From: Morganella morganii
Lineage (GTDB): Bacteria > Pseudomonadota > Gammaproteobacteria > Enterobacterales > Enterobacteriaceae
Length of the DNA: 64,000 bases
Direction of reading: 5' to 3'
NCBI RefSeq assembly: GCF_019243775.1
Contig: NZ_CP069157.1
Location: forward strand, 2,615,418 to 2,679,417
This document shows, in pieces, positions 1 to 64,000 of this stretch. The position numbers and the translations under genes are program-made. The first letter of the stretch is position 1. Every line of letters begins with the position of its first letter. The notes under the pieces were generated by a model that worked only from the letters and a program-made list of their open reading frames with translations, ran no database searches and was not told the DNA's origin.

Positions 1-1680
1 CATATTGAAACACGGACCATTTCCCAGCTGTATGATCCGGAAAAAGGCATGTTCCTGCCGGACCGCTTTGTAAAAGGCACCTGCCCGAAATGTAAAGCGG
101 AAGACCAGTACGGCGATAACTGCGAAGTGTGCAGCGCGACCTACAGCCCGACCGAGCTGATTAACCCGCGCTCCGTGGTCTCCGGTGCCACACCGGTGCT
201 GCGCGAAAGTGAGCACTACTTCTTTGATCTGCCGGCTTTCGCTGACATGTTACAGGCATGGACCCGCAGCGGCGCGCTCCAGGAGCAGGTTGCCAACAAA
301 ATGCAGGAGTGGTTTGATTCCGGCCTGCAGCAGTGGGATATCAGCCGTGATGCACCGTATTTCGGCTTTGAGATCCCTGATGCACCGGGCAAATACTTCT
401 ATGTCTGGCTGGATGCGCCAATCGGCTACATGGGATCATTCAAAAATCTGTGTGACAAACGCGGCAATCTCGATTTTAACGAGTTCTGGAAGAAAGATTC
501 TGACGCTGATCTGTACCACTTTATCGGTAAAGATATCGTGTACTTCCACAGCCTGTTCTGGCCTGCCATGCTGGAAGGCAGCGGTTATCGCAAGCCGACC
601 AACCTGTTTGTCCACGGCTATGTGACGGTTAACGGCGCGAAGATGTCCAAATCACGCGGTACCTTTATCCAGGCCCGCACCTATCTGAATCATCTGAATG
701 CAGACAGCCTGCGTTATTACTACGCGGCGAAACTCTCTTCACGTATTGATGATATCGACCTCAACCTGGAAGATTTCGTTCAGCGTGTTAACAGTGACAT
801 CGTTAACAAAGTGGTCAACCTGGCATCCCGTACCGCCGGATTTATCAAAAAACGCTTTAACGGCCGCCTGAGTGCAACCCTGGCTGAACCTGAGTTATAT
901 CAGCAATTTGTTGATGCTGAAAAAACCATCAGCGAAGAGTACACCAGCCGTGAATTCGGCAAAGCTATCCGCGAAATCATGGCGCTGGCTGATGTCGCCA
1001 ACCGCTATATTGATGAGAAAGCACCGTGGGTGGTGGCGAAACAGGAAGGTAAAGATGATGAGCTGCACGCTATCTGCACCATGGGTATCAACCTGTTCCG
1101 CGCACTGATGACCTACCTGAAACCGGTGATGCCGGAACTGGCGGCCCGCAGTGAAGCGTTCCTGAATCAGGAACTGACACTGGACGGCATTGCCAAACCG
1201 CTGCTGGATCATCAGATCGCAGACTTCAAGGCCCTGTTCAGCCGTATTGAAATGGCGAAAGTGGAAGAGATGATTGAAGCTTCCAAAGAGGATATCAAAG
1301 CGATGTCAGCCAAACCGGTCAGCGGCCCGCTGGCAGATGATCCGATTGCGGACACCATCAGCTTTGATGATTTTGCCAAAGTTGATATGCGTATTGCACA
1401 GATCATGTCTGCCGATTTCGTGGACGGCTCTGACAAACTGCTGAAACTGGTACTGGATCTCGGTGGCGAAACCCGTCAGGTCTTCTCCGGCATCCGCCAG
1501 GCGTATCCGGATCCGAAAGCGCTGGAAGGCCGCCTGACAGTGATGGTCGCTAACCTCGCACCACGCAAAATGCGTTTCGGGATCTCTGAAGGCATGGTCA
1601 TGGCCGCAGGCCCGGGCGGAAACGAGATTTTCCTGCTCAGCCCGGATTCCGGTGCACAACCAGGTCAGCAGGTGAAGTAA
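1..1680 (+). CDS. metG: Methionine--tRNA ligase, C-terminal part (5' end outside window)
   Basis: Charges initiator and elongator tRNA-Met with methionine in the cytoplasm. The reading frame is open from base 1, so the gene enters from upstream and its N-terminal catalytic portion (roughly 120 residues by comparison with the 677-residue E. coli enzyme) is missing. A four-cysteine zinc knuckle has Cys codons at 82, 91, 121 and 130. The KMSKS loop that binds ATP is at 640-654. An anticodon-binding helical domain follows. The last ~100 residues are the EMAP/Trbp111-type tRNA-binding domain used for dimerisation in the long bacterial MetG form. A strong terminator follows the stop codon. Identity is secure. 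Confidence 0.97.
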
Positions 1681-1703
1681 GTTCTTCTCTGTACAATAAA
1701 CTG

Positions 1704-1735
1704 AAAAAAACCTGCGCTCCGGTGCAGGTTTTTTT
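1704..1735 (+). terminator. Rho-independent terminator after metG
   Basis: A run of A, a 5-bp CCTGC/GCAGG stem (1711-1715 with 1724-1728) extended by A-T pairs, and a seven-T tract. It sits 24 bases past the metG stop. Confidence 0.85.
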
Positions 1736-1804
1736 ATGTGACCTATAGCACAAATAAAAAGTTAATTGTATGATGAATAGGTTCATCCAAGAAGGAACAT
1801 TATC

Positions 1805-2257
1805 ATGAAACCAAAACAGATAGCGGAAACCGGCTGGCGCTATCTCCGGGCATTTCTGATCCTGTATCTGTGCCTGTTTGCCGGCAATATTATCGCGGTG
1901 TTACTGCCGTTTTCCGTCCCGGGCAGCATCGTGGGCATGCTGCTGCTTTTTGTGCTGCTCGCACTGCAGATTGTTCCGGCGCACTGGGTTCAGCCCGGCT
2001 GTACCTTATTAATGAAAAACATGACGATGTTATTTCTGCCGATCGGTATCGGTGTGATGAACTATTACGATACCCTCAGCGCCCAGCTGCTGCCGATCCT
2101 CATCGCCTGTGTCGTCAGTACCTTTATCGCCATGTGTGCTGTGGCGCTGAGTTCTGAATTTATTCACCGCCGCCATGTTCCGGTTCCGGAACAACAGGAA
2201 GCCGATGCGGTTGCCGCAGCAGAACACACCGAACAACAAGAGAAACGCAAATGTTAA
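1805..2257 (+). CDS. yohJ: LrgA/CidA-family membrane protein YohJ
   Basis: Small inner-membrane protein of the LrgA/CidA (holin-like) family. It has about four hydrophobic helices within the first ~115 residues, then a polar, glutamate- and alanine-rich tail of about 30 residues. It is slightly longer than E. coli YohJ (132 residues). The start has an AGAAGGA ribosome site. The family is proposed to work with LrgB-type partners in controlling murein hydrolase export or, in newer work, in exporting small metabolites; the exact role in enterobacteria is unsettled. The stop overlaps the start of yohK by 7 bases, so the two are translationally coupled. The order yohJ-yohK-cdd-sanA is as in E. coli, apart from maeA inserted here. 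Confidence 0.93.
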   Translation: MKPKQIAETGWRYLRAFLILYLCLFAGNIIAVLLPFSVPGSIVGMLLLFVLLALQIVPAHWVQPGCTLLMKNMTMLFLPIGIGVMNYYDTLSAQLLPILIACVVSTFIAMCAVALSSEFIHRRHVPVPEQQEADAVAAAEHTEQQEKRKC

Positions 2258-2946
2258 CGCATATCTGGTGGTCGCTCCCGCTTACCATCGGCGTCTATTT
2301 TCTCGCCAGAGCTATCTATATCAAATTTAAGCTGCCGGTATTAAACCCGCTGCTGATATCCATCGTGATTATCATTCCGCTGCTGATATTCACCGGAACT
2401 TCATACAACCACTATTTTGAGGGCAGCCGCATTCTCAACGATCTGCTGCAACCTGCGGTGGTGGCACTGGCGTTTCCGCTGTATGAACAGCTGCATCAGA
2501 TCCGTGCACAGTGGAAATCCATCATCACCATCTGCTTTGCCGGGAGTGTGATTGCCATGGTTACCGGCACCGCTATTGCCTTTATGATGGGCGCGACACC
2601 GGAAATTGCGGCCTCTATCCTGCCTAAGTCAGTCACCACCCCGATTGCGATCGCGGTGTCCAATTCTATCGGCGGCGTGGCGGCAATCAGTGCTGTATGT
2701 GTGATTTTCGTCGGGATCCTCGGCGCGATTTTCGGCCATACCCTGTTCAGACGCCTGCGGGTTACGACCAAAGCCTCACGCGGCCTGGCAATGGGTACAG
2801 CCTCTCACGCCCTCGGTACCGCCCGCTGCGCGGAAGAGGATTATGTGGAAGGCGCTTACAGTTCACTGGCATTAATGACCTGCGGGATTATTACTTCTCT
2901 GATGGCGCCGTTTATCTTCCCGGTACTGCTGGCATTATTCGGCTGA
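2251..2946 (+). CDS. yohK: LrgB-family membrane protein YohK
   Basis: Inner-membrane protein of the LrgB/CidB family, 231 residues with about six to seven hydrophobic segments. The conserved central stretch around SVTTPIAIAVS and the C-terminal ASHALGTARC motif are typical of LrgB proteins. It is the expected partner of YohJ, encoded immediately upstream with a 7-base overlap. Family proposals include control of murein hydrolases and metabolite export. No terminator is obvious before cdd, which has its own promoter region. Confidence 0.93.
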   Translation: MLTHIWWSLPLTIGVYFLARAIYIKFKLPVLNPLLISIVIIIPLLIFTGTSYNHYFEGSRILNDLLQPAVVALAFPLYEQLHQIRAQWKSIITICFAGSVIAMVTGTAIAFMMGATPEIAASILPKSVTTPIAIAVSNSIGGVAAISAVCVIFVGILGAIFGHTLFRRLRVTTKASRGLAMGTASHALGTARCAEEDYVEGAYSSLALMTCGIITSLMAPFIFPVLLALFG

Positions 2947-2997
2947 CCTGAAAATTTGAGCTCCATCTCGCAAATTCAATATTTGTTTCATTCGTTT

Positions 2998-3031
2998 CAT
3001 AATGAACGTGATAAAAATCACGTTCATTATG
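2998..3031. promoter_or_regulatory. Perfect 15-bp inverted repeat with CRP-type core upstream of cdd
   Basis: Arms 2998-3012 and 3017-3031 are exact reverse complements around AAAA. The core reads CGTGA-N6-TCACG, close to the CRP consensus TGTGA-N6-TCACA. A candidate -10 box TAGAAT lies at 3045-3050, which puts the repeat centre near -42 from the expected start, a class II activator position. The flanking AATGAAC/GTTCATT arms resemble CytR half-sites lacking one base. E. coli cdd is controlled by CRP and CytR, which supports this reading. Confidence 0.72.
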
Positions 3032-3077
3032 TATAACTACCCGCTAGAATGATCTCATTGATAATGGAGGTCATTTT

Positions 3078-3962
3078 ATGCAAAACCGCTTTCATGCAGC
3101 CCTGAACACGCTCCCTTCCCCGTTACAGACCCTGCTGACAGACATTGTTTGTGCTGATACGTTCCCGGGATACTTATCGGCCAAACAGGTCAGCGCACTC
3201 TGCAACGCCACAGATACTGATGAGGATGCACTTGCACTGACCATGCTGCCGCTGGCCGCAGCCTGTGCCGTGACGCCGGTATCCAGGTTTAATGTCGGCG
3301 CGATTGCACACGGACTGAGCGGTAACCTCTATTTCGGCGCCAATATGGAATTCTGCCATGTGCCGTTACAACAGACAGTGCATGCAGAACAGAGCGCGAT
3401 CACTCACGCCTGGCTGCGCGGCGAGAAAGGTTTGCGCAAAGTAACTGTCAATTACACTCCGTGCGGCCACTGCCGTCAGTTTATGAATGAACTGAACAGC
3501 GGTACAGAACTGCTGATCCAGTTACCGGAACTGGCCGCTATGCCGCTGAAAACGCTGCTGCCGCATGCTTTCGGGCCGGTGGATCTGGGAATTGAAACCC
3601 GGTTATTTGACCAGGTGCATCACGGTTATCATTTCCTCGCCACCAATGCAGTGGTCGGAAAAGCACTCGAGGCAGCCAACCGCAGCCATGCACCGTATTC
3701 TCATTCCCACAGCGGTGTGGCTCTTCAGGACAGCCGCGGACGCATCTACAGCGGTGCTTATATTGAAAATGCCGCCTTTAACCCGGGACTGCCGCCGCTG
3801 CAGGCTGCGCTGATCTTTATGAATATGGCCGGCGGCGACCTGCACGACATCCACCGCGCCGTGCTGGTGGAAGGCAGTAACGCCACGCTGTCACAGTGGG
3901 AAAGTACCTCTGCCACACTGAGCGCCCTGGGGTGTCAGGATATCGCCCTGTTCAGCTATTAA
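3078..3962 (+). CDS. cdd: Cytidine deaminase
   Basis: Deaminates cytidine and deoxycytidine to uridine and deoxyuridine in pyrimidine salvage. At 294 residues it is the long enterobacterial dimeric form, with an N-terminal catalytic domain and a degenerate C-terminal repeat. The zinc and catalytic residues are visible as H102-A-E104 and C129-G-H-C132, the same positions as in the E. coli enzyme. The start follows a TGGAGG ribosome site. It is transcribed from its own promoter carrying a CRP-type palindrome, and a 12-bp stem terminator follows. Certain by family. Confidence 0.97.
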
Positions 3963-3976
3963 TTCTGTCTTCGCTG

Positions 3977-4012
3977 AGGCTGATACCCATCTGTTCCGGG
4001 TATCAGCCTTTA
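3977..4012 (+). terminator. Terminator hairpin after cdd
   Basis: A 12-bp perfect stem (3977-3988 with 3998-4009) and a 9-base loop, followed by only a short T run. Confidence 0.7.
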
Positions 4013-4160
4013 CGTGATTATTAAATATAAATCTATCCCGCCTCTCACTTTCACACATCGGCATCACTAATTTCGTAACAATTACTGTACATATTTTTCA
4101 GATAACTTAGGATCAGTGCGTCCTGTCTTAAAAATGTCAATTGGCAAAGAGTAGTCATAC

Positions 4161-5858
4161 ATGGAACTGGAATACGAAAGCAAACGTGCATTATATATCC
4201 CGTATGCGGGCCCTATCCTGTTAGAATTTCCGCTGCTGAATAAGGGAAGCGCCTTCTCCGAAGAAGAGCGCAGTAATTTCAACCTCCACGGCCTGCTGCC
4301 GGAAGCGGTGGAGACCATCGAAGAGCAGACTGAACGCGCTTATCGTCAGTATTCTGATTTTAAAAACGATACTGACAAACATATCTACCTGCGTAACATT
4401 CAGGATACGAATGAAACGCTGTTCTACCGCCTGCTCAATGCTCACCTCAAAGAAATGATGCCTATCATTTACACCCCGACTGTCGGGGCGGCCTGTGAGC
4501 ATTTCTCGGACAGCTACCGCCGTGCGCGCGGGCTGTTTATCTCTTATCCGAACCGCGCTTACATTGATGACATGCTGCAGAATGCCACCAAGCAGAATGT
4601 AAAAGTCATCGTGGTAACCGACGGTGAGCGGATCCTCGGTCTGGGTGACCAGGGGATCGGCGGGATGGGGATCCCGATTGGTAAACTCTCTCTGTATACC
4701 GCCTGCGGCGGCATCAGCCCGGCGTATACCCTGCCTATCGTGCTGGATGTCGGTACCAATAACCAGCAGCGCCTGAATGACCCGCTCTATATGGGCTGGC
4801 GTCACCCGCGTATCACCGGCGAAGAATATGATGAATTTGTTGATGAATTTATCAATGCGGTTAAGCGCCGCTGGCCGGATGTGCTGTTACAGTTTGAAGA
4901 TTTCGCCCAGAAAAACGCGATGCCGCTGCTGGAACGCTACCGCGATCAGCTCTGCTGCTTCAATGATGATATCCAGGGTACCGCATCAGTCACCCTCGGC
5001 AGCCTGATTGCCGCCAGCCGTGCCGCAGGCGGACAGCTGAAAGACCAGACTGTTGCCTTCCTGGGTGCCGGTTCAGCCGGGTGTGGTATCGCCGAGCAGA
5101 TTATCGCGCAGATGAAATCCGAAGGTCTGAGTGAAGAGCAGGCGCGTGCCCGTATCTTTATGGTGGACAGATTCGGTCTGCTGACGGACAAACTGCCAAA
5201 CCTGCTGAATTTCCAGAGCAAACTGATCACCAAAAGTGACATTATTGCGGACTGGGATGTGCAGAATGATGCGATTTCACTGGAAGATGTGGTCCGTAAC
5301 GCTAAGCCGACTGTGCTTATCGGGGTTTCCGGTCAGCCGGGGCTGTTTACGGAAGAGATTATCCGTGAAATGCACAAAAACTGTGCGCGTCCGGTCGTCA
5401 TGCCGCTGTCCAACCCGACCTCCCGTGTGGAAGCCCGTCCGGAAGATATTATCGCCTGGACAGACGGTCATGCACTGGTTGCAACCGGCAGCCCGTTTAA
5501 TCCGGTGATTTATAAGGATAAAACCTATCCTATCTCCCAGTGCAACAACTCCTTTATTTTCCCGGGGATTGGTCTGGGTGTGCTGGCCGCCGGTGCCAGA
5601 CGTGTGACTGACGGCATGATGATGGCAGCAAGCCGCGCGCTGGCTGAATGCTCACCGATGGTTGTTAACGGCGAAGGCTCACTGCTGCCGGATATCGAGG
5701 ACATCAAAAAAGTCTCCCGTATCATCGCCAAACAGGTTGCCAAAGAAGCACAGATCCAGGGTGTCGCGACTGTGACCTCTGACGGTGCACTCGATGAAGC
5801 TATCGAACGTAACTTCTGGCATCCGGAATATCGTGTTTACCGCCGGACATCTTTCTGA
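4161..5858 (+). CDS. maeA: NAD-dependent malic enzyme (malate dehydrogenase, oxaloacetate-decarboxylating)
   Basis: Converts L-malate and NAD+ to pyruvate, CO2 and NADH, linking the TCA cycle to pyruvate. At 565 residues it matches the length of E. coli MaeA (SfcA). The N-terminal malic domain carries the YTPTVG signature and the metal/substrate region [10 protein letters not shown] followed by [10 protein letters not shown]. The NAD Rossmann motif GAGSAG is encoded near 5068-5085. The gene is monocistronic with a strong terminator. Its position between cdd and sanA differs from E. coli. Confidence 0.96.
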
Positions 5859-5882
5859 CGAATAACCGGTATTCTGCCGCTG

Positions 5883-5914
5883 AAAACCCGCACTTGTGCG
5901 GGTTTTATTCTTTT
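5883..5914 (+). terminator. Rho-independent terminator after maeA
   Basis: The arms 5883-5893 and 5896-5906 (AAAACCCGCAC with its complement) form a GC-rich stem, followed by a T-rich tract to 5917. Confidence 0.85.
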
Positions 5915-5969
5915 TTTCACCCTTGCCAGCCTTTCCCTGCTCAAGTAATCTTAGCCTTATGGTAACTAA

Positions 5970-6776
<807 letters not shown>

Positions 6777-6783
6777 TCCGGTT

Positions 6784-7935
6784 TCAGCGGGCCGCCAGCT
6801 TATTGGCTGCCTGCCGCCATAACCACTCCACCGGCCCCTGAGAAAAATAACGCAGCCACAGGGTTGAGAACAGGATGTTGATCAGCCACATCAGCGGCAC
6901 AAATGCCAGCAGCGTCAGGCGATCAAACTGACTGAAATAACCGAGGTACTCAAACAGTATCACCCCGCACACCGATTGCAGCAGATAACTGCTCAGTGCG
7001 GTACGCCCGACCCGCTGTAAACAGGCGGCAACCGGTTTCAGCTGTGGCTGCAAACCATAAAACAAAGCAATAAGCCCGGTAGTCTGTACCGGCTGCAAAA
7101 TATCCGCCAGCGGATAACCAACAGTGCCCATCCAGAAGACACTCCAGTCGTTCAGGTATTCCAGCCACATCACAACCGCCTGCAGCAGCAGTGACGGGAT
7201 CAGCAGCCACGCTGCCAGCCGCCGGTAATGAGACAGCGGATATGCCCCTTTCAGCCAGCCGTTTTTCATCAGTGTTGCGCCCAGCAGCATCATTGCCAGT
7301 AACTGCCAGCCATACTGAACCACCATCATCATCAGCATACCGCTGATGGTACTGATTCTGTCCAGCATGCCGGCAATACCACCGGTGTCGGCGATCAGTA
7401 CTTCATAATCCAGCATTTCCTGCGACGGCTGCCAGTACAACAGTTTCAGCTCACCACCTTCCGATAACAGGAAAAACAGTAAAAACAATCCGGTCAGGAT
7501 CAGCACCGGCACCAGCTTCAGCCACCAGCGGGAGGAAACATTATGGATGATCCAGCAGGCGGCAACGCCGGTCAGGCTGTACATCAGCAGGATATCCCCG
7601 TCCCAGAGCAGAGCGGTATGCAGCAGCCCGATCACTCCAAGCACCAGTAACCGCGCCATATTCCAGGGCTGGCTGTAACGGCTGAGCATCATCAGAGTGG
7701 CACCGAACAGCAGTGCAAACATGCCGAGGAATTTCCCCTGCACCAGCACACTTAATACTGCCCAGGTGGCGATATCTGTTGCGGACGCCGCCGGGGTGTA
7801 CAGCGGGTTCAGATAGGCCGCAGACGGCAGCGCGAATCCGCCGATGTTCAGAATAAAAATACCGAGGATGGCCAGCCCCCGCACCATATCGAGGACATCA
7901 ATACGGGCAGAGGCAGATGTGACTGAAGTATTCAT
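6784..7935 (-). CDS. yeiB: DUF418-family polytopic membrane protein YeiB
   Basis: A 383-residue inner-membrane protein with about ten hydrophobic helices. It has the N-terminal DMVRGLAILGIFILNI motif and a C-terminal DUF418 domain including the PLMWLINILFSTLWLRYFSQGP stretch. Related proteins are in the acyltransferase-like/DUF418 group; the function is not established. It starts 3 bases after the folE stop, so folE-yeiB is an operon, as in E. coli. Confidence 0.9.
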   Translation of the reverse strand: MNTSVTSASARIDVLDMVRGLAILGIFILNIGGFALPSAAYLNPLYTPAASATDIATWAVLSVLVQGKFLGMFALLFGATLMMLSRYSQPWNMARLLVLGVIGLLHTALLWDGDILLMYSLTGVAACWIIHNVSSRWWLKLVPVLILTGLFLLFFLLSEGGELKLLYWQPSQEMLDYEVLIADTGGIAGMLDRISTISGMLMMMVVQYGWQLLAMMLLGATLMKNGWLKGAYPLSHYRRLAAWLLIPSLLLQAVVMWLEYLNDWSVFWMGTVGYPLADILQPVQTTGLIALFYGLQPQLKPVAACLQRVGRTALSSYLLQSVCGVILFEYLGYFSQFDRLTLLAFVPLMWLINILFSTLWLRYFSQGPVEWLWRQAANKLAAR

Positions 7936-7938
7936 CCG

Positions 7939-8598
7939 TTAAATATGACGGGCCGCGCGCAGGAATTCCTGGCGGGTATTCTGGCTGGATTTAAATAACC
8001 CGCCCAGTGAGGTGGTGGTGGTGGTACTGGTTGCGTCACGGATGCCGCGCGCTTTGACACAATAATGCACCGCGTCAATGGATACCGCCACATTAGTGGT
8101 GCCGAGCAGCGTTTGCAGTGCCAGAAGAATTTGCTGTGTCAGACGTTCCTGAACCTGCGGGCGCTGGGCAAAGAACTGCACAATGCGGTTAATTTTCGAT
8201 AACCCGATAACGGTGTCTTTCGGGATATAAGCAACGGTGGCTTTACCGTCGATAGTGACAAAGTGGTGTTCACAGGTGCTGGTCAGCGTGATATCACGGA
8301 CCGTCACCATTTCATCCACTTTCATTTTATTTTCAATCAGGGTGATTTTCGGGAAATTGTGATAATCCAGTCCTGAAAAAATTTCATCCACATACATCTT
8401 CGCGATACGTTTCGGGGTATCTGCCAGACTGTCGTCGCTCAGGTCGAGATTGAGCAGCTTCATAATTTCTGTCATATGCGCTTCAATCTGAACCTTGCGG
8501 GTTTCCGGCGGCAGTGTCTGCTCCCGCAATGGTGTCTCCAGCCCGCGTGCGATGAGCGCGGCGTGGACAAGTTCTGCTTCCCGGCTTAATGATGACAT
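7939..8598 (-). CDS. folE: GTP cyclohydrolase I
   Basis: Opens GTP to 7,8-dihydroneopterin triphosphate, the first step of folate synthesis. It has 219 residues. The zinc/catalytic region TSTCEHHFV and the distal cysteine in VHYCVKARG are present, as is the [11 protein letters not shown] stretch. The AGAAGG ribosome site supports ATG 8598. It is the first gene of the folE-yeiB unit. Confidence 0.97.
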
Positions 8599-8762
8599 AC
8601 CTTCTCCGACTATTTTTCAGGTGACTCCCGGTGCTGTGTTGCACCCGTCGGCCGGTCAATACCCGCCGCCCTGCTATTTTAGAGCAATACACCGTTTTGT
8701 TAATCCATTTTGTGGTTTTGGTGATGAAAAGTTTGCACCGGAAATCCCTGTTAATAATGCGG

Positions 8763-8900
8763 ATATCAGCCGGAATGACGCTGACGAAAACATTTGCCGG
8801 AAAAATGCCGGATAACGGATGTGTTATATAACATCATAACGAAGACGGGAAATATCCTTATGATCAGCAAAAACAATTTCTTCATTGTTCCGGCTGATAT
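8763..8900. repeat. 13-bp perfect inverted repeat spanning the 3' end of the microcin-like gene
   Basis: ATATCAGCCGGAA at 8763-8775 is the exact reverse complement of 8888-8900. The second copy lies inside the small peptide gene and the first lies 49 bases beyond its stop. The role is unknown. Confidence 0.6.
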
Positions 8901-9012
8901 TTGAGATCATTACAGCACTGATATCAAATGCAATACCGGCGAACATCATTCCGGCAGAGATAAACCCTGCACCTGAAACGAACAATAATTGTTCCTGATT
9001 TAATTCTTTCAT
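8824..9012 (-). CDS. Small peptide with class II microcin-type (double-glycine-like) leader
   Basis: A 62-residue protein. The first 15 residues, MKELNQEQLLFVSGA, fit the leader pattern of class II microcins and related bacteriocins (M-x-E-L-x4-L-x2-VSG[GA]) that are cut after Gly-Gly or Gly-Ala by ABC exporters with C39 peptidase domains. The predicted core (residues 16-62) begins with a glycine/alanine-containing hydrophobic stretch (about 17-42) and ends in a polar, charged tail. There is no cysteine. A GAGAGG ribosome site lies 6 bases before ATG. It lies 14 bases downstream of a small two-helix membrane protein, the order seen in microcin V, L and N loci (immunity first). The region is AT-rich and no exporter gene is in the window. 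A new bacteriocin is inferred, not shown. Confidence 0.55.
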   Translation of the reverse strand: MKELNQEQLLFVSGAGFISAGMMFAGIAFDISAVMISNISRNNEEIVFADHKDISRLRYDVI

Positions 9013-9026
9013 AATTAACCTCTCAA

Positions 9027-9248
9027 TTATTCAAATATAAAATACAGTATCTTTTTTGTCAGAACATAAAACCCCACATAAATAACAGGGGTGAGAAAGA
9101 CATCGGTCATCACATTGTCCGGTCTGACAATGCGCAGTGAGGAGTGCGTTACTGTCAGAGATGTCAGTATCATGCTGATACTCATGGACCACAATCGTAT
9201 ATCTTTCAGATCATTGATTACCTTCTGAAGAAAATTGTTCTTTCTCAT
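9027..9248 (-). CDS. Small membrane protein, candidate immunity protein
   Basis: A 73-residue basic protein with two predicted membrane helices (about residues 19-37 and 50-70) separated by a short polar loop, with a lysine-rich N-terminus. No family is recognised. It is read immediately before the microcin-like peptide gene, with a 14-base gap that holds the peptide's ribosome site, so the pair is probably one transcript. Immunity proteins of class II microcins are small membrane proteins encoded just upstream of the toxin, which is the basis for the suggestion. Its own ribosome site is weak. The AT-rich composition suggests acquisition. Confidence 0.5.
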   Translation of the reverse strand: MRKNNFLQKVINDLKDIRLWSMSISMILTSLTVTHSSLRIVRPDNVMTDVFLTPVIYVGFYVLTKKILYFIFE

Positions 9249-9377
9249 CGGGAATAACTGCCCTGTTATATTTCAGAATAATGACTTTATGCCCTGAAAA
9301 TTAAATAAAGCATAAACAGGCTAAGTTATAAAACCGTTTTTTTAATTATCCGTTTTTTATTTTTAATGAATAATAAA

Positions 9378-9411
9378 GATAACAGGATTAATAAATAATA
9401 ACCCTGTTATC
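9378..9411 (-). terminator. Weak hairpin at the 3' end of the MFS gene
   Basis: GATAACAGG (9378-9386) and CCTGTTATC (9403-9411) are perfect complements with a 16-base loop overlapping the MFS stop codon. On the minus strand it is followed by a T-rich stretch. It could terminate the MFS transcript or be an operator for the small genes downstream. Confidence 0.35.
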
Positions 9412-10591
9412 ACTGAGATAATGATTCTTTTATATCGCTGCGGTCACGGAAAACCAGCAAACCACCGATAATCAGTGCTGCAAAGGCCACCCACAGCGCC
9501 GGTTCCAGTTTACCGGTAAAATACGCGGAGACAGAGGATACCAGCGGGCCGCCGAGCTGCCCGACGGCATACCAGGTGGTCAGCAATCCGGCCATATAGC
9601 GGCCGTGCTCCGGTGCCAGTTCGCGTCCGCACTGGAATACCAGCTGGACCGCAGCCATCAGGCCGCCGCCGACCAGAAAAGCACTGACTGCCAGACCACT
9701 GATCCCGGGCATGATTTCTGCCGCCAGAATACCCGCTGCCTGTGCCCAGAGAGTGATTGCCAGCCGCCGCTGCGGCGTGAAAAAACGCCGCGTGGCAATC
9801 GCGGCCACGATACCGGCGACTGCCGCTATCCCGAATACCGGCCAGACAAACTGAGCAAACAGGCTGCCGGGGAAACGCGCCGCCGCCATCTGTGATAAAA
9901 ACGTGGCAGGCAGAATATAGCCGAATCCGGCCAGCGCATAGCTCCACAATAAACGGCGGATTTTTGGTGTCATCCGCGGTTTACTGTGCGGGGAGGAGGA
10001 GCTGCTCAGTTCCCCCGGGCGCGGCAGATAGCGGCTGACATACAGACTGAAGAGCAGTGCCGCAGCACCATAGATCCACCAGCCCTGCGAGGCGGTCAGT
10101 GATAAGCCCTGAATGCCGATAGCTGCCAGTCCGCACAGCAGAATTCCGGTACCGGTGCCGCCGTAAACCGCGACACTCAGTGCCGGACGGTTAAGTTTTG
10201 CCAGTGCGTCATTGGTCCAGGCAGCTGCTAACACCAGTGTCCAGCCGCTCGCCCAGCCGATAAAAAAGCGCGCGATACTGTGCAGCACAGCCCCGGAAAT
10301 CACCGCTGACAGCAGTGTGATAATCACCGCGCCCCATAAACCGGTCCACAGCCGCAGCTCAATACCGCGTTTTGCCCGCATAGCATCAAAGGATCCGGCC
10401 AGATAGCCGAGGTAGTTCCAGGCAGCCACAATACCGGCAGTTGTCAGGTCAAGCTGGTGCTCGTCAATCATCAGCGGCACCTGCGGGGTAAAAGCAAAGC
10501 GCCCTATTCCCATGGCCACCACCAGCGCAAGAAAACCACTGACTGCAATATGAAGCGCCGTTGTCTGACGGGCGGAGTGAGATGTCGTCAT
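9410..10591 (-). CDS. YbfB/YjiJ-family MFS transporter
   Basis: A 393-residue inner-membrane protein with about twelve hydrophobic helices. The N-terminal GIGRFAFTPQVPLM and NYLGYLAGS motifs are typical of the YbfB/YjiJ branch of the major facilitator superfamily. The substrate is unknown. It is monocistronic and divergent from moeA, with about 200 bases between them. Confidence 0.85.
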   Translation of the reverse strand: MTTSHSARQTTALHIAVSGFLALVVAMGIGRFAFTPQVPLMIDEHQLDLTTAGIVAAWNYLGYLAGSFDAMRAKRGIELRLWTGLWGAVIITLLSAVISGAVLHSIARFFIGWASGWTLVLAAAWTNDALAKLNRPALSVAVYGGTGTGILLCGLAAIGIQGLSLTASQGWWIYGAAALLFSLYVSRYLPRPGELSSSSSPHSKPRMTPKIRRLLWSYALAGFGYILPATFLSQMAAARFPGSLFAQFVWPVFGIAAVAGIVAAIATRRFFTPQRRLAITLWAQAAGILAAEIMPGISGLAVSAFLVGGGLMAAVQLVFQCGRELAPEHGRYMAGLLTTWYAVGQLGGPLVSSVSAYFTGKLEPALWVAFAALIIGGLLVFRDRSDIKESLSQ

Positions 10592-10793
10592 ATGAAATGC
10601 AATATGTTAATAATTTGTAACTTCGTTATACCAAAAGAAGCCTTTAAAATGCAATAATGACTTCCGGAATCAGATCTGTTGCTCACGCTTTTGTGCCACA
10701 TCATTCAACTTGTGCTGTAAGTCTGCCATAATGCCCTTCTCTTTATTATCCGTTTTATCTGCGCCCAGCAGGCGCCGGGAGTGAAACAGCATC

Positions 10794-12044
10794 ATGGCTA
10801 ATCCGACAGAAAGTTACACCTCTTCGTTAATCTCTTTACAGGAAGCACTGGATAAGCTGCTCGCGACCCCGGCCGCGATCACCGGTACTGAAACAATCGC
10901 GCTGACGGATGCCGCCGGGCGGATCACTGCCACCCCGGTTATTTCGCCTATCAATGTACCGCCGTTTGATAATTCCGCAATGGATGGTTACGGGTTTCGC
11001 CTGTCCGACTGGGACGGAAAAACCCCGCTGCCGGTTGCCGGTCGCGCTCTGGCGGGTGTTCCATTCAAAGGTGAATTACCGGCCGGACAATGTGTCCGTA
11101 TTATGACCGGCGCACCGGTACCCAAGGGTGTGGATACCGTGGTGATGCAGGAAGAAGCGAAAGTGTCGGATGCCGGAATTACCTTTACCGCCGGAATTAC
11201 CGCCGGGCAGAATATCCGCCGTACTGGTGAGGATATCGCGCAACACAGTGAAGTTTTACCGGCAGGCACCAAACTGGCCGCCGCCCAGCTGCCGCTGATT
11301 GCCTCCCTCGGTCTGGCGGAGCTGTCCGTGGTGCGCAAACTGAAAGTGGCGGTGTTCTCCACCGGTGATGAATTGCAGGCGGTCGGCCAGCCGCTGGGTG
11401 ACGGACAGATTTATGATACCAACCGCTTTGCGGTTCGTCTGATGCTGGAAAAGCTCGGTTGTGATGTGATTGATCTCGGCGTGATCCCGGATAATCCGGA
11501 CATTCTGCGCGCCACTTTTGAGAAAGCCGATGCACAGGCGGATCTGGTGATCAGCAGCGGCGGCGTGTCTGTCGGCGAAGCGGATTACACCAAACAGATT
11601 CTTGATGAAATCGGCAAAATTAATTTCTGGAAACTGGCGATCAAACCGGGCAAGCCGTTTGCTTTCGGTAAGCTGAATAACGCCTGGTTCTGCGGTCTGC
11701 CGGGCAACCCGGTCTCCACCACTGTTACCTTTTATGAGCTGGTGCAGCCACTGATCGCGCGTCTGTCCGGCTTCAGCCAGTGGCAGCCACCGATGCGGTT
11801 TAAAGCCGTCGCCACCACGCCGCTGAAAAAATCCGCCGGTCGTCTGGATTTTCAGCGCGGTATTGCCGGGGTGAATGAACAGGGTCAGATGGTGGTCAGA
11901 ACCACCGGCGATCAGGGCTCGCATATTTTCAGTTCATTCAGCCTCGCCAACTGCTTTATTGTGCTGGAGCGTGAGCGCGGTGCGGTTGCCGCCGGTGAAA
12001 CCGTTGAAATCGAGTTTTTTAACCATTTACTGAAGAATGACTGA
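10794..12044 (+). CDS. moeA: Molybdopterin molybdenumtransferase MoeA
   Basis: Inserts molybdenum into adenylated molybdopterin to form Moco. It has 416 residues with the standard MoeA domains. The [12 protein letters not shown] motif, the MoCF-binding domain STGDEL near the middle, [11 protein letters not shown] and the CGLPGNPVS motif are all present. The stop codon shares an A with the moeB start (TGATG), so the pair is translationally coupled. The other Moco genes in the window are moaACDE and modABCEF. Confidence 0.97.
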
Positions 12045-12817
12045 TGGCGACTGAACCCGGACATATTGAGCTCAGTGATGAGGAAGCGCTGCGTTATAAC
12101 CGGCAGATCGTGCTGCGCGGCTTTGATTTTGATGGTCAGGAAGCGCTGAAAGCCGGGCGGGTGCTGATCACCGGCCTCGGCGGACTCGGGTGTGCGGCAG
12201 CGCAGTATCTGGCGGCGGCGGGCGTGGGGCATCTTACGTTGCTGGATTTTGATACCGTGTCGCTCTCCAATCTTCAGCGTCAGATCCTGCATACCGATGC
12301 CCGTATCGGGATGGCAAAAACAGAATCCGCCGCGATTGCGCTGAAAGCCGTCAATCCGCATTGCCATACCGAAACCGTTACCAAACAGCTGGATGATGAT
12401 GAGCTTACCGCTCTGATCCGGTCTCACCATGTTGTACTGGACTGTACCGATAATGTCGCCGTCCGCGAACAGCTTAACCGGGCGTGTCATCAGTTGAAGA
12501 TCCCGCTGGTGTCCGGTGCCGCTATCCGTATGGAAGGACAGATTTCTGTCTTTACCTGGCAGGAGGGGGAACCCTGTTACCGCTGCCTGAGCCGGTTATT
12601 CGGGGAGAACAGTCTGACCTGTGTGGAAGCGGGTGTGATGGCACCGCTGGTCGGTACCATCGGCACCCTGGAGGCGATGGAGTGCATCAAACTGCTCACC
12701 GGCTACGGGCAGGTGAGCAGCGGAAAAGTGGTGCTGTTTGATGCGATGCGCATGCAGTTCCGCACCATTAATCTTAAGCCTGATCCCCAGTGCGAGGTGT
12801 GCGGCTGTAACGGATAG
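12044..12817 (+). CDS. moeB: Molybdopterin-synthase adenylyltransferase MoeB
   Basis: Adenylates the C-terminal glycine of MoaD so that it can be sulfurated for molybdopterin synthesis. It has 257 residues and an E1-like fold with the ATP-binding [13 protein letters not shown] motif, the LQRQ segment, and the zinc cysteines of CYRC and the C-terminal CEVCGC. The N-terminus is about five residues longer than E. coli MoeB. Its last 44 bases overlap the 3' end of codA on the other strand. Confidence 0.97.
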
Positions 12818-14078
12818 TCTCCGGTTTATCCAGATGGATCTGTGTGACGGCAGGCTGTGTTTCTGCTATCACACGGCCGTCACGGACAGAGTAACGCACC
12901 GGCACCTGACGGCGGACAGCATCAAACCCGTTTTCCGCCGGCAGGATCAGCAGACTGGCGCGTTTGCCTTCCGCCACGCCGTAATCCTGTAAGTTCAGGG
13001 TACGCGCACTGTATTCCGTAATCAGCTTCAGCCCGTCATTAATCTGACCATATCCCATCAGCTGACAGACATGCAGCCCCATATGCAGCACCTGGAGCAT
13101 ATTGGCGGTACCCAGCGGATACCACGGGTCAAACACGTCATCGTGACCGAAGCAGACATTAATGTCCGCCGCCAGCATCTCTTTGACACGGGTGATCCCG
13201 CGGCGCTTCGGATAGGTATCGAAACGCCCCTGTAAGTGAATATTCACCAGCGGGTTCGCCACAAAGTTAATGCCGGACATTTTCAGCAGACGGAACAGGC
13301 GGGAGGTATAAGCCCCGTTATAAGAGTGCATCGCCGTGGTGTGGCTGGCGGTAACACGCGCGCCCATTCCCTCACGGTGTGCCAGCGCGGCAACGGTTTC
13401 CACGAAACGGGACTGTTCATCATCGATTTCATCACAATGCACGTCGATCAGACGGTCATATTTCTGTGCCAGCGCAAAGGTTTTGTGCAGGGATTCCACG
13501 CCGTATTCGCGGGTAAATTCAAAGTGCGGGATAGCCCCCGCCACATCCGCGCCCAGGCGCAGTGCTTCTTCCAGCAGTGCTTCACCGTCCGGATAGGACA
13601 TGATCCCTTCCTGCGGAAACGCAACAATCTGCAAATCCACCCACGGCGCAACTTCCTGCTTCACTTCCAGCATCGCTTTCAGCGCGGTCAGGGTGGCATC
13701 AGAGACATCAACGTGAGTGCGGACATGCTGGATGCCGTTGGCAATCTGCCATTTCAGGGTCTGCCGGGCGCGGGTTTTCACATCATCGTGCGTCAGCAGC
13801 GCTTTGCGTTCCGCCCAGCGTTCAATCCCTTCAAATAAGGTGCCGGACTGGTTCCACGCCGGTTCCCCGGCAGTCTGGGTGGTATCGAGGTGAATATGCG
13901 GCTCGACGAACGGCGCGGTGACCAGGCCGCCTTCGGCGTCCAGGCTTTCCGGCAGTATTTCACCCTCCGGCTGCGGCACAATCGCGGTAATGCGCTGATT
14001 ATCGATGTCGATACGCCACAGGCCAGCACGATCCGGCAGACGGGCATTAAAAATATGTTTTACGGTTTGATTAAGCAC
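12774..14078 (-). CDS. codA: Cytosine deaminase
   Basis: Deaminates cytosine to uracil and ammonia. The 434-residue amidohydrolase-fold enzyme has the metal ligands of [15 protein letters not shown] and [12 protein letters not shown], and is close to E. coli CodA throughout. GTG 14078 is the start and overlaps the last 8 bases of codB. The C-terminus runs about 7 residues beyond the E. coli end and crosses 44 bases into the 3' end of moeB, so moeAB and codBA transcripts are complementary at their ends. Confidence 0.96.
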
Positions 14079-15318
14079 GGGTCATCTCCGGGTTGGTTGT
14101 ACGACGACGGTTAAGTAACGGATTGAGGACAGCATAGCTTAACGCCCCGCCGAGAACTGCGTTCACCGGCACAATCCCCGGCAGCCAGTGCCCGGCAATC
14201 ACACCTGCCGCCACGGCCAGCAGTGCGCTGACATTCACATCGCGCATTTTGCTGCGGTCAAAGGTTTCATAACGGTGACGGTACATCAGGTAATCGGCAA
14301 TAATAATGCCCCCGATTGGCGGGATAGCGGCGGATAAGAAAGTCAGCCAGCCGACAAAATTATTGTAGAGCCACAGAGCGCACAGTGTGCCGATAAGCCC
14401 GTTGACGATAGATAAGGTTTTGCTGGAAAGCCCGGTGATATTGGCAAACCCCAGACCGGAGGCGTAAAGCGCGTTATCATTGGTGGTCCAGATATTCAGA
14501 CCGAGAACGATAATCGCCGGTAATAACAGTCCCTGTGCAATCATCACATCAGAGATATCCGCCATACCGAGAGACGCCGCCCCGGCCGCCCCGAAGATAA
14601 ACATCAGTGAATTACCGAGGAAGAAGGCGATAATCGCCACCAGCACCGCAATTTTCGGCTTGCGGCCGAAGCGGACAAAATCCGCTGTCAGCGTGCCGGC
14701 ACTGACAAACGAACCGACCACCATGGCGAGCGCCAGATTAAAATCAATCGGCTGTGCAGGGAGCACATCACGCAGTGCGCTCATGCCGCCCATGCCTGTA
14801 ACCGCGAGGTAAACCGAATAGCTGCCGAGAATGGCAATCGCCGGAACCGCAATCACCGAGAGTACGGTCAGCGCAGAGATACCGAAGAACACGGTTATGG
14901 TCATCAGCACCCCGGAGATACCGATCAGCCAGTTGATATCCCAGCCCGTTGCTTTGCCGACCGGAATGGCAAACATGGCCACACCGACGCCGAACCAACC
15001 GACCTGTGTGCCGCCGAGTAAGAATGAAGGGAGCCAGGAGCCTTTAATACCGAAGGAGTAACGCGCGAGAAGATGGGTTGTTAAGCCGGTTTTGGAACCA
15101 ATGAAACCAAGAAAAGCGGTGTAGACACCAAGAAGAAGATTACCGATAAGAACTGCGAGGAAGAAATCATTAAAACTGAGACCGGTACCGAGAGCACCTC
15201 CGGTCCACATACTGGCGGAAAAGAAGGTCAAACCCAGCATTACAAAGGTTAATGCCAGCCCGCCTTTCCGCGCGGATATGGGCACAGGCCCATGACTGTA
15301 ATTTTTATCCCCGGACAC
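14071..15318 (-). CDS. codB: Cytosine permease
   Basis: NCS1-family (purine-cytosine permease) importer, 415 residues with about twelve hydrophobic helices, working with CodA in cytosine salvage. The start is GTG 15318 behind an AGGAGG ribosome site with 6-base spacing. It overlaps codA by 8 bases. A PurR-type operator lies about 70 bases upstream. Confidence 0.95.
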
Positions 15319-15384
15319 AATTGCCTCCTGTTGCTTTTCTCAGGCCAAAAAAAATCTGACGAATTCTATAGCCGCAAAAAACAA

Positions 15385-15400
15385 AAGCAAACGATTTCGT
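15385..15400 (-). promoter_or_regulatory. PurR-type operator upstream of codBA
   Basis: On the minus strand the 16-mer reads ACGAAATCGTTTGCTT, which matches the E. coli codBA PurR box and consensus (ACGNAAACGNTTNCGT) at most positions. It lies 67-82 bases before the codB start. Confidence 0.7.
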
Positions 15401-15913
15401 TCACACTTTAAGAGAATTAACACATTGTTAATATTTGTATCAAGCATCGTTCCGGCGGCAAAAACAGGCAGAAAATACAAAAAGAGTATTTCAGATTACG
15501 GCACTCTGTTATTTTCAGCCGGGAGGGTAATATCCGTCATCATGGCGTGAACATAAAGTGATTAAAAGCCGGCCGCAGTTGTACAGAAAGACAAAAAATC
15601 ACATGAAAATCAATTTATTATTATTTTAATTATTTACCATCATATTATATAACGATAAAAGTGGTATGACTGCCGGTAAATAAGACTGAATCGCTGCGGA
15701 TCCTATTTCTCTCCCGCAATACGTTTATTTCCCCGGATATTCCGCCGTGGATGCTGTTAATTTTTATATTCTCTTTTTGACCCGCTATTACTTTATCTTT
15801 ATTTATCGGTTATCCGCCGTTTTACGGTGATGAAAAGCAGCAGCCTGAGACTTATCCGTCACCCTCCCGGTTCAAAAATACCCCGGTTATTCTCTTTTGT
15901 GGCCGGATAACAA

Positions 15914-15933
15914 ATTACGTTATGTTACGTAAT
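15914..15933. promoter_or_regulatory. ATTACGT-N6-ACGTAAT palindrome, candidate operator
   Basis: A perfect 7-bp inverted repeat (15914-15920 and 15927-15933) about 390 bases before the permease start. The symmetry and spacing suit a dimeric regulator, but no regulator gene is adjacent. Confidence 0.35.
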
Positions 15934-15977
15934 GTATTGCCGGTAACACCGGCTTATTAATTAAAACAGGTATCACA

Positions 15978-16055
15978 ATGAATTTACTGAAAAATATATC
16001 AGGTTATGTTGTTTTCGGTATGCCTGATAATAGGCCGGAAAAGCACGACCGGTAA
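15978..16055 (+). CDS. Possible 25-residue peptide
   Basis: An ATG-to-TAA frame with sequence beginning MNLLKNISGYVVFGM, preceded by an ACAGGT that could be a weak ribosome site. It could be a leader peptide or a chance frame. No family is recognised. Confidence 0.15.
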   Translation: MNLLKNISGYVVFGMPDNRPEKHDR

Positions 16056-16326
16056 GGATGGTTTATCCTTATTATTATCCTGTTCAACTTCTGTTGCCAA
16101 ATACAGATAACTCATATATTGTACGCCGCCTGCATTTACCCCAGCGTGTGGTGATGGCCCGTTTATCACTGACGTTTCAGTAAAGTGCGCACGATGCAGA
16201 CGCAAGGTGCGAGGTTTATTGAAAATAAATGCAGACTGACCGTCATCCGCTGACGGCCGGAAATATATATTGTGCCCGGATGCGATATCCGCGGCATGTT
16301 TCAGGCTATTGGGAAGGGCTGTAAAA

Positions 16327-17679
16327 ATGCAACAGAATACTGTGCAGATGAAACGCGTCTTAAATACCCCCGCGTTGGTTTTCTTCGGGCTCGCCTATAT
16401 GGTGCCCCTTGGTATCTTCACAACTTACGGACAGGTTACCGTCCTCAGTGAAGGTCATTTACCGGTTGCTTATATTATTACTCTGACAGCCGTCCTGTTT
16501 ACCGCACTCAGCTATTGTAAAATGACCAGCACACTGCCGCTGGCCGGCTCTGCGTATTCCTATGTCCAGAAAATCTTCGGCGGGAATACCGGGTTTCTGG
16601 TCGGCTGGGCGCAATTGCTGGATTATCTGTTTCTGCCGATTATCAACTATATCGCCATCGGTATTTTTGTGCATGAAGCCCTGCCGTCGGTGCCGATGGA
16701 GCTGATTATCGTCTCCACCATTGTGATTGTCTCTGTGCTGAATATTCTCGGGATCAAACTGGTCACCTCGATGAATATGCTGATCATTGTGATGCAGCTG
16801 ATATTTATCACGCTGTTCCTGTATCTCAGCTTCAGTTCCGCGTTCACACTGGATAAAGAGGCGCTGCTCGCCCCGCTGACGGTGATGTCTGATCAGGTGT
16901 CCGGGCTGTTTGCCGGTGCGGCGGTTCTGTGTCTCGCATTCCTCGGGTTTGATGCCATCTCCACCATGGCGGAAGAGACCAAAGACGCCAAACGGGCGCT
17001 GCCGAAAGCAATCCTCTATACCGTGTTTATTGCCGGGACATTATTTATCATTATCTCTTACGCCGCACACCTGAGCTATCCGGCGTGGCGTGATTTCCTG
17101 CCGAACACCGATATCGCCAGTATTCAGGTGATGGAAAAAGTCGGTGGTGCACTGATGGCGTCCTCCTTTATTACTGCCTATGTGATCGGCGTGTTTGCCT
17201 CCGCGATGACATCCCAGGCCAGTATTGTGCGGATTTTTTATGCTATGGGCCGTGAAGGGGTGCTGCCGCGCTCAGTATTTGCCCGTCTGCATGCCAGATT
17301 CAACACTCCGGTACTGTCGATCCTGTTTGTCGCCCTCGCCTCACTGATGGCGCTGGTGCTCTCCCTGAGCCTGGTGGCGTCCATGATAAGCTTCGGCGCA
17401 CTGATTGCATTTACCTTTGTAAATCTGTGTGTTATCAAACACTTTATTATTGACCGGAAAGAACCGCTGACGGCTGCTGTGATCCTGCGTTGTCTGGTGG
17501 TACCGGCTATCGGGGTGCTGCTGACCCTGTGGCTGTGGACCAGCCTGGATGCTCAGGCACTGACTGTCGGCCTGATCTGGCTGGGGATCGGTGTGGTATA
17601 CCTCGGTGTGATCACCCGCTTCTTTACCCGCCGTCCGCCGTCAATCACGGAAGAAGAAACTCACTTAATTATCAATTAA
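16327..17679 (+). CDS. APC-superfamily amino acid/polyamine permease (PuuP-like)
   Basis: A 450-residue inner-membrane permease with about twelve hydrophobic helices. The motifs FGLAYMVPLGIFTTYG, LPLAGSAYSYVQ, GWAQLLDYLFLPIINY and FLGFDAISTMAEET resemble the putrescine importer PuuP and related APC transporters. ATG 16327 is preferred: AAGGG lies 8 bases upstream, while the longer TTG start at 16270 lacks support. It is followed after 27 bases by an amidohydrolase gene, so the substrate may be an amide or N-acyl compound cleaved by that enzyme. It has no counterpart at this place in E. coli. Confidence 0.85.
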   Translation: MQQNTVQMKRVLNTPALVFFGLAYMVPLGIFTTYGQVTVLSEGHLPVAYIITLTAVLFTALSYCKMTSTLPLAGSAYSYVQKIFGGNTGFLVGWAQLLDYLFLPIINYIAIGIFVHEALPSVPMELIIVSTIVIVSVLNILGIKLVTSMNMLIIVMQLIFITLFLYLSFSSAFTLDKEALLAPLTVMSDQVSGLFAGAAVLCLAFLGFDAISTMAEETKDAKRALPKAILYTVFIAGTLFIIISYAAHLSYPAWRDFLPNTDIASIQVMEKVGGALMASSFITAYVIGVFASAMTSQASIVRIFYAMGREGVLPRSVFARLHARFNTPVLSILFVALASLMALVLSLSLVASMISFGALIAFTFVNLCVIKHFIIDRKEPLTAAVILRCLVVPAIGVLLTLWLWTSLDAQALTVGLIWLGIGVVYLGVITRFFTRRPPSITEEETHLIIN

Positions 17680-17706
17680 CTCTGTTGATGAGGATTGGAG
17701 AGCATA

Positions 17707-19428
17707 ATGAAAATGACTGCCGCTGATATTATTTATCACAACGGTTATATCTATACTGCGGATGCGGAAAACCGCGTCGCCGGGGCCATCGCCATTGCTG
17801 ACGGCCGTATTCTTGCCTGTGGTGATAATGATGACATGGCAGCATTCCGTGGTGAGCATACACAGTTTATCGACCTCGACGGCAAAATGATGATGCCGGG
17901 GATTATTGATGGTCATATGCACCCGTTCTGGGGCGGTATTCAGTTGTTCGGCTGCCATCTGAATTATGAATCCCTGACCATTGATGAGATCCTCGCCCGT
18001 GTGCAGGCGCATCTGGATAATGATCCGCGCACCGGCGAAAATGACTGGCTGAAAGTGACCGCCTGGCTGCGTCAGGGCATGTTACCGGCCGGTATTGATA
18101 TGTACCGCGAAGATATGGACAAGCTCAATACCCGCCGCCCTGTCGTATTGTTCTCCAATGACTGCCATACCCTGCTTGCCAACAGCCGTGCGCTGGAGCT
18201 GTTCGGCATCACCAGAGAAACCCCGGCACCGAGTGACGGTAAAATCGGCAAACACGCCAATGGTGAACTGAACGGAATTCTTGAGGATGCCCCGGCGATG
18301 CGTGCGGCAGACAGTATTCCCTCCATTCAGGCTGACCGCGCAGTGGATGTCGCCCGTCTGGTGCAGAAAGTCCTCAATGAACAGGGCGTCACCATGGTCA
18401 TGGATGCACGTGTGGCAGAATTACAGCTGGATGCGTTCCGTGCATTACAGGAGCAGGGTGAACTGACACTGCGTGTGCAGGCTGCCCGTGAAATCACGCC
18501 GGATGATGCGCCGGATGTGGCATCCGTGCCGCAGGCCGTGCAAAACGCCGTTGCCTTTGCGGAGCGCTATCATCAGCCTGAATGGGGCCCGGAACCGGGC
18601 ATCGCGGTAAAAAACATTAAAATGTTTGTTGATGGTGTGCTTCAGTTCCCGACCATGACCGCCTCCCTGCTGAAACCGTACCGCATCAATCACGGCACCC
18701 CGGCACAACCGGACTGGCGTGAGACAGAAAATTACGGTGATCTCTATTTCACTTCAGAGGTGATCGATGCCCTGCTCGAACGTATCGCAGCTGCCGGGTA
18801 CGATCCGCATCTGCATACTGTCGGTGAAGGTGCGGTTGATATGGTGCTCAACGGCATCGAAAAAATGCGGGCTGCGCATCCGGGCAAAGATATCCGTCCG
18901 GGACTGGCTCACAATGAGCTGGTGGATGCCAAAGATTACGCGCGTTTCGCCAGACTCGGCACCATTGCCTGCCTCTCCTTCCAGTGGGCGGCACCGACTG
19001 CGGAACTGGCGGAATTCACCCGCAATATGATCGGTGAAACCCGTTTTCAGCAGCTGGAGCCTATCGGTAAGTTTATTGATGCCGGTGCGGTCGTTGCGTT
19101 CGGCAGTGACTGGCCGATTGATGATTTTGATGAATGGTATGATCTGAAAGTGGCCGCCACCCGCCGTGGTCATCCGGTCAACGGTCAGCCGGCACAGCGT
19201 CTGGACACCGACCGTGACCTGACTGTCACGGAAGTGCTGCGTGCCGCCACGATTGACTCGGCTTATGCTCAGCACCGGGAAGATATTCTCGGTTCCCTGG
19301 AGCCGGGCAAACTGGCTGATATGATCGTGCTGGATCGCAATGTGTTTCAGATACCTGCTGATGATATTGCCAATGTGAAAGTACTGCGCACCATTGTCGG
19401 CGGTAAAACCGTTCATCTGACCAACTGA
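17707..19428 (+). CDS. YtcJ-like amidohydrolase (amidohydrolase_3 family)
   Basis: A metal-dependent hydrolase of 573 residues. The N-terminal composite beta-sandwich leads into DGHMHPFWGG (metal ligands HxH). Later come ALLERIAAAGYDPHLHTVGEGAVD and the FGSDWPIDD motif, and the C-terminal EDILGSLEPGKLADMIVLD segment closes the sandwich. This pattern is that of YtcJ/N-substituted formamide deformylase-type enzymes; the true substrate is unknown. ATG 17707 has GGAG 6 bases upstream and is chosen over TTG 17695. It is the second gene of a two-gene operon with the APC permease, ended by a strong terminator. Confidence 0.85.
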   Translation: MKMTAADIIYHNGYIYTADAENRVAGAIAIADGRILACGDNDDMAAFRGEHTQFIDLDGKMMMPGIIDGHMHPFWGGIQLFGCHLNYESLTIDEILARVQAHLDNDPRTGENDWLKVTAWLRQGMLPAGIDMYREDMDKLNTRRPVVLFSNDCHTLLANSRALELFGITRETPAPSDGKIGKHANGELNGILEDAPAMRAADSIPSIQADRAVDVARLVQKVLNEQGVTMVMDARVAELQLDAFRALQEQGELTLRVQAAREITPDDAPDVASVPQAVQNAVAFAERYHQPEWGPEPGIAVKNIKMFVDGVLQFPTMTASLLKPYRINHGTPAQPDWRETENYGDLYFTSEVIDALLERIAAAGYDPHLHTVGEGAVDMVLNGIEKMRAAHPGKDIRPGLAHNELVDAKDYARFARLGTIACLSFQWAAPTAELAEFTRNMIGETRFQQLEPIGKFIDAGAVVAFGSDWPIDDFDEWYDLKVAATRRGHPVNGQPAQRLDTDRDLTVTEVLRAATIDSAYAQHREDILGSLEPGKLADMIVLDRNVFQIPADDIANVKVLRTIVGGKTVHLTN

Positions 19429-19452
19429 CGGTAATCCGCAGTCTGATAAACC

Positions 19453-19481
19453 AAAACCTCATCCTGCGATGAGGTTTTTTT
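19453..19481. terminator. Bidirectional terminator between amidohydrolase and GNAT genes
   Basis: The stem CCTCATC/GATGAGG (19457-19463 with 19468-19474) is flanked by AAAA and a seven-T run, so it can serve both convergent genes. Confidence 0.85.
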
Positions 19482-19484
19482 ATC

Positions 19485-19946
19485 TCAGTGCTTAATCGCC
19501 AGTGTGTGGATCACCGGCTGATAGCCTTCGCGCTCATATAAACGCATGGCACCGGTGTTTTCCGGCAGCACTGACAACTCCAGATGCGTATGGCCCTGTG
19601 CCTTTGACCAGTCTTTAACAGCATCCAGTAATTTTTTTCCGGTGCCCTGTCCGCGTACCGCCGGATCAACCACAATATCAAAGATATAACCGAAACGACG
19701 CGGCACCACACAGGTATAAGGTGAGGTAACCTGCGTCTGCGCAAAGGCGAACCCGGCAATATGCCCTTCCGTTTCCGCCACCAGCAGACAGAACTTTTCA
19801 TCTGTCACAGCGTTTTCGATAAATCCGCGATCCTGCTGCGCCGGGCGCCAGCGGTCGGGCTGATAATCCGCCATCAGAGTAAATAACTGCTGATAAAGCT
19901 CAGCAATGCGATCAGTGTCATTCAGTGCGGCAGGGCGGATTATCAT
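19485..19946 (-). CDS. GNAT-family N-acetyltransferase
   Basis: A 153-residue cytoplasmic acetyltransferase. The acetyl-CoA-binding signature is seen as VRGQGTGKKLLDAV, preceded by the beta-strand YIFDIVVDP and followed by LELSVLPENTGAMRLYEREGY. The acceptor is unknown. It lies 12 bases downstream of the LOG-family gene on the same strand, so the two are probably co-transcribed. Confidence 0.85.
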   Translation of the reverse strand: MIIRPAALNDTDRIAELYQQLFTLMADYQPDRWRPAQQDRGFIENAVTDEKFCLLVAETEGHIAGFAFAQTQVTSPYTCVVPRRFGYIFDIVVDPAVRGQGTGKKLLDAVKDWSKAQGHTHLELSVLPENTGAMRLYEREGYQPVIHTLAIKH

Positions 19947-19958
19947 AGTATTCTCCGG

Positions 19959-20534
19959 TTAATCGTAGGTTTTGACCGCAGGTGCCTCATAGTCACGGAA
20001 GCGGCGGATAAGCGCGTTACCGTCAGTTTCGACTACCGCCATATGGCGGTATTTTTCCTGCATAAACTGCTCATCGGTCATTTTGCTGATCAGAGACAGC
20101 AGCGGGTCATAATAATTATTGATATTCATCAGCCCGACCGGCTTCTGATGCAGCCCGATCTGACTCCAGGTAAAGACCTCAGCAAACTCATCCAGGGTAC
20201 CGAAGCCGCCCGGCAGCGCGACAAAGCCGTCCGCCAGTTCAATCATTTTGCTTTTACGTTCATGCATGGTGCTGACGCGATGAAGCTCAGTCAGGTTTTT
20301 ATGAGCAATCTCCCGTCCTTCCAGCAATGCCGGGATCACGCCGATGGCCTTCCCGCCTTCGCGGAGTACGGTATCCGCCACCGTCCCCATGATCCCCACA
20401 CTGGCACCACCGTAAACCAGGGTAATTCCCTGCTCAACCAGAATCCGGGCAAATTTCACGGCCTCAAGGCGGTAAATCTCTGATGCACCTGCAGCTGATC
20501 CGCAATAGACTGCTATTCGTTTAATATCCCGCAT
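19959..20534 (-). CDS. LOG-family (TIGR00730) nucleotide 5'-monophosphate phosphoribohydrolase
   Basis: A 191-residue Rossmann-fold protein with the diagnostic PGGFGTLDE motif and an N-terminal AVYCGSAAG nucleotide site. Members hydrolyse cytokinin riboside monophosphates or AMP-type nucleotides to the free base and ribose 5-phosphate. ATG 20534 is preferred because AGGG lies 6-7 bases upstream; 24 extra codons to 20606 have no such site and do not resemble the family. It is likely co-transcribed with the GNAT gene. Confidence 0.85.
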   Translation of the reverse strand: MRDIKRIAVYCGSAAGASEIYRLEAVKFARILVEQGITLVYGGASVGIMGTVADTVLREGGKAIGVIPALLEGREIAHKNLTELHRVSTMHERKSKMIELADGFVALPGGFGTLDEFAEVFTWSQIGLHQKPVGLMNINNYYDPLLSLISKMTDEQFMQEKYRHMAVVETDGNALIRRFRDYEAPAVKTYD

Positions 20535-20782
20535 ATCTGCCCTGTCCTTATCGTGATGAAATGAAAATCCGGCAGTCAGTATACGCAAGCGGTCTGAAGA
20601 TAGCACTCGTCAGATTTTGCTATATTACCCGGCAATCGCTGTCTGCGGATTAATATCCTCTTAAATCAGTAATTGCTATCCGTCAGCCGCCCCGCTAAGA
20701 TTGCAGGACGAGTTCTGCCTTTTGCATGCAATTCAACATAACTAATTGTCTCACCGCATTTTTATTGCTCCCGAGGTTCTTC

Positions 20783-21682
20783 ATGTCTGCGTCTCCCCGC
20801 CAGCAAAGTGGTTCTCCGTGGTTACCGATCGGCTTATTGCTGCTGTCGATGATCTCTATTCAGAGCGGTGCCTCACTGGCGAAAACCCTGTTTCCGGTTA
20901 TTGGTGCCCCGGGTGTGACCGCCCTGCGATTACTGCTGGGTACAGCGATTCTGCTGGTGATTTTTAAACCCTGGCGGCTGCGTTTTACCCGTGAGTCTTT
21001 GCTGCCGATGCTGGGATACGGCCTCTCGCTCGGGGCGATGAACTATCTGTTCTATCTGGCGCTGTCCACCATTCCGCTCGGGATTGCAGTCGCCCTGGAG
21101 TTTACCGGGCCGCTGGCGGTTGCTATGTTCGGGGCACGGAAAATAACGGATTATCTCTGGATTATTCTGGTAATCGCCGGTCTGGCCTTCCTGCTGCCGC
21201 TCGGTGAGCAGATCGGGGATCTTGAGCAACTGGATCCGGTGGGGATGTTATACGCCCTGGGTGCCGGGGCGGGCTGGGCACTCTATATTATCTTCGGCCA
21301 GCGGGCCGGACGGTTTTACGGCGCAGCCACGGTTTCCGTCGGCTCGCTTATCGCCGCACTGATTTTTTTTCCGGTAGGGGCTTATCACAGTGATCTCAGT
21401 GTGATGTTCAGCTGGGCGGTACTGCCGGTCGGGGTGGCGGTAGCTATCTTATCAACAGCCTTCCCGTACTCGCTGGAGATGGTGGCACTGACCCGCCTGC
21501 CGACACGGACATTCGGCATACTGATGAGTCTTGAACCGGTGATTGGCGCAATGGTGGGTATTATCTTCCTGAGCGAGCATCTGTTATTCACACAATGGCT
21601 GGCGCTGAGCTGCATTGTCATCGCCTCCATGGGTGCGGCACTGACCATCAAACCAAAGTCAAAAATCAAAGCTGTTGAGTAA
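20783..21682 (+). CDS. rhtA: Threonine/homoserine exporter RhtA
   Basis: A 299-residue inner-membrane exporter with ten hydrophobic helices and two EamA repeats. The stretches SGASLAKTLFPVIGAPGVTALRL and GIAVALEFTGPLAVA are nearly those of E. coli RhtA, which exports threonine, homoserine and other amino acids. The start at 20783 has GAGG 6 bases upstream; the longer frame from 20726 is unlikely. Its position next to dps is as in E. coli. A GC-rich hairpin (21698-21718) follows without a T run. Confidence 0.93.
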   Translation: MSASPRQQSGSPWLPIGLLLLSMISIQSGASLAKTLFPVIGAPGVTALRLLLGTAILLVIFKPWRLRFTRESLLPMLGYGLSLGAMNYLFYLALSTIPLGIAVALEFTGPLAVAMFGARKITDYLWIILVIAGLAFLLPLGEQIGDLEQLDPVGMLYALGAGAGWALYIIFGQRAGRFYGAATVSVGSLIAALIFFPVGAYHSDLSVMFSWAVLPVGVAVAILSTAFPYSLEMVALTRLPTRTFGILMSLEPVIGAMVGIIFLSEHLLFTQWLALSCIVIASMGAALTIKPKSKIKAVE

Positions 21683-21723
21683 TCACCCGCCATACTGAAA
21701 CCGGCCTCGTGCCGGTTTGCCTA

Positions 21724-21745
21724 TCGATTCTATAGATTTAATCGA
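21724..21745. promoter_or_regulatory. Inverted repeat upstream of dps
   Basis: TCGATT (21724-21729) and AATCGA (21740-21745) flank CTATAGATTT about 80 bases before the dps start. It only partly fits an OxyR-type ATAG/CTAT pattern, so the regulator is uncertain. Confidence 0.3.
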
Positions 21746-21824
21746 ATTTAACTATCATCTGCGCTGCCCTATAGTAATTCCATCGAAACAAAGATGTTTA
21801 ACGGAATAAATAAGGGGAACAATA

Positions 21825-22328
21825 ATGAGCACCGCGAAATTAGTGAAAACCACAGCTTCTCACTTAGTGTACACCCGTAACGATGTCACTGATGATATTA
21901 AGCAGGAAACCATTGATGAACTGAATCATCAGGTTCTGCAGTTTATCGACCTGTCGCTGATGACCAAACAGGCGCACTGGAATCTGCGCGGCCGTAATTT
22001 CATTGCTGTACATGAAATGCTGGACGGCTTCCGCGACAGCCTCAACAGCCACCTGGATACTTTTGCCGAACGCGCTGTTCAGCTCGGCGGTGTGGCACTC
22101 GGTACTTCACAGGCTGTCAGTAAAGCCTCTGCTTTACCGGCTTATCCGACCGATATCCACACCGTGCAGGATCACCTGAAAGCACTGGCCGACCGTTATG
22201 CCATCGTCGCCAACGATATCCGCCGTGCCGTCAGCCGCGTTGAGGATGAAAATACCGCAGATATGTTTACTGCCGCCTCCCGCGACCTCGACCAGTACCT
22301 GTGGTTCATCGAAGCCAATATCGAATAA
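21825..22328 (+). CDS. dps: DNA-binding protein from starved cells (ferritin-like)
   Basis: Forms a dodecamer that oxidises and stores iron with hydrogen peroxide and coats DNA in stationary phase. It has 167 residues, as in E. coli. The ferroxidase-site residues lie in [12 protein letters not shown] and [20 protein letters not shown]. The lysine-containing N-terminal tail ([14 protein letters not shown]) is the DNA-binding arm. An AGGGGAA ribosome site precedes the start. Confidence 0.97.
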
Positions 22329-22662
22329 TAGTCAGAAATACGGCACCGCAGCCGGCGGGTTACGGTGCTGAAATAAACATCTCATGTGTGAGTATGTGTC
22401 GCAGACAATAAAAACAGTAAGACCTAGTGAGTCAATCCTACCCTTTATACCGCCTCCGGGCGGTTTTTTTTGCTTATTATTTTTCGGTATTAACGGTATT
22501 CCGTAATAAACAAAACCAAGAAAACATACGTATTTCAAAAACAAAAAAAACGCATAAAATTAAATGAAATAAAGGGAATACGTTAATACGTAATCATGGC
22601 AGGTAATTTTCTCAGTAATAATACCTGTCTGTGTATTTCTTCGTGCACAGCGGGGAAATAAA
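22329..22662. other. Intergenic region between dps and the orphan chaperone gene
   Basis: 334 bases. It contains the dps terminator (22449-22471) and an AT-rich stretch from about 22475 to 22640 with A tracts, the likely promoter region of the chaperone gene. No RNA or small gene is recognised. Confidence 0.6.
22449..22471 (+). terminator. Rho-independent terminator after dps
   Basis: ACCGCC-TCCG-GGCGGT stem-loop (22449-22464) followed by eight T. Confidence 0.85.
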
Positions 22663-23367
22663 ATGAAATCATATCTGTTATTTATCGGGTATTTTATCAG
22701 TGCCTTTTCTTTCGCTGACGGTATCAGTGCGAATAGCACACGGTATATTTATCCGAAAGGTGCTCACGATATTACGGCACGGATAAATAATGAATCCGCC
22801 ACTGCGGCATTTGTTCAGTACTGGCTTGACCCGGGCGATTCCGAGGCTCTGCCCGCGAAATTGCCTGTCACACCGTTTGAACTGACCCCGCCGATTTCAC
22901 GTATTAATCCCGGCGCAAACCAGATACTGCGTATCCGTCTGTTGGATAAAAGCGCCATACCGGCCGACAGAGGAAGTCTGTGGTGGCTGAATGTTCTGGA
23001 TATTCCGCCGGTCAGTAAAACGTCCCCGCAGGAAGAGAACGACTCCGTCCAGCTTGCCGTTCGTTCCCGGTTTAAAATGTTTTACCGCCCTGCCGGATTA
23101 AGCGACAGAGATACCGCCACTCAGCAGATAACCTTTCAGTCAGGTAATCATTCAATCCTGATAAATAATAATTCGCCGTATCACATTACCATTACGGAAA
23201 TAACGCTGGCGGATAAAAAACAGATATTACATAAATCGTTTATGCTGACACCGAAGAGCCGTTCAGACATCGCGGTAAAACGCGCGGTGAAACGCGGAGA
23301 CCGGCTGATTATCAGCAATATCAATGATTACGGCAGTGACTCAACCTTTACCGCCACAGCAGAATAA
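22663..23367 (+). CDS. Orphan PapD-type periplasmic (fimbrial) chaperone
   Basis: A 234-residue secreted protein with a signal peptide (about residues 1-18, cleavage after Ala in SFADG). Two immunoglobulin-like domains follow the chaperone pattern: an N-terminal TRYIYPKGAHDITARINN, a YWLDPGD segment, PPISRINPGANQILRI and SLWWLNVLDIPP, then LAVRSRFKMFYRPAGL linking to the second domain. Such proteins donate a strand to pilus subunits before usher assembly. No usher or subunit gene is nearby. GGGGA is placed 7 bases before ATG. It has no counterpart here in E. coli, and the AT-rich flanks suggest insertion. Confidence 0.75.
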   Translation: MKSYLLFIGYFISAFSFADGISANSTRYIYPKGAHDITARINNESATAAFVQYWLDPGDSEALPAKLPVTPFELTPPISRINPGANQILRIRLLDKSAIPADRGSLWWLNVLDIPPVSKTSPQEENDSVQLAVRSRFKMFYRPAGLSDRDTATQQITFQSGNHSILINNNSPYHITITEITLADKKQILHKSFMLTPKSRSDIAVKRAVKRGDRLIISNINDYGSDSTFTATAE

Positions 23368-23382
23368 CGCTCACCCGTTTAA

Positions 23383-25491
23383 TTATTTTTCCGGTTCAAT
23401 ATCCGGCCGCACAATCGGAAAGACCGGTAATGCATTAAGCAGCCTGCTGCCGTACCGTTTGGTCAGCAGGCGCTGGTCGTAAATTACCACATCCCCGTGA
23501 CACTGATGACTGCGGATCAGCCGCCCGACCTGCTGAATCAGCGTAAATGACGCTCCCGGCAGGCTCTGGATTTCAAACGGGTAGCGGTTCAGGGATTTCA
23601 GCCAGTCGTTTTCCGTGATAATCACCGGGTTGGTGACCGGCGGAAACGCGATTTTGTGAATATGCACCTGAGTCAGGTAATCCCCTTTCAGATCAAGACC
23701 TTCGGCAAAAGAATGCAGGCCGATAAGCACACTGTTCTGCCCGTCCCGGATCCGCTGACAATGGGTTTCCACCAGCCGGTAACGGGGCTGATCCCCCTGC
23801 ACCAGCAGTTGCAGACGTAAATCCGTCACATGGGTGAGAAACAGATCCATTGCCCGCTGGCTGTTAAACAGCACCAGCATGCCGCGGTGCTCACCGGACG
23901 CCAGCTGGGAGCGGAAATAACGCGCCATCTCCCCGATATGTGCGGCTTCATCGGCCGGTGTCGGTTCATAATGCATTTTCGGGATCACCAGCCGCCCCTG
24001 ACGGCAGTGATCAAACGGAGAATCGAGAGCCACAAAGCGGTCGTCCGCCTTTTCACTCAGCCCGGTCATTTCCTGTAACCGGCTGAAACTGTTGAGTGAA
24101 CGCAGGGTTGCCGAGGTCACCACAATATTCGGTACATTGCGCCATAACAGGTGGCCGAGCTGTTCGCTGACGCGGATCCCCGCGCAGTGGAACCAGAGGT
24201 GAGACTGATTTTTTTCATAGCGGCGGCTGAGCCACTTTGAGACCGGCGCGTGTGAGATTTCCGACAGCGCCGCCAGACGCCACAGTTTGGCGCTGTTTTC
24301 CAGTGCACCGAGGAACTTTCCGGCCGTGAGGATGGCGCGGTGCAGACGGACAATATCCTGTTTTGCCGTCTGTTCGTTCAGATCACTGAGTATCCCCTCC
24401 ACCATGCTGTGCAGAGCATCCGTCTGTTTTGACAGTTGCTGAGCCGCTGCCGTCAGCGGTTCCGGCAGTTCCCCGAGCGGAAACAAATAGTGCGGATCCG
24501 CCGCCTGCTCCGGCAGCAGCGCCTGTGTGTACATCGCCATATCGCGGTACACATCTGACATCGCGTCCAGATGTTTTTGCAGACGGGCGCTGTCCGCCAG
24601 TTTCGGCGGTTTTAGCGGACGGAACTGTTGCAGATACTGAGTGACAAAGCGGGAAAGGTTGTCCAGCTGCGCCTGAAGTGATACCAGGGTGATATCCCCT
24701 TCCACTTCCAGGGAATCACGGGCCACATCAGCGATATGGTGTCCTTCATCCAGCACCAGCAGCAGTTTTTTGCTTTCCGGCAAAACCGATTCATTCTCCA
24801 TTGCCGCCATCACCAGCGCATGGTTGGCGACCACCACATCCACACTTTCAATTTCACGCCGCGCCAGGAAAAACGGACAGCGCGAGTAATACTGGCAGTT
24901 GCGGCCGAGACAACTGAGTTTATCAGTGCTGATTTTGCGCCACAGGCTGTCCGGAATGGAGGTTTTGTGGTGATCGCGCAGGCCGTCCCAGCCGAAAGAG
25001 GTAAAATCATTCTGCAGCTTGCGCACAGTATCGCGTTCAGAGGCCGTTGCCACATCTGCCTTGTCTTCGAGCAGCAGCATCAGGTCGATCTGTTCCCCTT
25101 CCGCCGCGCCGATCACCGCCATATTGCGCGGACACACGTAGCGCCCGCGCCCGAACGCACCGGTAAAACGCAGGTCAGGGATAATTTTTGCCAGCAGCGG
25201 CAGATCTTTGCTGTAGATCTGATCCTGCAACGCGACATTGGCGGTGCTGATCACCAGCAGCTTTTGCTGTTCCCGCGCGACCGCAATGCCCGGGATCAGA
25301 TAAGAGAGGGTTTTTCCCACCCCGGTCGGGGCTTCAATCACCAGATGCCGTCCTTCATCACCCGCCATCGTCCGGGCAACTTCCGCAATCATTTCCCGCT
25401 GCGGGGCGCGCGGGACAAAGCCGTCAATCTGCTCCGGCAGGGCTTTGTACCAGGCGCTGATTTGTTGTTTGACGGTGGCGGAAAGGGGCAT
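23383..25491 (-). CDS. dinG: ATP-dependent DNA helicase DinG
   Basis: A 5'-3' XPD-like superfamily 2 helicase that unwinds D-loops, R-loops and forks. It has 702 residues. Walker A lies in EAPTGVGKT, the DEAH-type box in LVLDEGHHIAD, and iron-sulfur cluster cysteines in RYVCPRN and CLGRNCQYYSRCPF. The C-terminal helicase motif VQQVGRLIRSHQ is present. The start is ATG 25491. A LexA-type box about 35 bases upstream suggests SOS control, as in E. coli. Confidence 0.96.
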   Translation of the reverse strand: MPLSATVKQQISAWYKALPEQIDGFVPRAPQREMIAEVARTMAGDEGRHLVIEAPTGVGKTLSYLIPGIAVAREQQKLLVISTANVALQDQIYSKDLPLLAKIIPDLRFTGAFGRGRYVCPRNMAVIGAAEGEQIDLMLLLEDKADVATASERDTVRKLQNDFTSFGWDGLRDHHKTSIPDSLWRKISTDKLSCLGRNCQYYSRCPFFLARREIESVDVVVANHALVMAAMENESVLPESKKLLLVLDEGHHIADVARDSLEVEGDITLVSLQAQLDNLSRFVTQYLQQFRPLKPPKLADSARLQKHLDAMSDVYRDMAMYTQALLPEQAADPHYLFPLGELPEPLTAAAQQLSKQTDALHSMVEGILSDLNEQTAKQDIVRLHRAILTAGKFLGALENSAKLWRLAALSEISHAPVSKWLSRRYEKNQSHLWFHCAGIRVSEQLGHLLWRNVPNIVVTSATLRSLNSFSRLQEMTGLSEKADDRFVALDSPFDHCRQGRLVIPKMHYEPTPADEAAHIGEMARYFRSQLASGEHRGMLVLFNSQRAMDLFLTHVTDLRLQLLVQGDQPRYRLVETHCQRIRDGQNSVLIGLHSFAEGLDLKGDYLTQVHIHKIAFPPVTNPVIITENDWLKSLNRYPFEIQSLPGASFTLIQQVGRLIRSHQCHGDVVIYDQRLLTKRYGSRLLNALPVFPIVRPDIEPEK

Positions 25492-25525
25492 CTGAAAAAC
25501 CTATGGATAAATAAACAGGGCGCTA

Positions 25526-25541
25526 TTGTTTCACACTACAG
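25526..25541 (-). promoter_or_regulatory. Candidate LexA (SOS) box of dinG
   Basis: On the plus strand it reads TTG-N10-CAG within TATTGTTTCACACTACAG. The E. coli dinG box also has TTG in place of CTG. It is 35 bases upstream of the dinG start. The inner bases are not strongly TA-alternating, so confidence is moderate. Confidence 0.45.
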
Positions 25542-25679
25542 AAAAAAAAATCAGCATGTCCGGGCCGTTACCGCTCATTTTCTGCATACGGTTGCTTCAA
25601 TAGTTTGTTACAATTAATCAACATAGCCCCCGGATTTGTCCGGCAGACAGGCTCCACCAGATAAGACCAGAATACATCT

Positions 25680-25829
25680 ATGAAGAAATTATTGATTATT
25701 TTCATTTTTATTTTTGCCTTCGGCTCCCTCGGCGGCGTTTTTCTTGCCGGAATGAATATGTATAATCGTTCGGTTGCCCCTGAGACTCCATCCACGGCGC
25801 AGGAAACAACCACCGGAGAAACCCGGTAG
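25680..25829 (+). CDS. Small single-pass membrane protein (49 residues)
   Basis: It begins MKKLLIIFIFIFAFGSLGG, a lysine start with one long hydrophobic helix (about residues 3-24, GxxxG-like glycines at its end), followed by a short polar Thr/Glu-rich tail. It could be a membrane-anchored small protein or a secreted peptide with a signal sequence. It ends 32 bases before sseA on the same strand and may be co-transcribed with it. The ribosome site is weak, and no family is recognised. Confidence 0.5.
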   Translation: MKKLLIIFIFIFAFGSLGGVFLAGMNMYNRSVAPETPSTAQETTTGETR

Positions 25830-25861
25830 CTCTCTGCGTCCTGCTAACGAGGTTAATTGCG

Positions 25862-26701
25862 ATGTACCGAGACTATTTTGTGACCGCAGACTGGCTGCAC
25901 ACGCACCTGAATGACGACAATCTTGTTGTGCTCGATGTCAGCAAAGCGCCGCCCGGTCAGCCCGCAGATTGCCATCAGTTATGGCTTGAGCGCCATATTC
26001 CGGGCGCACACTATTTTGATCTGGACAAAGTGGCTGATCTCTCTTCCCCGCTGCCGCATATGCTGCCGTCACCGGAAGTGTTCGCACAGGCTGCCGGTGA
26101 ATTCGGGATCGATAATGACACCATGGTGATTATTTATGACCAGGGTAACCTGTTTTCCGCCCCGCGCGCCTGGTGGACACTGAAAACCTTCGGTGTGAAA
26201 AATCTGCGTATTTTACAGGGCGGACTGAATGCCTGGGCCGGTGCCGGTTATACCACCGAAAGCGGTGAGCTGCCGCTGCCGCAGGCGAAAACCTTTGTGC
26301 CGGAGTTTCAGCGTCATAATGCGGTAAATAAAGATGATGTGCTGCTGGCAATTACGGATCCGGAAATTCAGATTGTCGATGCCCGTTCTGCCGACCGTTT
26401 TCAGGCGCTGGCACCGGATCCGCGTCCCGGCGTGCGTTCAGGCCATATTCCCGGCAGTTGCAATGTACCGTGGAATACCCTGGTGGAGAACGGGATCTTC
26501 AAATCCCCGACGCAGATTCAGCAGATATTCCGTGATGCGGGTGTGGATTTAAGCAAATACCTGGTGGTGTCCTGTGGTTCCGGTATGACAGCCGCCATAC
26601 TGCTGCTGGCGCTGACACTCACCGGCCATCAGAATGTCCGTCTGTATGACGGTTCCTGGGCGGAATGGGGCGGCTCAGACACCCTGCCGATTGAACCATA
26701 A
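25862..26701 (+). CDS. sseA: 3-mercaptopyruvate sulfurtransferase
   Basis: Moves sulfur from 3-mercaptopyruvate to thiols or cyanide. It has 279 residues with two rhodanese domains. The catalytic loop CGSGMTAA is in the C-terminal domain, and this glycine-rich CG[ST]G[VM]TA form distinguishes SseA from thiosulfate sulfurtransferases. Conserved markers include LDVSKAPP, HIPGAHYFD and VDARSADRF. A strong terminator follows. It sits here beside dinG, unlike in E. coli. Confidence 0.94.
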   Translation: MYRDYFVTADWLHTHLNDDNLVVLDVSKAPPGQPADCHQLWLERHIPGAHYFDLDKVADLSSPLPHMLPSPEVFAQAAGEFGIDNDTMVIIYDQGNLFSAPRAWWTLKTFGVKNLRILQGGLNAWAGAGYTTESGELPLPQAKTFVPEFQRHNAVNKDDVLLAITDPEIQIVDARSADRFQALAPDPRPGVRSGHIPGSCNVPWNTLVENGIFKSPTQIQQIFRDAGVDLSKYLVVSCGSGMTAAILLLALTLTGHQNVRLYDGSWAEWGGSDTLPIEP

Positions 26702-26739
26702 AAAAATGCCGGAGCGCGTCAGCTGCTCCGGCATTTTTT
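26700..26739. terminator. Bidirectional terminator between sseA and the YmgE-type gene
   Basis: A 15-bp stem (26701-26715 with 26725-26739), ending in AAAAAA on one side and TTTTTT on the other, between convergent genes. Confidence 0.88.
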
Positions 26740-26757
26740 AAATCTGTTATGCGGCTG

Positions 26758-27006
26758 TCAGCCCGCAAACTTCCCGGCGAGAAACAGCACCACCATCGCA
26801 CCGATCACCGCTACCACAAAGCTGCCGAAATTAAACCCGTCGACACGCCCCTTGCCGAAGAAAACACTGATATATCCCCCGACAACAGCACCAACAACAC
26901 CCAGTACAATCGTCATAATAATGCCGATACTATAGGTTCCGGGCATAATCCATTTCGCCAGCACACCGGCGATCAGGCCAAAAATAATCCAGGACAGAAA
27001 ATTCAT
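26758..27006 (-). CDS. GlsB/YeaQ/YmgE-family stress membrane protein
   Basis: An 82-residue protein with three hydrophobic helices and glycine-rich turns (GLIAGVLAKWIMPG, GVVGAVVGGYI), the pattern of the transglycosylase-associated family (YeaQ, YmgE). These are small inner-membrane proteins linked to stress; the molecular role is unknown. Monocistronic. The GGAGGT ribosome site is clear. Confidence 0.88.
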   Translation of the reverse strand: MNFLSWIIFGLIAGVLAKWIMPGTYSIGIIMTIVLGVVGAVVGGYISVFFGKGRVDGFNFGSFVVAVIGAMVVLFLAGKFAG

Positions 27007-27090
27007 CAGTACCTCCTGCTGTATTAACGGGTTAAGAAAAAATCCGGCTCACCTGTCAATTAAAGTGCGATATGGCAAAAAAAGCAAATT

Positions 27091-28035
27091 TTATGCACCC
27101 TGAGCCCGGGCAATCGCCTGTGCAATCGAGGCAGAATCTTTCAGCGGGCGGATCACGGCAAAAAGTTCATCCGCTTCCTGCGAATAGGCTTTATGCAGAT
27201 AGCTGAACCACTGTTTGACACGCGCCACATGGTACAGCCCGGTATCACCCTGCTTTTCCAGCTGCGTGTAGCGGTACAGTAATGCCACCACTTCCGGCCA
27301 CGGCATAAAGGGCGCGTTATATTTAACCACACAGCTCAGGTTCGGCACATTGAGCGCTCCGCGCCCGAGCATCACCGCATCACAGCCGGTCACGGCCAGG
27401 CATTGCTGCGCACTCTGCCAGTCACGGACTTCGCCGTTGGCAATCACCGGAATGGAGAGCCGCTGACGGATAGCTGCGATCGCCGGCCAGTCAATCAAAT
27501 CCGTGCGATAACCTGCTTCTTTGGTGCGCCCGTGCACCGTGATCTCGGTTGCCCCGCCTTGTGCCACCGCATCGGCGATTTCAAACTGGTGCGCATTGCT
27601 GCTCCAGCCGAGCCGCACTTTCACCGACACCGGCAGATGTGCCGGTACCGCTTCACGGATAGCTTTGGTGCCCTGATAAATCAGCTCCGGGTCTTTAAGA
27701 AGCATCGCCCCGCCGCCGCTGCCGTTCACTGTTTTGGACGGGCAGCCGCAGTTGAGATCCACCCCGTGCGAGCCGAGTTCCGCCGCACGTGCGGCATTTT
27801 CCGCCAGCCATTGCGGGAACTGCCCCAGCAGCTGGATCCGCACCGGCGTACCGGATTCGGTCAGACCGCCGTTTTCCAGCTCCGGACAGAGACGGAAAAA
27901 CAGTTTCTCCGGCAGCAGCATATCCACCACACGGACAAACTCGGTGATACAGAGATCATAGTCATTCACCGCCGTCAGCAGATGACGGACGAGGGGGTCT
28001 AAGACCCCCTGCATTGGTGCTAAAAGAACACGCAT
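27091..28035 (-). CDS. dusC: tRNA-dihydrouridine(16) synthase DusC
   Basis: FMN enzyme that reduces U16 in tRNA to dihydrouridine. It has 314 residues. The catalytic cysteine lies in [20 protein letters not shown]; the FMN site includes [28 protein letters not shown] and VMLGRGAL. The N-terminal [21 protein letters not shown] is that of the DusC subgroup. It starts 12 bases after the rhlE stop on the same strand. Confidence 0.93.
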
Positions 28036-28047
28036 GAGCCGGTTCCG

Positions 28048-29394
28048 TTATTTGCCCCGGTTACCCCACGGGCTGCCGGAGTCGCTGTTGCCGGAACGCG
28101 GTTTGTGCTGACGCGGACGCGGCGGACGTTTGTCACCGCCACCGCTGTTACCGCGGCCTTCGGCGCTGCGACCCTGTCCGCCCTGACGTCCTCCGCCGGA
28201 ACGTCCGTTGCCGCCGCGACCCTGCTTCGCTTTCTGGATAGGTTCGGCTTTGATGGACGGATCCGGATCGTAACCCGGTTCAGCCATCCGCTCGATTTGC
28301 TTTTTCAGCAGTTTTTCAATGTCACGTAATAAGTCATGCTCATCGACACATACCAGTGATAATGCCAGGCCGGTAGCCTCCGCACGCCCGGTACGGCCGA
28401 TACGGTGGACATAATCTTCCGCCACATTCGGCAGTTCATAGTTCACCACATACGGCAGCTGCTCGATATCCAGACCGCGTGCCGCGATATCAGTCGCGAC
28501 CAGAGCGCGGATAGCGCCGCTTTTGAAATCCGCCAGTGCACGGGTACGTGCGCCCTGGGATTTATTACCGTGGATAGCCGCCGCTTTGATGCCGCTGTCG
28601 TTAAGGAATTCCGCCAGACGATTGGCACCGTGTTTGGTGCGGGTGAAAATCAGCACCTGCTCCCAGTTATCACGGCCAATCAGGTGCGCCAGCAGTTCTG
28701 CTTTGCGTTTTTTATCCACCAGATGAACAAACTGTGTGACCTGCTGTGAGGCACTGTTGCGCGGGGAAACTTCCACCGTCACCGGATTATTCAGAATGGT
28801 ATTCGCCAGAGATTTGATACCATTGGAGAATGTCGCGGAAAACAGTAAATTCTGACGTTTCACCGGTAATTTTTTGATAACACGGCGGATATCATGGATA
28901 AAGCCCATATCCAGCATGCGGTCAGCTTCATCCAGCACCAGAATTTCGACTTTGGATAAATCCACGGCATTCTGATGTTCCAGATCCAGCAGACGGCCCG
29001 GAGTGGCAATCAGGATATCCACGCCGCCGCGCAGTTTCATCATCTGCGGGTTGATGCTCACCCCGCCGAAGACCACCAGCGAACGGGTGCGCAGATGGCG
29101 GCTGTACTCGCGGACGTTTTCGCCGATCTGAGCGGCCAGTTCACGGGTCGGGGACAAAATCAGCGCACGGACCGGACGCCCGCCGCCTTTGCGCGGATTA
29201 TCCTGTAAATATTGCAGGATAGGTAAGGTAAAACCGGCGGTTTTTCCGGTACCGGTTTGTGCGCTGGCTAATAAGTCATGTCCGGCAAGAACCTGCGGAA
29301 TGGCCTGCATCTGAATCGGGGTCGGCTGTTCGTAGCCCATCTCTGCGACGGCCTTCTGAATTTCCGGGCATAATGGTAATGATGAAAAACTCAT
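28048..29394 (-). CDS. rhlE: ATP-dependent RNA helicase RhlE
   Basis: DEAD-box helicase of 448 residues involved in ribosome maturation and RNA turnover. The Q motif ([10 protein letters not shown]), Walker A (AQTGTGKT), DEAD, SAT and HRIGRTGRA motifs are present in order. The C-terminal ~60 residues are a Gly/Arg/Ser-rich, low-complexity basic tail typical of RhlE. It is divergent from cecR, whose E. coli homologue represses rhlE. Confidence 0.96.
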
Positions 29395-29519
29395 GAATTG
29401 TTAAGACTCCGCCCCGGTCTGTTGTCTGCGGGGCCTGCTGATAATTGAATGTCGAAAATTAATCCGTCACTCCGGAAGAAATATCGATAAAATACGTCTG
29501 TGATCAATCCGTTGCTTAC

Positions 29520-29567
29520 TGCTCATTTACAACAGATACTGATGAGCATACAGTTAATCATATGATT
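29520..29567. promoter_or_regulatory. Inverted repeats in the rhlE-cecR divergent promoter region
   Basis: A 12-bp palindrome AATCATATGATT (29556-29567) lies 42 bases before the cecR start. A second inverted repeat TGCTCAT/ATGAGCA (29520-29526 and 29542-29548) lies just upstream. Either could bind the TetR-type CecR dimer. Assignment is inferred from position. Confidence 0.35.
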
Positions 29568-29608
29568 GATCTCTCGTTTATGCCGACACACCCATAAGGA
29601 TATACGCC

Positions 29609-30295
29609 ATGTCAGTCAATACGACTAATACGCCGCGAGGCGAACAAGCCAAACTCGCTTTACTGGAAGCCGCTATTGAGATTTTCGGACTGAACGGCCC
29701 AAATAGTGCCACTACTCGCCAGATTGCACAACGTGCGGATCAAAATATCGCAGCTATTGCTTATTATTTCGGCTCAAAAGACGGGTTGTATCTGGCCGTT
29801 GCACAGCATATTGCCGACATTATCCGTGATGAATTCCGTCCTGTCATTGAAGAAATTGATCTGTTTCTGGAAAACGGCGCTGACGAACGGGATGAAAGCC
29901 GCTGTCTGCAACTGATTGAACTGAGTTTTCTTGCCTACAATGAGCTGGTACTGAAGAAAAGTAATATTAATATCAGCCGGATTATGTCGCGCGAGCAGTT
30001 AATTCCGACCAAAGCTTACACGCTTATCCACGAACAGGCGCTGTCTGCGATTTTTACCCGCCAGGCAAGACTTGTCGCCCGTTATACCGGGCTGCCGGAC
30101 GGACATATCAATACGCTGATCCATACACACGCTCTGATGGGTGAGATTTTATCTTTCCGTCTGGCACGGGAAAACCTGCTGCGCCAGACCGGCTGGGATA
30201 ATATCGGCCCGAAAGAGTATGACATGATCAATGATGTGCTGCGGGAACATATCCGGTTGCTGCTCAGCGGATTAAAGCAGCATTACCGCAACTGA
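29609..30295 (+). CDS. cecR: TetR-family transcriptional regulator CecR
   Basis: A 228-residue regulator with an N-terminal helix-turn-helix (residues ~15-60, including TTRQIAQRADQNIAAIAYYFGSKDGLYLAV) and a C-terminal ligand domain of the CecR/DUF1956 type. In E. coli it controls rhlE and ybhGFSR and affects sensitivity to cefoperazone and chloramphenicol. Here it lies between the same two targets. An AAGGA site precedes the start. Confidence 0.93.
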   Translation: MSVNTTNTPRGEQAKLALLEAAIEIFGLNGPNSATTRQIAQRADQNIAAIAYYFGSKDGLYLAVAQHIADIIRDEFRPVIEEIDLFLENGADERDESRCLQLIELSFLAYNELVLKKSNINISRIMSREQLIPTKAYTLIHEQALSAIFTRQARLVARYTGLPDGHINTLIHTHALMGEILSFRLARENLLRQTGWDNIGPKEYDMINDVLREHIRLLLSGLKQHYRN

Positions 30296-30333
30296 TACAC
30301 CGCTGTCTCTGATAACTCACCAGGAATCAATTC

Positions 30334-31332
30334 ATGAAGCCAATGAAAAAAACCGAGATATTTATCATTATTCTGATCCTGCTGGCCGGTGCCGGCGGAT
30401 GGTACTGGTGGGAGTCACGCCCGTCGGGGCCTGTACTGCTGTACGGTAATGTGGATATCCGGACGGTGAATCTTGGTTTTCGTGTCGGCGGCAAACTGCA
30501 ATCCCTGAATGCGGATGAAGGGGCGGCGGTTCAGCCCGGTGAGCTGCTCGGTATGCTGGATGATACACCGTACCGTCACGCCCTGCTGAAAGCGGAAGGG
30601 GTACGGGACAGCGCACAGGCGGCATTACTGATGATGGAAACCGGCTACCGCCCGGAAGAAATCGCGCAGGCAAAAGCCGATGTTGCCCGTAATACGGCAG
30701 CGGCGGAATTTGCCCGTCAGTTTTATCAGCGCCAGGCCGGACTGATGAAAAGCCGTGCCATCTCCGCCAATGACCTGGAGAATGCCCGTAATCAGCGCAA
30801 TCAGGCCGATGCGGCACTGAAAGCCTCACAGGACAAACTGAACCAGCTGGAAAACGGTTACCGCAAAGAAGAGATTGCCGAAGCGCGCGGACAGCTGAAA
30901 CAGGCTGAAGCCGCCGTGGAGCAGGCACAGCTTGACCTGGCGGACACACGGCTGACCGCACCGGCAGCAGGTACTATTCTGACCCGCGCCATCGAGCCCG
31001 GCACGATTTTACCGGCAGGCAGCACCGTGTTCACCCTGACACTGACCAATCCGGTGTGGGTACGGGCGTATGTCAGCGAAAGCGAGCTGGGACAGGCACA
31101 GCCCGGCCGTAAAGTATTACTGGAAACCGACAGCCGCCCGGGCAAACCGTATCACGGGCATGTCGGATTCGTCTCCCCGACTGCCGAGTTTACCCCGAAA
31201 TCCGTTGAAACCCCGGCACTGCGGACAGATCTGGTCTACCGTCTGCGCATTGTGGTGACGGATGCCGACCCGCTGCTGCGTCAGGGGATGCCGGTCACTA
31301 TCCGCTTTGATAATGAAGAGCAGCAGCCGTAA
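30334..31332 (+). CDS. ybhG: HlyD-type membrane fusion protein YbhG
   Basis: Periplasmic adaptor subunit of the YbhGFSR exporter. It has 332 residues with one N-terminal membrane anchor (about residues 7-24). It has a lipoyl half-motif near [21 protein letters not shown], a long coiled-coil hairpin rich in Ala/Gln (about 100-200) and a second lipoyl half near [13 protein letters not shown]. ybhF follows after 9 bases. Confidence 0.94.
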
Positions 31333-31341
31333 GGAGAGACG

Positions 31342-33087
31342 ATGCCAGACATCACTATCTCCCTCAGTGCCGTCGAAAAATGCTTTCCCGGCCTTGATAA
31401 TCCCGCAGTTAACCGGCTGACCACCACCATCCGGGGCGGTGGTGTAACCGGGCTTGCCGGGCCGGACGGTGCCGGAAAAACCACCCTCATCCGTATGCTA
31501 GCCGGGTTACTGAAACCGGACAGCGGGGAGATCCGCGTGGCCGGGTTTGATCCGATTGAAGACAGTGTGGCTTTGCACGCACAGCTCGGTTATATGCCGC
31601 AGAAATTCGGGCTGTATGAAGATCTGTCCGTGATGGAAAACCTCCGTTTATATGCCGAACTGCGCGGTCTGCCGCACCATGAACAGCAGGCTGTTTTTGA
31701 CCGCCTGCTGACCTTTACTGACCTGACCCGTTTTACCGGCCGCATGGCGGGCAAACTCTCCGGCGGCATGAAACAGAAGCTCGGACTGGCCTGCACACTG
31801 CTCGGGCAGCCGCAGGTGCTGCTGCTCGATGAGCCGGGTGTGGGAGTCGATCCTATCGCCCGCCGCGAACTGTGGCGGATGGTGCACACTCTCGCCGATG
31901 ACGGCATGCTGATCCTCTGGAGTACCTCTTATCTGGATGAGGCAGAACAGTGCCGCGATGTGCTGCTGCTCAATCAGGGAAAAGTCATTTATGAGGGCAA
32001 ACCGGCACATCTGACAGAAACGATGGAAGGCCGCTCTTTCCTGCTCTCCGCAGCCCCCGGTGAACGCCGCCGCATCTTACAGGAGGCATTGATTCAGCCA
32101 CAGGTGTCTGATGGTGTTATTCAGGGACGTTATGTCCGGCTGATTGTAAAACCACAGGCCGATACCCGCACCCTGCTCAGCGCGCTGAAATGCCCGGATG
32201 CAGAGCTGCTGCCCGCTAAGCCTCGTTTTGAGGATGCATTTATTGATCTGCTCGGCGGCGGCCCTTCTCACCGCTCACAGCTGGCGCAGATTATGCCGCA
32301 GATCCCGGCGGCACCGGATGAGACCGTGATTGAAGCCGTCAGCCTGACCAAAAAATTCGGTGATTTTGCCGCGACCGATCATGTGGATTTTCAGGTCAAA
32401 CGCGGGGAGATTTTCGGCCTGCTCGGCCCGAACGGTGCGGGCAAATCCACCACCTTTAAGATGATGTGCGGCCTGATGATCCCGAGCAGCGGCCGCGCTC
32501 TGGTGCTGGGGCTGGATCTGAAAACCAGCTCAGCCAAAGCCCGCAGCCGCCTGGGTTATATGGCGCAGAAGTTTTCTCTCTACGGCAATCTGACGGTCGC
32601 CCAGAACCTGAAATTTTTCTCCGGCGCTTACGGGCTGCGCGGCAAAGCGCAGCAGCAGAAAATCGATGATATGGTAAATGCTTTTAATTTCACCCCGATC
32701 CTGCGCCAGACCACCGAAGATTTGCCGCTCGGCTTCAAACAGCGGCTGGCGCTGGCCTGTGCCCTGATGCATGAACCGGATATTCTCTTTCTCGACGAAC
32801 CCACCTCCGGCGTTGACCCGCTCACCCGCCGTGAATTCTGGCTGCATATTAACGGCATGGTGGATAAAGGTGTGACCGTGATGGTGACCACCCACTTTAT
32901 GGATGAGGCGGAATATTGTGACCGCATCGGGCTGGTCTATCACGGCAAAATCATTGCTGCCGGCACCCCCGATGAACTGAAAGCCTCGGTGGCAGACGAC
33001 ACCCGTCCTGATCCGTCAATGGAAGATGCCTTTATCGGGCTGGTCGAGGAGTATGACAAAGAAAGCGCACAGGAGGCCGCATCATGA
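31342..33087 (+). CDS. ybhF: ABC transporter ATP-binding protein YbhF (two nucleotide-binding domains)
   Basis: A 581-residue protein with two fused ABC domains powering the YbhRS permease. Domain 1 has Walker A GPDGAGKT, signature LSGGMKQK and Walker [14 protein letters not shown]. Domain 2 has Walker A GPNGAGKS, a degenerate signature LPLGFKQR and Walker [14 protein letters not shown]. The asymmetry suggests one non-equivalent ATP site. The stop overlaps the ybhS start (ATGA). The E. coli system exports cationic dyes and some antibiotics. Confidence 0.95.
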
Positions 33088-34220
33088 GCACACCTTCCGG
33101 TTTTTCATGGCGCCGTCTGCGGGCGCTGTGCATCAAAGAGAGCAAACAGATTGTCCGCGACCCGTCGAGTGCCCTGATCGCAATTGTGATCCCGCTGATT
33201 CTGTTATTTATTTTCGGTTACGGCATCAATCTGGATTCATCAAAACTGCGCCTCGGGATTCTGGTGAATCAGCAGAGCGAACCGGCGCGGGAGCTGATCA
33301 ACGCCTTTACCGGCTCTCCGTTTATTGATGCCACCCTCAGTGATAACCGCCGTGAATTAATTGATAAACTCCAGGCGGGGCATATCCGCGGTATTGTGGT
33401 GATCCCGGCGGATTTGGACAAACGTCTGGCTCGTCAGGGTGATATCGCACAGATTCAGGTGATTACGGACGGCAGCGAGCCCAATACCGCCAACTTTGTA
33501 CAGGGCTATGCCAGCGGTATCTGGCAGGTCTGGCAGCAGCAGCGGGCACAGGATCGGGGGATCAGCAGTGAGCCGACTGTTGATGTCCGGCTGCGCTACT
33601 GGTTTAACCCGGCTGCTATCAGCCAGCATTTTATTATACCGGGCGCTATCAGCATCATTATTACCGTGGTCGGCGCTATCCTGACCTCACTGGTGGTGGC
33701 ACGGGAATGGGAGCGCGGCACCATGGAAGCCCTGCTTTCCACTCAGGTAACCAAAACGGAACTGCTGCTCTCCAAACTGCTGCCGTATCAGGTGCTCGGC
33801 AGCTTTGTCATGGTGCTGTGTATGGTGGTGACCGTGTATGTGCTGGATGTGCCGTATCACGGCTCGCTGTGGCTTCTGGCCCTGGTGACCTCCCTCTATC
33901 TCGCCACCGCGCTTGGTATGGGATTGCTGATATCCACCGTGACCCGCAATCAGTTTAACGCGGCTATGATTTCGCTGAACGCCGCATTTCTGCCTGCGAT
34001 TATGCTGTCCGGCTTTGTGTTTGAAATTGACAGTATGCCGGTGGCGATACAGGTGGTAACTTATGTGATCCCGGCGCGCTACTTTGTGGAAAGCCTGCAG
34101 ACTCTGTTCCTGGCGGGTAATATTATGCCGGTGATTATCAGTAATCTGGTGTTGCTGATCCTGTCAGCGCTTGTGTTTATCGGCCTGACCGCCCTGAAAA
34201 CCCGCCGCCGGCTTGATTAA
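33084..34220 (+). CDS. ybhS: ABC-2-type transport permease YbhS
   Basis: A 378-residue inner-membrane permease with an N-terminal helix, a large periplasmic domain (about residues 45-175) and five C-terminal helices with the ABC-2 motif [29 protein letters not shown]. It pairs with YbhR to form the membrane channel. It overlaps ybhF by 4 bases. Confidence 0.94.
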
Positions 34221-34230
34221 GGAGACTGCC

Positions 34231-35328
34231 ATGTTTCATCGGATACTCACCTTAATTATCAAAGAGCTGCAATTACTTCTCCGTGAGCGGCAGACCCGTA
34301 CGATCCTGATCGTACCGGTAATTTTTCAGATGATTTTGTTCCCGCTGGCGGCAACGCTGGAAGTCACCAACGCCACTATCGCCATTTATGATGAGGACAA
34401 AGGCCCCGCATCCATTGAACTGACCCAGCAGTTTGCCAAAGCCAGTGCGTTTTCTGATGTGCTGCTGATCCAGAACCGGCATGATGTACAGGATGTGATT
34501 GATAACCGCAAAGCCCTGCTGCTGGTGCATTTCCCGCAGAATTTCAGTGCACAGCTCGCCGCACAGAAACCGGCACAGCTGCAAATCCTGCTCGACGGAC
34601 GAAACTCCAACAGTGCGCAGATTGCCGCCAATTATGTTCAGCAAATCACCGCGCATTACCAGCAGGAGCGGATGCCGCAGGCGGTCACCAGTGAGCTGGT
34701 GGTGCGCAACTGGTATAACCCGAATCTGGATTACAAATGGTTTATCGTGCCGTCGCTGGTGGCGCTGATCACCACCATCGGCGTGATGATTGTCACCTCT
34801 CTCTCTGTTGCCCGTGAGCGGGAACAGGGTACGCTGGATCAGTTGCTGGTTTCGCCGCTGACCACCGGTGAAATCTTTGTTGGTAAGGCAGTTCCGGCAC
34901 TGATAGTGGCCACGGTCCAGGCCAGTATTGTGCTGGTGATCGGCATTTTCGCTTACCGCATCCCCTTCTCCGGTTCACTGATCCTGTTTTATTTCACCAT
35001 GATGGTGTACGGCCTGTCGCTGGTCGGGTTCGGTCTGTTAATCTCCGCACTCTCCGCCACCCAGCAGCAGGCCTTTATCGGCGTGTTTGTCTTTATGATG
35101 CCTGCCGTGCTGCTGTCCGGTTATATTGCCCCGGTGGAGAATATGCCGGTCTGGCTGCAACATATCACCTGGGTCAATCCTATCCGCCATTTTAATGAAA
35201 TCACCAAACAGATTTACCTCAAAGATGCGGATTTCAGTGTTATCCGCCAGAGCCTCTGGCCGCTGCTGGTGATTGCCGTGACCACCGGAACCGCCGCCTA
35301 TGCGTTGTTCCGGCGCAAGATTGCGTGA
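34231..35328 (+). CDS. ybhR: ABC-2-type transport permease YbhR
   Basis: A 365-residue partner of YbhS with the same topology. It has the motif [25 protein letters not shown], and [17 protein letters not shown] near the C-terminus. ATG 34231 is chosen because AAGGAG lies 6 bases upstream and the protein then begins like E. coli YbhR (MFHR); an in-frame TTG at 34213 overlaps ybhS. Last gene of the operon, ended by a strong hairpin. Confidence 0.94.
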
Positions 35329-35339
35329 ATCAGAACGTA

Positions 35340-35366
35340 AAAAGGCCGGTTTTCACCGGCCTTTCA
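35340..35366. terminator. Bidirectional terminator between ybhR and ybhL
   Basis: AAAGGCCGGT (35341-35350) pairs with ACCGGCCTTT (35355-35364) across a TTTC loop, between convergent genes. Confidence 0.8.
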
Positions 35367-35391
35367 TTGTTACATCCTGTTCTGTCTGTGA

Positions 35392-36102
35392 TTAGCGGCG
35401 GTCGCCCAGCAGGCGCAGCAGCATCAGGAACAGGTTGATGAAGTCCAGGTACAGCGACAACGCACCCACGATCGCATAGCGGCGCATGGTGTCTTTGTTG
35501 TTGCTGTCAATCTGCTCACCCAGCTCACGCAGTTTCTGAGTGTCATACGCGGTCAGACCGGCAAACACAATCACACCGATATAGGTGATGATCAGTGTCA
35601 TACCTTCGCTTTTCAGCCAGATATTAACCAGTGACGCGATGATAATACCAATCAGCCCCATAAACAGGAAGTTACCCATCCCGGACAGGCTGCGCTTGGT
35701 GGTGTAACCGTAGATACTCAGCGCACCGAACATCCCTGCCGTGATAAAGAAGGTGCTGACGATAGATGCATCTGTATACACGATAAAGATACTGGAGAGC
35801 GTCAGCCCTGTCAGTGCGGAATAGAGCATAAACAGCCCGGTCGCCATGGACGCGCTCAGGCGCTCAACCATGCCGGAGATAATCCAGACCAGTGCCAGCT
35901 GAGCAATAATCAGGCCGAAGAAGGTGATTTTGCTGGAGAAAACAAAGCTCATAATCGCCATCGAGTTAGACGAATACCAGGCGACGAAGGCAGTCAGCAG
36001 CAGGCCGCACGCCATCCAGCCGTAAACCTGGGCCATATAAGCCTGAATACCGGAGCCCGCCTGTGAAACTATCGAGCCGTTAGAACGAGGAAATCGGTCC
36101 AT
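35392..36102 (-). CDS. ybhL: Bax inhibitor-1/YccA-family membrane protein YbhL
   Basis: A 236-residue inner-membrane protein with seven hydrophobic helices of the BI-1 (TMBIM) family. Conserved stretches include QAYMAQVYGWM, LMLYSALTGLTLSSIFIVY-type sequence and GLTAYDTQKL. The function in bacteria is unclear (ion leak channel or interaction with FtsH in relatives). ATG 36102 (MDRFPRS) matches E. coli; 18 further codons to 36156 are probably untranslated. Confidence 0.93.
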   Translation of the reverse strand: MDRFPRSNGSIVSQAGSGIQAYMAQVYGWMACGLLLTAFVAWYSSNSMAIMSFVFSSKITFFGLIIAQLALVWIISGMVERLSASMATGLFMLYSALTGLTLSSIFIVYTDASIVSTFFITAGMFGALSIYGYTTKRSLSGMGNFLFMGLIGIIIASLVNIWLKSEGMTLIITYIGVIVFAGLTAYDTQKLRELGEQIDSNNKDTMRRYAIVGALSLYLDFINLFLMLLRLLGDRR

Positions 36103-36302
36103 GATGGATAACCCTTTCATCTGTATCAAATTGTTTATCGGATGATAAACGACCAAGGACTATAGATTATCACATAAAAAGGGTGTTGCCAGCAGGCAAA
36201 CTGTCAGGAATTCTCCCCATTTCTTTACAAACAGAGAATATTTTTAACCTGATGTACAGCCGCCGGAAAAAATCCGGCGATCAGGAGGTTATCAGCGGTA
36301 AA

Positions 36303-36758
36303 TTACCAGCGATCTGCGGCTTTCTGGTCGCTTTCTCTGGCATCCACCCAGCGGGTGCCGCCTTCCGGCAATGTCTCTTTTTTCCAGAACGGCGCGCGGG
36401 TTTTTAAGTAATCCATCAGAAATTCAGCCGCTTCAAATGCCATGCCGCGATGGGCAGCACTGACACCGACAAACACAATCTCATCATTCGGGTATAAACT
36501 GCCGACCCTGTGGATCAGCGTCACCCGCTGTAATTCCCAGCGCTCACGCGCCTGTGTGACAATATCCGCCAGCGCTTTTTCGGTCATGCCCGGGTAGTGC
36601 TCCAGCGACAGAGCCGCCACATTATCACCCAGGTTATGATTGCGGACTTTACCGGTGAATGTGACCACTGCGCCGTCATCCGCGCAACCGGCCAGCCACT
36701 GATATTCCTCACCGACACTGAAATTGTCCGTCTGAACAGCAATCCGGGTATTATTCAT
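36303..36758 (-). CDS. moaE: Molybdopterin synthase catalytic subunit MoaE
   Basis: Large subunit of molybdopterin synthase, which converts cyclic pyranopterin monophosphate to molybdopterin using sulfur from MoaD. It has 151 residues. The conserved GAVVTFTGKVRN, LEHYPGMTEKAL, HRVGSL and KTRAPFWKKE segments carry the active-site lysine and arginine. Last gene of moaACDE, 3 bases after moaD. Confidence 0.96.
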   Translation of the reverse strand: MNNTRIAVQTDNFSVGEEYQWLAGCADDGAVVTFTGKVRNHNLGDNVAALSLEHYPGMTEKALADIVTQARERWELQRVTLIHRVGSLYPNDEIVFVGVSAAHRGMAFEAAEFLMDYLKTRAPFWKKETLPEGGTRWVDARESDQKAADRW

Positions 36759-36761
36759 GGC

Positions 36762-37007
36762 TCAGCCTCCGGTGACCGGCGGGAAGAACGCGACTTCGTC
36801 ACCGTCTGTCAGCGGGTGCGACAACGGCACAAAAGACTGATTCACCGCACACAGCAGTTTGCCGGATTCCAGCGCCAGCGCCCAGCGCTCACCGCGCTCA
36901 CATAACGCGGCCCGTAAATCTTCCGCTGTGGCGTAATCATACGGCAGAGAAAGCTCATCGGTATTCACCAGCTCGCGCACCTGCGCGAAAAACAGTACCT
37001 TAATCAT
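36762..37007 (-). CDS. moaD: Molybdopterin synthase sulfur carrier subunit MoaD
   Basis: An 81-residue ubiquitin-fold sulfur carrier ending in the required Gly-Gly (VTGG), which MoeB adenylates and a sulfurtransferase converts to a thiocarboxylate. The [10 protein letters not shown] end is canonical. It overlaps moaC by 4 bases. Confidence 0.96.
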
Positions 37008-37483
37008 GCGTCCGCCTTAAAATGTCCTGATTTCCCGCCGCTTTTTTCCAGTAACCGGACAGGGCCGATAACCATATCCTTCTGCACCGCTTTGCACATA
37101 TCATAAATCGTCAGTGCAGCCACAGAAGCCGCAGTCAGGGCTTCCATCTCCACCCCGGTTTTACCGGTCAGACGGCAGCAGGATTCAATACGCACACGGG
37201 ATGTGTCCGGCTCCGCGCTCAGCTGAACCTCCACTTTGCTCAGCATCAGCGGGTGACACAGCGGGATCAGATCCCAGGTTCGTTTAGCGGCCTGGATACC
37301 GGCGATACGGGCTGTCGCAAAGACATCCCCTTTGTGATGGTTGCCGTCAATAATCATCTGTAAGGTTTTGGCATCCATGGTGATAAAGGCTTCGGCGCGC
37401 GCTTCGCGGACAGTTTCCTGCTTTCCGGACACATCCACCATGTTGGCTTCGCCCGCCGCATTAATATGGGTGAGTTGAGACAT
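37004..37483 (-). CDS. moaC: Cyclic pyranopterin monophosphate synthase MoaC
   Basis: Rearranges the MoaA product to cyclic pyranopterin monophosphate. It has 159 residues. The conserved [36 protein letters not shown] and [10 protein letters not shown] segments are present. It follows moaA directly after 25 bases; no moaB lies between them, in contrast to E. coli. Confidence 0.96.
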
Positions 37484-37508
37484 GTAAACTCCTGATATGA
37501 CCGGCGGA

Positions 37509-38492
37509 TCAGCCGCCGATAACGGATAAATTCGGGGTAATACCGCTGTCCCCCTGATGGAGGAAATGGGTTTCGCGTTTGTGCTGCAATGCGCGCTGAA
37601 GTCGTGCTTTCAGCTCCGCATCGTGTCCGTCTTCCGCCAGCAGGTCACGCAGCGTGATCCCCTGCTCACCGAACAGGCACAGATGCAGATTACCGACCGC
37701 CGACACCCGCAGACGGTTACAGCTCTGACAGAAGTCTTTTTCATACGGCATGATCAGGCCGATTTCGCCCTGATAATCCGGATGACTGAACACCTGTGCC
37801 GGGCCGTCACTGCGGGCACGCGCCACCTGCTGCCAGCCTGCCTGTAACAGACGGGCGCGGATAACATTGCCGGAGATATGGAAACGGCGGAACACATCGC
37901 TGCCGTCACCGGTTTCCATCAGTTCGATAAAACGCAGCTGGATCGGGCGGTCTTTGATCCAGTTCAGAAATGCAGGCAGATGGATGTCATTGACATTCTT
38001 CATCAGCACCACATTCACTTTCACCTTCTCAAAACCGGCGTCAAACGCGGCATCGATACCACTCATCACCTGCATGAATTTATCCTGCCCGGTGATAGCG
38101 TGAAACTGGCGCGGGTCGAGGCTGTCAACGCTGACATTCACGGCGCTCAGCCCGGCGGCACGCCAGTCGCGGATATCCCGTGCCATGCGGTAACCGTTGG
38201 TGGTCACGGCAATGGTGCGGATATTCTCATTTTCGCGGATAGCGGCAACGATATCGGTAAAATCGCGGCGCATGGTCGGCTCACCGCCGGTCAGACGGAT
38301 TTTTTCCGTGCCCAGCTGAGCAAATGCGCGGGTCACCCGGCGGATTTCGCCGAGAGAAAGAAAGGATTTGTGTCCGTTTGGTTTATAACCATCAGGCAGA
38401 CAATAGTTGCAACGGAAATTGCAAACGTCTGTCACGGAGAGGCGCAGATAATAAAATTTGCGCGCAAAGGGATCTGTCAGTTGTTCAGTCAT
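37509..38492 (-). CDS. moaA: GTP 3',8-cyclase MoaA
   Basis: Radical SAM enzyme that cyclises GTP as the first step of Moco synthesis. It has 327 residues. The SAM cluster motif is CNFRCNYC; the C-terminal cluster cysteines lie in [21 protein letters not shown]. The C-terminal Gly-Gly is essential in the family and is present (VIGG). ATG 38492 with AAAGG upstream gives an N-terminus like E. coli; 23 more codons to 38561 run into the riboswitch. Confidence 0.96.
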
Positions 38493-38524
38493 AACACCTT
38501 TCCAAATACGGGAGATGCGGACAT

Positions 38525-38620
38525 TTCTATCCTGCACCCTGGTGGCACTCGTGAGTGTCACGGCCAGCTCACCCTATTTCCGGTTCTGACCTGAAACGTA
38601 GGTGTGAAGGCTAGGAGTTA
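38525..38620 (-). ncRNA. Moco (molybdenum cofactor) riboswitch in the moaA leader
   Basis: On the minus strand the leader contains ACTCCTAGCC, a CCTACGTTTCAGG hairpin, GGGTGAGCTGGCCGTGACA, a CACTC-ACGA-GTG hairpin and GCCACCAGGGTGCAGG in the order and spacing of the Moco RNA motif of E. coli moaABCDE. The UAGC and UUCAC segments can pair with GCUG and GUGAG. It ends about 30 bases before the moaA start, so it probably acts on translation. It is expected to repress moa when Moco is plentiful. Confidence 0.85.
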
Positions 38621-38648
38621 ATCGTTGTCATTAATGCTGTTAATAACC

Positions 38649-38673
38649 ACGCTAAGTGAATTGATTCTAGCGT
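38649..38673. promoter_or_regulatory. Inverted repeat ACGCTA-N13-TAGCGT upstream of the Moco riboswitch
   Basis: Arms at 38649-38654 and 38668-38673. It could be a ModE-type site activating moa, as in E. coli, but it is one base shorter across than the modA operator in this window. A TAGAAT candidate -10 on the minus strand overlaps one arm. Confidence 0.35.
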
Positions 38674-38837
38674 TGCCCTGCGGGAATTACCATGACAAAT
38701 ACGCTATATATCTTATTATACAACGAGTTACCGGGCCTCCGGGAAAAGGAACGGATACGCCGGATAACGAAAATTTCACACAGTTTTTCAATTAATTAGC
38801 AAATCCATTATAGGTCACTGAATAAATAATAAACAGC

Positions 38838-38861
38838 AAACCGCCGGAAATACGGCGGTTT
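38838..38861 (-). terminator. Hairpin after the GNAT gene
   Basis: AAACCGCCG (38838-38846) pairs with CGGCGGTTT (38853-38861), followed on the minus strand by a T-rich stretch. Confidence 0.65.
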
Positions 38862-38915
38862 GACAGGAAAATTATTTACCGGTTTCTTGATCTGACACAG
38901 GTATAGCAGGCCCGG

Positions 38916-39458
38916 TCAGTCCAGTGTAACGTGATAGAAAATAACGGATTTATGATTCATTCTCAGTGTCTCCTGCGGGCGGAATCCGTTACGCTCTGCC
39001 AGCCGGATGGAGGGTTTATTCTCTGGAGCAATAATACACACGCATTCATTAATACCGCGCACCTCTTTCAGCCAGTTCAGTATGGCTCCCAATGCTTCAC
39101 CGGCATAGCCCTTACCGTGTGCCCGCTTTGTAAACACCCAACCCGCTTCCGGATAGTGGCTGATGTCTTTTTCCATTTCACGGTAAAAATCCGCAAAACC
39201 GATATCCCCGATATACTCTCCGGTGCTTTTCTCCCTGACCGCCCAGTAACCATAGCCCAGCAGCGGCCACAACCCGAGATACGCCAGCATCCGCATCCAG
39301 CTGTCACGCGGTGTGGAGATTTGTCCTGCCATAACATGATGCGTTACCACCGTGTCTGACCACATATCAGCAACCGCCGCATGATCTTCTCTGCGGTGGG
39401 CACTCAGGATCAGACGGTCAGTTTCCAGCACCGGAATGGTGCACGTCAGGTCATTCAT
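38916..39458 (-). CDS. GNAT-family acetyltransferase (RimJ/RimL-like)
   Basis: A 180-residue cytoplasmic enzyme with the RimJ/RimL-type layout: LETDRLILSAHRREDH at the N-terminus, the acetyl-CoA loop HGKGYAGEALGAILNW and ENKPSIRLAERNGFRPQE near the C-terminus. The acceptor is unknown. Monocistronic. It is not present at this place in E. coli. Confidence 0.85.
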   Translation of the reverse strand: MNDLTCTIPVLETDRLILSAHRREDHAAVADMWSDTVVTHHVMAGQISTPRDSWMRMLAYLGLWPLLGYGYWAVREKSTGEYIGDIGFADFYREMEKDISHYPEAGWVFTKRAHGKGYAGEALGAILNWLKEVRGINECVCIIAPENKPSIRLAERNGFRPQETLRMNHKSVIFYHVTLD

Positions 39459-39714
39459 GATGTTCTTCCTGTCATTTATTGATTTTTGTTATTGATGTTT
39501 ATTTGTGATGCTTTCAGTCACCGCATTCACTCATACCATGACTTCCCTGCCGCTGCCACTTCTGAATCACACGTAAAAGTACGCAGCAAAAAGATAATTT
39601 ATCTTTATGATTGACCGGAGTTTGATAAATCTCAGTATCGTGACGCGAAAAATTGGTTTTTATGATAGATTACCGCGCAAATAAATATGAAAACTCAGGG
39701 AATGCATAAACACT

Positions 39715-40623
39715 ATGGGAAACCGCACACTCACGTCGCTGGAACATGTTGTTGCTTTAGGCGGAGGCCACGGGCTGGGACGGGTGATGTCCTGCCTGAA
39801 CGGTCTGGGATCGCGGCTGACCGGCGTGGTCACCACCACGGATAACGGCGGCTCCACCGGCCGGATCCGCCGGGCGGAGGGCGGCATTGCCTGGGGCGAT
39901 ATGCGCAACTGTCTCAATCAGATGATCACGGAGCCGTCGATTGCTTCCACCATGTTTGAATACCGTTTTAGCGGTAACGGCGAACTGGCGGGACATAACC
40001 TCGGCAACCTGATGCTCAAGGCGCTGGATCATATGAGTGTGCGTCCGCTGGATGCCATCAATCTGATCCGCAATATGCTGAAAGTCAAAGCTAAATTGAT
40101 ACCGATGTCGGAAACGCCGGTCGACCTGATGGCTATCGACAGCGAAGGTCATGAAGTGTACGGCGAAGTGAATGTCGATCAGCTGACCTGCCCGCCGCAG
40201 GAGTTACAGCTATCCCCGCCGGTGAAAACCACCAAAGAGGCGCTGGATGCCATCTGCCGCGCGGAACTGATTATTATCGGGCCGGGCAGTTTCTTTACCA
40301 GCCTGATGCCGCTGATGCTGCTGCCCGATTTCACCAAAGCCATTAATTTTAATCAGGCGCCGATGATCTATATTGAGAATCTCGGCAAAGAACTGAGCCC
40401 GGCCGCGGCGTCCCTCAGCCTGAGTGAAAAAATCGCCGTGATTGAAAAACGCATCGGCCGCAAACGGATAGATGCAGTGGTGTGCGCACCGCATATCAAT
40501 ACCGGCGACCTCGGCGACCGCCTGATTGTCAGAGAGGTCCTGGAGGCACAGGATGTACCGTACCGCCATGACCGCCGCCTGCTGCTGAGTGCGCTGGATA
40601 AAACAATCGCCCTGCTGCCCTGA
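39715..40623 (+). CDS. ybhK: YvcK/YbhK-family gluconeogenesis factor
   Basis: A 302-residue member of the CofD-like/YvcK family. It has the N-terminal [15 protein letters not shown] nucleotide site, [21 protein letters not shown] and [11 protein letters not shown] motifs. B. subtilis YvcK binds UDP-GlcNAc and is needed for growth on gluconeogenic carbon; E. coli YbhK is little studied. The ribosome site is weak. It is convergent with uvrB, with 5 bases between the genes. Confidence 0.93.
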
Positions 40624-40628
40624 TCCCG

Positions 40629-42641
40629 TCAGGAGTTGGCAATAAACTGCTCACGCAGCCCCTGTAATTCATCCCGTACCGCTGCCGCCTGTTCAAATTC
40701 CAGATCCTGAGCGTGGCGGTACATCTGTGCTTCCAGCTCCTGAATTTTAACTTCCAGCTCTTTCGGCGACATACGCTGATAATCGCTGCTTTTCGCGGCT
40801 GCTTTCCCTTTGCCTTTATTCTTCGCCCCAGCTGACGGCTGGCCGATTTTAAGGATATCGCCAATCTTTTTATTCAGCCCTTTCGGCACAATACCGTTTG
40901 CTTCGTTAAACGCCATCTGCTTCTCTCTGCGGCGTTCGGTTTCCTCAATAGCCCTCGCCATTGAGTCAGTGATTTTATCGCCGTAGAGAATCGCTTTGCC
41001 GTGCAGGTTACGGGCGGCACGACCAATGGTCTGGATCAGTGAACGTTCGGAACGCAGGAAGCCTTCTTTGTCCGCATCCAGAATCGCCACCAGCGACACT
41101 TCCGGCATATCCAGCCCCTCACGCAGCAGGTTGATACCCACCAGCACATCAAACTCCCCGAGACGCAGATCGCGGATAATTTCCACACGTTCCACCGTAT
41201 CGATATCCGAGTGCAGATAACGCACCCGCTCGCCGTGCTCTTCCAGATATTCGGTGAGATCTTCCGCCATCCGTTTGGTCAGCGTGGTGACCAGCACACG
41301 CTCATTTTTCTGTGCGCGGATGCGGATTTCAGACAGCAGATCATCCACCTGAGTGGTTACCGGACGCACTTCCACTTCCGGATCGAGCAGCCCGGTCGGC
41401 CGGACCACCTGTTCAACCACATCAGACCCGGATTTCTCCGTTTCATATTTGCCCGGCGTGGCGGACACATAAATGCTCTGCGGCGCGAGGGATTCAAACT
41501 CCTCAAAGCGCAGCGGACGGTTATCCAGCGCGGACGGCAGACGGAAACCGTACTCCACCAGCGTTTCTTTGCGCGAACGGTCTCCTTTGTACATCCCGCC
41601 GATTTGCGGAATGGTGACGTGGGATTCATCAATTACCAGCAGGCCGTCCGCCGGCAGGTAATCAAACAGGGTCGGCGGGGATTCACCGGATTTGCGTCCG
41701 GAGAGGTAGCGTGAGTAGTTTTCGATACCCGAGCAGTAACCCAGTTCATTCATCATTTCCAGATCAAACTGAGTGCGCTGGGCGAGGCGCTGCTCTTCCA
41801 CCAGTTTGTTGTTGTCGATCAGGAATTTGCGCCGCTCCGCCAGCTCCGTTTTAATCCCTTCCATCGCCTCAATGATGCGCTCACGCGGCGTTACATAGTG
41901 GGTTTTCGGGTAAACGGTAAAGCGCGGCACCTGATAATGGATATGGCCGGTCAGCGGATCAAACAGCGACAGGCGCTCGACCTCATCATCAAACAGTTCC
42001 ACGCGCAGTGCGTAATCATCAGATTCCGCAGGGAAAATATCCACCACTTCACCGCGCACACGGAATGTACCGCGCTGAAAGGCCTGGTCATTACGGGTGT
42101 ACTGGAGATCGGAAAGCCGGTGCAGGATCGAGCGCTGATCAATGATCATCCCCTCGGTGAGGTGCAGCATCATCTTCAGGTAGCTGTCCGGATCACCCAG
42201 CCCATAGATAGCGGAAACGGACGCCACCACCACCACATCCCGCCGCTCCAGCAGGGCTTTGGTGGCAGAAAGCCGCATCTGCTCAATATGTTCGTTTACT
42301 GAGGCATCTTTTTCGATAAAGGTGTCAGAGCTCGGGACATAGGCTTCCGGCTGATAATAGTCGTAGTAAGAGACAAAATATTCCACCGCGTTTTCCGGGA
42401 AGAAATCTTTAATCTCACTGTAAAGCTGCGCGGCAAGGGTTTTGTTGGGCGCCATGATCATGGTCGGGCGGTTCAGCGTGGCGATAACATTGGCAATGGT
42501 GAAGGTTTTCCCCGAGCCCGTTACCCCAAGCAGCGTCTGATGCGCCAGCCCGTCTTCCAGGCCCTCAACCAGTTTTGCAATGGCCTGCGGCTGATCACCG
42601 GCCGGTTTAAAGTCAGAATGCAGTTTAAATAGTTTGCTCAT
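40629..42641 (-). CDS. uvrB: UvrABC excinuclease subunit B
   Basis: Damage-verifying helicase of nucleotide excision repair. It has 670 residues. Walker A is [10 protein letters not shown], the beta-hairpin region contains [12 protein letters not shown], and the helicase motifs DESHVT, SATP and QTIGRAARN are in order. The C-terminal UVR domain ([25 protein letters not shown]) contacts UvrC. LexA and DnaA boxes lie upstream. Confidence 0.98.
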
Positions 42642-42674
42642 TGGCCCCCCTGCGCGAATAGGGTCACTATGATA

Positions 42675-42690
42675 CTGGATAAAAAACCAG
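42675..42690 (-). promoter_or_regulatory. LexA (SOS) box of uvrB
   Basis: CTGGATAAAAAACCAG has the CTG-N10-CAG form and is nearly the E. coli uvrB SOS box read on the other strand. It lies 34 bases before the uvrB start. Confidence 0.85.
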
Positions 42691-42772
42691 CTTCAACCCC
42701 CGGCAGAAAAAATCCGTTATTTTGTGATTTTTTGCTTGCAAAACCGGGGAAAATTTTATTGGCTTTCCACAG

Positions 42773-43008
42773 TTATCCCCAAAAAAAAAGCACTTGCAAT
42801 TTTAAATTATGCTGAAATCTGATGCCCCTCTGACCAATTGCTATTTTTCACGCCGGAGGACCCTTGATTTTATTTATCTAATTGTTATTTATGAATAAAT
42901 CATAAAAGCCCGATTTTACAACAATGTCAGTGAAAGCCCCGTTCCTGCAAGGATAGCGTGAGTTTTCTAAAGTTAATACACAGGGTTATCCACAGGAATA
43001 GTGGATAA
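42773..43008. promoter_or_regulatory. Cluster of three DnaA-box-like sequences upstream of uvrB
   Basis: TTATCCACA at 42986-42994 is a perfect DnaA box. TTATCCCCA at 42773-42781 and, on the minus strand, TTATCCACT at 43000-43008 each differ by one base. E. coli uvrB also has a DnaA box in its upstream promoter region. Confidence 0.55.
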
Positions 43009-43171
43009 CTTAATAAAGTCGTTTGCCGGTGCATGGTTGCGTGACATTGTGCAGTCATAAAATTGTCACTCTCAGCACAAAGAGAAAAAATAATTCAGGA
43101 TTTTTTCCTGATAAAAAACACCCGGCCGGAAGATTTGCCGTGATCCCGGCACGATCCGTCCGGATGCAGGA

Positions 43172-43855
43172 TCAGTGCGCGGAAACCGGCAGTGAAAGAT
43201 AGCCGGATAAGTCCTGATTCATCGGGTCCGGCAGATGCGGTAACACACCCAGGCACGGTGCCGGGATCAGGTTATTCAGTGTCGCCAGATACTCCGGCTG
43301 ACGCAGGCCCGGCGGTGTGACTTCATTCGCCACCCAGCCCGCCAGGGTCAGTCCGGCCTGCTGTATCGCCAGTACAGTCAGTAACGCGTGATTAATGCAG
43401 CCGAGCTTCACCCCGACGACGAGGATCACCGGCATCCGCATTTGTGCCGCCCAGTCCGCATAACTTTGTGTGGCCGACAGCGGCGTAAACCATCCGCCCG
43501 CCCCTTCGGTCAGTACCCAGTCAGCCTGCTGATTTAAGGCATGCAGCCCGTCAGTCATCACCGAAAATTCCAGCGGGGTTTGAGTCAGTTCGCTGACAAT
43601 GTGTGGTGATGTCGGCTCGGCAAAGGTATAGGGGTTAATCTGCGCGTAACTGACCGCCGGTACCGTATGCCGCCACAATGCCAGTGCATCACTGTTGCGC
43701 AGCCCCTCCTCCGTCATCTCACTGCCCGAGGCTACCGGCTTATACCCCGCGCAGCAGAAACCGGCGTTGCGGGCCGTTTGCAGCAGGGCGCAGCTGACCA
43801 CGGTTTTACCGGCATCCGTATCGGTGCCGGTTAAAAACCAGTTATTTTTCAACAT
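43172..43855 (-). CDS. bioD: Dethiobiotin synthetase
   Basis: ATP-dependent carboxylation of diaminopelargonic acid to dethiobiotin. It has 227 residues. The P-loop is GTDTDAGKT near the N-terminus; KPVASGSE and TEGAGGWFTPL are conserved substrate and metal regions. It overlaps bioC by 14 bases and is the last gene of bioBFCD. Confidence 0.96.
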   Translation of the reverse strand: MLKNNWFLTGTDTDAGKTVVSCALLQTARNAGFCCAGYKPVASGSEMTEEGLRNSDALALWRHTVPAVSYAQINPYTFAEPTSPHIVSELTQTPLEFSVMTDGLHALNQQADWVLTEGAGGWFTPLSATQSYADWAAQMRMPVILVVGVKLGCINHALLTVLAIQQAGLTLAGWVANEVTPPGLRQPEYLATLNNLIPAPCLGVLPHLPDPMNQDLSGYLSLPVSAH

Positions 43856-44636
43856 GTATGACTCCGTACTGAATAAGATAGCTGAGCGGAAATACGCCGT
43901 CTTCGGCGGGATAATGATTCGCCAGCTGAATGAGTTTATTGCGTGTCATCAGCCCGGCAGCACGTCCCTGATGAACATGGGTAGCTCCAATCCCCTTGAG
44001 GGAGTGCAGCAGCGCGGGCAGAGAATCAAAGGAGAGCCGGTAACACACTTCTGACAAAGTATGCCGGTAAGGCTGACAGGCGGCGGAAACCGCCTCACGG
44101 CTGAGAAAACCGTTGGCGTGACGGTTGCTGTCCACCCGGGAAAACGCCTGATTCAGCTCGTCCAGCGACCCGCTGAGCAGGGTGGAAAACGCCACCACAC
44201 CACCGGGCCGGGTTACCCGCATCAGTCCGGCCAGCGCCGCCGCCAGTGAATCACACCACTGCACCGCCAGATTGCTGAAACAAAAATCAAACTGATTATC
44301 CGCAAAAGGCAGCTGTTCGATATCCCCCTGCACATAACGGGTCGCCCGCTGCTGCTGCCGGGCGTGTGCCAGCATGTCAGGGGAGAGATCAAACGCCGTC
44401 ACACAGCGGCAATCCGCTTTCCACTGTTCACTGAAAAACCCGGTACCGCAGCCTGCATCCAACCCGTGCAGTTCCGGTAATAACAGCCCGGAAAGCGCCT
44501 GTGTGGTCAGGCGGCGCAGATGGTATCCGGTTTTCTGCTGAAGGTGCGCCACGGTGTCATAGTGTCCGGCGGCACGTCCGAAAGCCGCGGCAACAGCGGC
44601 TTTATTCACAGGGGCGGTAGTGACGGCAGAATGCAT
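43842..44636 (-). CDS. bioC: Malonyl-ACP O-methyltransferase BioC
   Basis: Methylates malonyl-ACP so that the fatty acid pathway can build pimeloyl-ACP methyl ester. It has 264 residues. The SAM site is LDAGCGTGFFSEQW, followed by TAFDLSPDML and QGDIEQLPFADNQFD. The C-terminal SLKGIGATH motif is BioC-specific. The start overlaps the end of bioF by 35 bases. Confidence 0.95.
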   Translation of the reverse strand: MHSAVTTAPVNKAAVAAAFGRAAGHYDTVAHLQQKTGYHLRRLTTQALSGLLLPELHGLDAGCGTGFFSEQWKADCRCVTAFDLSPDMLAHARQQQRATRYVQGDIEQLPFADNQFDFCFSNLAVQWCDSLAAALAGLMRVTRPGGVVAFSTLLSGSLDELNQAFSRVDSNRHANGFLSREAVSAACQPYRHTLSEVCYRLSFDSLPALLHSLKGIGATHVHQGRAAGLMTRNKLIQLANHYPAEDGVFPLSYLIQYGVIHVEK

Positions 44637-45786
44637 CCAGCGCCTCCGTAAGCTGTGTGATATCGTCGCGGTGATGGGCGCTGGTCAGCGTGATGCGCAG
44701 ACGGGCAGTATTCGGCGGTACGGTCGGCGGACGGATAGCTTTCACCCACAGGCCGCGCTCCTGTAAATAGTGCGACAGTGCCAGAGCAGCACGGTTATCC
44801 CCCACGATCAGCGGCTGGATCGCCGAGGCGGACGGCAGTAATTGCAGCGGCAGATGCGCCACCCGCTCACGAAAGAAGCGGATATTTTCCGCCAGTGTGT
44901 CCCGTAATCCGTCACCACGGCGGATTTCCCGCACCGCAGCCTGAATGGCACACGCCTGTGCCGCCGGGAAGGTGGTGCTGTAGATAAGATGACGGGCATA
45001 CTGCGTCAGATAATCCGCCGTCTGTGCATCACACAGCACCGCCGCGCCGCTGACCCCGACCGCTTTGCCGAAGGTGACAATCTGAATATCCGGGCGTATT
45101 CCTGCCGCATCACAACTGCCCCGCCCTTCACGGCCGCAGACACCGATACCGTGCGCATCATCCGCCATCAGCCGCGCGTTATGCTGCCGGGTGAGCGGCA
45201 GGATCGCCGCCAGCGGCGCGGCATCCCCGTCCATACTGAAGATCCCTTCAGTGACCACCAGGGTTTTGCCGGTACTGTTATCTGTCCGGCTCAGCCGGGT
45301 ACTGAGATGGGCAGTATCATTATGATGAAAACGGCTGAATTCAGCGGGTGAATGCATCGCCGCTTCCATGATGGAGGCGTGAGCGAGTTTGTCGCAGATA
45401 AGGTGGTCGCCGCGCTGCATCAGTGCGGTGATCACCGCCTGATTAGCACTGAAACCGGAGACGAACAGGATCGCCCGATCAAACCCGAGCCACTCCGCCA
45501 GCATCTGTTCCAGATCCCGGTGTGCCGTGGTGTAACCGGTGACATGACCGGATCCGCCGCTGCCCACGCCGTATTGCCGGGTACCGTCACACCAGGCGCG
45601 GATCACCGCCGGGTGGCGGCTGAGGCCGAGATAATCATTACCGGAGAAATTCACGGCACGTCTGCCGTTAATCAGAAGAGTGCGCCCGTCCGCGCCGCCA
45701 TTGGCCTCGCGGCGGCGTACCGCATCCTGTTCCTGCGCCTGCTGCAGGCGCTCAGAGAGAAAAGTCTGCCACATGGTACGGCTCAC
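44602..45786 (-). CDS. bioF: 8-amino-7-oxononanoate synthase
   Basis: PLP enzyme condensing pimeloyl-ACP and L-alanine. It has 394 residues. [42 protein letters not shown] and the lysine of [12 protein letters not shown] are present. GTG 45786 overlaps the bioB stop; ATG 45774 (MWQTF) aligns with the E. coli start and is the alternative. No biotin methyl-esterase bioH is in the operon, as in E. coli. Confidence 0.95.
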
Positions 45787-46820
45787 AGGGCTGCGTTATA
45801 GAATTTTTCGTCATCGCTGTGGCTGATGGCATCCAATAAAGAATCCGTCTCTTCATTGTCACCCCGGGTAACATGGATGGCTTCGCGTTTGATCCCCAGC
45901 TTTTTAAACAGGGCAATATCGGTATTTTCTTCCGGGTTGGTGGTGGTGAGCAGTTTGCAGCCGTAGAAAATGGAGTTCGCACCCGCCATAAAGCAAAGCG
46001 CCTGGGTCTGTTCATTCATCATTTCACGACCGGCGGAGAGGCGCACATGAGACGTTGGCATCATAATGCGGGCAACCGCGATGGTGCGGACGAAATCAAA
46101 CGGATCGACTTCCTCATTATCCTCAAACGGCGTGCCTTTGATTTTCGCCAGCATGTTGATCGGTACACTTTCCGGTGCTTTCGGCAGATTCGCCAGCTGT
46201 ACCAGCATCGCCGCGCGGTCGCGCACCGCCTCACCCAAACCTAAGATCCCGCCGGAGCATACTTTGATCCCCGCATCCCGCACATTGTCGAGGGTGTCGA
46301 GTCTGTCCTGATAGGTCCGGGTGGTGACAATCGAGCCGTAAAATTCCGGCGAGGTATCGAGGTTGTGGTTATAGTAATCCAGACCTGCTTTGGCAAGGCG
46401 CTCCGCCTGTGAGCTGTTCAGCATACCGAGTGTCATGCAGGTTTCCATACCCAGCGCCCGCACTTCTTTCACCATGGTTTCCAGGTACGGCATATCGCGC
46501 TCATGAGGATTCTTCCACGCCGCGCCCATACAGAACCGGGTCGAACCGGCTGCCCGCGCCTTACGCGCCGTCTCCACCACCTGCTGTACTTCCATCAGAC
46601 GCTCTTTTTCCAGCCCGGTCTTGTATCGCGCACTCTGCGCACAGTATTTACAATCTTCCGGACACGCCCCGGTTTTGATGGAAAGCAGTGTGCTGATCTG
46701 CACCTGCTGCGGGTCAAAATGCCGGCGATGTATGGTCTGAGCTTCATACAACAGTTCAAAAAAAGGTTTTTCAAACAATGCATTGGCTTCTTTTAATGTC
46801 CACTGACGACCTTGACTCAT
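45783..46820 (-). CDS. bioB: Biotin synthase
   Basis: Radical SAM enzyme inserting sulfur into dethiobiotin. It has 345 residues. The SAM cluster motif is CPEDCKYC; conserved YYNHNLDT and [13 protein letters not shown] are present. The auxiliary cluster ligand arginine lies in [17 protein letters not shown] ribosome site precedes the start. First gene of bioBFCD, divergent from bioA across the BirA operator. Confidence 0.97.
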
Positions 46821-46871
46821 AACTGTAACTCCCGATAAAAAAGTGTTGCCAGTTTAAATATCAGCATTATC

Positions 46872-46905
46872 ATGTCAACTTTATTTGCATTAAAATGGTT
46901 TACAT
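46872..46905. promoter_or_regulatory. BirA operator between bioB and bioA
   Basis: Half-sites ATGTCAAC (46872-46879) and GTTTACAT (46898-46905) are 18 bases apart, the spacing of the E. coli bio operator (TTGTAAAC-N18-GTTTACAA). A TTGACA -35 for bioB lies in the left half-site on the minus strand, and a TAAAAT -10 for bioA (46891-46896) lies inside the operator. Biotin-bound BirA should block both promoters. Confidence 0.82.
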
Positions 46906-46906
46906 A

Positions 46907-48211
46907 ATGGCTTTTTCAGAGAATATTTCAGGTCACGCCTTTTCGGCTGATGATGCGGATTTTGACCGCCGCCATATCTGGCACCCTTATACATCAATGA
47001 CTCAGCCGCTGCCGGTCTATCCGGTGGTATCGGCACGCGGTGCGGTACTGACACTCGCAGACGGCCGCGAACTGGTTGACGGTATGTCCTCCTGGTGGGC
47101 GGCTATCCACGGCTATAATCACCCGGTACTGAATGCGGCGGTGACTGAACAGCTGTCACAGATGTCACATGTGATGTTCGGCGGGATCACTCATCCGGCT
47201 GCCGTTGCACTGTGCCGCCGTCTGGTGGCAATCACGCCGGAGTCGCTGGAATGCGTGTTTCCTGCCGACTCCGGCTCGGTCGCGGTGGAAGTGGCCCTGA
47301 AAATGGCGCTGCAGTACTGGCAGGCACGCGGCGAAAAACGCCACCGGATAATCACCCCGCGTCACGGCTACCACGGCGATACATTCGGCGCGATGTCAGT
47401 GTGTGATCCGCAAAACTCCATGCACTCACTCTGGCAGGGCTATCTGCCGGATCATCTGTTTGCAGATGCGCCGCAGTGCGGATTTGATGAGGAATGGCGG
47501 CCGGAAGATCTTCATTCTGTGGAAAACCTGCTGGCACAGCATCATCACGAGGTCGCTGCCGTGATCCTGGAGCCGGTTGTCCAGGGGGCGGGCGGAATGC
47601 GCTTTTACCATCCGGAATATCTGAAAGGCGTAAGATCACTGTGTGATCACTACAATGTCCTGCTGATTTGTGACGAAATCGCCACCGGATTCGGGCGCAC
47701 CGGTAAACTGTTTGCCTGTGAACACGCCGGTATATCACCAGATATTATGTGTCTCGGAAAAGCCATCACCGGCGGTTATATGACACTCTCAGCCACCCTC
47801 ACCACCCGCCATATTGCAGACACCATCAGTCAGGGTGACGCAGGCTGCTTTATGCACGGTCCGACCTTTATGGGTAATCCGCTGGCCTGTGCCACGGCAG
47901 TGGCGAGTATTGATCTGCTGTTGTCCGGAGACTGGGCTGCGCGTGTGAAGGCTATCGAAACACAACTGAAAAGCGCTCTGCTGCCGCTGAAATCCCGCAG
48001 CGGAATCCGCGATGCGCGGGTACTCGGTACCATTGGTGTGATTGAAACGGAAGAGCCGGTCAATATGGCGGAATTACAGCGCCACTTTGTTGACGCCGGT
48101 GTGTGGATCCGGCCGTTCGGACGGCTGATTTATATTATGCCGCCATACATTATTACAGCGGCACAACTGGAAAAACTGACGCAGGCGATAGATAAGGTGA
48201 CGGAGGAATAA
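46907..48211 (+). CDS. bioA: Adenosylmethionine--8-amino-7-oxononanoate aminotransferase
   Basis: PLP aminotransferase making 7,8-diaminopelargonic acid with SAM as amino donor. It has 434 residues. [36 protein letters not shown] and the PLP lysine in LGKAITGG are present. ATG 46907 is preferred; an in-frame ATG at 46895 overlaps the operator and the likely -10 box. No ribosome site is visible before either, and the expected transcription start is only a few bases upstream, so the mRNA may be nearly leaderless. Confidence 0.95.
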
Positions 48212-48240
48212 AAAACAGGTGATAGCATCAGTACCGGTGA

Positions 48241-48350
48241 AGCGCTGATAACGGGCAAAAACGAAAAGCCGCTGTGAATACATCCCTGTAAGCTCAGGCG
48301 CGTCATCCATGACGCGCATGCTTTTCGTTTCGCCTGCCCGTTATCGCTTA
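48241..48350. repeat. About 110-bp palindromic element between bioA and pgl
   Basis: Nested inverted repeats: GATAACGGGC (48247-48256) with GCCCGTTATC (48336-48345), ACGAAAAGC (48261-48269) with GCTTTTCGT (48320-48328), and a central perfect hairpin GCGCGTCAT/ATGACGCGC (48298-48306, 48309-48317). The whole can fold into one long hairpin, as do small non-coding palindromic repeats (MITE- or ERIC-like). It may also end transcription from both sides. Confidence 0.6.
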
Positions 48351-48387
48351 TTACCTGACCGGCAAACTCTGTATTGAAAAAAACACA

Positions 48388-49377
48388 TTACTTCAGCGTC
48401 AGCACTGTCACCCACATCGGCCCTTTTCCTGCCGGATAGCGGTTGATAAAGTGCAGTTCGCCGGTAATTGCATCAATCCGGGAAACCGCCACATGGTGAG
48501 AGAGCTGTCCGGTTGAGATCAGGAAACGCCCGCTGTTATCCACCGCAAAACCGCGCGGCTGAGTTTCAGTCGGATAACACCCCGCCAGTTGCAGATGACC
48601 GCCGTCATCCGACACCCGGTAGTGATTAATCACACTTGATGCCCGCTCACAGGCATAGAGATGATGCCCGTCCGGCGTGATATGAATATCGGCTGCCCAG
48701 CGTCGTCCTGAATAATCATCCGCCATCATATCGACAGACTGAATTTCACGGACTTTCACCCATTCGCGGTAAACATTAATGGTCGCATTTAATTCATTCA
48801 GGCAATACGCCACATGCTTTGCCGGATGAAACGCCATATGGCGCGGCCCGGCACCGGCAGCAACCGTCAGCATATCGGCGTGACGTTCAGTTAAGCGTCC
48901 GTCTTCCTCAATCGTGTAAGCGCGGATGTGATCTTCCCCGAGGCACGGCACAAACAGTGTGTGTCCATCCTGCGCAATATTGGCGGAATGCGGATTTTTT
49001 AATCCCTCAATCACCTGCACTGCACGGACGGGAATACCGTTATCGCGGATCGGCAGTACCGCCAGATTTCCCTGATGATAAGAAGCGGCGTACAGTGTGC
49101 GCCCCGCTTTATCAAGGGTGATATAGGCGGCAGTGCCCGGGAGCGGCGTCAGGCCGGTTTGTGTGAGTTTGCCGTCTTCCGCGATTTTATAAGTCGCCAC
49201 CGCATTGCCCGGTTTGACCGCAGCATAAAGATGACGGCCATCCGGCGCGGTGATCAGCGGCTGCACCTGATCAGGCGTTGATACTGTCTGTAACAGTGAC
49301 ATCTCACCGTGTTCATTCATCTGCCAGACATGAATCTGATGACTTTCCGTACTGGCAACATAAACCACCTGCTTCAT
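48388..49377 (-). CDS. pgl: 6-phosphogluconolactonase
   Basis: Hydrolyses 6-phosphogluconolactone in the pentose phosphate pathway. A 329-residue seven-bladed beta-propeller of the YbhE/lactonase_7 family with repeated blades such as ISTGQLSHHVAVSRID and the conserved AGAGPRHMAFHP and ADIHITPDGHHLYACER. A CGCTCCTT region (minus-strand AAGGAGCG) gives the ribosome site. It is divergent from ybhA. Confidence 0.94.
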   Translation of the reverse strand: MKQVVYVASTESHQIHVWQMNEHGEMSLLQTVSTPDQVQPLITAPDGRHLYAAVKPGNAVATYKIAEDGKLTQTGLTPLPGTAAYITLDKAGRTLYAASYHQGNLAVLPIRDNGIPVRAVQVIEGLKNPHSANIAQDGHTLFVPCLGEDHIRAYTIEEDGRLTERHADMLTVAAGAGPRHMAFHPAKHVAYCLNELNATINVYREWVKVREIQSVDMMADDYSGRRWAADIHITPDGHHLYACERASSVINHYRVSDDGGHLQLAGCYPTETQPRGFAVDNSGRFLISTGQLSHHVAVSRIDAITGELHFINRYPAGKGPMWVTVLTLK

Positions 49378-49599
49378 TCGCGCTCCTTAATATCATCACT
49401 TACCCGTTTGATTTTTAACAGGTAATGTAAGCATTTCTGTATAATAATACCGCACTTAGCGTTTATCGCGAAACAATTAACATGCTATATTATCAGTTAT
49501 CTCCGCCCGGAATCATTCAGGATGCCGTCAGGATACAATAATATTCCCTGATGCCCGCCGTTATTCCGGTTCTGACACTCATACAAGGGGCTCCCTGTT

Positions 49600-50421
49600 A
49601 TGTCTTACCGCGTCCTCGCATTTGATCTCGATGGTACACTTCTCGATCCGGATAAACATATATTGCAGGAGTCGCTGGATGCCATCCGCGAAGCCCGTCG
49701 TGCCGGGGTGCAGGTGCTGATTGTCACCGGCCGTCATCACGTTGCTATTCATCCGTTTTATCAGACATTGCAGCTGGATACACCGGCTATCTGCTGTAAC
49801 GGTACCTATCTGTACGATTATCCGGGGAAAAAAGTGCTTTCCGCCGATCCGATGAGTGTCAGTGAATCCCGTCAGCTGCTCGAACGCCTGGCACAGACGG
49901 ATATCGAGCATCTGATGTATATCTCGGATGCCATGCTTTATCACACTGACAGCAGCACTATTGAGCGGACACTGAACTGGTCAGCTTCTCTGCCGGAGCA
50001 CCAGCGTCCGGTGATGCGCAAAGTGAATAATTTTCTTGATGAGGTTGATCGCGCTGACACTATCTGGAAATTCGCCACCTGCTCAGATGATCTGAACAAA
50101 CTGCGTGAATTTACCGACGCTGTGGAAGCGGATATGGGACTGTCCTGCGAGTGGTCGTGGATAAACCAGGTGGATATTGCCCGCAAAGGTAACAGCAAAG
50201 GCCGCCGTTTACAGGAATGGGTGGAATCTCAGGGAATGACGATGAAAGATGTGATGGCATTTGGTGATAACCATAATGACATCAGCATGCTTTCAGCCGC
50301 CGGTCTCGGAGTGGCAATGGGTAATGCGGCAGACGAAGTCAAAGCACACGCTGACCTGATTATCCCGGATAATACACAGCCGGGTATTGCACAGGCAATC
50401 CGCCGTCATATTCTCAGCTGA
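49600..50421 (+). CDS. ybhA: HAD-superfamily pyridoxal phosphatase YbhA
   Basis: Cof-type HAD phosphatase of 273 residues. The N-terminal FDLDGTLLDP carries the nucleophile Asp; VTGRHH, and the C-terminal FGDNHNDISMLSAAGLGVAMGNA motif, are present. E. coli YbhA dephosphorylates pyridoxal phosphate and fructose 1,6-bisphosphate. AAGGGG precedes the start. It has its own terminator. Confidence 0.93.
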   Translation: MSYRVLAFDLDGTLLDPDKHILQESLDAIREARRAGVQVLIVTGRHHVAIHPFYQTLQLDTPAICCNGTYLYDYPGKKVLSADPMSVSESRQLLERLAQTDIEHLMYISDAMLYHTDSSTIERTLNWSASLPEHQRPVMRKVNNFLDEVDRADTIWKFATCSDDLNKLREFTDAVEADMGLSCEWSWINQVDIARKGNSKGRRLQEWVESQGMTMKDVMAFGDNHNDISMLSAAGLGVAMGNAADEVKAHADLIIPDNTQPGIAQAIRRHILS

Positions 50422-50443
50422 TCAATACCGTATTCTGAACTAT

Positions 50444-50474
50444 AAAAAACGCCTTTTAATAAAGGCGTTTTTTA
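50444..50474 (+). terminator. Rho-independent terminator after ybhA
   Basis: AAAAAACGCCTTT (50444-50456) pairs with AAAGGCGTTTTTT (50461-50473), with a T-rich end. It can also serve the minus-strand gene that ends at 50510. Confidence 0.85.
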
Positions 50475-50509
50475 TTATTTATTTCCCGCTGTTCAGAGAA
50501 CAAAATTAG

Positions 50510-50866
50510 TTATTTATACTTATCAAAATTCCAGTTATTTTTCATTTTTTCTGCCGGATTCTGATTCGGGAATTTTGCATTTTCGACGATCAGCAATAAT
50601 TTCGATCCGTCATAAGTATAGCCGCCCTCAGAATACTGATACGGGAAGCTTTCTGTTGCCACCACTTTATATCCCATACTGAGCAGCTCCGGGATACGCA
50701 TTCCGCCCTGAGAACCGTCAGTGGTGCCGATACACCAGACTTTTAAGTTTTCGATTTCAACATCTTTGACTTTTTTCAGATAGGTGTAACACATCACCTG
50801 ATTTGCCGCCAGCGCCTGGCCGCCGGAGAAAATACCCAGTAATAAAAAGAAAAGTGCTTTTTTCAT
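50510..50866 (-). CDS. Small secreted protein of unknown function
   Basis: A 118-residue protein with a signal peptide (MKKALFFLLLGIFSGGQALA, cleavage after residue 20). The mature part is about 98 residues with two cysteines (in VMCYTYL and KVWCIGTT) that could form a disulfide, and a lysine/asparagine-rich C-terminus. ATG 50866 has GAGGG upstream; a longer frame from 50899 is unlikely. No family is recognised. It is not found between ybhA and modC in E. coli. Confidence 0.75.
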   Translation of the reverse strand: MKKALFFLLLGIFSGGQALAANQVMCYTYLKKVKDVEIENLKVWCIGTTDGSQGGMRIPELLSMGYKVVATESFPYQYSEGGYTYDGSKLLLIVENAKFPNQNPAEKMKNNWNFDKYK

Positions 50867-51064
50867 TTTATCCCTCTGACTCAGTGGTTTTTTATGCAAT
50901 AACGCACGTCTTACACTTGTTTCCGTGTGCGGAGAATATTCTGTGATAATCTGGCAGGGTCAGTGATGCACCGGCGTTAATATATATCGCCGGTGATTCG
51001 GAAGGGCAATCGGAATAATATGAATGCCCCTTTTATTAATGAAAAGTACGTATATTCAGATAAA

Positions 51065-52132
51065 TTATAATTCGCGGCTCAGTGACACGCTTTTTACCTG
51101 GGCATACACCCATTGTCCGGGTTTCAGCTGCAAATCATCCCGCGCCCAGCCGGTAATACGTGCCCAGAGGAAATGATTGCCGACCGCCAGACGCACATCA
51201 TTCTGCCCGTTGTCGTCATCATACATTTCCGTGATTTTTGCCCGTAATATATTGCGGATACTGCTGCTTTTCGGTTTTTCCAGTGCAATGGACACATCAT
51301 CCGCACTGACACGCACACGTACCGGCGTGTCCCGTTCACCGGCGATACGCGGCACCCACAGCACCTGGTCACCGATAGCAGCGGCCGTCATGGCGTAGCG
51401 GTCGTGGTGCTCAAGCACAGTGACACTCAGTACACTTGAGAGACTTTCCTGTGTCAGCCACGGGCGTAATGCCGCCCCGGCCCATACCTCTTCCAGCGGT
51501 CCCTGTGCCAGAATGCGGCCTTTTTCCAGAATCACCACATCTTCCGCCAGCCGCAGGATCTCATCCAGGCTGTGGCTGACATACAGGATCGGAATACTGA
51601 TATCCTGTGCCATCTTTTCCAGATACGGCAGCAGTTCGCGTTTGCGCGGCAGATCCAGAGACGCCAGCGGTTCATCCATCAGCAGGATATCCGGTGCGGT
51701 CAGCAGCGCGCGGCCAATCGCCACCCGCTGTTTCTCCCCGCCGGAGAGGGTCATCGGCAGGCGGTTCAGCAGATGCCCGATACCCAGCAGTTCCACAATA
51801 CTGTCAAACTGATCTTCCATCCCCCGTGCCATGCCGTAGCGCAGGTTGCCTCTTATCCGGTAATGGGGAAACAGGCGTGCATCCTGGAAGACATAGCCGA
51901 TTTTGCGTTTTTCCGGCGGCAGACAGATACGTTTTTCAATATTGACGAGTGTGTGACCGTTAAGCTCAATCCGCCCTTTCTGCGGTTTTGTCAGCCCGCC
52001 GATCACATTGATAAAGGAGGTTTTCCCTGCCCCGGAGAGCCCGAAGACAGCGGTAATACGGTCACTGGCCAGTTCGGTATTGATCACCATCGATAAATCA
52101 CCGAGCTGTTGTTCAAAATCAAGCACTAACAT
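51065..52132 (-). CDS. modC: Molybdate ABC transporter ATP-binding protein ModC
   Basis: ATPase of the molybdate importer. It has 355 residues. Walker A is GLSGAGKT, signature [15 protein letters not shown], Walker [15 protein letters not shown]-terminal TOBE/Mop-like domain (from about residue 290) binds oxyanions. ATG 52132 (MLVLDF) matches E. coli; it overlaps modB by 7 bases. Third gene of modABC. Confidence 0.96.
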
Positions 52133-52821
52133 GTGGCAACCCCCAGGCGTTTGCGTCCCCAGCGGGTCAGCCATTCCGAGGCCAGCAGTGAAGCCAGTGC
52201 CAGAACAATGGCGATAATACAGAGCCGCGCTGCGTCCATTTCCGCCCCCGGCGTTTCAAGCAGGGAGTACATGGCCAGCGGGATAGTCCGGGTTTCCCCC
52301 GGGATATTGGAAACAAAGGTGATTGTCGCGCCGAATTCCCCCAGCGAACGGGCAAATGCCAGCACAGTACCGACAATAATACCCGGCAGCGACAGCGGCA
52401 GTGTGATGGTGAAAAAGACCCGCAGCGGGGAAGCCCCGAGTGTCCGTGCCGCCTGCTCCAGGCGCATATCCACCGCTTCCAGTGCCAGACGGATAGCCCG
52501 CACCATCAGCGGAAAAGCCACCACAGCCGCAGCCAGCGCGGCACCGCGCCAGCTGAAGGTAAAACTGAAGCCGAACCAGTTATAGAGCCACTCACCGATA
52601 ATGCCTTTGCGCCCCATGCTGATCAGCAGCAGATAACCCACTACCACCGGCGGTAACACCAGCGGTAAGTGGATAAGACTGTCCAGCAGCGACTTGCCCG
52701 GAAAACGGCAGCGCACCAGTACCCATGCCATCAGTATGCCGAACGGCAGACTGGCTGCCACGGCGACCGTTGATACTTTCAGGCTGAGGATGACCGCCTG
52801 CCATTCATACTCATTCAACAT
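52126..52821 (-). CDS. modB: Molybdate ABC transporter permease ModB
   Basis: A 231-residue inner-membrane permease with about five to six helices. The EAA loop reads [33 protein letters not shown], the contact with ModC, and the [10 protein letters not shown] stretch is conserved. It is 23 bases after modA and overlaps modC. Confidence 0.96.
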
Positions 52822-52844
52822 CGCTGTCTGTTAGTCCTTACTTA

Positions 52845-53615
52845 TTACAGAGGGCTGAAACCGTAACGTTTGAAGATCTCTTTTGCTTCCGGTGTCTGCA
52901 GGTAATCATAGAAACCTTTAACATCGGCATTATTGCGATCTTTCAGGATAGCAATCGGATATTCAACCGGTTTATGGGTATCTGCAGGGAAAATACCGAC
53001 CACTTTCACTTTATCACTGGCAACCGCATCAGAGCCGTACACAATACCCAGCGGCGCTTCACCGCGTTCCACCAGCGCCATGCCGCTGCGCACATTATTG
53101 GTGCGGGCCAGCATCGGATCAACGACTTTCCAGGCACCCAGGTTTTCCAGGGCTTCCTGTGCATAGATACCAACCGGCACATGATCAGGATCGCCGACAG
53201 CCAGACGGCCGCCATCCAGTAATTTAACCCAGTCAGTCTGCTTATTAATATCAACTTTATCAATTTTGCTGTCTTTCGCGGCAATCAGCACCAGCTCATT
53301 ACCCAGCAGGGTTTTACGGGTGTCATTGATGATCAGGTTTTTCTCCTGGGCATAATCCATCCATTTCTGGTCAGCAGAAATAAAGATATCTGCCGGAGCA
53401 CCATTTTCAATCTGACGGGCCAGGGTGGAAGAAGACGCATAAGACGCGACCACTTCACCTTTTTTCTCCTGCTTATATTTTGCCGAGATTTCATCAACCG
53501 CATTTGTCAGTGATGCCGCAGCAAATACGGTCACTTTTTCAGCGGCCCATGCCTGACTCATGACAGCAGCAGAGATAACAACACCGGCCAATAACTTACT
53601 GAACTGTTTTTTCAT
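52845..53615 (-). CDS. modA: Molybdate-binding periplasmic protein ModA
   Basis: Binds molybdate or tungstate in the periplasm for ModBC. It has 256 residues with a signal peptide (about 1-24, cleavage after AWA). FAAASLTNAVDEI, YASSSTLARQIENGAPADIFISAD and the C-terminal FYDYLQTPEAKEIFKRYGF motifs are typical. ATG 53615 is preferred; a GTG at 53624 would add three residues. Controlled by the ModE operator just upstream. Confidence 0.96.
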   Translation of the reverse strand: MKKQFSKLLAGVVISAAVMSQAWAAEKVTVFAAASLTNAVDEISAKYKQEKKGEVVASYASSSTLARQIENGAPADIFISADQKWMDYAQEKNLIINDTRKTLLGNELVLIAAKDSKIDKVDINKQTDWVKLLDGGRLAVGDPDHVPVGIYAQEALENLGAWKVVDPMLARTNNVRSGMALVERGEAPLGIVYGSDAVASDKVKVVGIFPADTHKPVEYPIAILKDRNNADVKGFYDYLQTPEAKEIFKRYGFSPL

Positions 53616-53645
53616 TTTTTCCACCAGGATAGATTAGGATTAACC

Positions 53646-53669
53646 CGTTGTATATAACAAGATACAACG
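53646..53669. promoter_or_regulatory. ModE operator upstream of modABC
   Basis: CGTTGTAT (53646-53653), 8 bases, then ATACAACG (53662-53669). The same half-site length and N8 spacing occur in the E. coli modA operator (CGTTATAT-N8-ACATAACG). It is 31-54 bases before the modA start and should give repression by molybdate-bound ModE. Confidence 0.82.
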
Positions 53670-53811
53670 AAAAATGAAAGGAGGTTTATCCCACTATCGG
53701 CAGTTAAGCGGAAAACAATATAAAATGAGGGGAATTACGCAGATAATGAGCGGGAAAACAGAAACAAAGACGGATTACCCGCGAACGCAGGTAATCCTGA
53801 ATACGGTATAA

Positions 53812-53952
53812 TCAGAGCTGCTTTTCGCGGCGCTCGCCTTTTGAAATCAGGTTGAAAATTTCACCTAATCCCCAGATCAGAGCCGCCAGGCCTGTCATAA
53901 CAACAGGAACCATTAACAGTGCGAAACCTAAACTTTTAACTAACTCAAACAT
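53812..53952 (-). CDS. acrZ: AcrZ, small accessory protein of the AcrAB-TolC pump
   Basis: A 46-residue membrane protein starting [19 protein letters not shown], with one helix (about 8-30) and a short basic C-terminus. It matches E. coli AcrZ (49 residues, MLELLKSLVFAVIMVPVVM) and sits in the same place between modA and modE. AcrZ binds AcrB and alters substrate preference of the efflux pump. Short, but identity is good. Confidence 0.9.
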
Positions 53953-54066
53953 AGCACTTAATCTCTTTATATCAGGCGAAAAGGATATTCAGCATGACTA
54001 TAATAGCGTCATAATGGCCGCTATTCTATATAAATCACACCCCGGAAAGCATGGCGATTCGTGCTG

Positions 54067-54636
54067 TCAGGTCTGCATAAAGTAAACAACCGCCACAATA
54101 GCCGCCGCCAGAATCAGAAAACCTATCACTTTTCCGGCACTGCCGGGTTTTTCCACAATACTGCTGCGTGGTGAGACAGGGGCAGCCGGGGATTGTACCG
54201 GTGTTTCACCTTCATCGTCTTCGCGGTAAAGCTCCTGAATATAGAGAAACATCATTTTCATAAACTGGCTGTTCAGTGGCAGGGTTTGCCCATCCTCACC
54301 GATGATGCACAGTGTGAAATCAATTTTCCTGCTCAGTCCCAGTAAAAACGCGCCCGGCAGCCAGGTATATTCCCGCTCACCGGATGCCATTTCTTCCGCG
54401 ACTTTTGCAGGTGCTTCATGACCGCCATCATCACGCATATAAACGAGCAGCAGAGGTTCTTCATCATCTTCCCCCTGAGTGAATGCCAGACCAATTTGTC
54501 CGCCACTTTCATGATCCTGTGATTCAGCCCAGAATGGCTGTTCTGCCAGCATACGGGCAAATTCTTCTGTTTCAGCCCCTTCCGGTTCCGGGGAATCCTT
54601 GACTGCCTGATGAAGACGAAATAATACATTCTGCAT
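54067..54636 (-). CDS. Tail-anchored protein with SseB-like N-terminal region
   Basis: A 189-residue protein. The N-terminal ~125 residues (LFRLHQAVKDSP, LLLVYMRDDG, LLGLSRKIDFTLCIIGEDG) resemble the layout of SseB-type domains, though the match is weak. An acidic, proline-rich linker (about 138-165) is followed by one C-terminal membrane helix (about 168-187) with almost no periplasmic tail. It is likely a cytoplasmic domain anchored by its C-terminus. It is absent from the E. coli acrZ-modE interval. Confidence 0.7.
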   Translation of the reverse strand: MQNVLFRLHQAVKDSPEPEGAETEEFARMLAEQPFWAESQDHESGGQIGLAFTQGEDDEEPLLLVYMRDDGGHEAPAKVAEEMASGEREYTWLPGAFLLGLSRKIDFTLCIIGEDGQTLPLNSQFMKMMFLYIQELYREDDEGETPVQSPAAPVSPRSSIVEKPGSAGKVIGFLILAAAIVAVVYFMQT

Positions 54637-54835
54637 GAAATAATCTCTGGCTGATAATCAATTCCTATACCATACCTGTTTTTATCCGGTTCATGAATTT
54701 TTAAGTAAACTTAAACTGCCATATTGGCAGATGAAAAAAAAACGCAGTTTGCTACACTAACCGGAAAGTAAAGCCGCACCGGGCGGAGAGACTGCGCCGG
54801 TGATTCTGTCTGATTAATATACGGGGTATTTTCCG

Positions 54836-55621
54836 TTGGATATTTTATTAACACTGAAATCAGAAGGTCATTTATTTGCCGATCCGCGGCGGATTTCCTT
54901 ACTCAAACAGGTCAGAGCCACCGGCTCCATCAGTCAGGGGGCAAAACTGGCCGGAATCAGTTACAAAAGCGCCTGGGATGCCATCAATGAGATGAACCAG
55001 CTTGCCGAGGAAACCATTGTTGACCGGGCCACCGGCGGCAAAGGCGGCGGCGGCGCGACACTGACACGCTATGGTGAGCGCTTACTTCAGCTTTATGATC
55101 TGCTGGCACAGATCCAGCAGAAAGCCTTTGATGTTCTTAAGGATGATTCGCTGCCCCTCGACAGCCTGCTGGCGGCCATCTCCCGCTTCTCATTGCAGAC
55201 CAGTGCCCGTAACCAGTTCTTCGGCACAATTATGTCGCGCAACCATTCTCATGTGCAGCAGCATGTGAATGTCCTGCTGGCGGATAAAAAGACCGAACTT
55301 GCCGTTGCCCTGACGGAACAGAGTGCCAACCGGCTGGGCTTATCAGTCGGTAAAGAAGTACTTACTCTGATTAAAGCGCCGTGGGTGAAAATCAGCAAAT
55401 CCGCAGAAAACAGCACGGATTATGACAACCGTCTGAGCGGACGTATCTGTTCCGTTGCCAGAGGTGCGGAAAACAGCGAGGTGATGGTGACACTGACCGG
55501 CGGCGCACAATTATGCTCCACCCTGGATAATCAGGATGCCGACAGGCAGCAACTGAAAGAAGGTGATGACGTCACCGCGCTGTTTAATGCGGACCAGGTG
55601 ATTATTGCCACATTATGCTGA
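54836..55621 (+). CDS. modE: Molybdate-responsive regulator ModE
   Basis: A 261-residue regulator with an N-terminal winged helix (ADPRRISLLKQVRATGSISQGAKLAGISYKSAWDAINEMN region) and two C-terminal Mop repeats (ARNQFFGTIMSRNHSHVQQHVNVLL; GRICSVARGAENSEVMVTL) that bind molybdate. The start is TTG 54836, with GGGGT 9 bases upstream. It represses modABC and, in E. coli, activates moa. It is followed by a terminator rather than modF. Confidence 0.95.
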   Translation: MDILLTLKSEGHLFADPRRISLLKQVRATGSISQGAKLAGISYKSAWDAINEMNQLAEETIVDRATGGKGGGGATLTRYGERLLQLYDLLAQIQQKAFDVLKDDSLPLDSLLAAISRFSLQTSARNQFFGTIMSRNHSHVQQHVNVLLADKKTELAVALTEQSANRLGLSVGKEVLTLIKAPWVKISKSAENSTDYDNRLSGRICSVARGAENSEVMVTLTGGAQLCSTLDNQDADRQQLKEGDDVTALFNADQVIIATLC

Positions 55622-55635
55622 TAAAAATGATGATA

Positions 55636-55659
55636 AAAGCCGCCGCTGACGGCGGCTTT
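55636..55659. terminator. Bidirectional terminator between modE and cpdB
   Basis: AAAGCCGCC (55636-55644) pairs with GGCGGCTTT (55651-55659), located between convergent genes. Confidence 0.75.
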
Positions 55660-55672
55660 CGTGAGTAACTGC

Positions 55673-57626
55673 TTACTTCGCTGTTAAATCAACCTGATAA
55701 ACCGCAAAACCCACATCATCCGTCCCGACCCGGGTCATCGGGTAATGGGCATTTTCTTTAATAAACTGTGTGGCTTTATCGCCCGGTGAAGTTTCAAAGC
55801 GGATATCTAATTTCTTATCCGTTTTCACCGGCACAAATGTCCAGTTTTGCTCAGCCTGCGCTGATACCGCACCTTTCGCTTTGGTTTCTGCCGCGATATA
55901 ACCGGCCAGCACACTGCGGTTTTCATCCGGTGAGGCAAACGCAATATGTTTGTCACCGGTACCGGCAAATTTTCCGCCGTAAGCACGGTAGTTATTGGTG
56001 GCAACCAGGAAAACCGCTTTCGGATCAATCGGCTTACCCTGATAAGTCACATTTTTGATACGGTTGGCCTGCGGATTGACTGTCTGGCACTCCACATCAT
56101 ATTTTGCCGGTTGTGTCAGGTCTATCTGATAGTTGATCCCGGAAATGGTATCGAAATTATAGGTTCTGAAACCATCCCAGTTGACCAGGCTCTGCGGTGC
56201 CTCTGACTGCGGGTTAATCTGATTGAACATCCCGGCGGAGCACTCCAGCCATTCGGTCACTTCCGCACCGGTCGCTTTCACCACCACCAGCGTATTCGGG
56301 TAGAGATAGAGATCCGCCGCGTTGCGGAACGTCATATCCCCTTTTTCCACCTCGACGAAATCCGCCGGGGCATTTTTGCGTCCGCCCACTTTAAACGGTG
56401 CAGCCGCTGACAGCACCGGTAAATCTGCCAGATCCGGATCGCCCTGAATAAAGCGGCGGGTATAATCAGTCTGTGCATTATTCACAATCTGCACCGTCGG
56501 GTCGCTCTGCAGCAAGGCAAGGTAGCTGTACATATTATCCGGTGATTTACCAATCAGTTTGCCGACAAAGGTCCGGGTCGCATTGTGCTGCTCATCAATC
56601 ACAGAAGCCAGCTTGTCATCCCGTACCACCAGCGGCTTTTTATTGACTTTGTCATAAATCGGACGCGCCTGTGCTTTGGCATCCGCCACCTTCCACGCAC
56701 CGTCATCATTATTCAGCACCAGATCCACCACGCCGAGGTGATCCCCCCCACTGGCCGGGCATCACTGCCGGAATACCGTTAACGGTTCCCTGCTCAATAT
56801 TAACGCCTTTGATATCCGCAAAGTCTTTGCCCGGAAATACACCGTGCGAGTGACCGAACATAATGGCATTAATACCCGGTACTTCACTGAGATAATAAAC
56901 CGAGTTCTCAGCCATGGCTTTATACGGCTCCTGAGAAAAACCGGAGTGCGGAATAGCGACAATTAAATCCGCACCTTCTGCCTTCATTTGCGGCACAAAT
57001 TTTTTCGCGGTTTCCGTAATATCATTGACGCGGACTTTTCCTTCCAGATTCGCTTTATCCCAGATAAGGATCTGCGGCGGTACAAAACCGATATAGCCGA
57101 TTTTAATCACATGCTCTTTGCCGTCGCGATCTTTAACCGGGGTATCAACGATAATATAAGGGGTAAACAGATTCTTACCGGTTTTCTCATCAATAATATT
57201 GGCATTCACATACGGAAAATCCGCACCGGCAATGGCTTTTTTCAGATAATCCAGGCCAAAGTTAAATTCATGGTTACCGAAGTTTCCGACGGTATAACCC
57301 ATGGTATTCATCAGCTTATGTGCCGGATGGGCTTCACCGTCATTTAACCCTTTACTGACCATATAATCCGCCAGCGGGCTGCCCTGAATTAAGTCCCCGT
57401 TATCCACTAATACTGCGTTGGTGGCTTCACCTTTTGCCGCTTTAATTAAACCGGCGGTGCGGACCAGACCAAACTGCTCTGTCGGTTTGTCTTTGAAATA
57501 ATCAAAGTCAATTAAGTTACTGTGAATATCCGAGGTTTCCATCACCCGCAGATCCACCGTTGCGGCATTGACCGTTCCGCTGATCAGTAATGCCAGCACC
57601 GAATATTTTAATCCTGTTCTCACCAT
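55673..57626 (-). pseudogene. cpdB: 2',3'-cyclic-nucleotide 2'-phosphodiesterase/3'-nucleotidase, frameshifted
   Basis: Periplasmic enzyme that hydrolyses 2',3'-cyclic nucleotides and 3'-nucleotides. The N-terminal part (57626-56709) has a signal peptide, the metallophosphoesterase motifs [27 protein letters not shown] and FGHSH; the C-terminal part (56731-55673) is the 5'-nucleotidase-type domain ending [11 protein letters not shown]. Both match E. coli CpdB end to end. The join is broken by one extra base in a run of seven C (56743-56749 on the plus strand): with six, the frame reads [15 protein letters not shown]. It could be a sequencing error, a mutation or slippage-controlled expression. 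It lies where E. coli has modE directly followed by modF. Confidence 0.9.
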
Positions 57627-57830
57627 AACACCCTCTTCCGGTTAATTTCCGTGATGCCCTGATTTCTGTACCAAAAAGTATAACAAAAACAGCAGACTGA
57701 ATGATGACGTTTCTGTGAAGCAGATCTTCTTTTCATGATACGGGATGTAACACCGGTGCCATATCTTGACATCCCTGCCGGTTCCGCTTATTTCTGGGGA
57801 ATAATTAAACTAATAATAAGGCTGTTCACT

Positions 57831-59282
57831 ATGGCATATCTGCACATCACACAAGGGGTCTTCCGGTTAAGCGCGGATAAACAGCTTTCTGTTCCGTCAT
57901 TACAGCTGGAAAGCGGTCAGCACCACGCCTTTATCGGCACTAACGGCAGTGGAAAATCTGCCCTTGCCCGCGCGCTGATTCAGGAACTTCCGCTGCTTTC
58001 CGGGGAGATGAGCAACACTTTCCGCCGTCCGGTTCTGGTCGCGTTTGAGAAATTACAGGCGCTGATTGATGAAGAGTGGAACCGCAATAATACCGACCTG
58101 ATGGATGGCGATGACACCGATAACGGCCGTACCACCGCTGAGATTATTCAGGCGGAGCATCGTGATAATGAGCGCTGCCTGCAGCTGGCGGCGCAGTTCG
58201 GGATTTCTGATCGCCTGTCACGCCGCTTTAAATACCTTTCCACCGGTGAAACCCGAAAAACCCTGCTGTGTCAGGCACTGATGACAGAGCCGGATTTACT
58301 GGTGCTGGATGAGCCTTATGACGGGCTGGATACCGATTCCCGCCGTATGCTCAGTGAGATGCTGGCAGAGCTTGCAGAGGGCGGGCTGACGGTTGTTCTG
58401 ATCCTCAACCGTTTCAGTGATATTCCGGACTTTATCACCCGCGCCGGGCTGCTGACAGACTGTGTGCTGGCACCGGCGGATACCTTATCCGCACTATTAC
58501 AGGCACAGCTGGCCCGTAGTGAGCAGACAGAGCATCTGACGCTGCCGGAGCGGGATGACCCGTCCGCAGAACGCCTTGCGCCGGATATTCCGCGGGTGAT
58601 CCTCAATCACGGCTGTGTCAGCTATAACGATAAGCCCATCCTCAATGATCTGACCTGGCAGGTGCTGCCCGGTGAGCACTGGCAAATCACCGGCGAGAAC
58701 GGCGCGGGTAAATCCACACTGCTCAGTCTGATCACCGGTGATCATCCGCAGGGCTACAGCAATGACCTGACGCTGTTCGGCCGCCGCCGGGGCAGCGGAG
58801 AAACGGTGTGGGATATCAAACGCCATATCGGGTATGTCAGTAACAGCATCCACCTCAGTTACCGCGTCAATATCAGTGTGCGTAACACGCTGATTTCCGG
58901 TTATTTCGATTCTGTCGGGCTCTATCAGAAACCGTCAGACCGGCAGGTAAAACTGGCGGATGAGTGGCTGGCGCTGCTCGGTCTGAAAGCGTACCGCGAT
59001 GCTCCGTTCCACAGCCTGTCGTGGGGGCAGCAGCGGCTGATACTGATTGCCAGGGCCCTGGTAAAACACCCTGCAATGCTGATCCTTGATGAGCCGTTAC
59101 AGGGGCTGGATACACTCAACCGCCTGCTGGTGCTGCGTTTTATCGATATTATGATAAGCCGTGGTGATACCCAGCTGCTGTTTGTCAGCCATCACAGCGA
59201 GGATACCCCGGCCTGTATCAACCGGCGGCTGGCATTTATTCCTGATAACGGTAGTTATCGTTACGAAATCAATACGTTGTAA
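57831..59282 (+). CDS. modF: ABC-type ATPase ModF (tandem domains)
   Basis: A 483-residue protein with two ABC domains: GTNGSGKS with LSTGETRK and LLVLDEPYDGLD, then GENGAGKS with LSWGQQRL and MLILDEPLQGLD. E. coli ModF is linked by operon to ModE; its role is not settled. ATG 57831 (MAYLHITQGVFRLS) matches the E. coli start and has AAGG upstream; the frame extends 32 codons further back without support. Here it is separated from modE by cpdB. Confidence 0.93.
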   Translation: MAYLHITQGVFRLSADKQLSVPSLQLESGQHHAFIGTNGSGKSALARALIQELPLLSGEMSNTFRRPVLVAFEKLQALIDEEWNRNNTDLMDGDDTDNGRTTAEIIQAEHRDNERCLQLAAQFGISDRLSRRFKYLSTGETRKTLLCQALMTEPDLLVLDEPYDGLDTDSRRMLSEMLAELAEGGLTVVLILNRFSDIPDFITRAGLLTDCVLAPADTLSALLQAQLARSEQTEHLTLPERDDPSAERLAPDIPRVILNHGCVSYNDKPILNDLTWQVLPGEHWQITGENGAGKSTLLSLITGDHPQGYSNDLTLFGRRRGSGETVWDIKRHIGYVSNSIHLSYRVNISVRNTLISGYFDSVGLYQKPSDRQVKLADEWLALLGLKAYRDAPFHSLSWGQQRLILIARALVKHPAMLILDEPLQGLDTLNRLLVLRFIDIMISRGDTQLLFVSHHSEDTPACINRRLAFIPDNGSYRYEINTL

Positions 59283-59293
59283 TCTTTTTATCA

Positions 59294-59348
59294 AACGGCT
59301 GTTTTACTTTTTTACTGCACCGGAAACAGCCGTTATTTTCTGAATGTA
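59294..59348 (+). terminator. Hairpin after modF
   Basis: AACGGCTGTTT (59294-59304) pairs with AAACAGCCGTT (59334-59344) across a 29-base loop, followed by ATTTTC. Confidence 0.6.
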
Positions 59349-59469
59349 TTCAGTCTGTTATTAAGAATAATCTGATTAAAAATCATTATCAGTCTGCTTT
59401 TTTTACTGGCGCATCACTGACTTCTCTTTTACCCTGCTCACTCCTTTTCTGATTCTCTGACACAATTCC

Positions 59470-60288
59470 ATGACCTGGCTTTTACTTGCATTATCTCTGC
59501 TGTTATTACAATTTCACCGGACACTGTCACTGGCAACACTTCTGGCTGCCACCATCAGCGCCCTGTTTACCGGTGTGATGGACTGGCATGCCCTGCTCAC
59601 CCTGTGGTTTGCTATCCTTCTGGCTGTCGCACGGCCTTATACCGCACCACGCTCATGGCAGCGTGTACTGCTGACACTACTGGTGATCACCGTCGTGCCG
59701 GGTCTGGCTTTTCACCTGCTGCCGGGATTCCACAACCTGCGCTGGATGCCGCCGGAGGCTGCCGGGCCGCACAGTCCGCCCTATTCTTTCTGGTTTAATG
59801 CCGATAAAGCACTGCTTCCGTTTGTGCTGATCATCATCATTCCGCAGCTGTTTGTCACCGCGCCGCTGCGCCGGGTCACCCGTCTGCACTGGCTGTTACT
59901 GGCTTTCTCCGTACCTGCACTATTGTTACTGGCAACCGCTCTTGGCGGACTGGGGTTTGAACCGCATCTGCCGCGCTGGCTGCCGGCGTTTATGCTGGCG
60001 AATCTGTTTTTTGTCTCCCTCGCAGAGGAAGCGCTGTTCCGGGGGGCTATTCAGCAGGTGCTTTCCCGGTATCTGCCGCCCTATGCCGCGCTGTTTATTG
60101 CAGCCGCTGTCTTCGGCCTGGCACATATTGCCGGAGGGCCGCTGCTGGTTGTCTTTGCCGGTCTGGCAGGGGTTATCTACGGGCTGGCCTGGATGTGGAG
60201 CGGACGGCTGTGGGTGGCGACAGGGTTTCACTTCGCACTGAACCTCTGCCATCTGCTGTTTTTTACCTGGCCGTTTAAGGTGGCGTAA
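59470..60288 (+). CDS. CPBP-family intramembrane metalloprotease
   Basis: A 272-residue inner-membrane protein with about eight helices. The CAAX/Abi (CPBP) motifs are clear: EEALFRGAIQQVL (EExxxR) and FGLAHIAGG (FxxxH), with a final HFALNL helix bearing the third histidine region. Such proteins cleave prenylated proteins in eukaryotes; in bacteria many link to bacteriocin immunity or unknown processing. It lies where E. coli has the gal operon. Substrate unknown. Confidence 0.85.
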   Translation: MTWLLLALSLLLLQFHRTLSLATLLAATISALFTGVMDWHALLTLWFAILLAVARPYTAPRSWQRVLLTLLVITVVPGLAFHLLPGFHNLRWMPPEAAGPHSPPYSFWFNADKALLPFVLIIIIPQLFVTAPLRRVTRLHWLLLAFSVPALLLLATALGGLGFEPHLPRWLPAFMLANLFFVSLAEEALFRGAIQQVLSRYLPPYAALFIAAAVFGLAHIAGGPLLVVFAGLAGVIYGLAWMWSGRLWVATGFHFALNLCHLLFFTWPFKVA

Positions 60289-60391
60289 AAAAACCGTTTT
60301 TTCCTGTGTATCACACTTTGCGTAAACATTTATAGCGGAATCGATTCAGTTTTGGTATACACTATCCGGTAAACAGGACGGAATTGATCTC

Positions 60392-60427
60392 TTCCGCACA
60401 GGCCCCGGCGGAAATACCTGTGCGGAA
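60392..60427. promoter_or_regulatory. 11-bp inverted repeat upstream of the gpmA promoter
   Basis: TTCCGCACAGG (60392-60402) and CCTGTGCGGAA (60417-60427) are perfect complements with a 14-base loop. They sit immediately before a promoter-like TTGCCG-N18-TATAAT, so they may be an operator or an upstream hairpin. Confidence 0.5.
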
Positions 60428-60430
60428 AGT

Positions 60431-60460
60431 TTGCCGAAAGGCGCCGGTGACCAATATAAT
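60431..60460 (+). promoter_or_regulatory. Candidate gpmA promoter
   Basis: TTGCCG at 60431-60436 and a perfect TATAAT at 60455-60460 with 18-base spacing. The start codon is 67 bases further. Confidence 0.55.
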
Positions 60461-60526
60461 GGGCAATGTGCCGGGTCTGTTTCAATTCTGAAACCCCCTA
60501 TCTGAAACACAACAGGAGTTTACGCT

Positions 60527-61279
60527 ATGGCAGTAACTAAACTGGTGCTTGTACGTCACGGTGAAAGTGAGTGGAACAAAGAGAACCGCTTTACCGGCTG
60601 GACTGATGTTGAGTTATCTGAAAAAGGCCGTGCTGAAGCACAAGAGGCTGGTCAGTTACTCAAAAAAGAAGGCTTCTCTTTTGATTTCGCCTATACCTCT
60701 GTACTGAAACGCGCTATTCACACACTGTGGAATATCCTGGATCAGGTAAACCAGCAGTGGCTGCCGGTTGAGAAAAGCTGGAAACTGAACGAACGCCATT
60801 ACGGCGCACTCCAGGGTCTGGATAAAGCGGAAACCGCTGCAAAATACGGTGACGAGCAGGTCAAACTGTGGCGTCGCGGTTTTGCCATTACCCCGCCGGC
60901 ACTGGAAAAAAGTGATGAGCGCTTCCCGGGCCACGATCCGCGTTATGCGAAACTGGCAGAAAGCGAACTGCCTGCCACTGAGAGCCTGGCGATCACTATC
61001 GACCGCGTTGTGCCTTACTGGACTGATGTTATCAAACCACGCGTTGCTTCCGGTGAGAAAGTAATCATCGCTGCACACGGTAACTCCCTGCGTGCACTGG
61101 TGAAATACCTGGATAACATGAGCGAAGATGAAATCCTCGAGCTGAACATCCCGACCGCAGTGCCGCTGGTGTATGAGTTTGATGAAAACATGAAGCCGCT
61201 GCGCCGCTATTACCTGGGCGACCAGGATGCGATTGCTGCCAAAGCCGCTGCTGTTGCTAACCAGGGTAAAGCGAAGTAA
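60527..61279 (+). CDS. gpmA: 2,3-bisphosphoglycerate-dependent phosphoglycerate mutase
   Basis: Interconverts 3- and 2-phosphoglycerate in glycolysis. It has 250 residues. The catalytic histidine is in [19 protein letters not shown] and the second histidine in AAHGNSLRA are present. An ACAGGAG ribosome site precedes the start. A strong terminator separates it from convergent aroG. Confidence 0.98.
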
Positions 61280-61295
61280 TCCGCTTTCTTTGGTG

Positions 61296-61327
61296 AAAAA
61301 AACCCTGACAGTGTCAGGGTTTTTTAT
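61296..61327. terminator. Bidirectional terminator between gpmA and aroG
   Basis: CCCTGACA (61303-61310) pairs with TGTCAGGG (61312-61319), flanked by seven A and six T. Confidence 0.88.
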
Positions 61328-61354
61328 TTTCCGGGATTAATGCTTCCGGCGAAA

Positions 61355-62407
61355 TCAGCTGCGGCGGGCTTTTACCGCATCTGCCAGCTGACGCAGCAGG
61401 GTTTCGGTATCTTCCCAGCCGATGCAGGCATCTGTCACGCTCTTGCCGTACACGAGCGGCGCATCACCTTCCAGGTTCTGGTTCCCTTCCTCAAGGTGGC
61501 TTTCCACCATCACACCCATAATGGCTTTCTCACCACCGGCAACCTGCTGTGCCACATCGGTGCTCACATCCATCTGACGCTTGTACTGTTTGCTGCTGTT
61601 AGCGTGGCTGAAATCGATCATGATACGCGGTGCCAGACCGGCCTGTGCCAGCCCTTCTTTTACCGCACTGACATCTTCCGCGCTGTAGTTAGGTTTTTTA
61701 CCGCCACGCAGAATGATATGGCAGTCACCGTTACCGGTGGTGTTCACGATGGCCGAATGTCCCCACTTGGTCACGGACAGAAAACAGTGCGGCGACCCGG
61801 CGGCGTTAATGGCATCAATGGCGACTTTGATGGTACCGTCTGTACCGTTTTTAAACCCGACCGGGCAGGACAACCCGGAGGCCAGCTCACGGTGTACCTG
61901 AGATTCCGTGGTACGGGCACCGATAGCACCCCAGCTCATCAGATCCGCCAGATACTGCGGGGTGATCATATCCAGAAACTCACCGGCTGCCGGTAAGCCT
62001 TTATCATTGATATCCAGCAGCAGTTTGCGGGCAATACGCAGACCATCATTGATGGCAAAAGAGTGGTCGAGGTGCGGATCGTTGATCAACCCTTTCCAGC
62101 CGACCGTGGTGCGCGGTTTTTCAAAATAGACGCGCATGACGATTTCCAGCTCACCTTTCAGTTCTTTGCGTAATGTCAGCAGGCGATCCGCATATTCAAC
62201 CGCCGCTTTCGGGTCGTGAATTGAGCATGGCCCGATAACGACCAGCAGGCGATCATCCCGGCCTTCCAGGATTTCGTGGATTGCATGACGGGTGCGGCGA
62301 ACGGTGTCTGCGGCAGTCTCAGTCGCGGGAAATGACTCTAATAACGCCACTGGCGGTAATAATTCCCGAATTTCTTTTATTTTTACATCATCGTTCTGAT
62401 AATTCAT
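61355..62407 (-). CDS. aroG: 3-deoxy-7-phosphoheptulonate synthase (DAHP synthase), AroG type
   Basis: Condenses phosphoenolpyruvate and erythrose 4-phosphate to start aromatic amino acid synthesis. It has 350 residues, close to the E. coli phenylalanine-sensitive enzyme throughout (VIGPCSIHDP, RVYFEKPRTTVGWKG, DFSHANSSKQ). Residues around LLPPVALLESFPATE correspond to the feedback region. Only a weak TyrR-like half-site (TGTAAA near 62475) is seen upstream. Confidence 0.96.
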   Translation of the reverse strand: MNYQNDDVKIKEIRELLPPVALLESFPATETAADTVRRTRHAIHEILEGRDDRLLVVIGPCSIHDPKAAVEYADRLLTLRKELKGELEIVMRVYFEKPRTTVGWKGLINDPHLDHSFAINDGLRIARKLLLDINDKGLPAAGEFLDMITPQYLADLMSWGAIGARTTESQVHRELASGLSCPVGFKNGTDGTIKVAIDAINAAGSPHCFLSVTKWGHSAIVNTTGNGDCHIILRGGKKPNYSAEDVSAVKEGLAQAGLAPRIMIDFSHANSSKQYKRQMDVSTDVAQQVAGGEKAIMGVMVESHLEEGNQNLEGDAPLVYGKSVTDACIGWEDTETLLRQLADAVKARRS

Positions 62408-62559
62408 AACCCGTCTCTTCCGGTGTCCCGTTTCATTATTGTCGTTATTTTAATCTAACTGCTTGTCAACAAGCTGTAAACAATTAGCTGCCGCCGGAAT
62501 TGAAATTAATTTTTCACCCCGAAAATATTCAGATCAACAGGACAAATTATTATGAATCA

Positions 62560-62589
62560 GAAGGAAAACAGCGGCTTCATCAGCCGCTG
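62560..62589 (-). terminator. Terminator hairpin after yedI
   Basis: CAGCGGCT (62569-62576) pairs with AGCCGCTG (62582-62589), followed on the minus strand by TTTTCCTT. Confidence 0.75.
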
Positions 62590-62605
62590 CCCGTGAGAAG
62601 GGTAT

Positions 62606-63535
62606 TTATGCCGCTAATCCAGTTTTAATACGCTTAACAGCGGTAATCAGCGCAACAATCACCAGACCGGCGACGAGACCAAACAATAAATTGGCAACCG
62701 GTGGGGTCATAAAGTGCAATATGCTGCCGAGTGCCGGGAGTTGTGCACTCTGCTGAGCAAGACTTTCAATCAGGTTATGAATAAACGGAATGCCGTGTGT
62801 CAGAATACCGCCGCCGACCATAAACATGGCCGCTGTCCCGACGACTGATAAGGTTTTCATTAAATACGGCGTGGCGTGGATCAGTCCGTCACCCAGTTTT
62901 TTCAGCAGCGCGGCTGATTTCTTCTGCAGGTAAAATCCCAGATCATCGAGTTTGACAATCCCGGCCACCAGGCCGTATACCCCGATAGTCATAATGATCG
63001 CAATCACCGACAACACCACGAGCTGATTAATAAAGGGAGAGGTGGCAACAATACCGAGGGTGATAGCAATAATCTCCGCTGATAACACAAAATCGGTGCG
63101 GATAGCGCCTTTGACTTTGCGTTTCTCGAACGCGGCCAACTCTTCCGGCGTCTGAATATCTTCCGCCGGTGCCGTTTCACCGGGCTCATCACCGGCTTTA
63201 TGCAGAAACTTATGTGCCAGTTTTTCCGCCCCCTCAAAACACAAAAACGCCCCGCCGACCATCAGAAGCGGCGTAACAGCCCAAGGGGCAAAGGCGTTGA
63301 TCAACAGTGCGAGCGGTACCAGAATCAGTTTATTGAGAAAGGAACCTTTCGCCACCGCCCAGACCACCGGGATCTCCCGCTCCGCGCGGACACCGGCCAC
63401 CTGCTGTGCATTCAGCGCCAGGTCATCCCCCAGTACACCGGATGTCTTTTTGGCGGCCATTTTGGTCATCACAGAGACATCATCCAGTACGGTTGCGATA
63501 TCATCGAGTAGTGCGAGTAAGCTGCCACCGGCCAC
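62606..63535 (-). CDS. yedI: DUF808-family membrane protein YedI
   Basis: A 309-residue inner-membrane protein. The N-terminal [25 protein letters not shown] segment and the [15 protein letters not shown] stretch mark the DUF808/YedI family, with about six hydrophobic helices in total. The function is unknown. The start is GTG 63535 with AGGAAA upstream. It is inserted between aroG and pnuC relative to E. coli. Confidence 0.9.
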
Positions 63536-63623
63536 AGGCGTTTCCTTTTATTGCTGATTAATGAGAATCTGATTATCATCAGACTCTCATTATAATCCCC
63601 CGGTTATTGCACTGAAAATAGTT

Positions 63624-64000
63624 TTACGGCTGCTTCGCTGCTTTTATCCACATCCGCGAACCGTTGAGCGCCACACCCAGCAGGATAATATATTCCAGCG
63701 ACAGCGCGTACACACCCTGAAGGGCATAAATCACAATACTGATCATATTGATAACCACCCACAGCAGCCAGTTTTCCACCAGTTTGCGGGTCATCAGGAT
63801 CATCGCCACCACAGACAATACCGTCATGGCTGCATCCCAGAACGGGAAAGCATCGGGCAGCAATACCGGCATTGCCAGATCAGCCCCTGCGGCATTAAGC
63901 ATACTAACCATGCTCTGTGCCAGCCACGTAAAGACCGGGTCGATAAAACGCGCCAGCAGTAAAATCGCCGCCAGAGAAACCGCCGCAATCACGGCAGTCT
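63624..64000 (-). CDS. pnuC: Nicotinamide riboside transporter PnuC, C-terminal part (5' end outside window)
   Basis: Imports nicotinamide riboside by facilitated diffusion. About 125 C-terminal residues are present; the frame is open to the window end. The hydrophobic helices around TRKLVENWLLWVVINMISIVIYALQG contain the conserved NW and W-x-x-N substrate residues of PnuC. E. coli has pnuC next to zitB and aroG, so the position fits. Confidence 0.92.
   Translation of the reverse strand, partial: TAVIAAVSLAAILLLARFIDPVFTWLAQSMVSMLNAAGADLAMPVLLPDAFPFWDAAMTVLSVVAMILMTRKLVENWLLWVVINMISIVIYALQGVYALSLEYIILLGVALNGSRMWIKAAKQP

Follow-up and report, generated by a model that had tools for sequence, protein, structure and literature searches.

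A candidate microcin-type precursor and immunity gene pair of Morganella, presumably exported in trans

Two small minus-strand ORFs occupy an AT-rich islet of the Morganella morganii chromosome, with folE (7939-8598) on one side and a YbfB-type MFS gene (9410-10591) on the other. Do they encode a microcin and its immunity protein, even though no export gene adjoins them? The window, that is the whole stretch of 64,000 nucleotides analyzed here (NZ_CP069157.1, positions 2,615,418 to 2,679,417), belongs to a genome assembled as a single contig of 3.81 Mb. A sequence-only reading had proposed that the islet is an uncharacterized microcin cassette that borrows an exporter from elsewhere in the genome. 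Our analysis supports this proposal well, and we give a probability of about three in four to the pair being a stand-alone class II microcin-type precursor and its immunity gene, exported in trans. The features are as follows, with positions counted in the window; genomes and loci are designated by G and L numbers.

9027..9248, minus strand: small membrane protein of 73 aa, putative immunity protein, upstream member of the pair (ORF, conservation, relatives in microcin-type clusters)
8824..9012, minus strand: predicted double-glycine precursor of 62 aa, downstream member of the pair (ORF, homologues within the genus, dN/dS)
8968..9012, minus strand: leader MKELNQEQLLFVSGA, codons 1-15 of the precursor (leader matrix, profile alignments, best-conserved part)
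8824..8967, minus strand: core of 47 aa and stop codon (computed; predicted cleavage after Ala15)
9019..9024, minus strand: ribosome-binding site GAGAGG of the 62-aa peptide (sequence; identical in four genomes)
9249..9377, minus strand: upstream region, presumed promoter of the pair (about 80% invariant columns vs 75% in the ORFs, four genomes)
9378..9411, minus strand: terminator-like hairpin between the pair and the MFS gene (terminator scan)

The layout described by the sequence-only reading stood up to inspection. The 62-residue frame has a good ribosome-binding site and begins 14 bp after the end of the 73-residue frame. Furthermore, the islet is indeed AT-rich, with a G+C content of 0.32-0.44 in the four 400-base segments starting at 8600-9200 and 0.48-0.62 in the other segments of 6000-12599. 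Two terminator-like sites were found in the region against 0.7 expected, the second one lying inside the 73-aa gene, and a promoter scan returned three sigma-70-like sites against 3.6 expected, none within 9249-9377. Neither protein had a match in Pfam or NCBIfam, and the islet DNA had none in the plasmids searched. In G003, the MFS neighbor is cut to a 42-aa N-terminal stub (L004 2122-2250) and the pair is intact.

The 62-aa peptide was found in 5 of 147 genomes, all Morganella; six Morganella genomes, including the source genome, were in this set. A contig scan returned four relatives of the pair, again all from Morganella, which correspond to G002-G005 and were not counted again. The pair adjoins folE in all five carriers. 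In the sixth Morganella genome (G001), neither protein was matched and other ORFs are located upstream of folE. We found no orthologue of the peptide outside Morganella in the 147 genomes, in 394 genomes of the order or in plasmids, where the precursor had no match. The peptide matches in 11 of the 394 genomes comprised that of the source itself, those of three genomes with leader peptides of another kind and seven that were chance-like on inspection.

The sequence-only reading had stated that it would be refuted by homologues lacking the leader pattern or by a lack of co-conservation of the two genes. Neither was observed, as the leader is kept in the congeners and the genes occur together in every carrier. 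The 73-aa protein is complete in four of the five and present as two interrupted parts in the fifth, M. psychrotolerans, in which the peptide is 45% identical and its frame is open. There, the 73-aa gene is broken by a 128-bp repeat (L005 1793-1920), which leaves M. psychrotolerans without an intact copy at this site. Seven more near-full copies of this repeat (124-128 bp, 83-92% identity) were found in four loci belonging to M. psychrotolerans and G001 (L034, L035, L036 and L112). A repeat search of the G005 region found none.

Both frames are kept in the four M. morganii-type genomes, with a 6-bp in-frame indel in one of them. Among these genomes, dN/dS was 0.26-0.48 for the peptide and 0.11-0.52 for the 73-aa protein (six pairs each). 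The four pairs of peptide genes involving G005 gave 0.21-0.39, a rough estimate because dS exceeded 1, and folE gave 0-0.02 (10 pairs). Divided by part, the peptide showed pairwise values of 0-0.23 for the leader, its best-kept part (10 pairs), and of 0.28-0.70 for the core (nine pairs, one being undefined). Third codon positions were the most variable, with 29 of 55 variable columns in the 73-aa gene and 23 of 46 in the peptide gene; codon phase was taken from the start codons, and both spans open two columns before the start codon. The peptides of the five genomes measure 62, 62, 62, 64 and 64 aa and retain a C-terminal EIVF block. Their leader reads MKELNQEQLLSVSGA or close to it in three congeners and MKELNNHQLLSVSGS in the most distant one, and it ends in GA in four genomes and in GS in M. 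psychrotolerans.

To score the leader, a matrix was built from 20 exporter-linked Morganella precursors (19 distinct leaders), which had been picked by a motif filter near seven complete exporters in five genomes; the 62-aa peptide was left out. It scored 23.5 bits, the best of 1865 start codons in the window (those of ORFs of 30-160 aa), and the next scored 3.9. This value is lower than those of the training leaders (31.3-43.0), and the M. psychrotolerans homologue scored 17.4. A profile comparison of the precursor family with two exporter-linked families gave 85.9% and 93.0% for an alignment that spans the leader and the start of the core. Furthermore, when a leader profile was run on six genomes, the peptide was found in the source genome with an E value of 0.003; outside the exporter locus, no other match in that genome fell below 0.01. 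Class II leaders of 15-18 aa end in GG or GA; the present one has 15 aa and ends in GA, a pattern kept in congeners. It also has the Leu, Leu and Val described for class II leaders at positions -12, -7 and -4 (PMC11494933). Together, the conserved frames, the dN/dS values and the top leader score show that the pair is more than a product of chance, the peptide being under purifying selection.

Could the leader likeness be accidental, with the pair forming an operon for small membrane proteins of some other kind, for example toxin-antitoxin-like or related to envelope stress? The shortness of the operon and the small size and hydrophobicity of both products would fit. Yet the match covers all 15 residues, which are the best-conserved part of the peptide, the genome encodes a matching kind of exporter, and proteins related to the partner are encoded in microcin-type clusters. 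We therefore regard an accidental likeness as the least probable explanation of all.

The predicted core has 47 aa (5.24 kDa), a net charge of about -2 and no cysteine. As the sequence-only reading had noted, it is shorter than known class II microcins, and it falls outside the 60-90 aa range given for the cores of verified ones (PMC10233263). The peptide ends in RLRYDVI and lacks the serine- and glycine-rich C-terminus that marks class IIb (siderophore) microcins (PMC10233263). An AlphaFold model of the precursor showed one helix (residues 6-41) with a mean pLDDT of 57, too poor for use.

Class II clusters contain export genes, and here the neighbors of the pair are folE and the MFS gene. The sequence-only reading had placed the exporter elsewhere in the genome, and we located a fitting candidate. 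The source genome has a single C39-domain match. It belongs to an ABC exporter of CvaA/CvaB type (880204-882318) whose gene follows that of an HlyD-family adaptor, on the same chromosome and 1,741,926 bp (1.74 Mb) from the pair; TolC is also present. The exporter has the residues Cys32, His105 and Asp121 that the authors of cinful require of a CvaB-type exporter (PMC9746304), and its C39 part matched the AMS/PCAT protease 6mpz at 1e-22. On these residues and this alignment, we rejected the possibility that the protein is merely a peptidase-less haemolysin-type exporter. A 91-aa precursor whose leader reads MKELSHAEIELVSGA, followed by GC, is encoded 0.6 kb ahead of the adaptor. A second exporter-linked leader in the source genome (G000:C1:878686-878733; L029 6687-6734) is a 21-codon stub before a stop.

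Exporters are complete in four of the five carriers of the peptide. The remaining carrier, G002, gave no C39 match, and the possibility that it lacks an exporter was set aside. It contains two exporter pieces (97% and 93% identity) that cover only the C-terminal end and stop exactly at contig ends, which makes an assembly gap likelier than absence.

Several of these observations could also be expected if the pair were what is left of a larger, decaying microcin locus after the loss of its exporter and of part of its precursor: the core is short, the exporter is not nearby, M. psychrotolerans has an interrupted 73-aa gene, and the second exporter-linked precursor of the source genome is a 21-aa stub. 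However, both frames, the C-terminal EIVF block and the approximate length of the peptide are kept in five genomes, and variation is greatest at third codon positions. We thus give very little credence to decay.

The 73-aa protein had been described as a two-helix membrane protein. One helix held up, as Kyte-Doolittle averaging over 17 residues revealed a clear hydrophobic segment (1.61, from residue 46), but the other was only weak (1.35, from residue 17). A first search for relatives matched 8 of 147 genomes; the matches in G013 and G108 contained stops in the matched frame and were discarded. Profile A2 gave 21 matches in 394 genomes, of which all except that of the source were weak (best E value 0.011) and were not retained.

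More informative relatives came from plasmids. A tblastn search of 72,556 plasmids returned nine Klebsiella records, a weak match in itself (42% over 52 residues, E value 0.02), and hhalign aligned the 73-aa protein to the Klebsiella protein with a probability of 96.5%. The latter has two clear hydrophobic segments (1.99 and 2.48). Its gene lies in a cluster that encodes, in order, CvaA, a C39 exporter, an unannotated double-glycine precursor, the 68-aa relative and a CPBP protein. When the Klebsiella protein was used as the query, 18 plasmids were matched and the precursor was found in 17 of them, including two partial copies, CP054991 being the plasmid with the relative and no precursor match. 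An Ewingella plasmid also encodes an unannotated relative, which is the sole ORF of at least 40 codons on its strand between precursor and adaptor. This relative is 89.6% identical to the protein of G543, an Ewingella-like genome and the one genome in which the family profile gave an E value of 2e-4. In current records, the Klebsiella precursor and 68-aa protein (L104 2525-3165) and the 67-aa Ewingella relative (L138 2998-3204) are mostly unannotated or labeled hypothetical. A Serratia plasmid carries a further relative, with no recognized precursor in the stretch examined. The precursor of L130 had no match in plasmids.

Profile A7, made by adding the Klebsiella and G021 proteins to the 73-aa family, matched 14 of 392 genomes, namely the five Morganella carriers and nine others, among which G021 matched by construction. 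In three of these nine (G543, G561 and G741), a precursor is located directly upstream of the relative; the cluster runs on into CvaA and CvaB in G543, and a CvaA-like match accompanies it in G561. No precursor was found within about 1.5 kb of the relative in the other six (G008, G021, G510, G537, G544 and G591). The match in G008 is probably spurious, since it contains a stop and overlaps a 617-codon frame. By sequence homology, the 73-aa protein belongs with the two-segment, immunity-like proteins encoded in the Klebsiella and Ewingella clusters.

The CPBP genes nearby bear on a role of this family in immunity. An ORF of G561 presumably encodes a CPBP-like protein, judging by a sequence motif. 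Because of this ORF and of the CPBP protein in the Klebsiella cluster, the small protein may act there as an accessory protein or provide additional immunity. In the Ewingella stretch, no CPBP gene is annotated, which speaks for an immunity role of the small protein. The verified immunity protein of microcin S is a CPBP protein (PMC3316575). The 73-aa protein itself has no CPBP (Rce1-like, PF02517) domain, as it had no Pfam match. Immunity proteins encoded next to class II microcins are described as having 51-216 aa and as usually located in the inner membrane (PMC9746304).

The pair is not the only source of such leaders in Morganella. In G005 (L034 2872-6379) and in G001 (L035 10937-14421), six related double-glycine precursors of 93-101 aa each time form an array next to an exporter of CvaA/CvaB type. 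Furthermore, at least 14 leader-bearing small ORFs are scattered over 12 loci away from exporters in G001, G002, G004 and G005 (L107, L109-L114, L116-L118, L121 and L122). Among 19 other Morganella precursors that were examined, including the exporter-linked one of the source genome, none had an ORF of at least 50 aa with a transmembrane segment within 200 bp upstream. The pair is therefore unusual, and not every substrate need be a toxin.

These scattered peptides bear on a different function, in which the 62-aa product would be a double-glycine-exported signaling peptide rather than a killer and the 73-aa protein its receptor or an accessory protein. The short core would suit a signal, as would the retention of the peptide in M. 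psychrotolerans with an interrupted 73-aa gene. The scattered peptides, at least 14 in 12 loci, also leave room for substrates other than toxins, since those examined have no transmembrane gene of 50 aa or more in the 200 bp upstream. However, relatives of the 73-aa protein adjoin microcin-type precursors in Klebsiella, Ewingella and other genomes, and the core (0.28-0.70) is held more loosely than the leader (0-0.23), unlike what we would expect of a receptor-bound signal. A signaling role is thus unlikely, if less so than decay or an accidental likeness.

For the microcin-type reading, computation shows conservation, a leader match, TolC and an exporter with its catalytic residues, and microcin-type clusters elsewhere contain relatives of the 73-aa protein. 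Against it stand the short core, the remote exporter, the leader score under the training range and the interruption in M. psychrotolerans, along with the six of nine outside relatives lacking a precursor nearby, the 19 precursors lacking an upstream transmembrane ORF, the CPBP protein in the Klebsiella cluster and the lack of a promoter-like site. Under this preferred reading, the 62-aa product would be a precursor with a 15-aa double-glycine leader. The remote CvaA/CvaB-like exporter would recognize the leader and cleave it after Gly14-Ala15, and together with TolC would secrete the 47-aa hydrophobic peptide. The secreted core would then inhibit related bacteria, with the inner membrane as the probable site of action. 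Protection of the producer would fall to the 73-aa membrane protein, whose gene comes first in a presumed shared transcript. The pair would work like a class II microcin, but its core size and cluster make-up depart from strict membership of that class.

Among known systems, the pair resembles by description microcin L (class IIa), having a small upstream membrane protein, a double-glycine leader and no siderophore-type tail. The immunity protein of microcin L has 51 aa and two potential transmembrane segments and is encoded just upstream of mclC (PMC6795089). In contrast, the core of microcin L has 90 aa (PMC10233263) vs 47 here, and class IIa microcins, microcin L among them, are all described with export genes in the cluster (PMC3316575), whereas here the exporter is remote. 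The exporter-linked Morganella precursors (families A5 and A6) come from the same genus and have the same kind of leader, but they are glycine-rich, measure 90-101 aa and align with the 62-aa peptide no further than the leader and the start of the core. In the Klebsiella (OW967760.1) and Ewingella (NZ_CP048244.1) plasmid clusters, a protein related to the 73-aa one is encoded next to a double-glycine precursor, as here. They differ in that the relative follows the precursor and the export genes are in the cluster; moreover, their precursors are longer (119 and 105 aa, respectively), with a core unrelated to the 62-aa peptide.

Locus L136, which from its gene order we take to be microcin PDI, lies on an E. 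coli plasmid from sheep faeces. It contains an unannotated double-glycine precursor and a small hydrophobic ORF (1918-2505), followed by CPBP, HlyD-family and C39 exporter genes in the order seen in microcin PDI. In microcin PDI (mcpM, mcpI, mcpA, mcpD, mcpB; PMC5311971), a small membrane protein is also in the immunity position beside a double-glycine precursor, but no homology was detectable between the 73-aa protein and the small protein that occupies the mcpI position in L136 (hhalign probability 0.5%).

A broader picture is conceivable, to which we give somewhat less than even odds. Morganella may have a dispersed microcin repertoire in which scattered stand-alone precursors rely in trans on one or two CvaA/CvaB exporters. 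The pair would then be a conserved member equipped with immunity. Its core would be shorter than that of any verified class II microcin, and its immunity protein would belong to an unrecognized family shared with Klebsiella and Ewingella plasmid clusters. According to PMC9746304, the verified class II microcins number ten, the published searches begin from similarity to these ten, and the cinful pipeline takes immunity candidates from the genes nearest a match. Cassettes of the present kind would escape notice more easily, as the core has 47 aa, the exporter is encoded at a distance of 1.74 Mb and the putative immunity protein is covered by neither Pfam nor NCBIfam. Microcin matches were reported in 6.7% of Morganellaceae species (PMC9746304); the passages concerned leave the species unnamed, and the present locus may be among them. 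In a literature search combining Morganella with microcin or bacteriocin, titles and abstract openings mentioned no Morganella microcin among the matches listed. A putative colicin cluster, which is of another kind, is mentioned in one M. morganii strain (PMC11153084). If active, the pair would provide a peptide that is small and apparently unmodified, together with an immunity family open to testing, and whether one exporter serves remote substrates would become a directly testable question.

Leader-bearing small peptides were also observed in another family of the order. G226, G454 and G462, with genomes of 2.6-2.9 Mb, encode peptides with the leader MKELN..EVEQVSGAG in L041, L044, L047 and L048, and these peptides are paired in L041/L048 and in L047.
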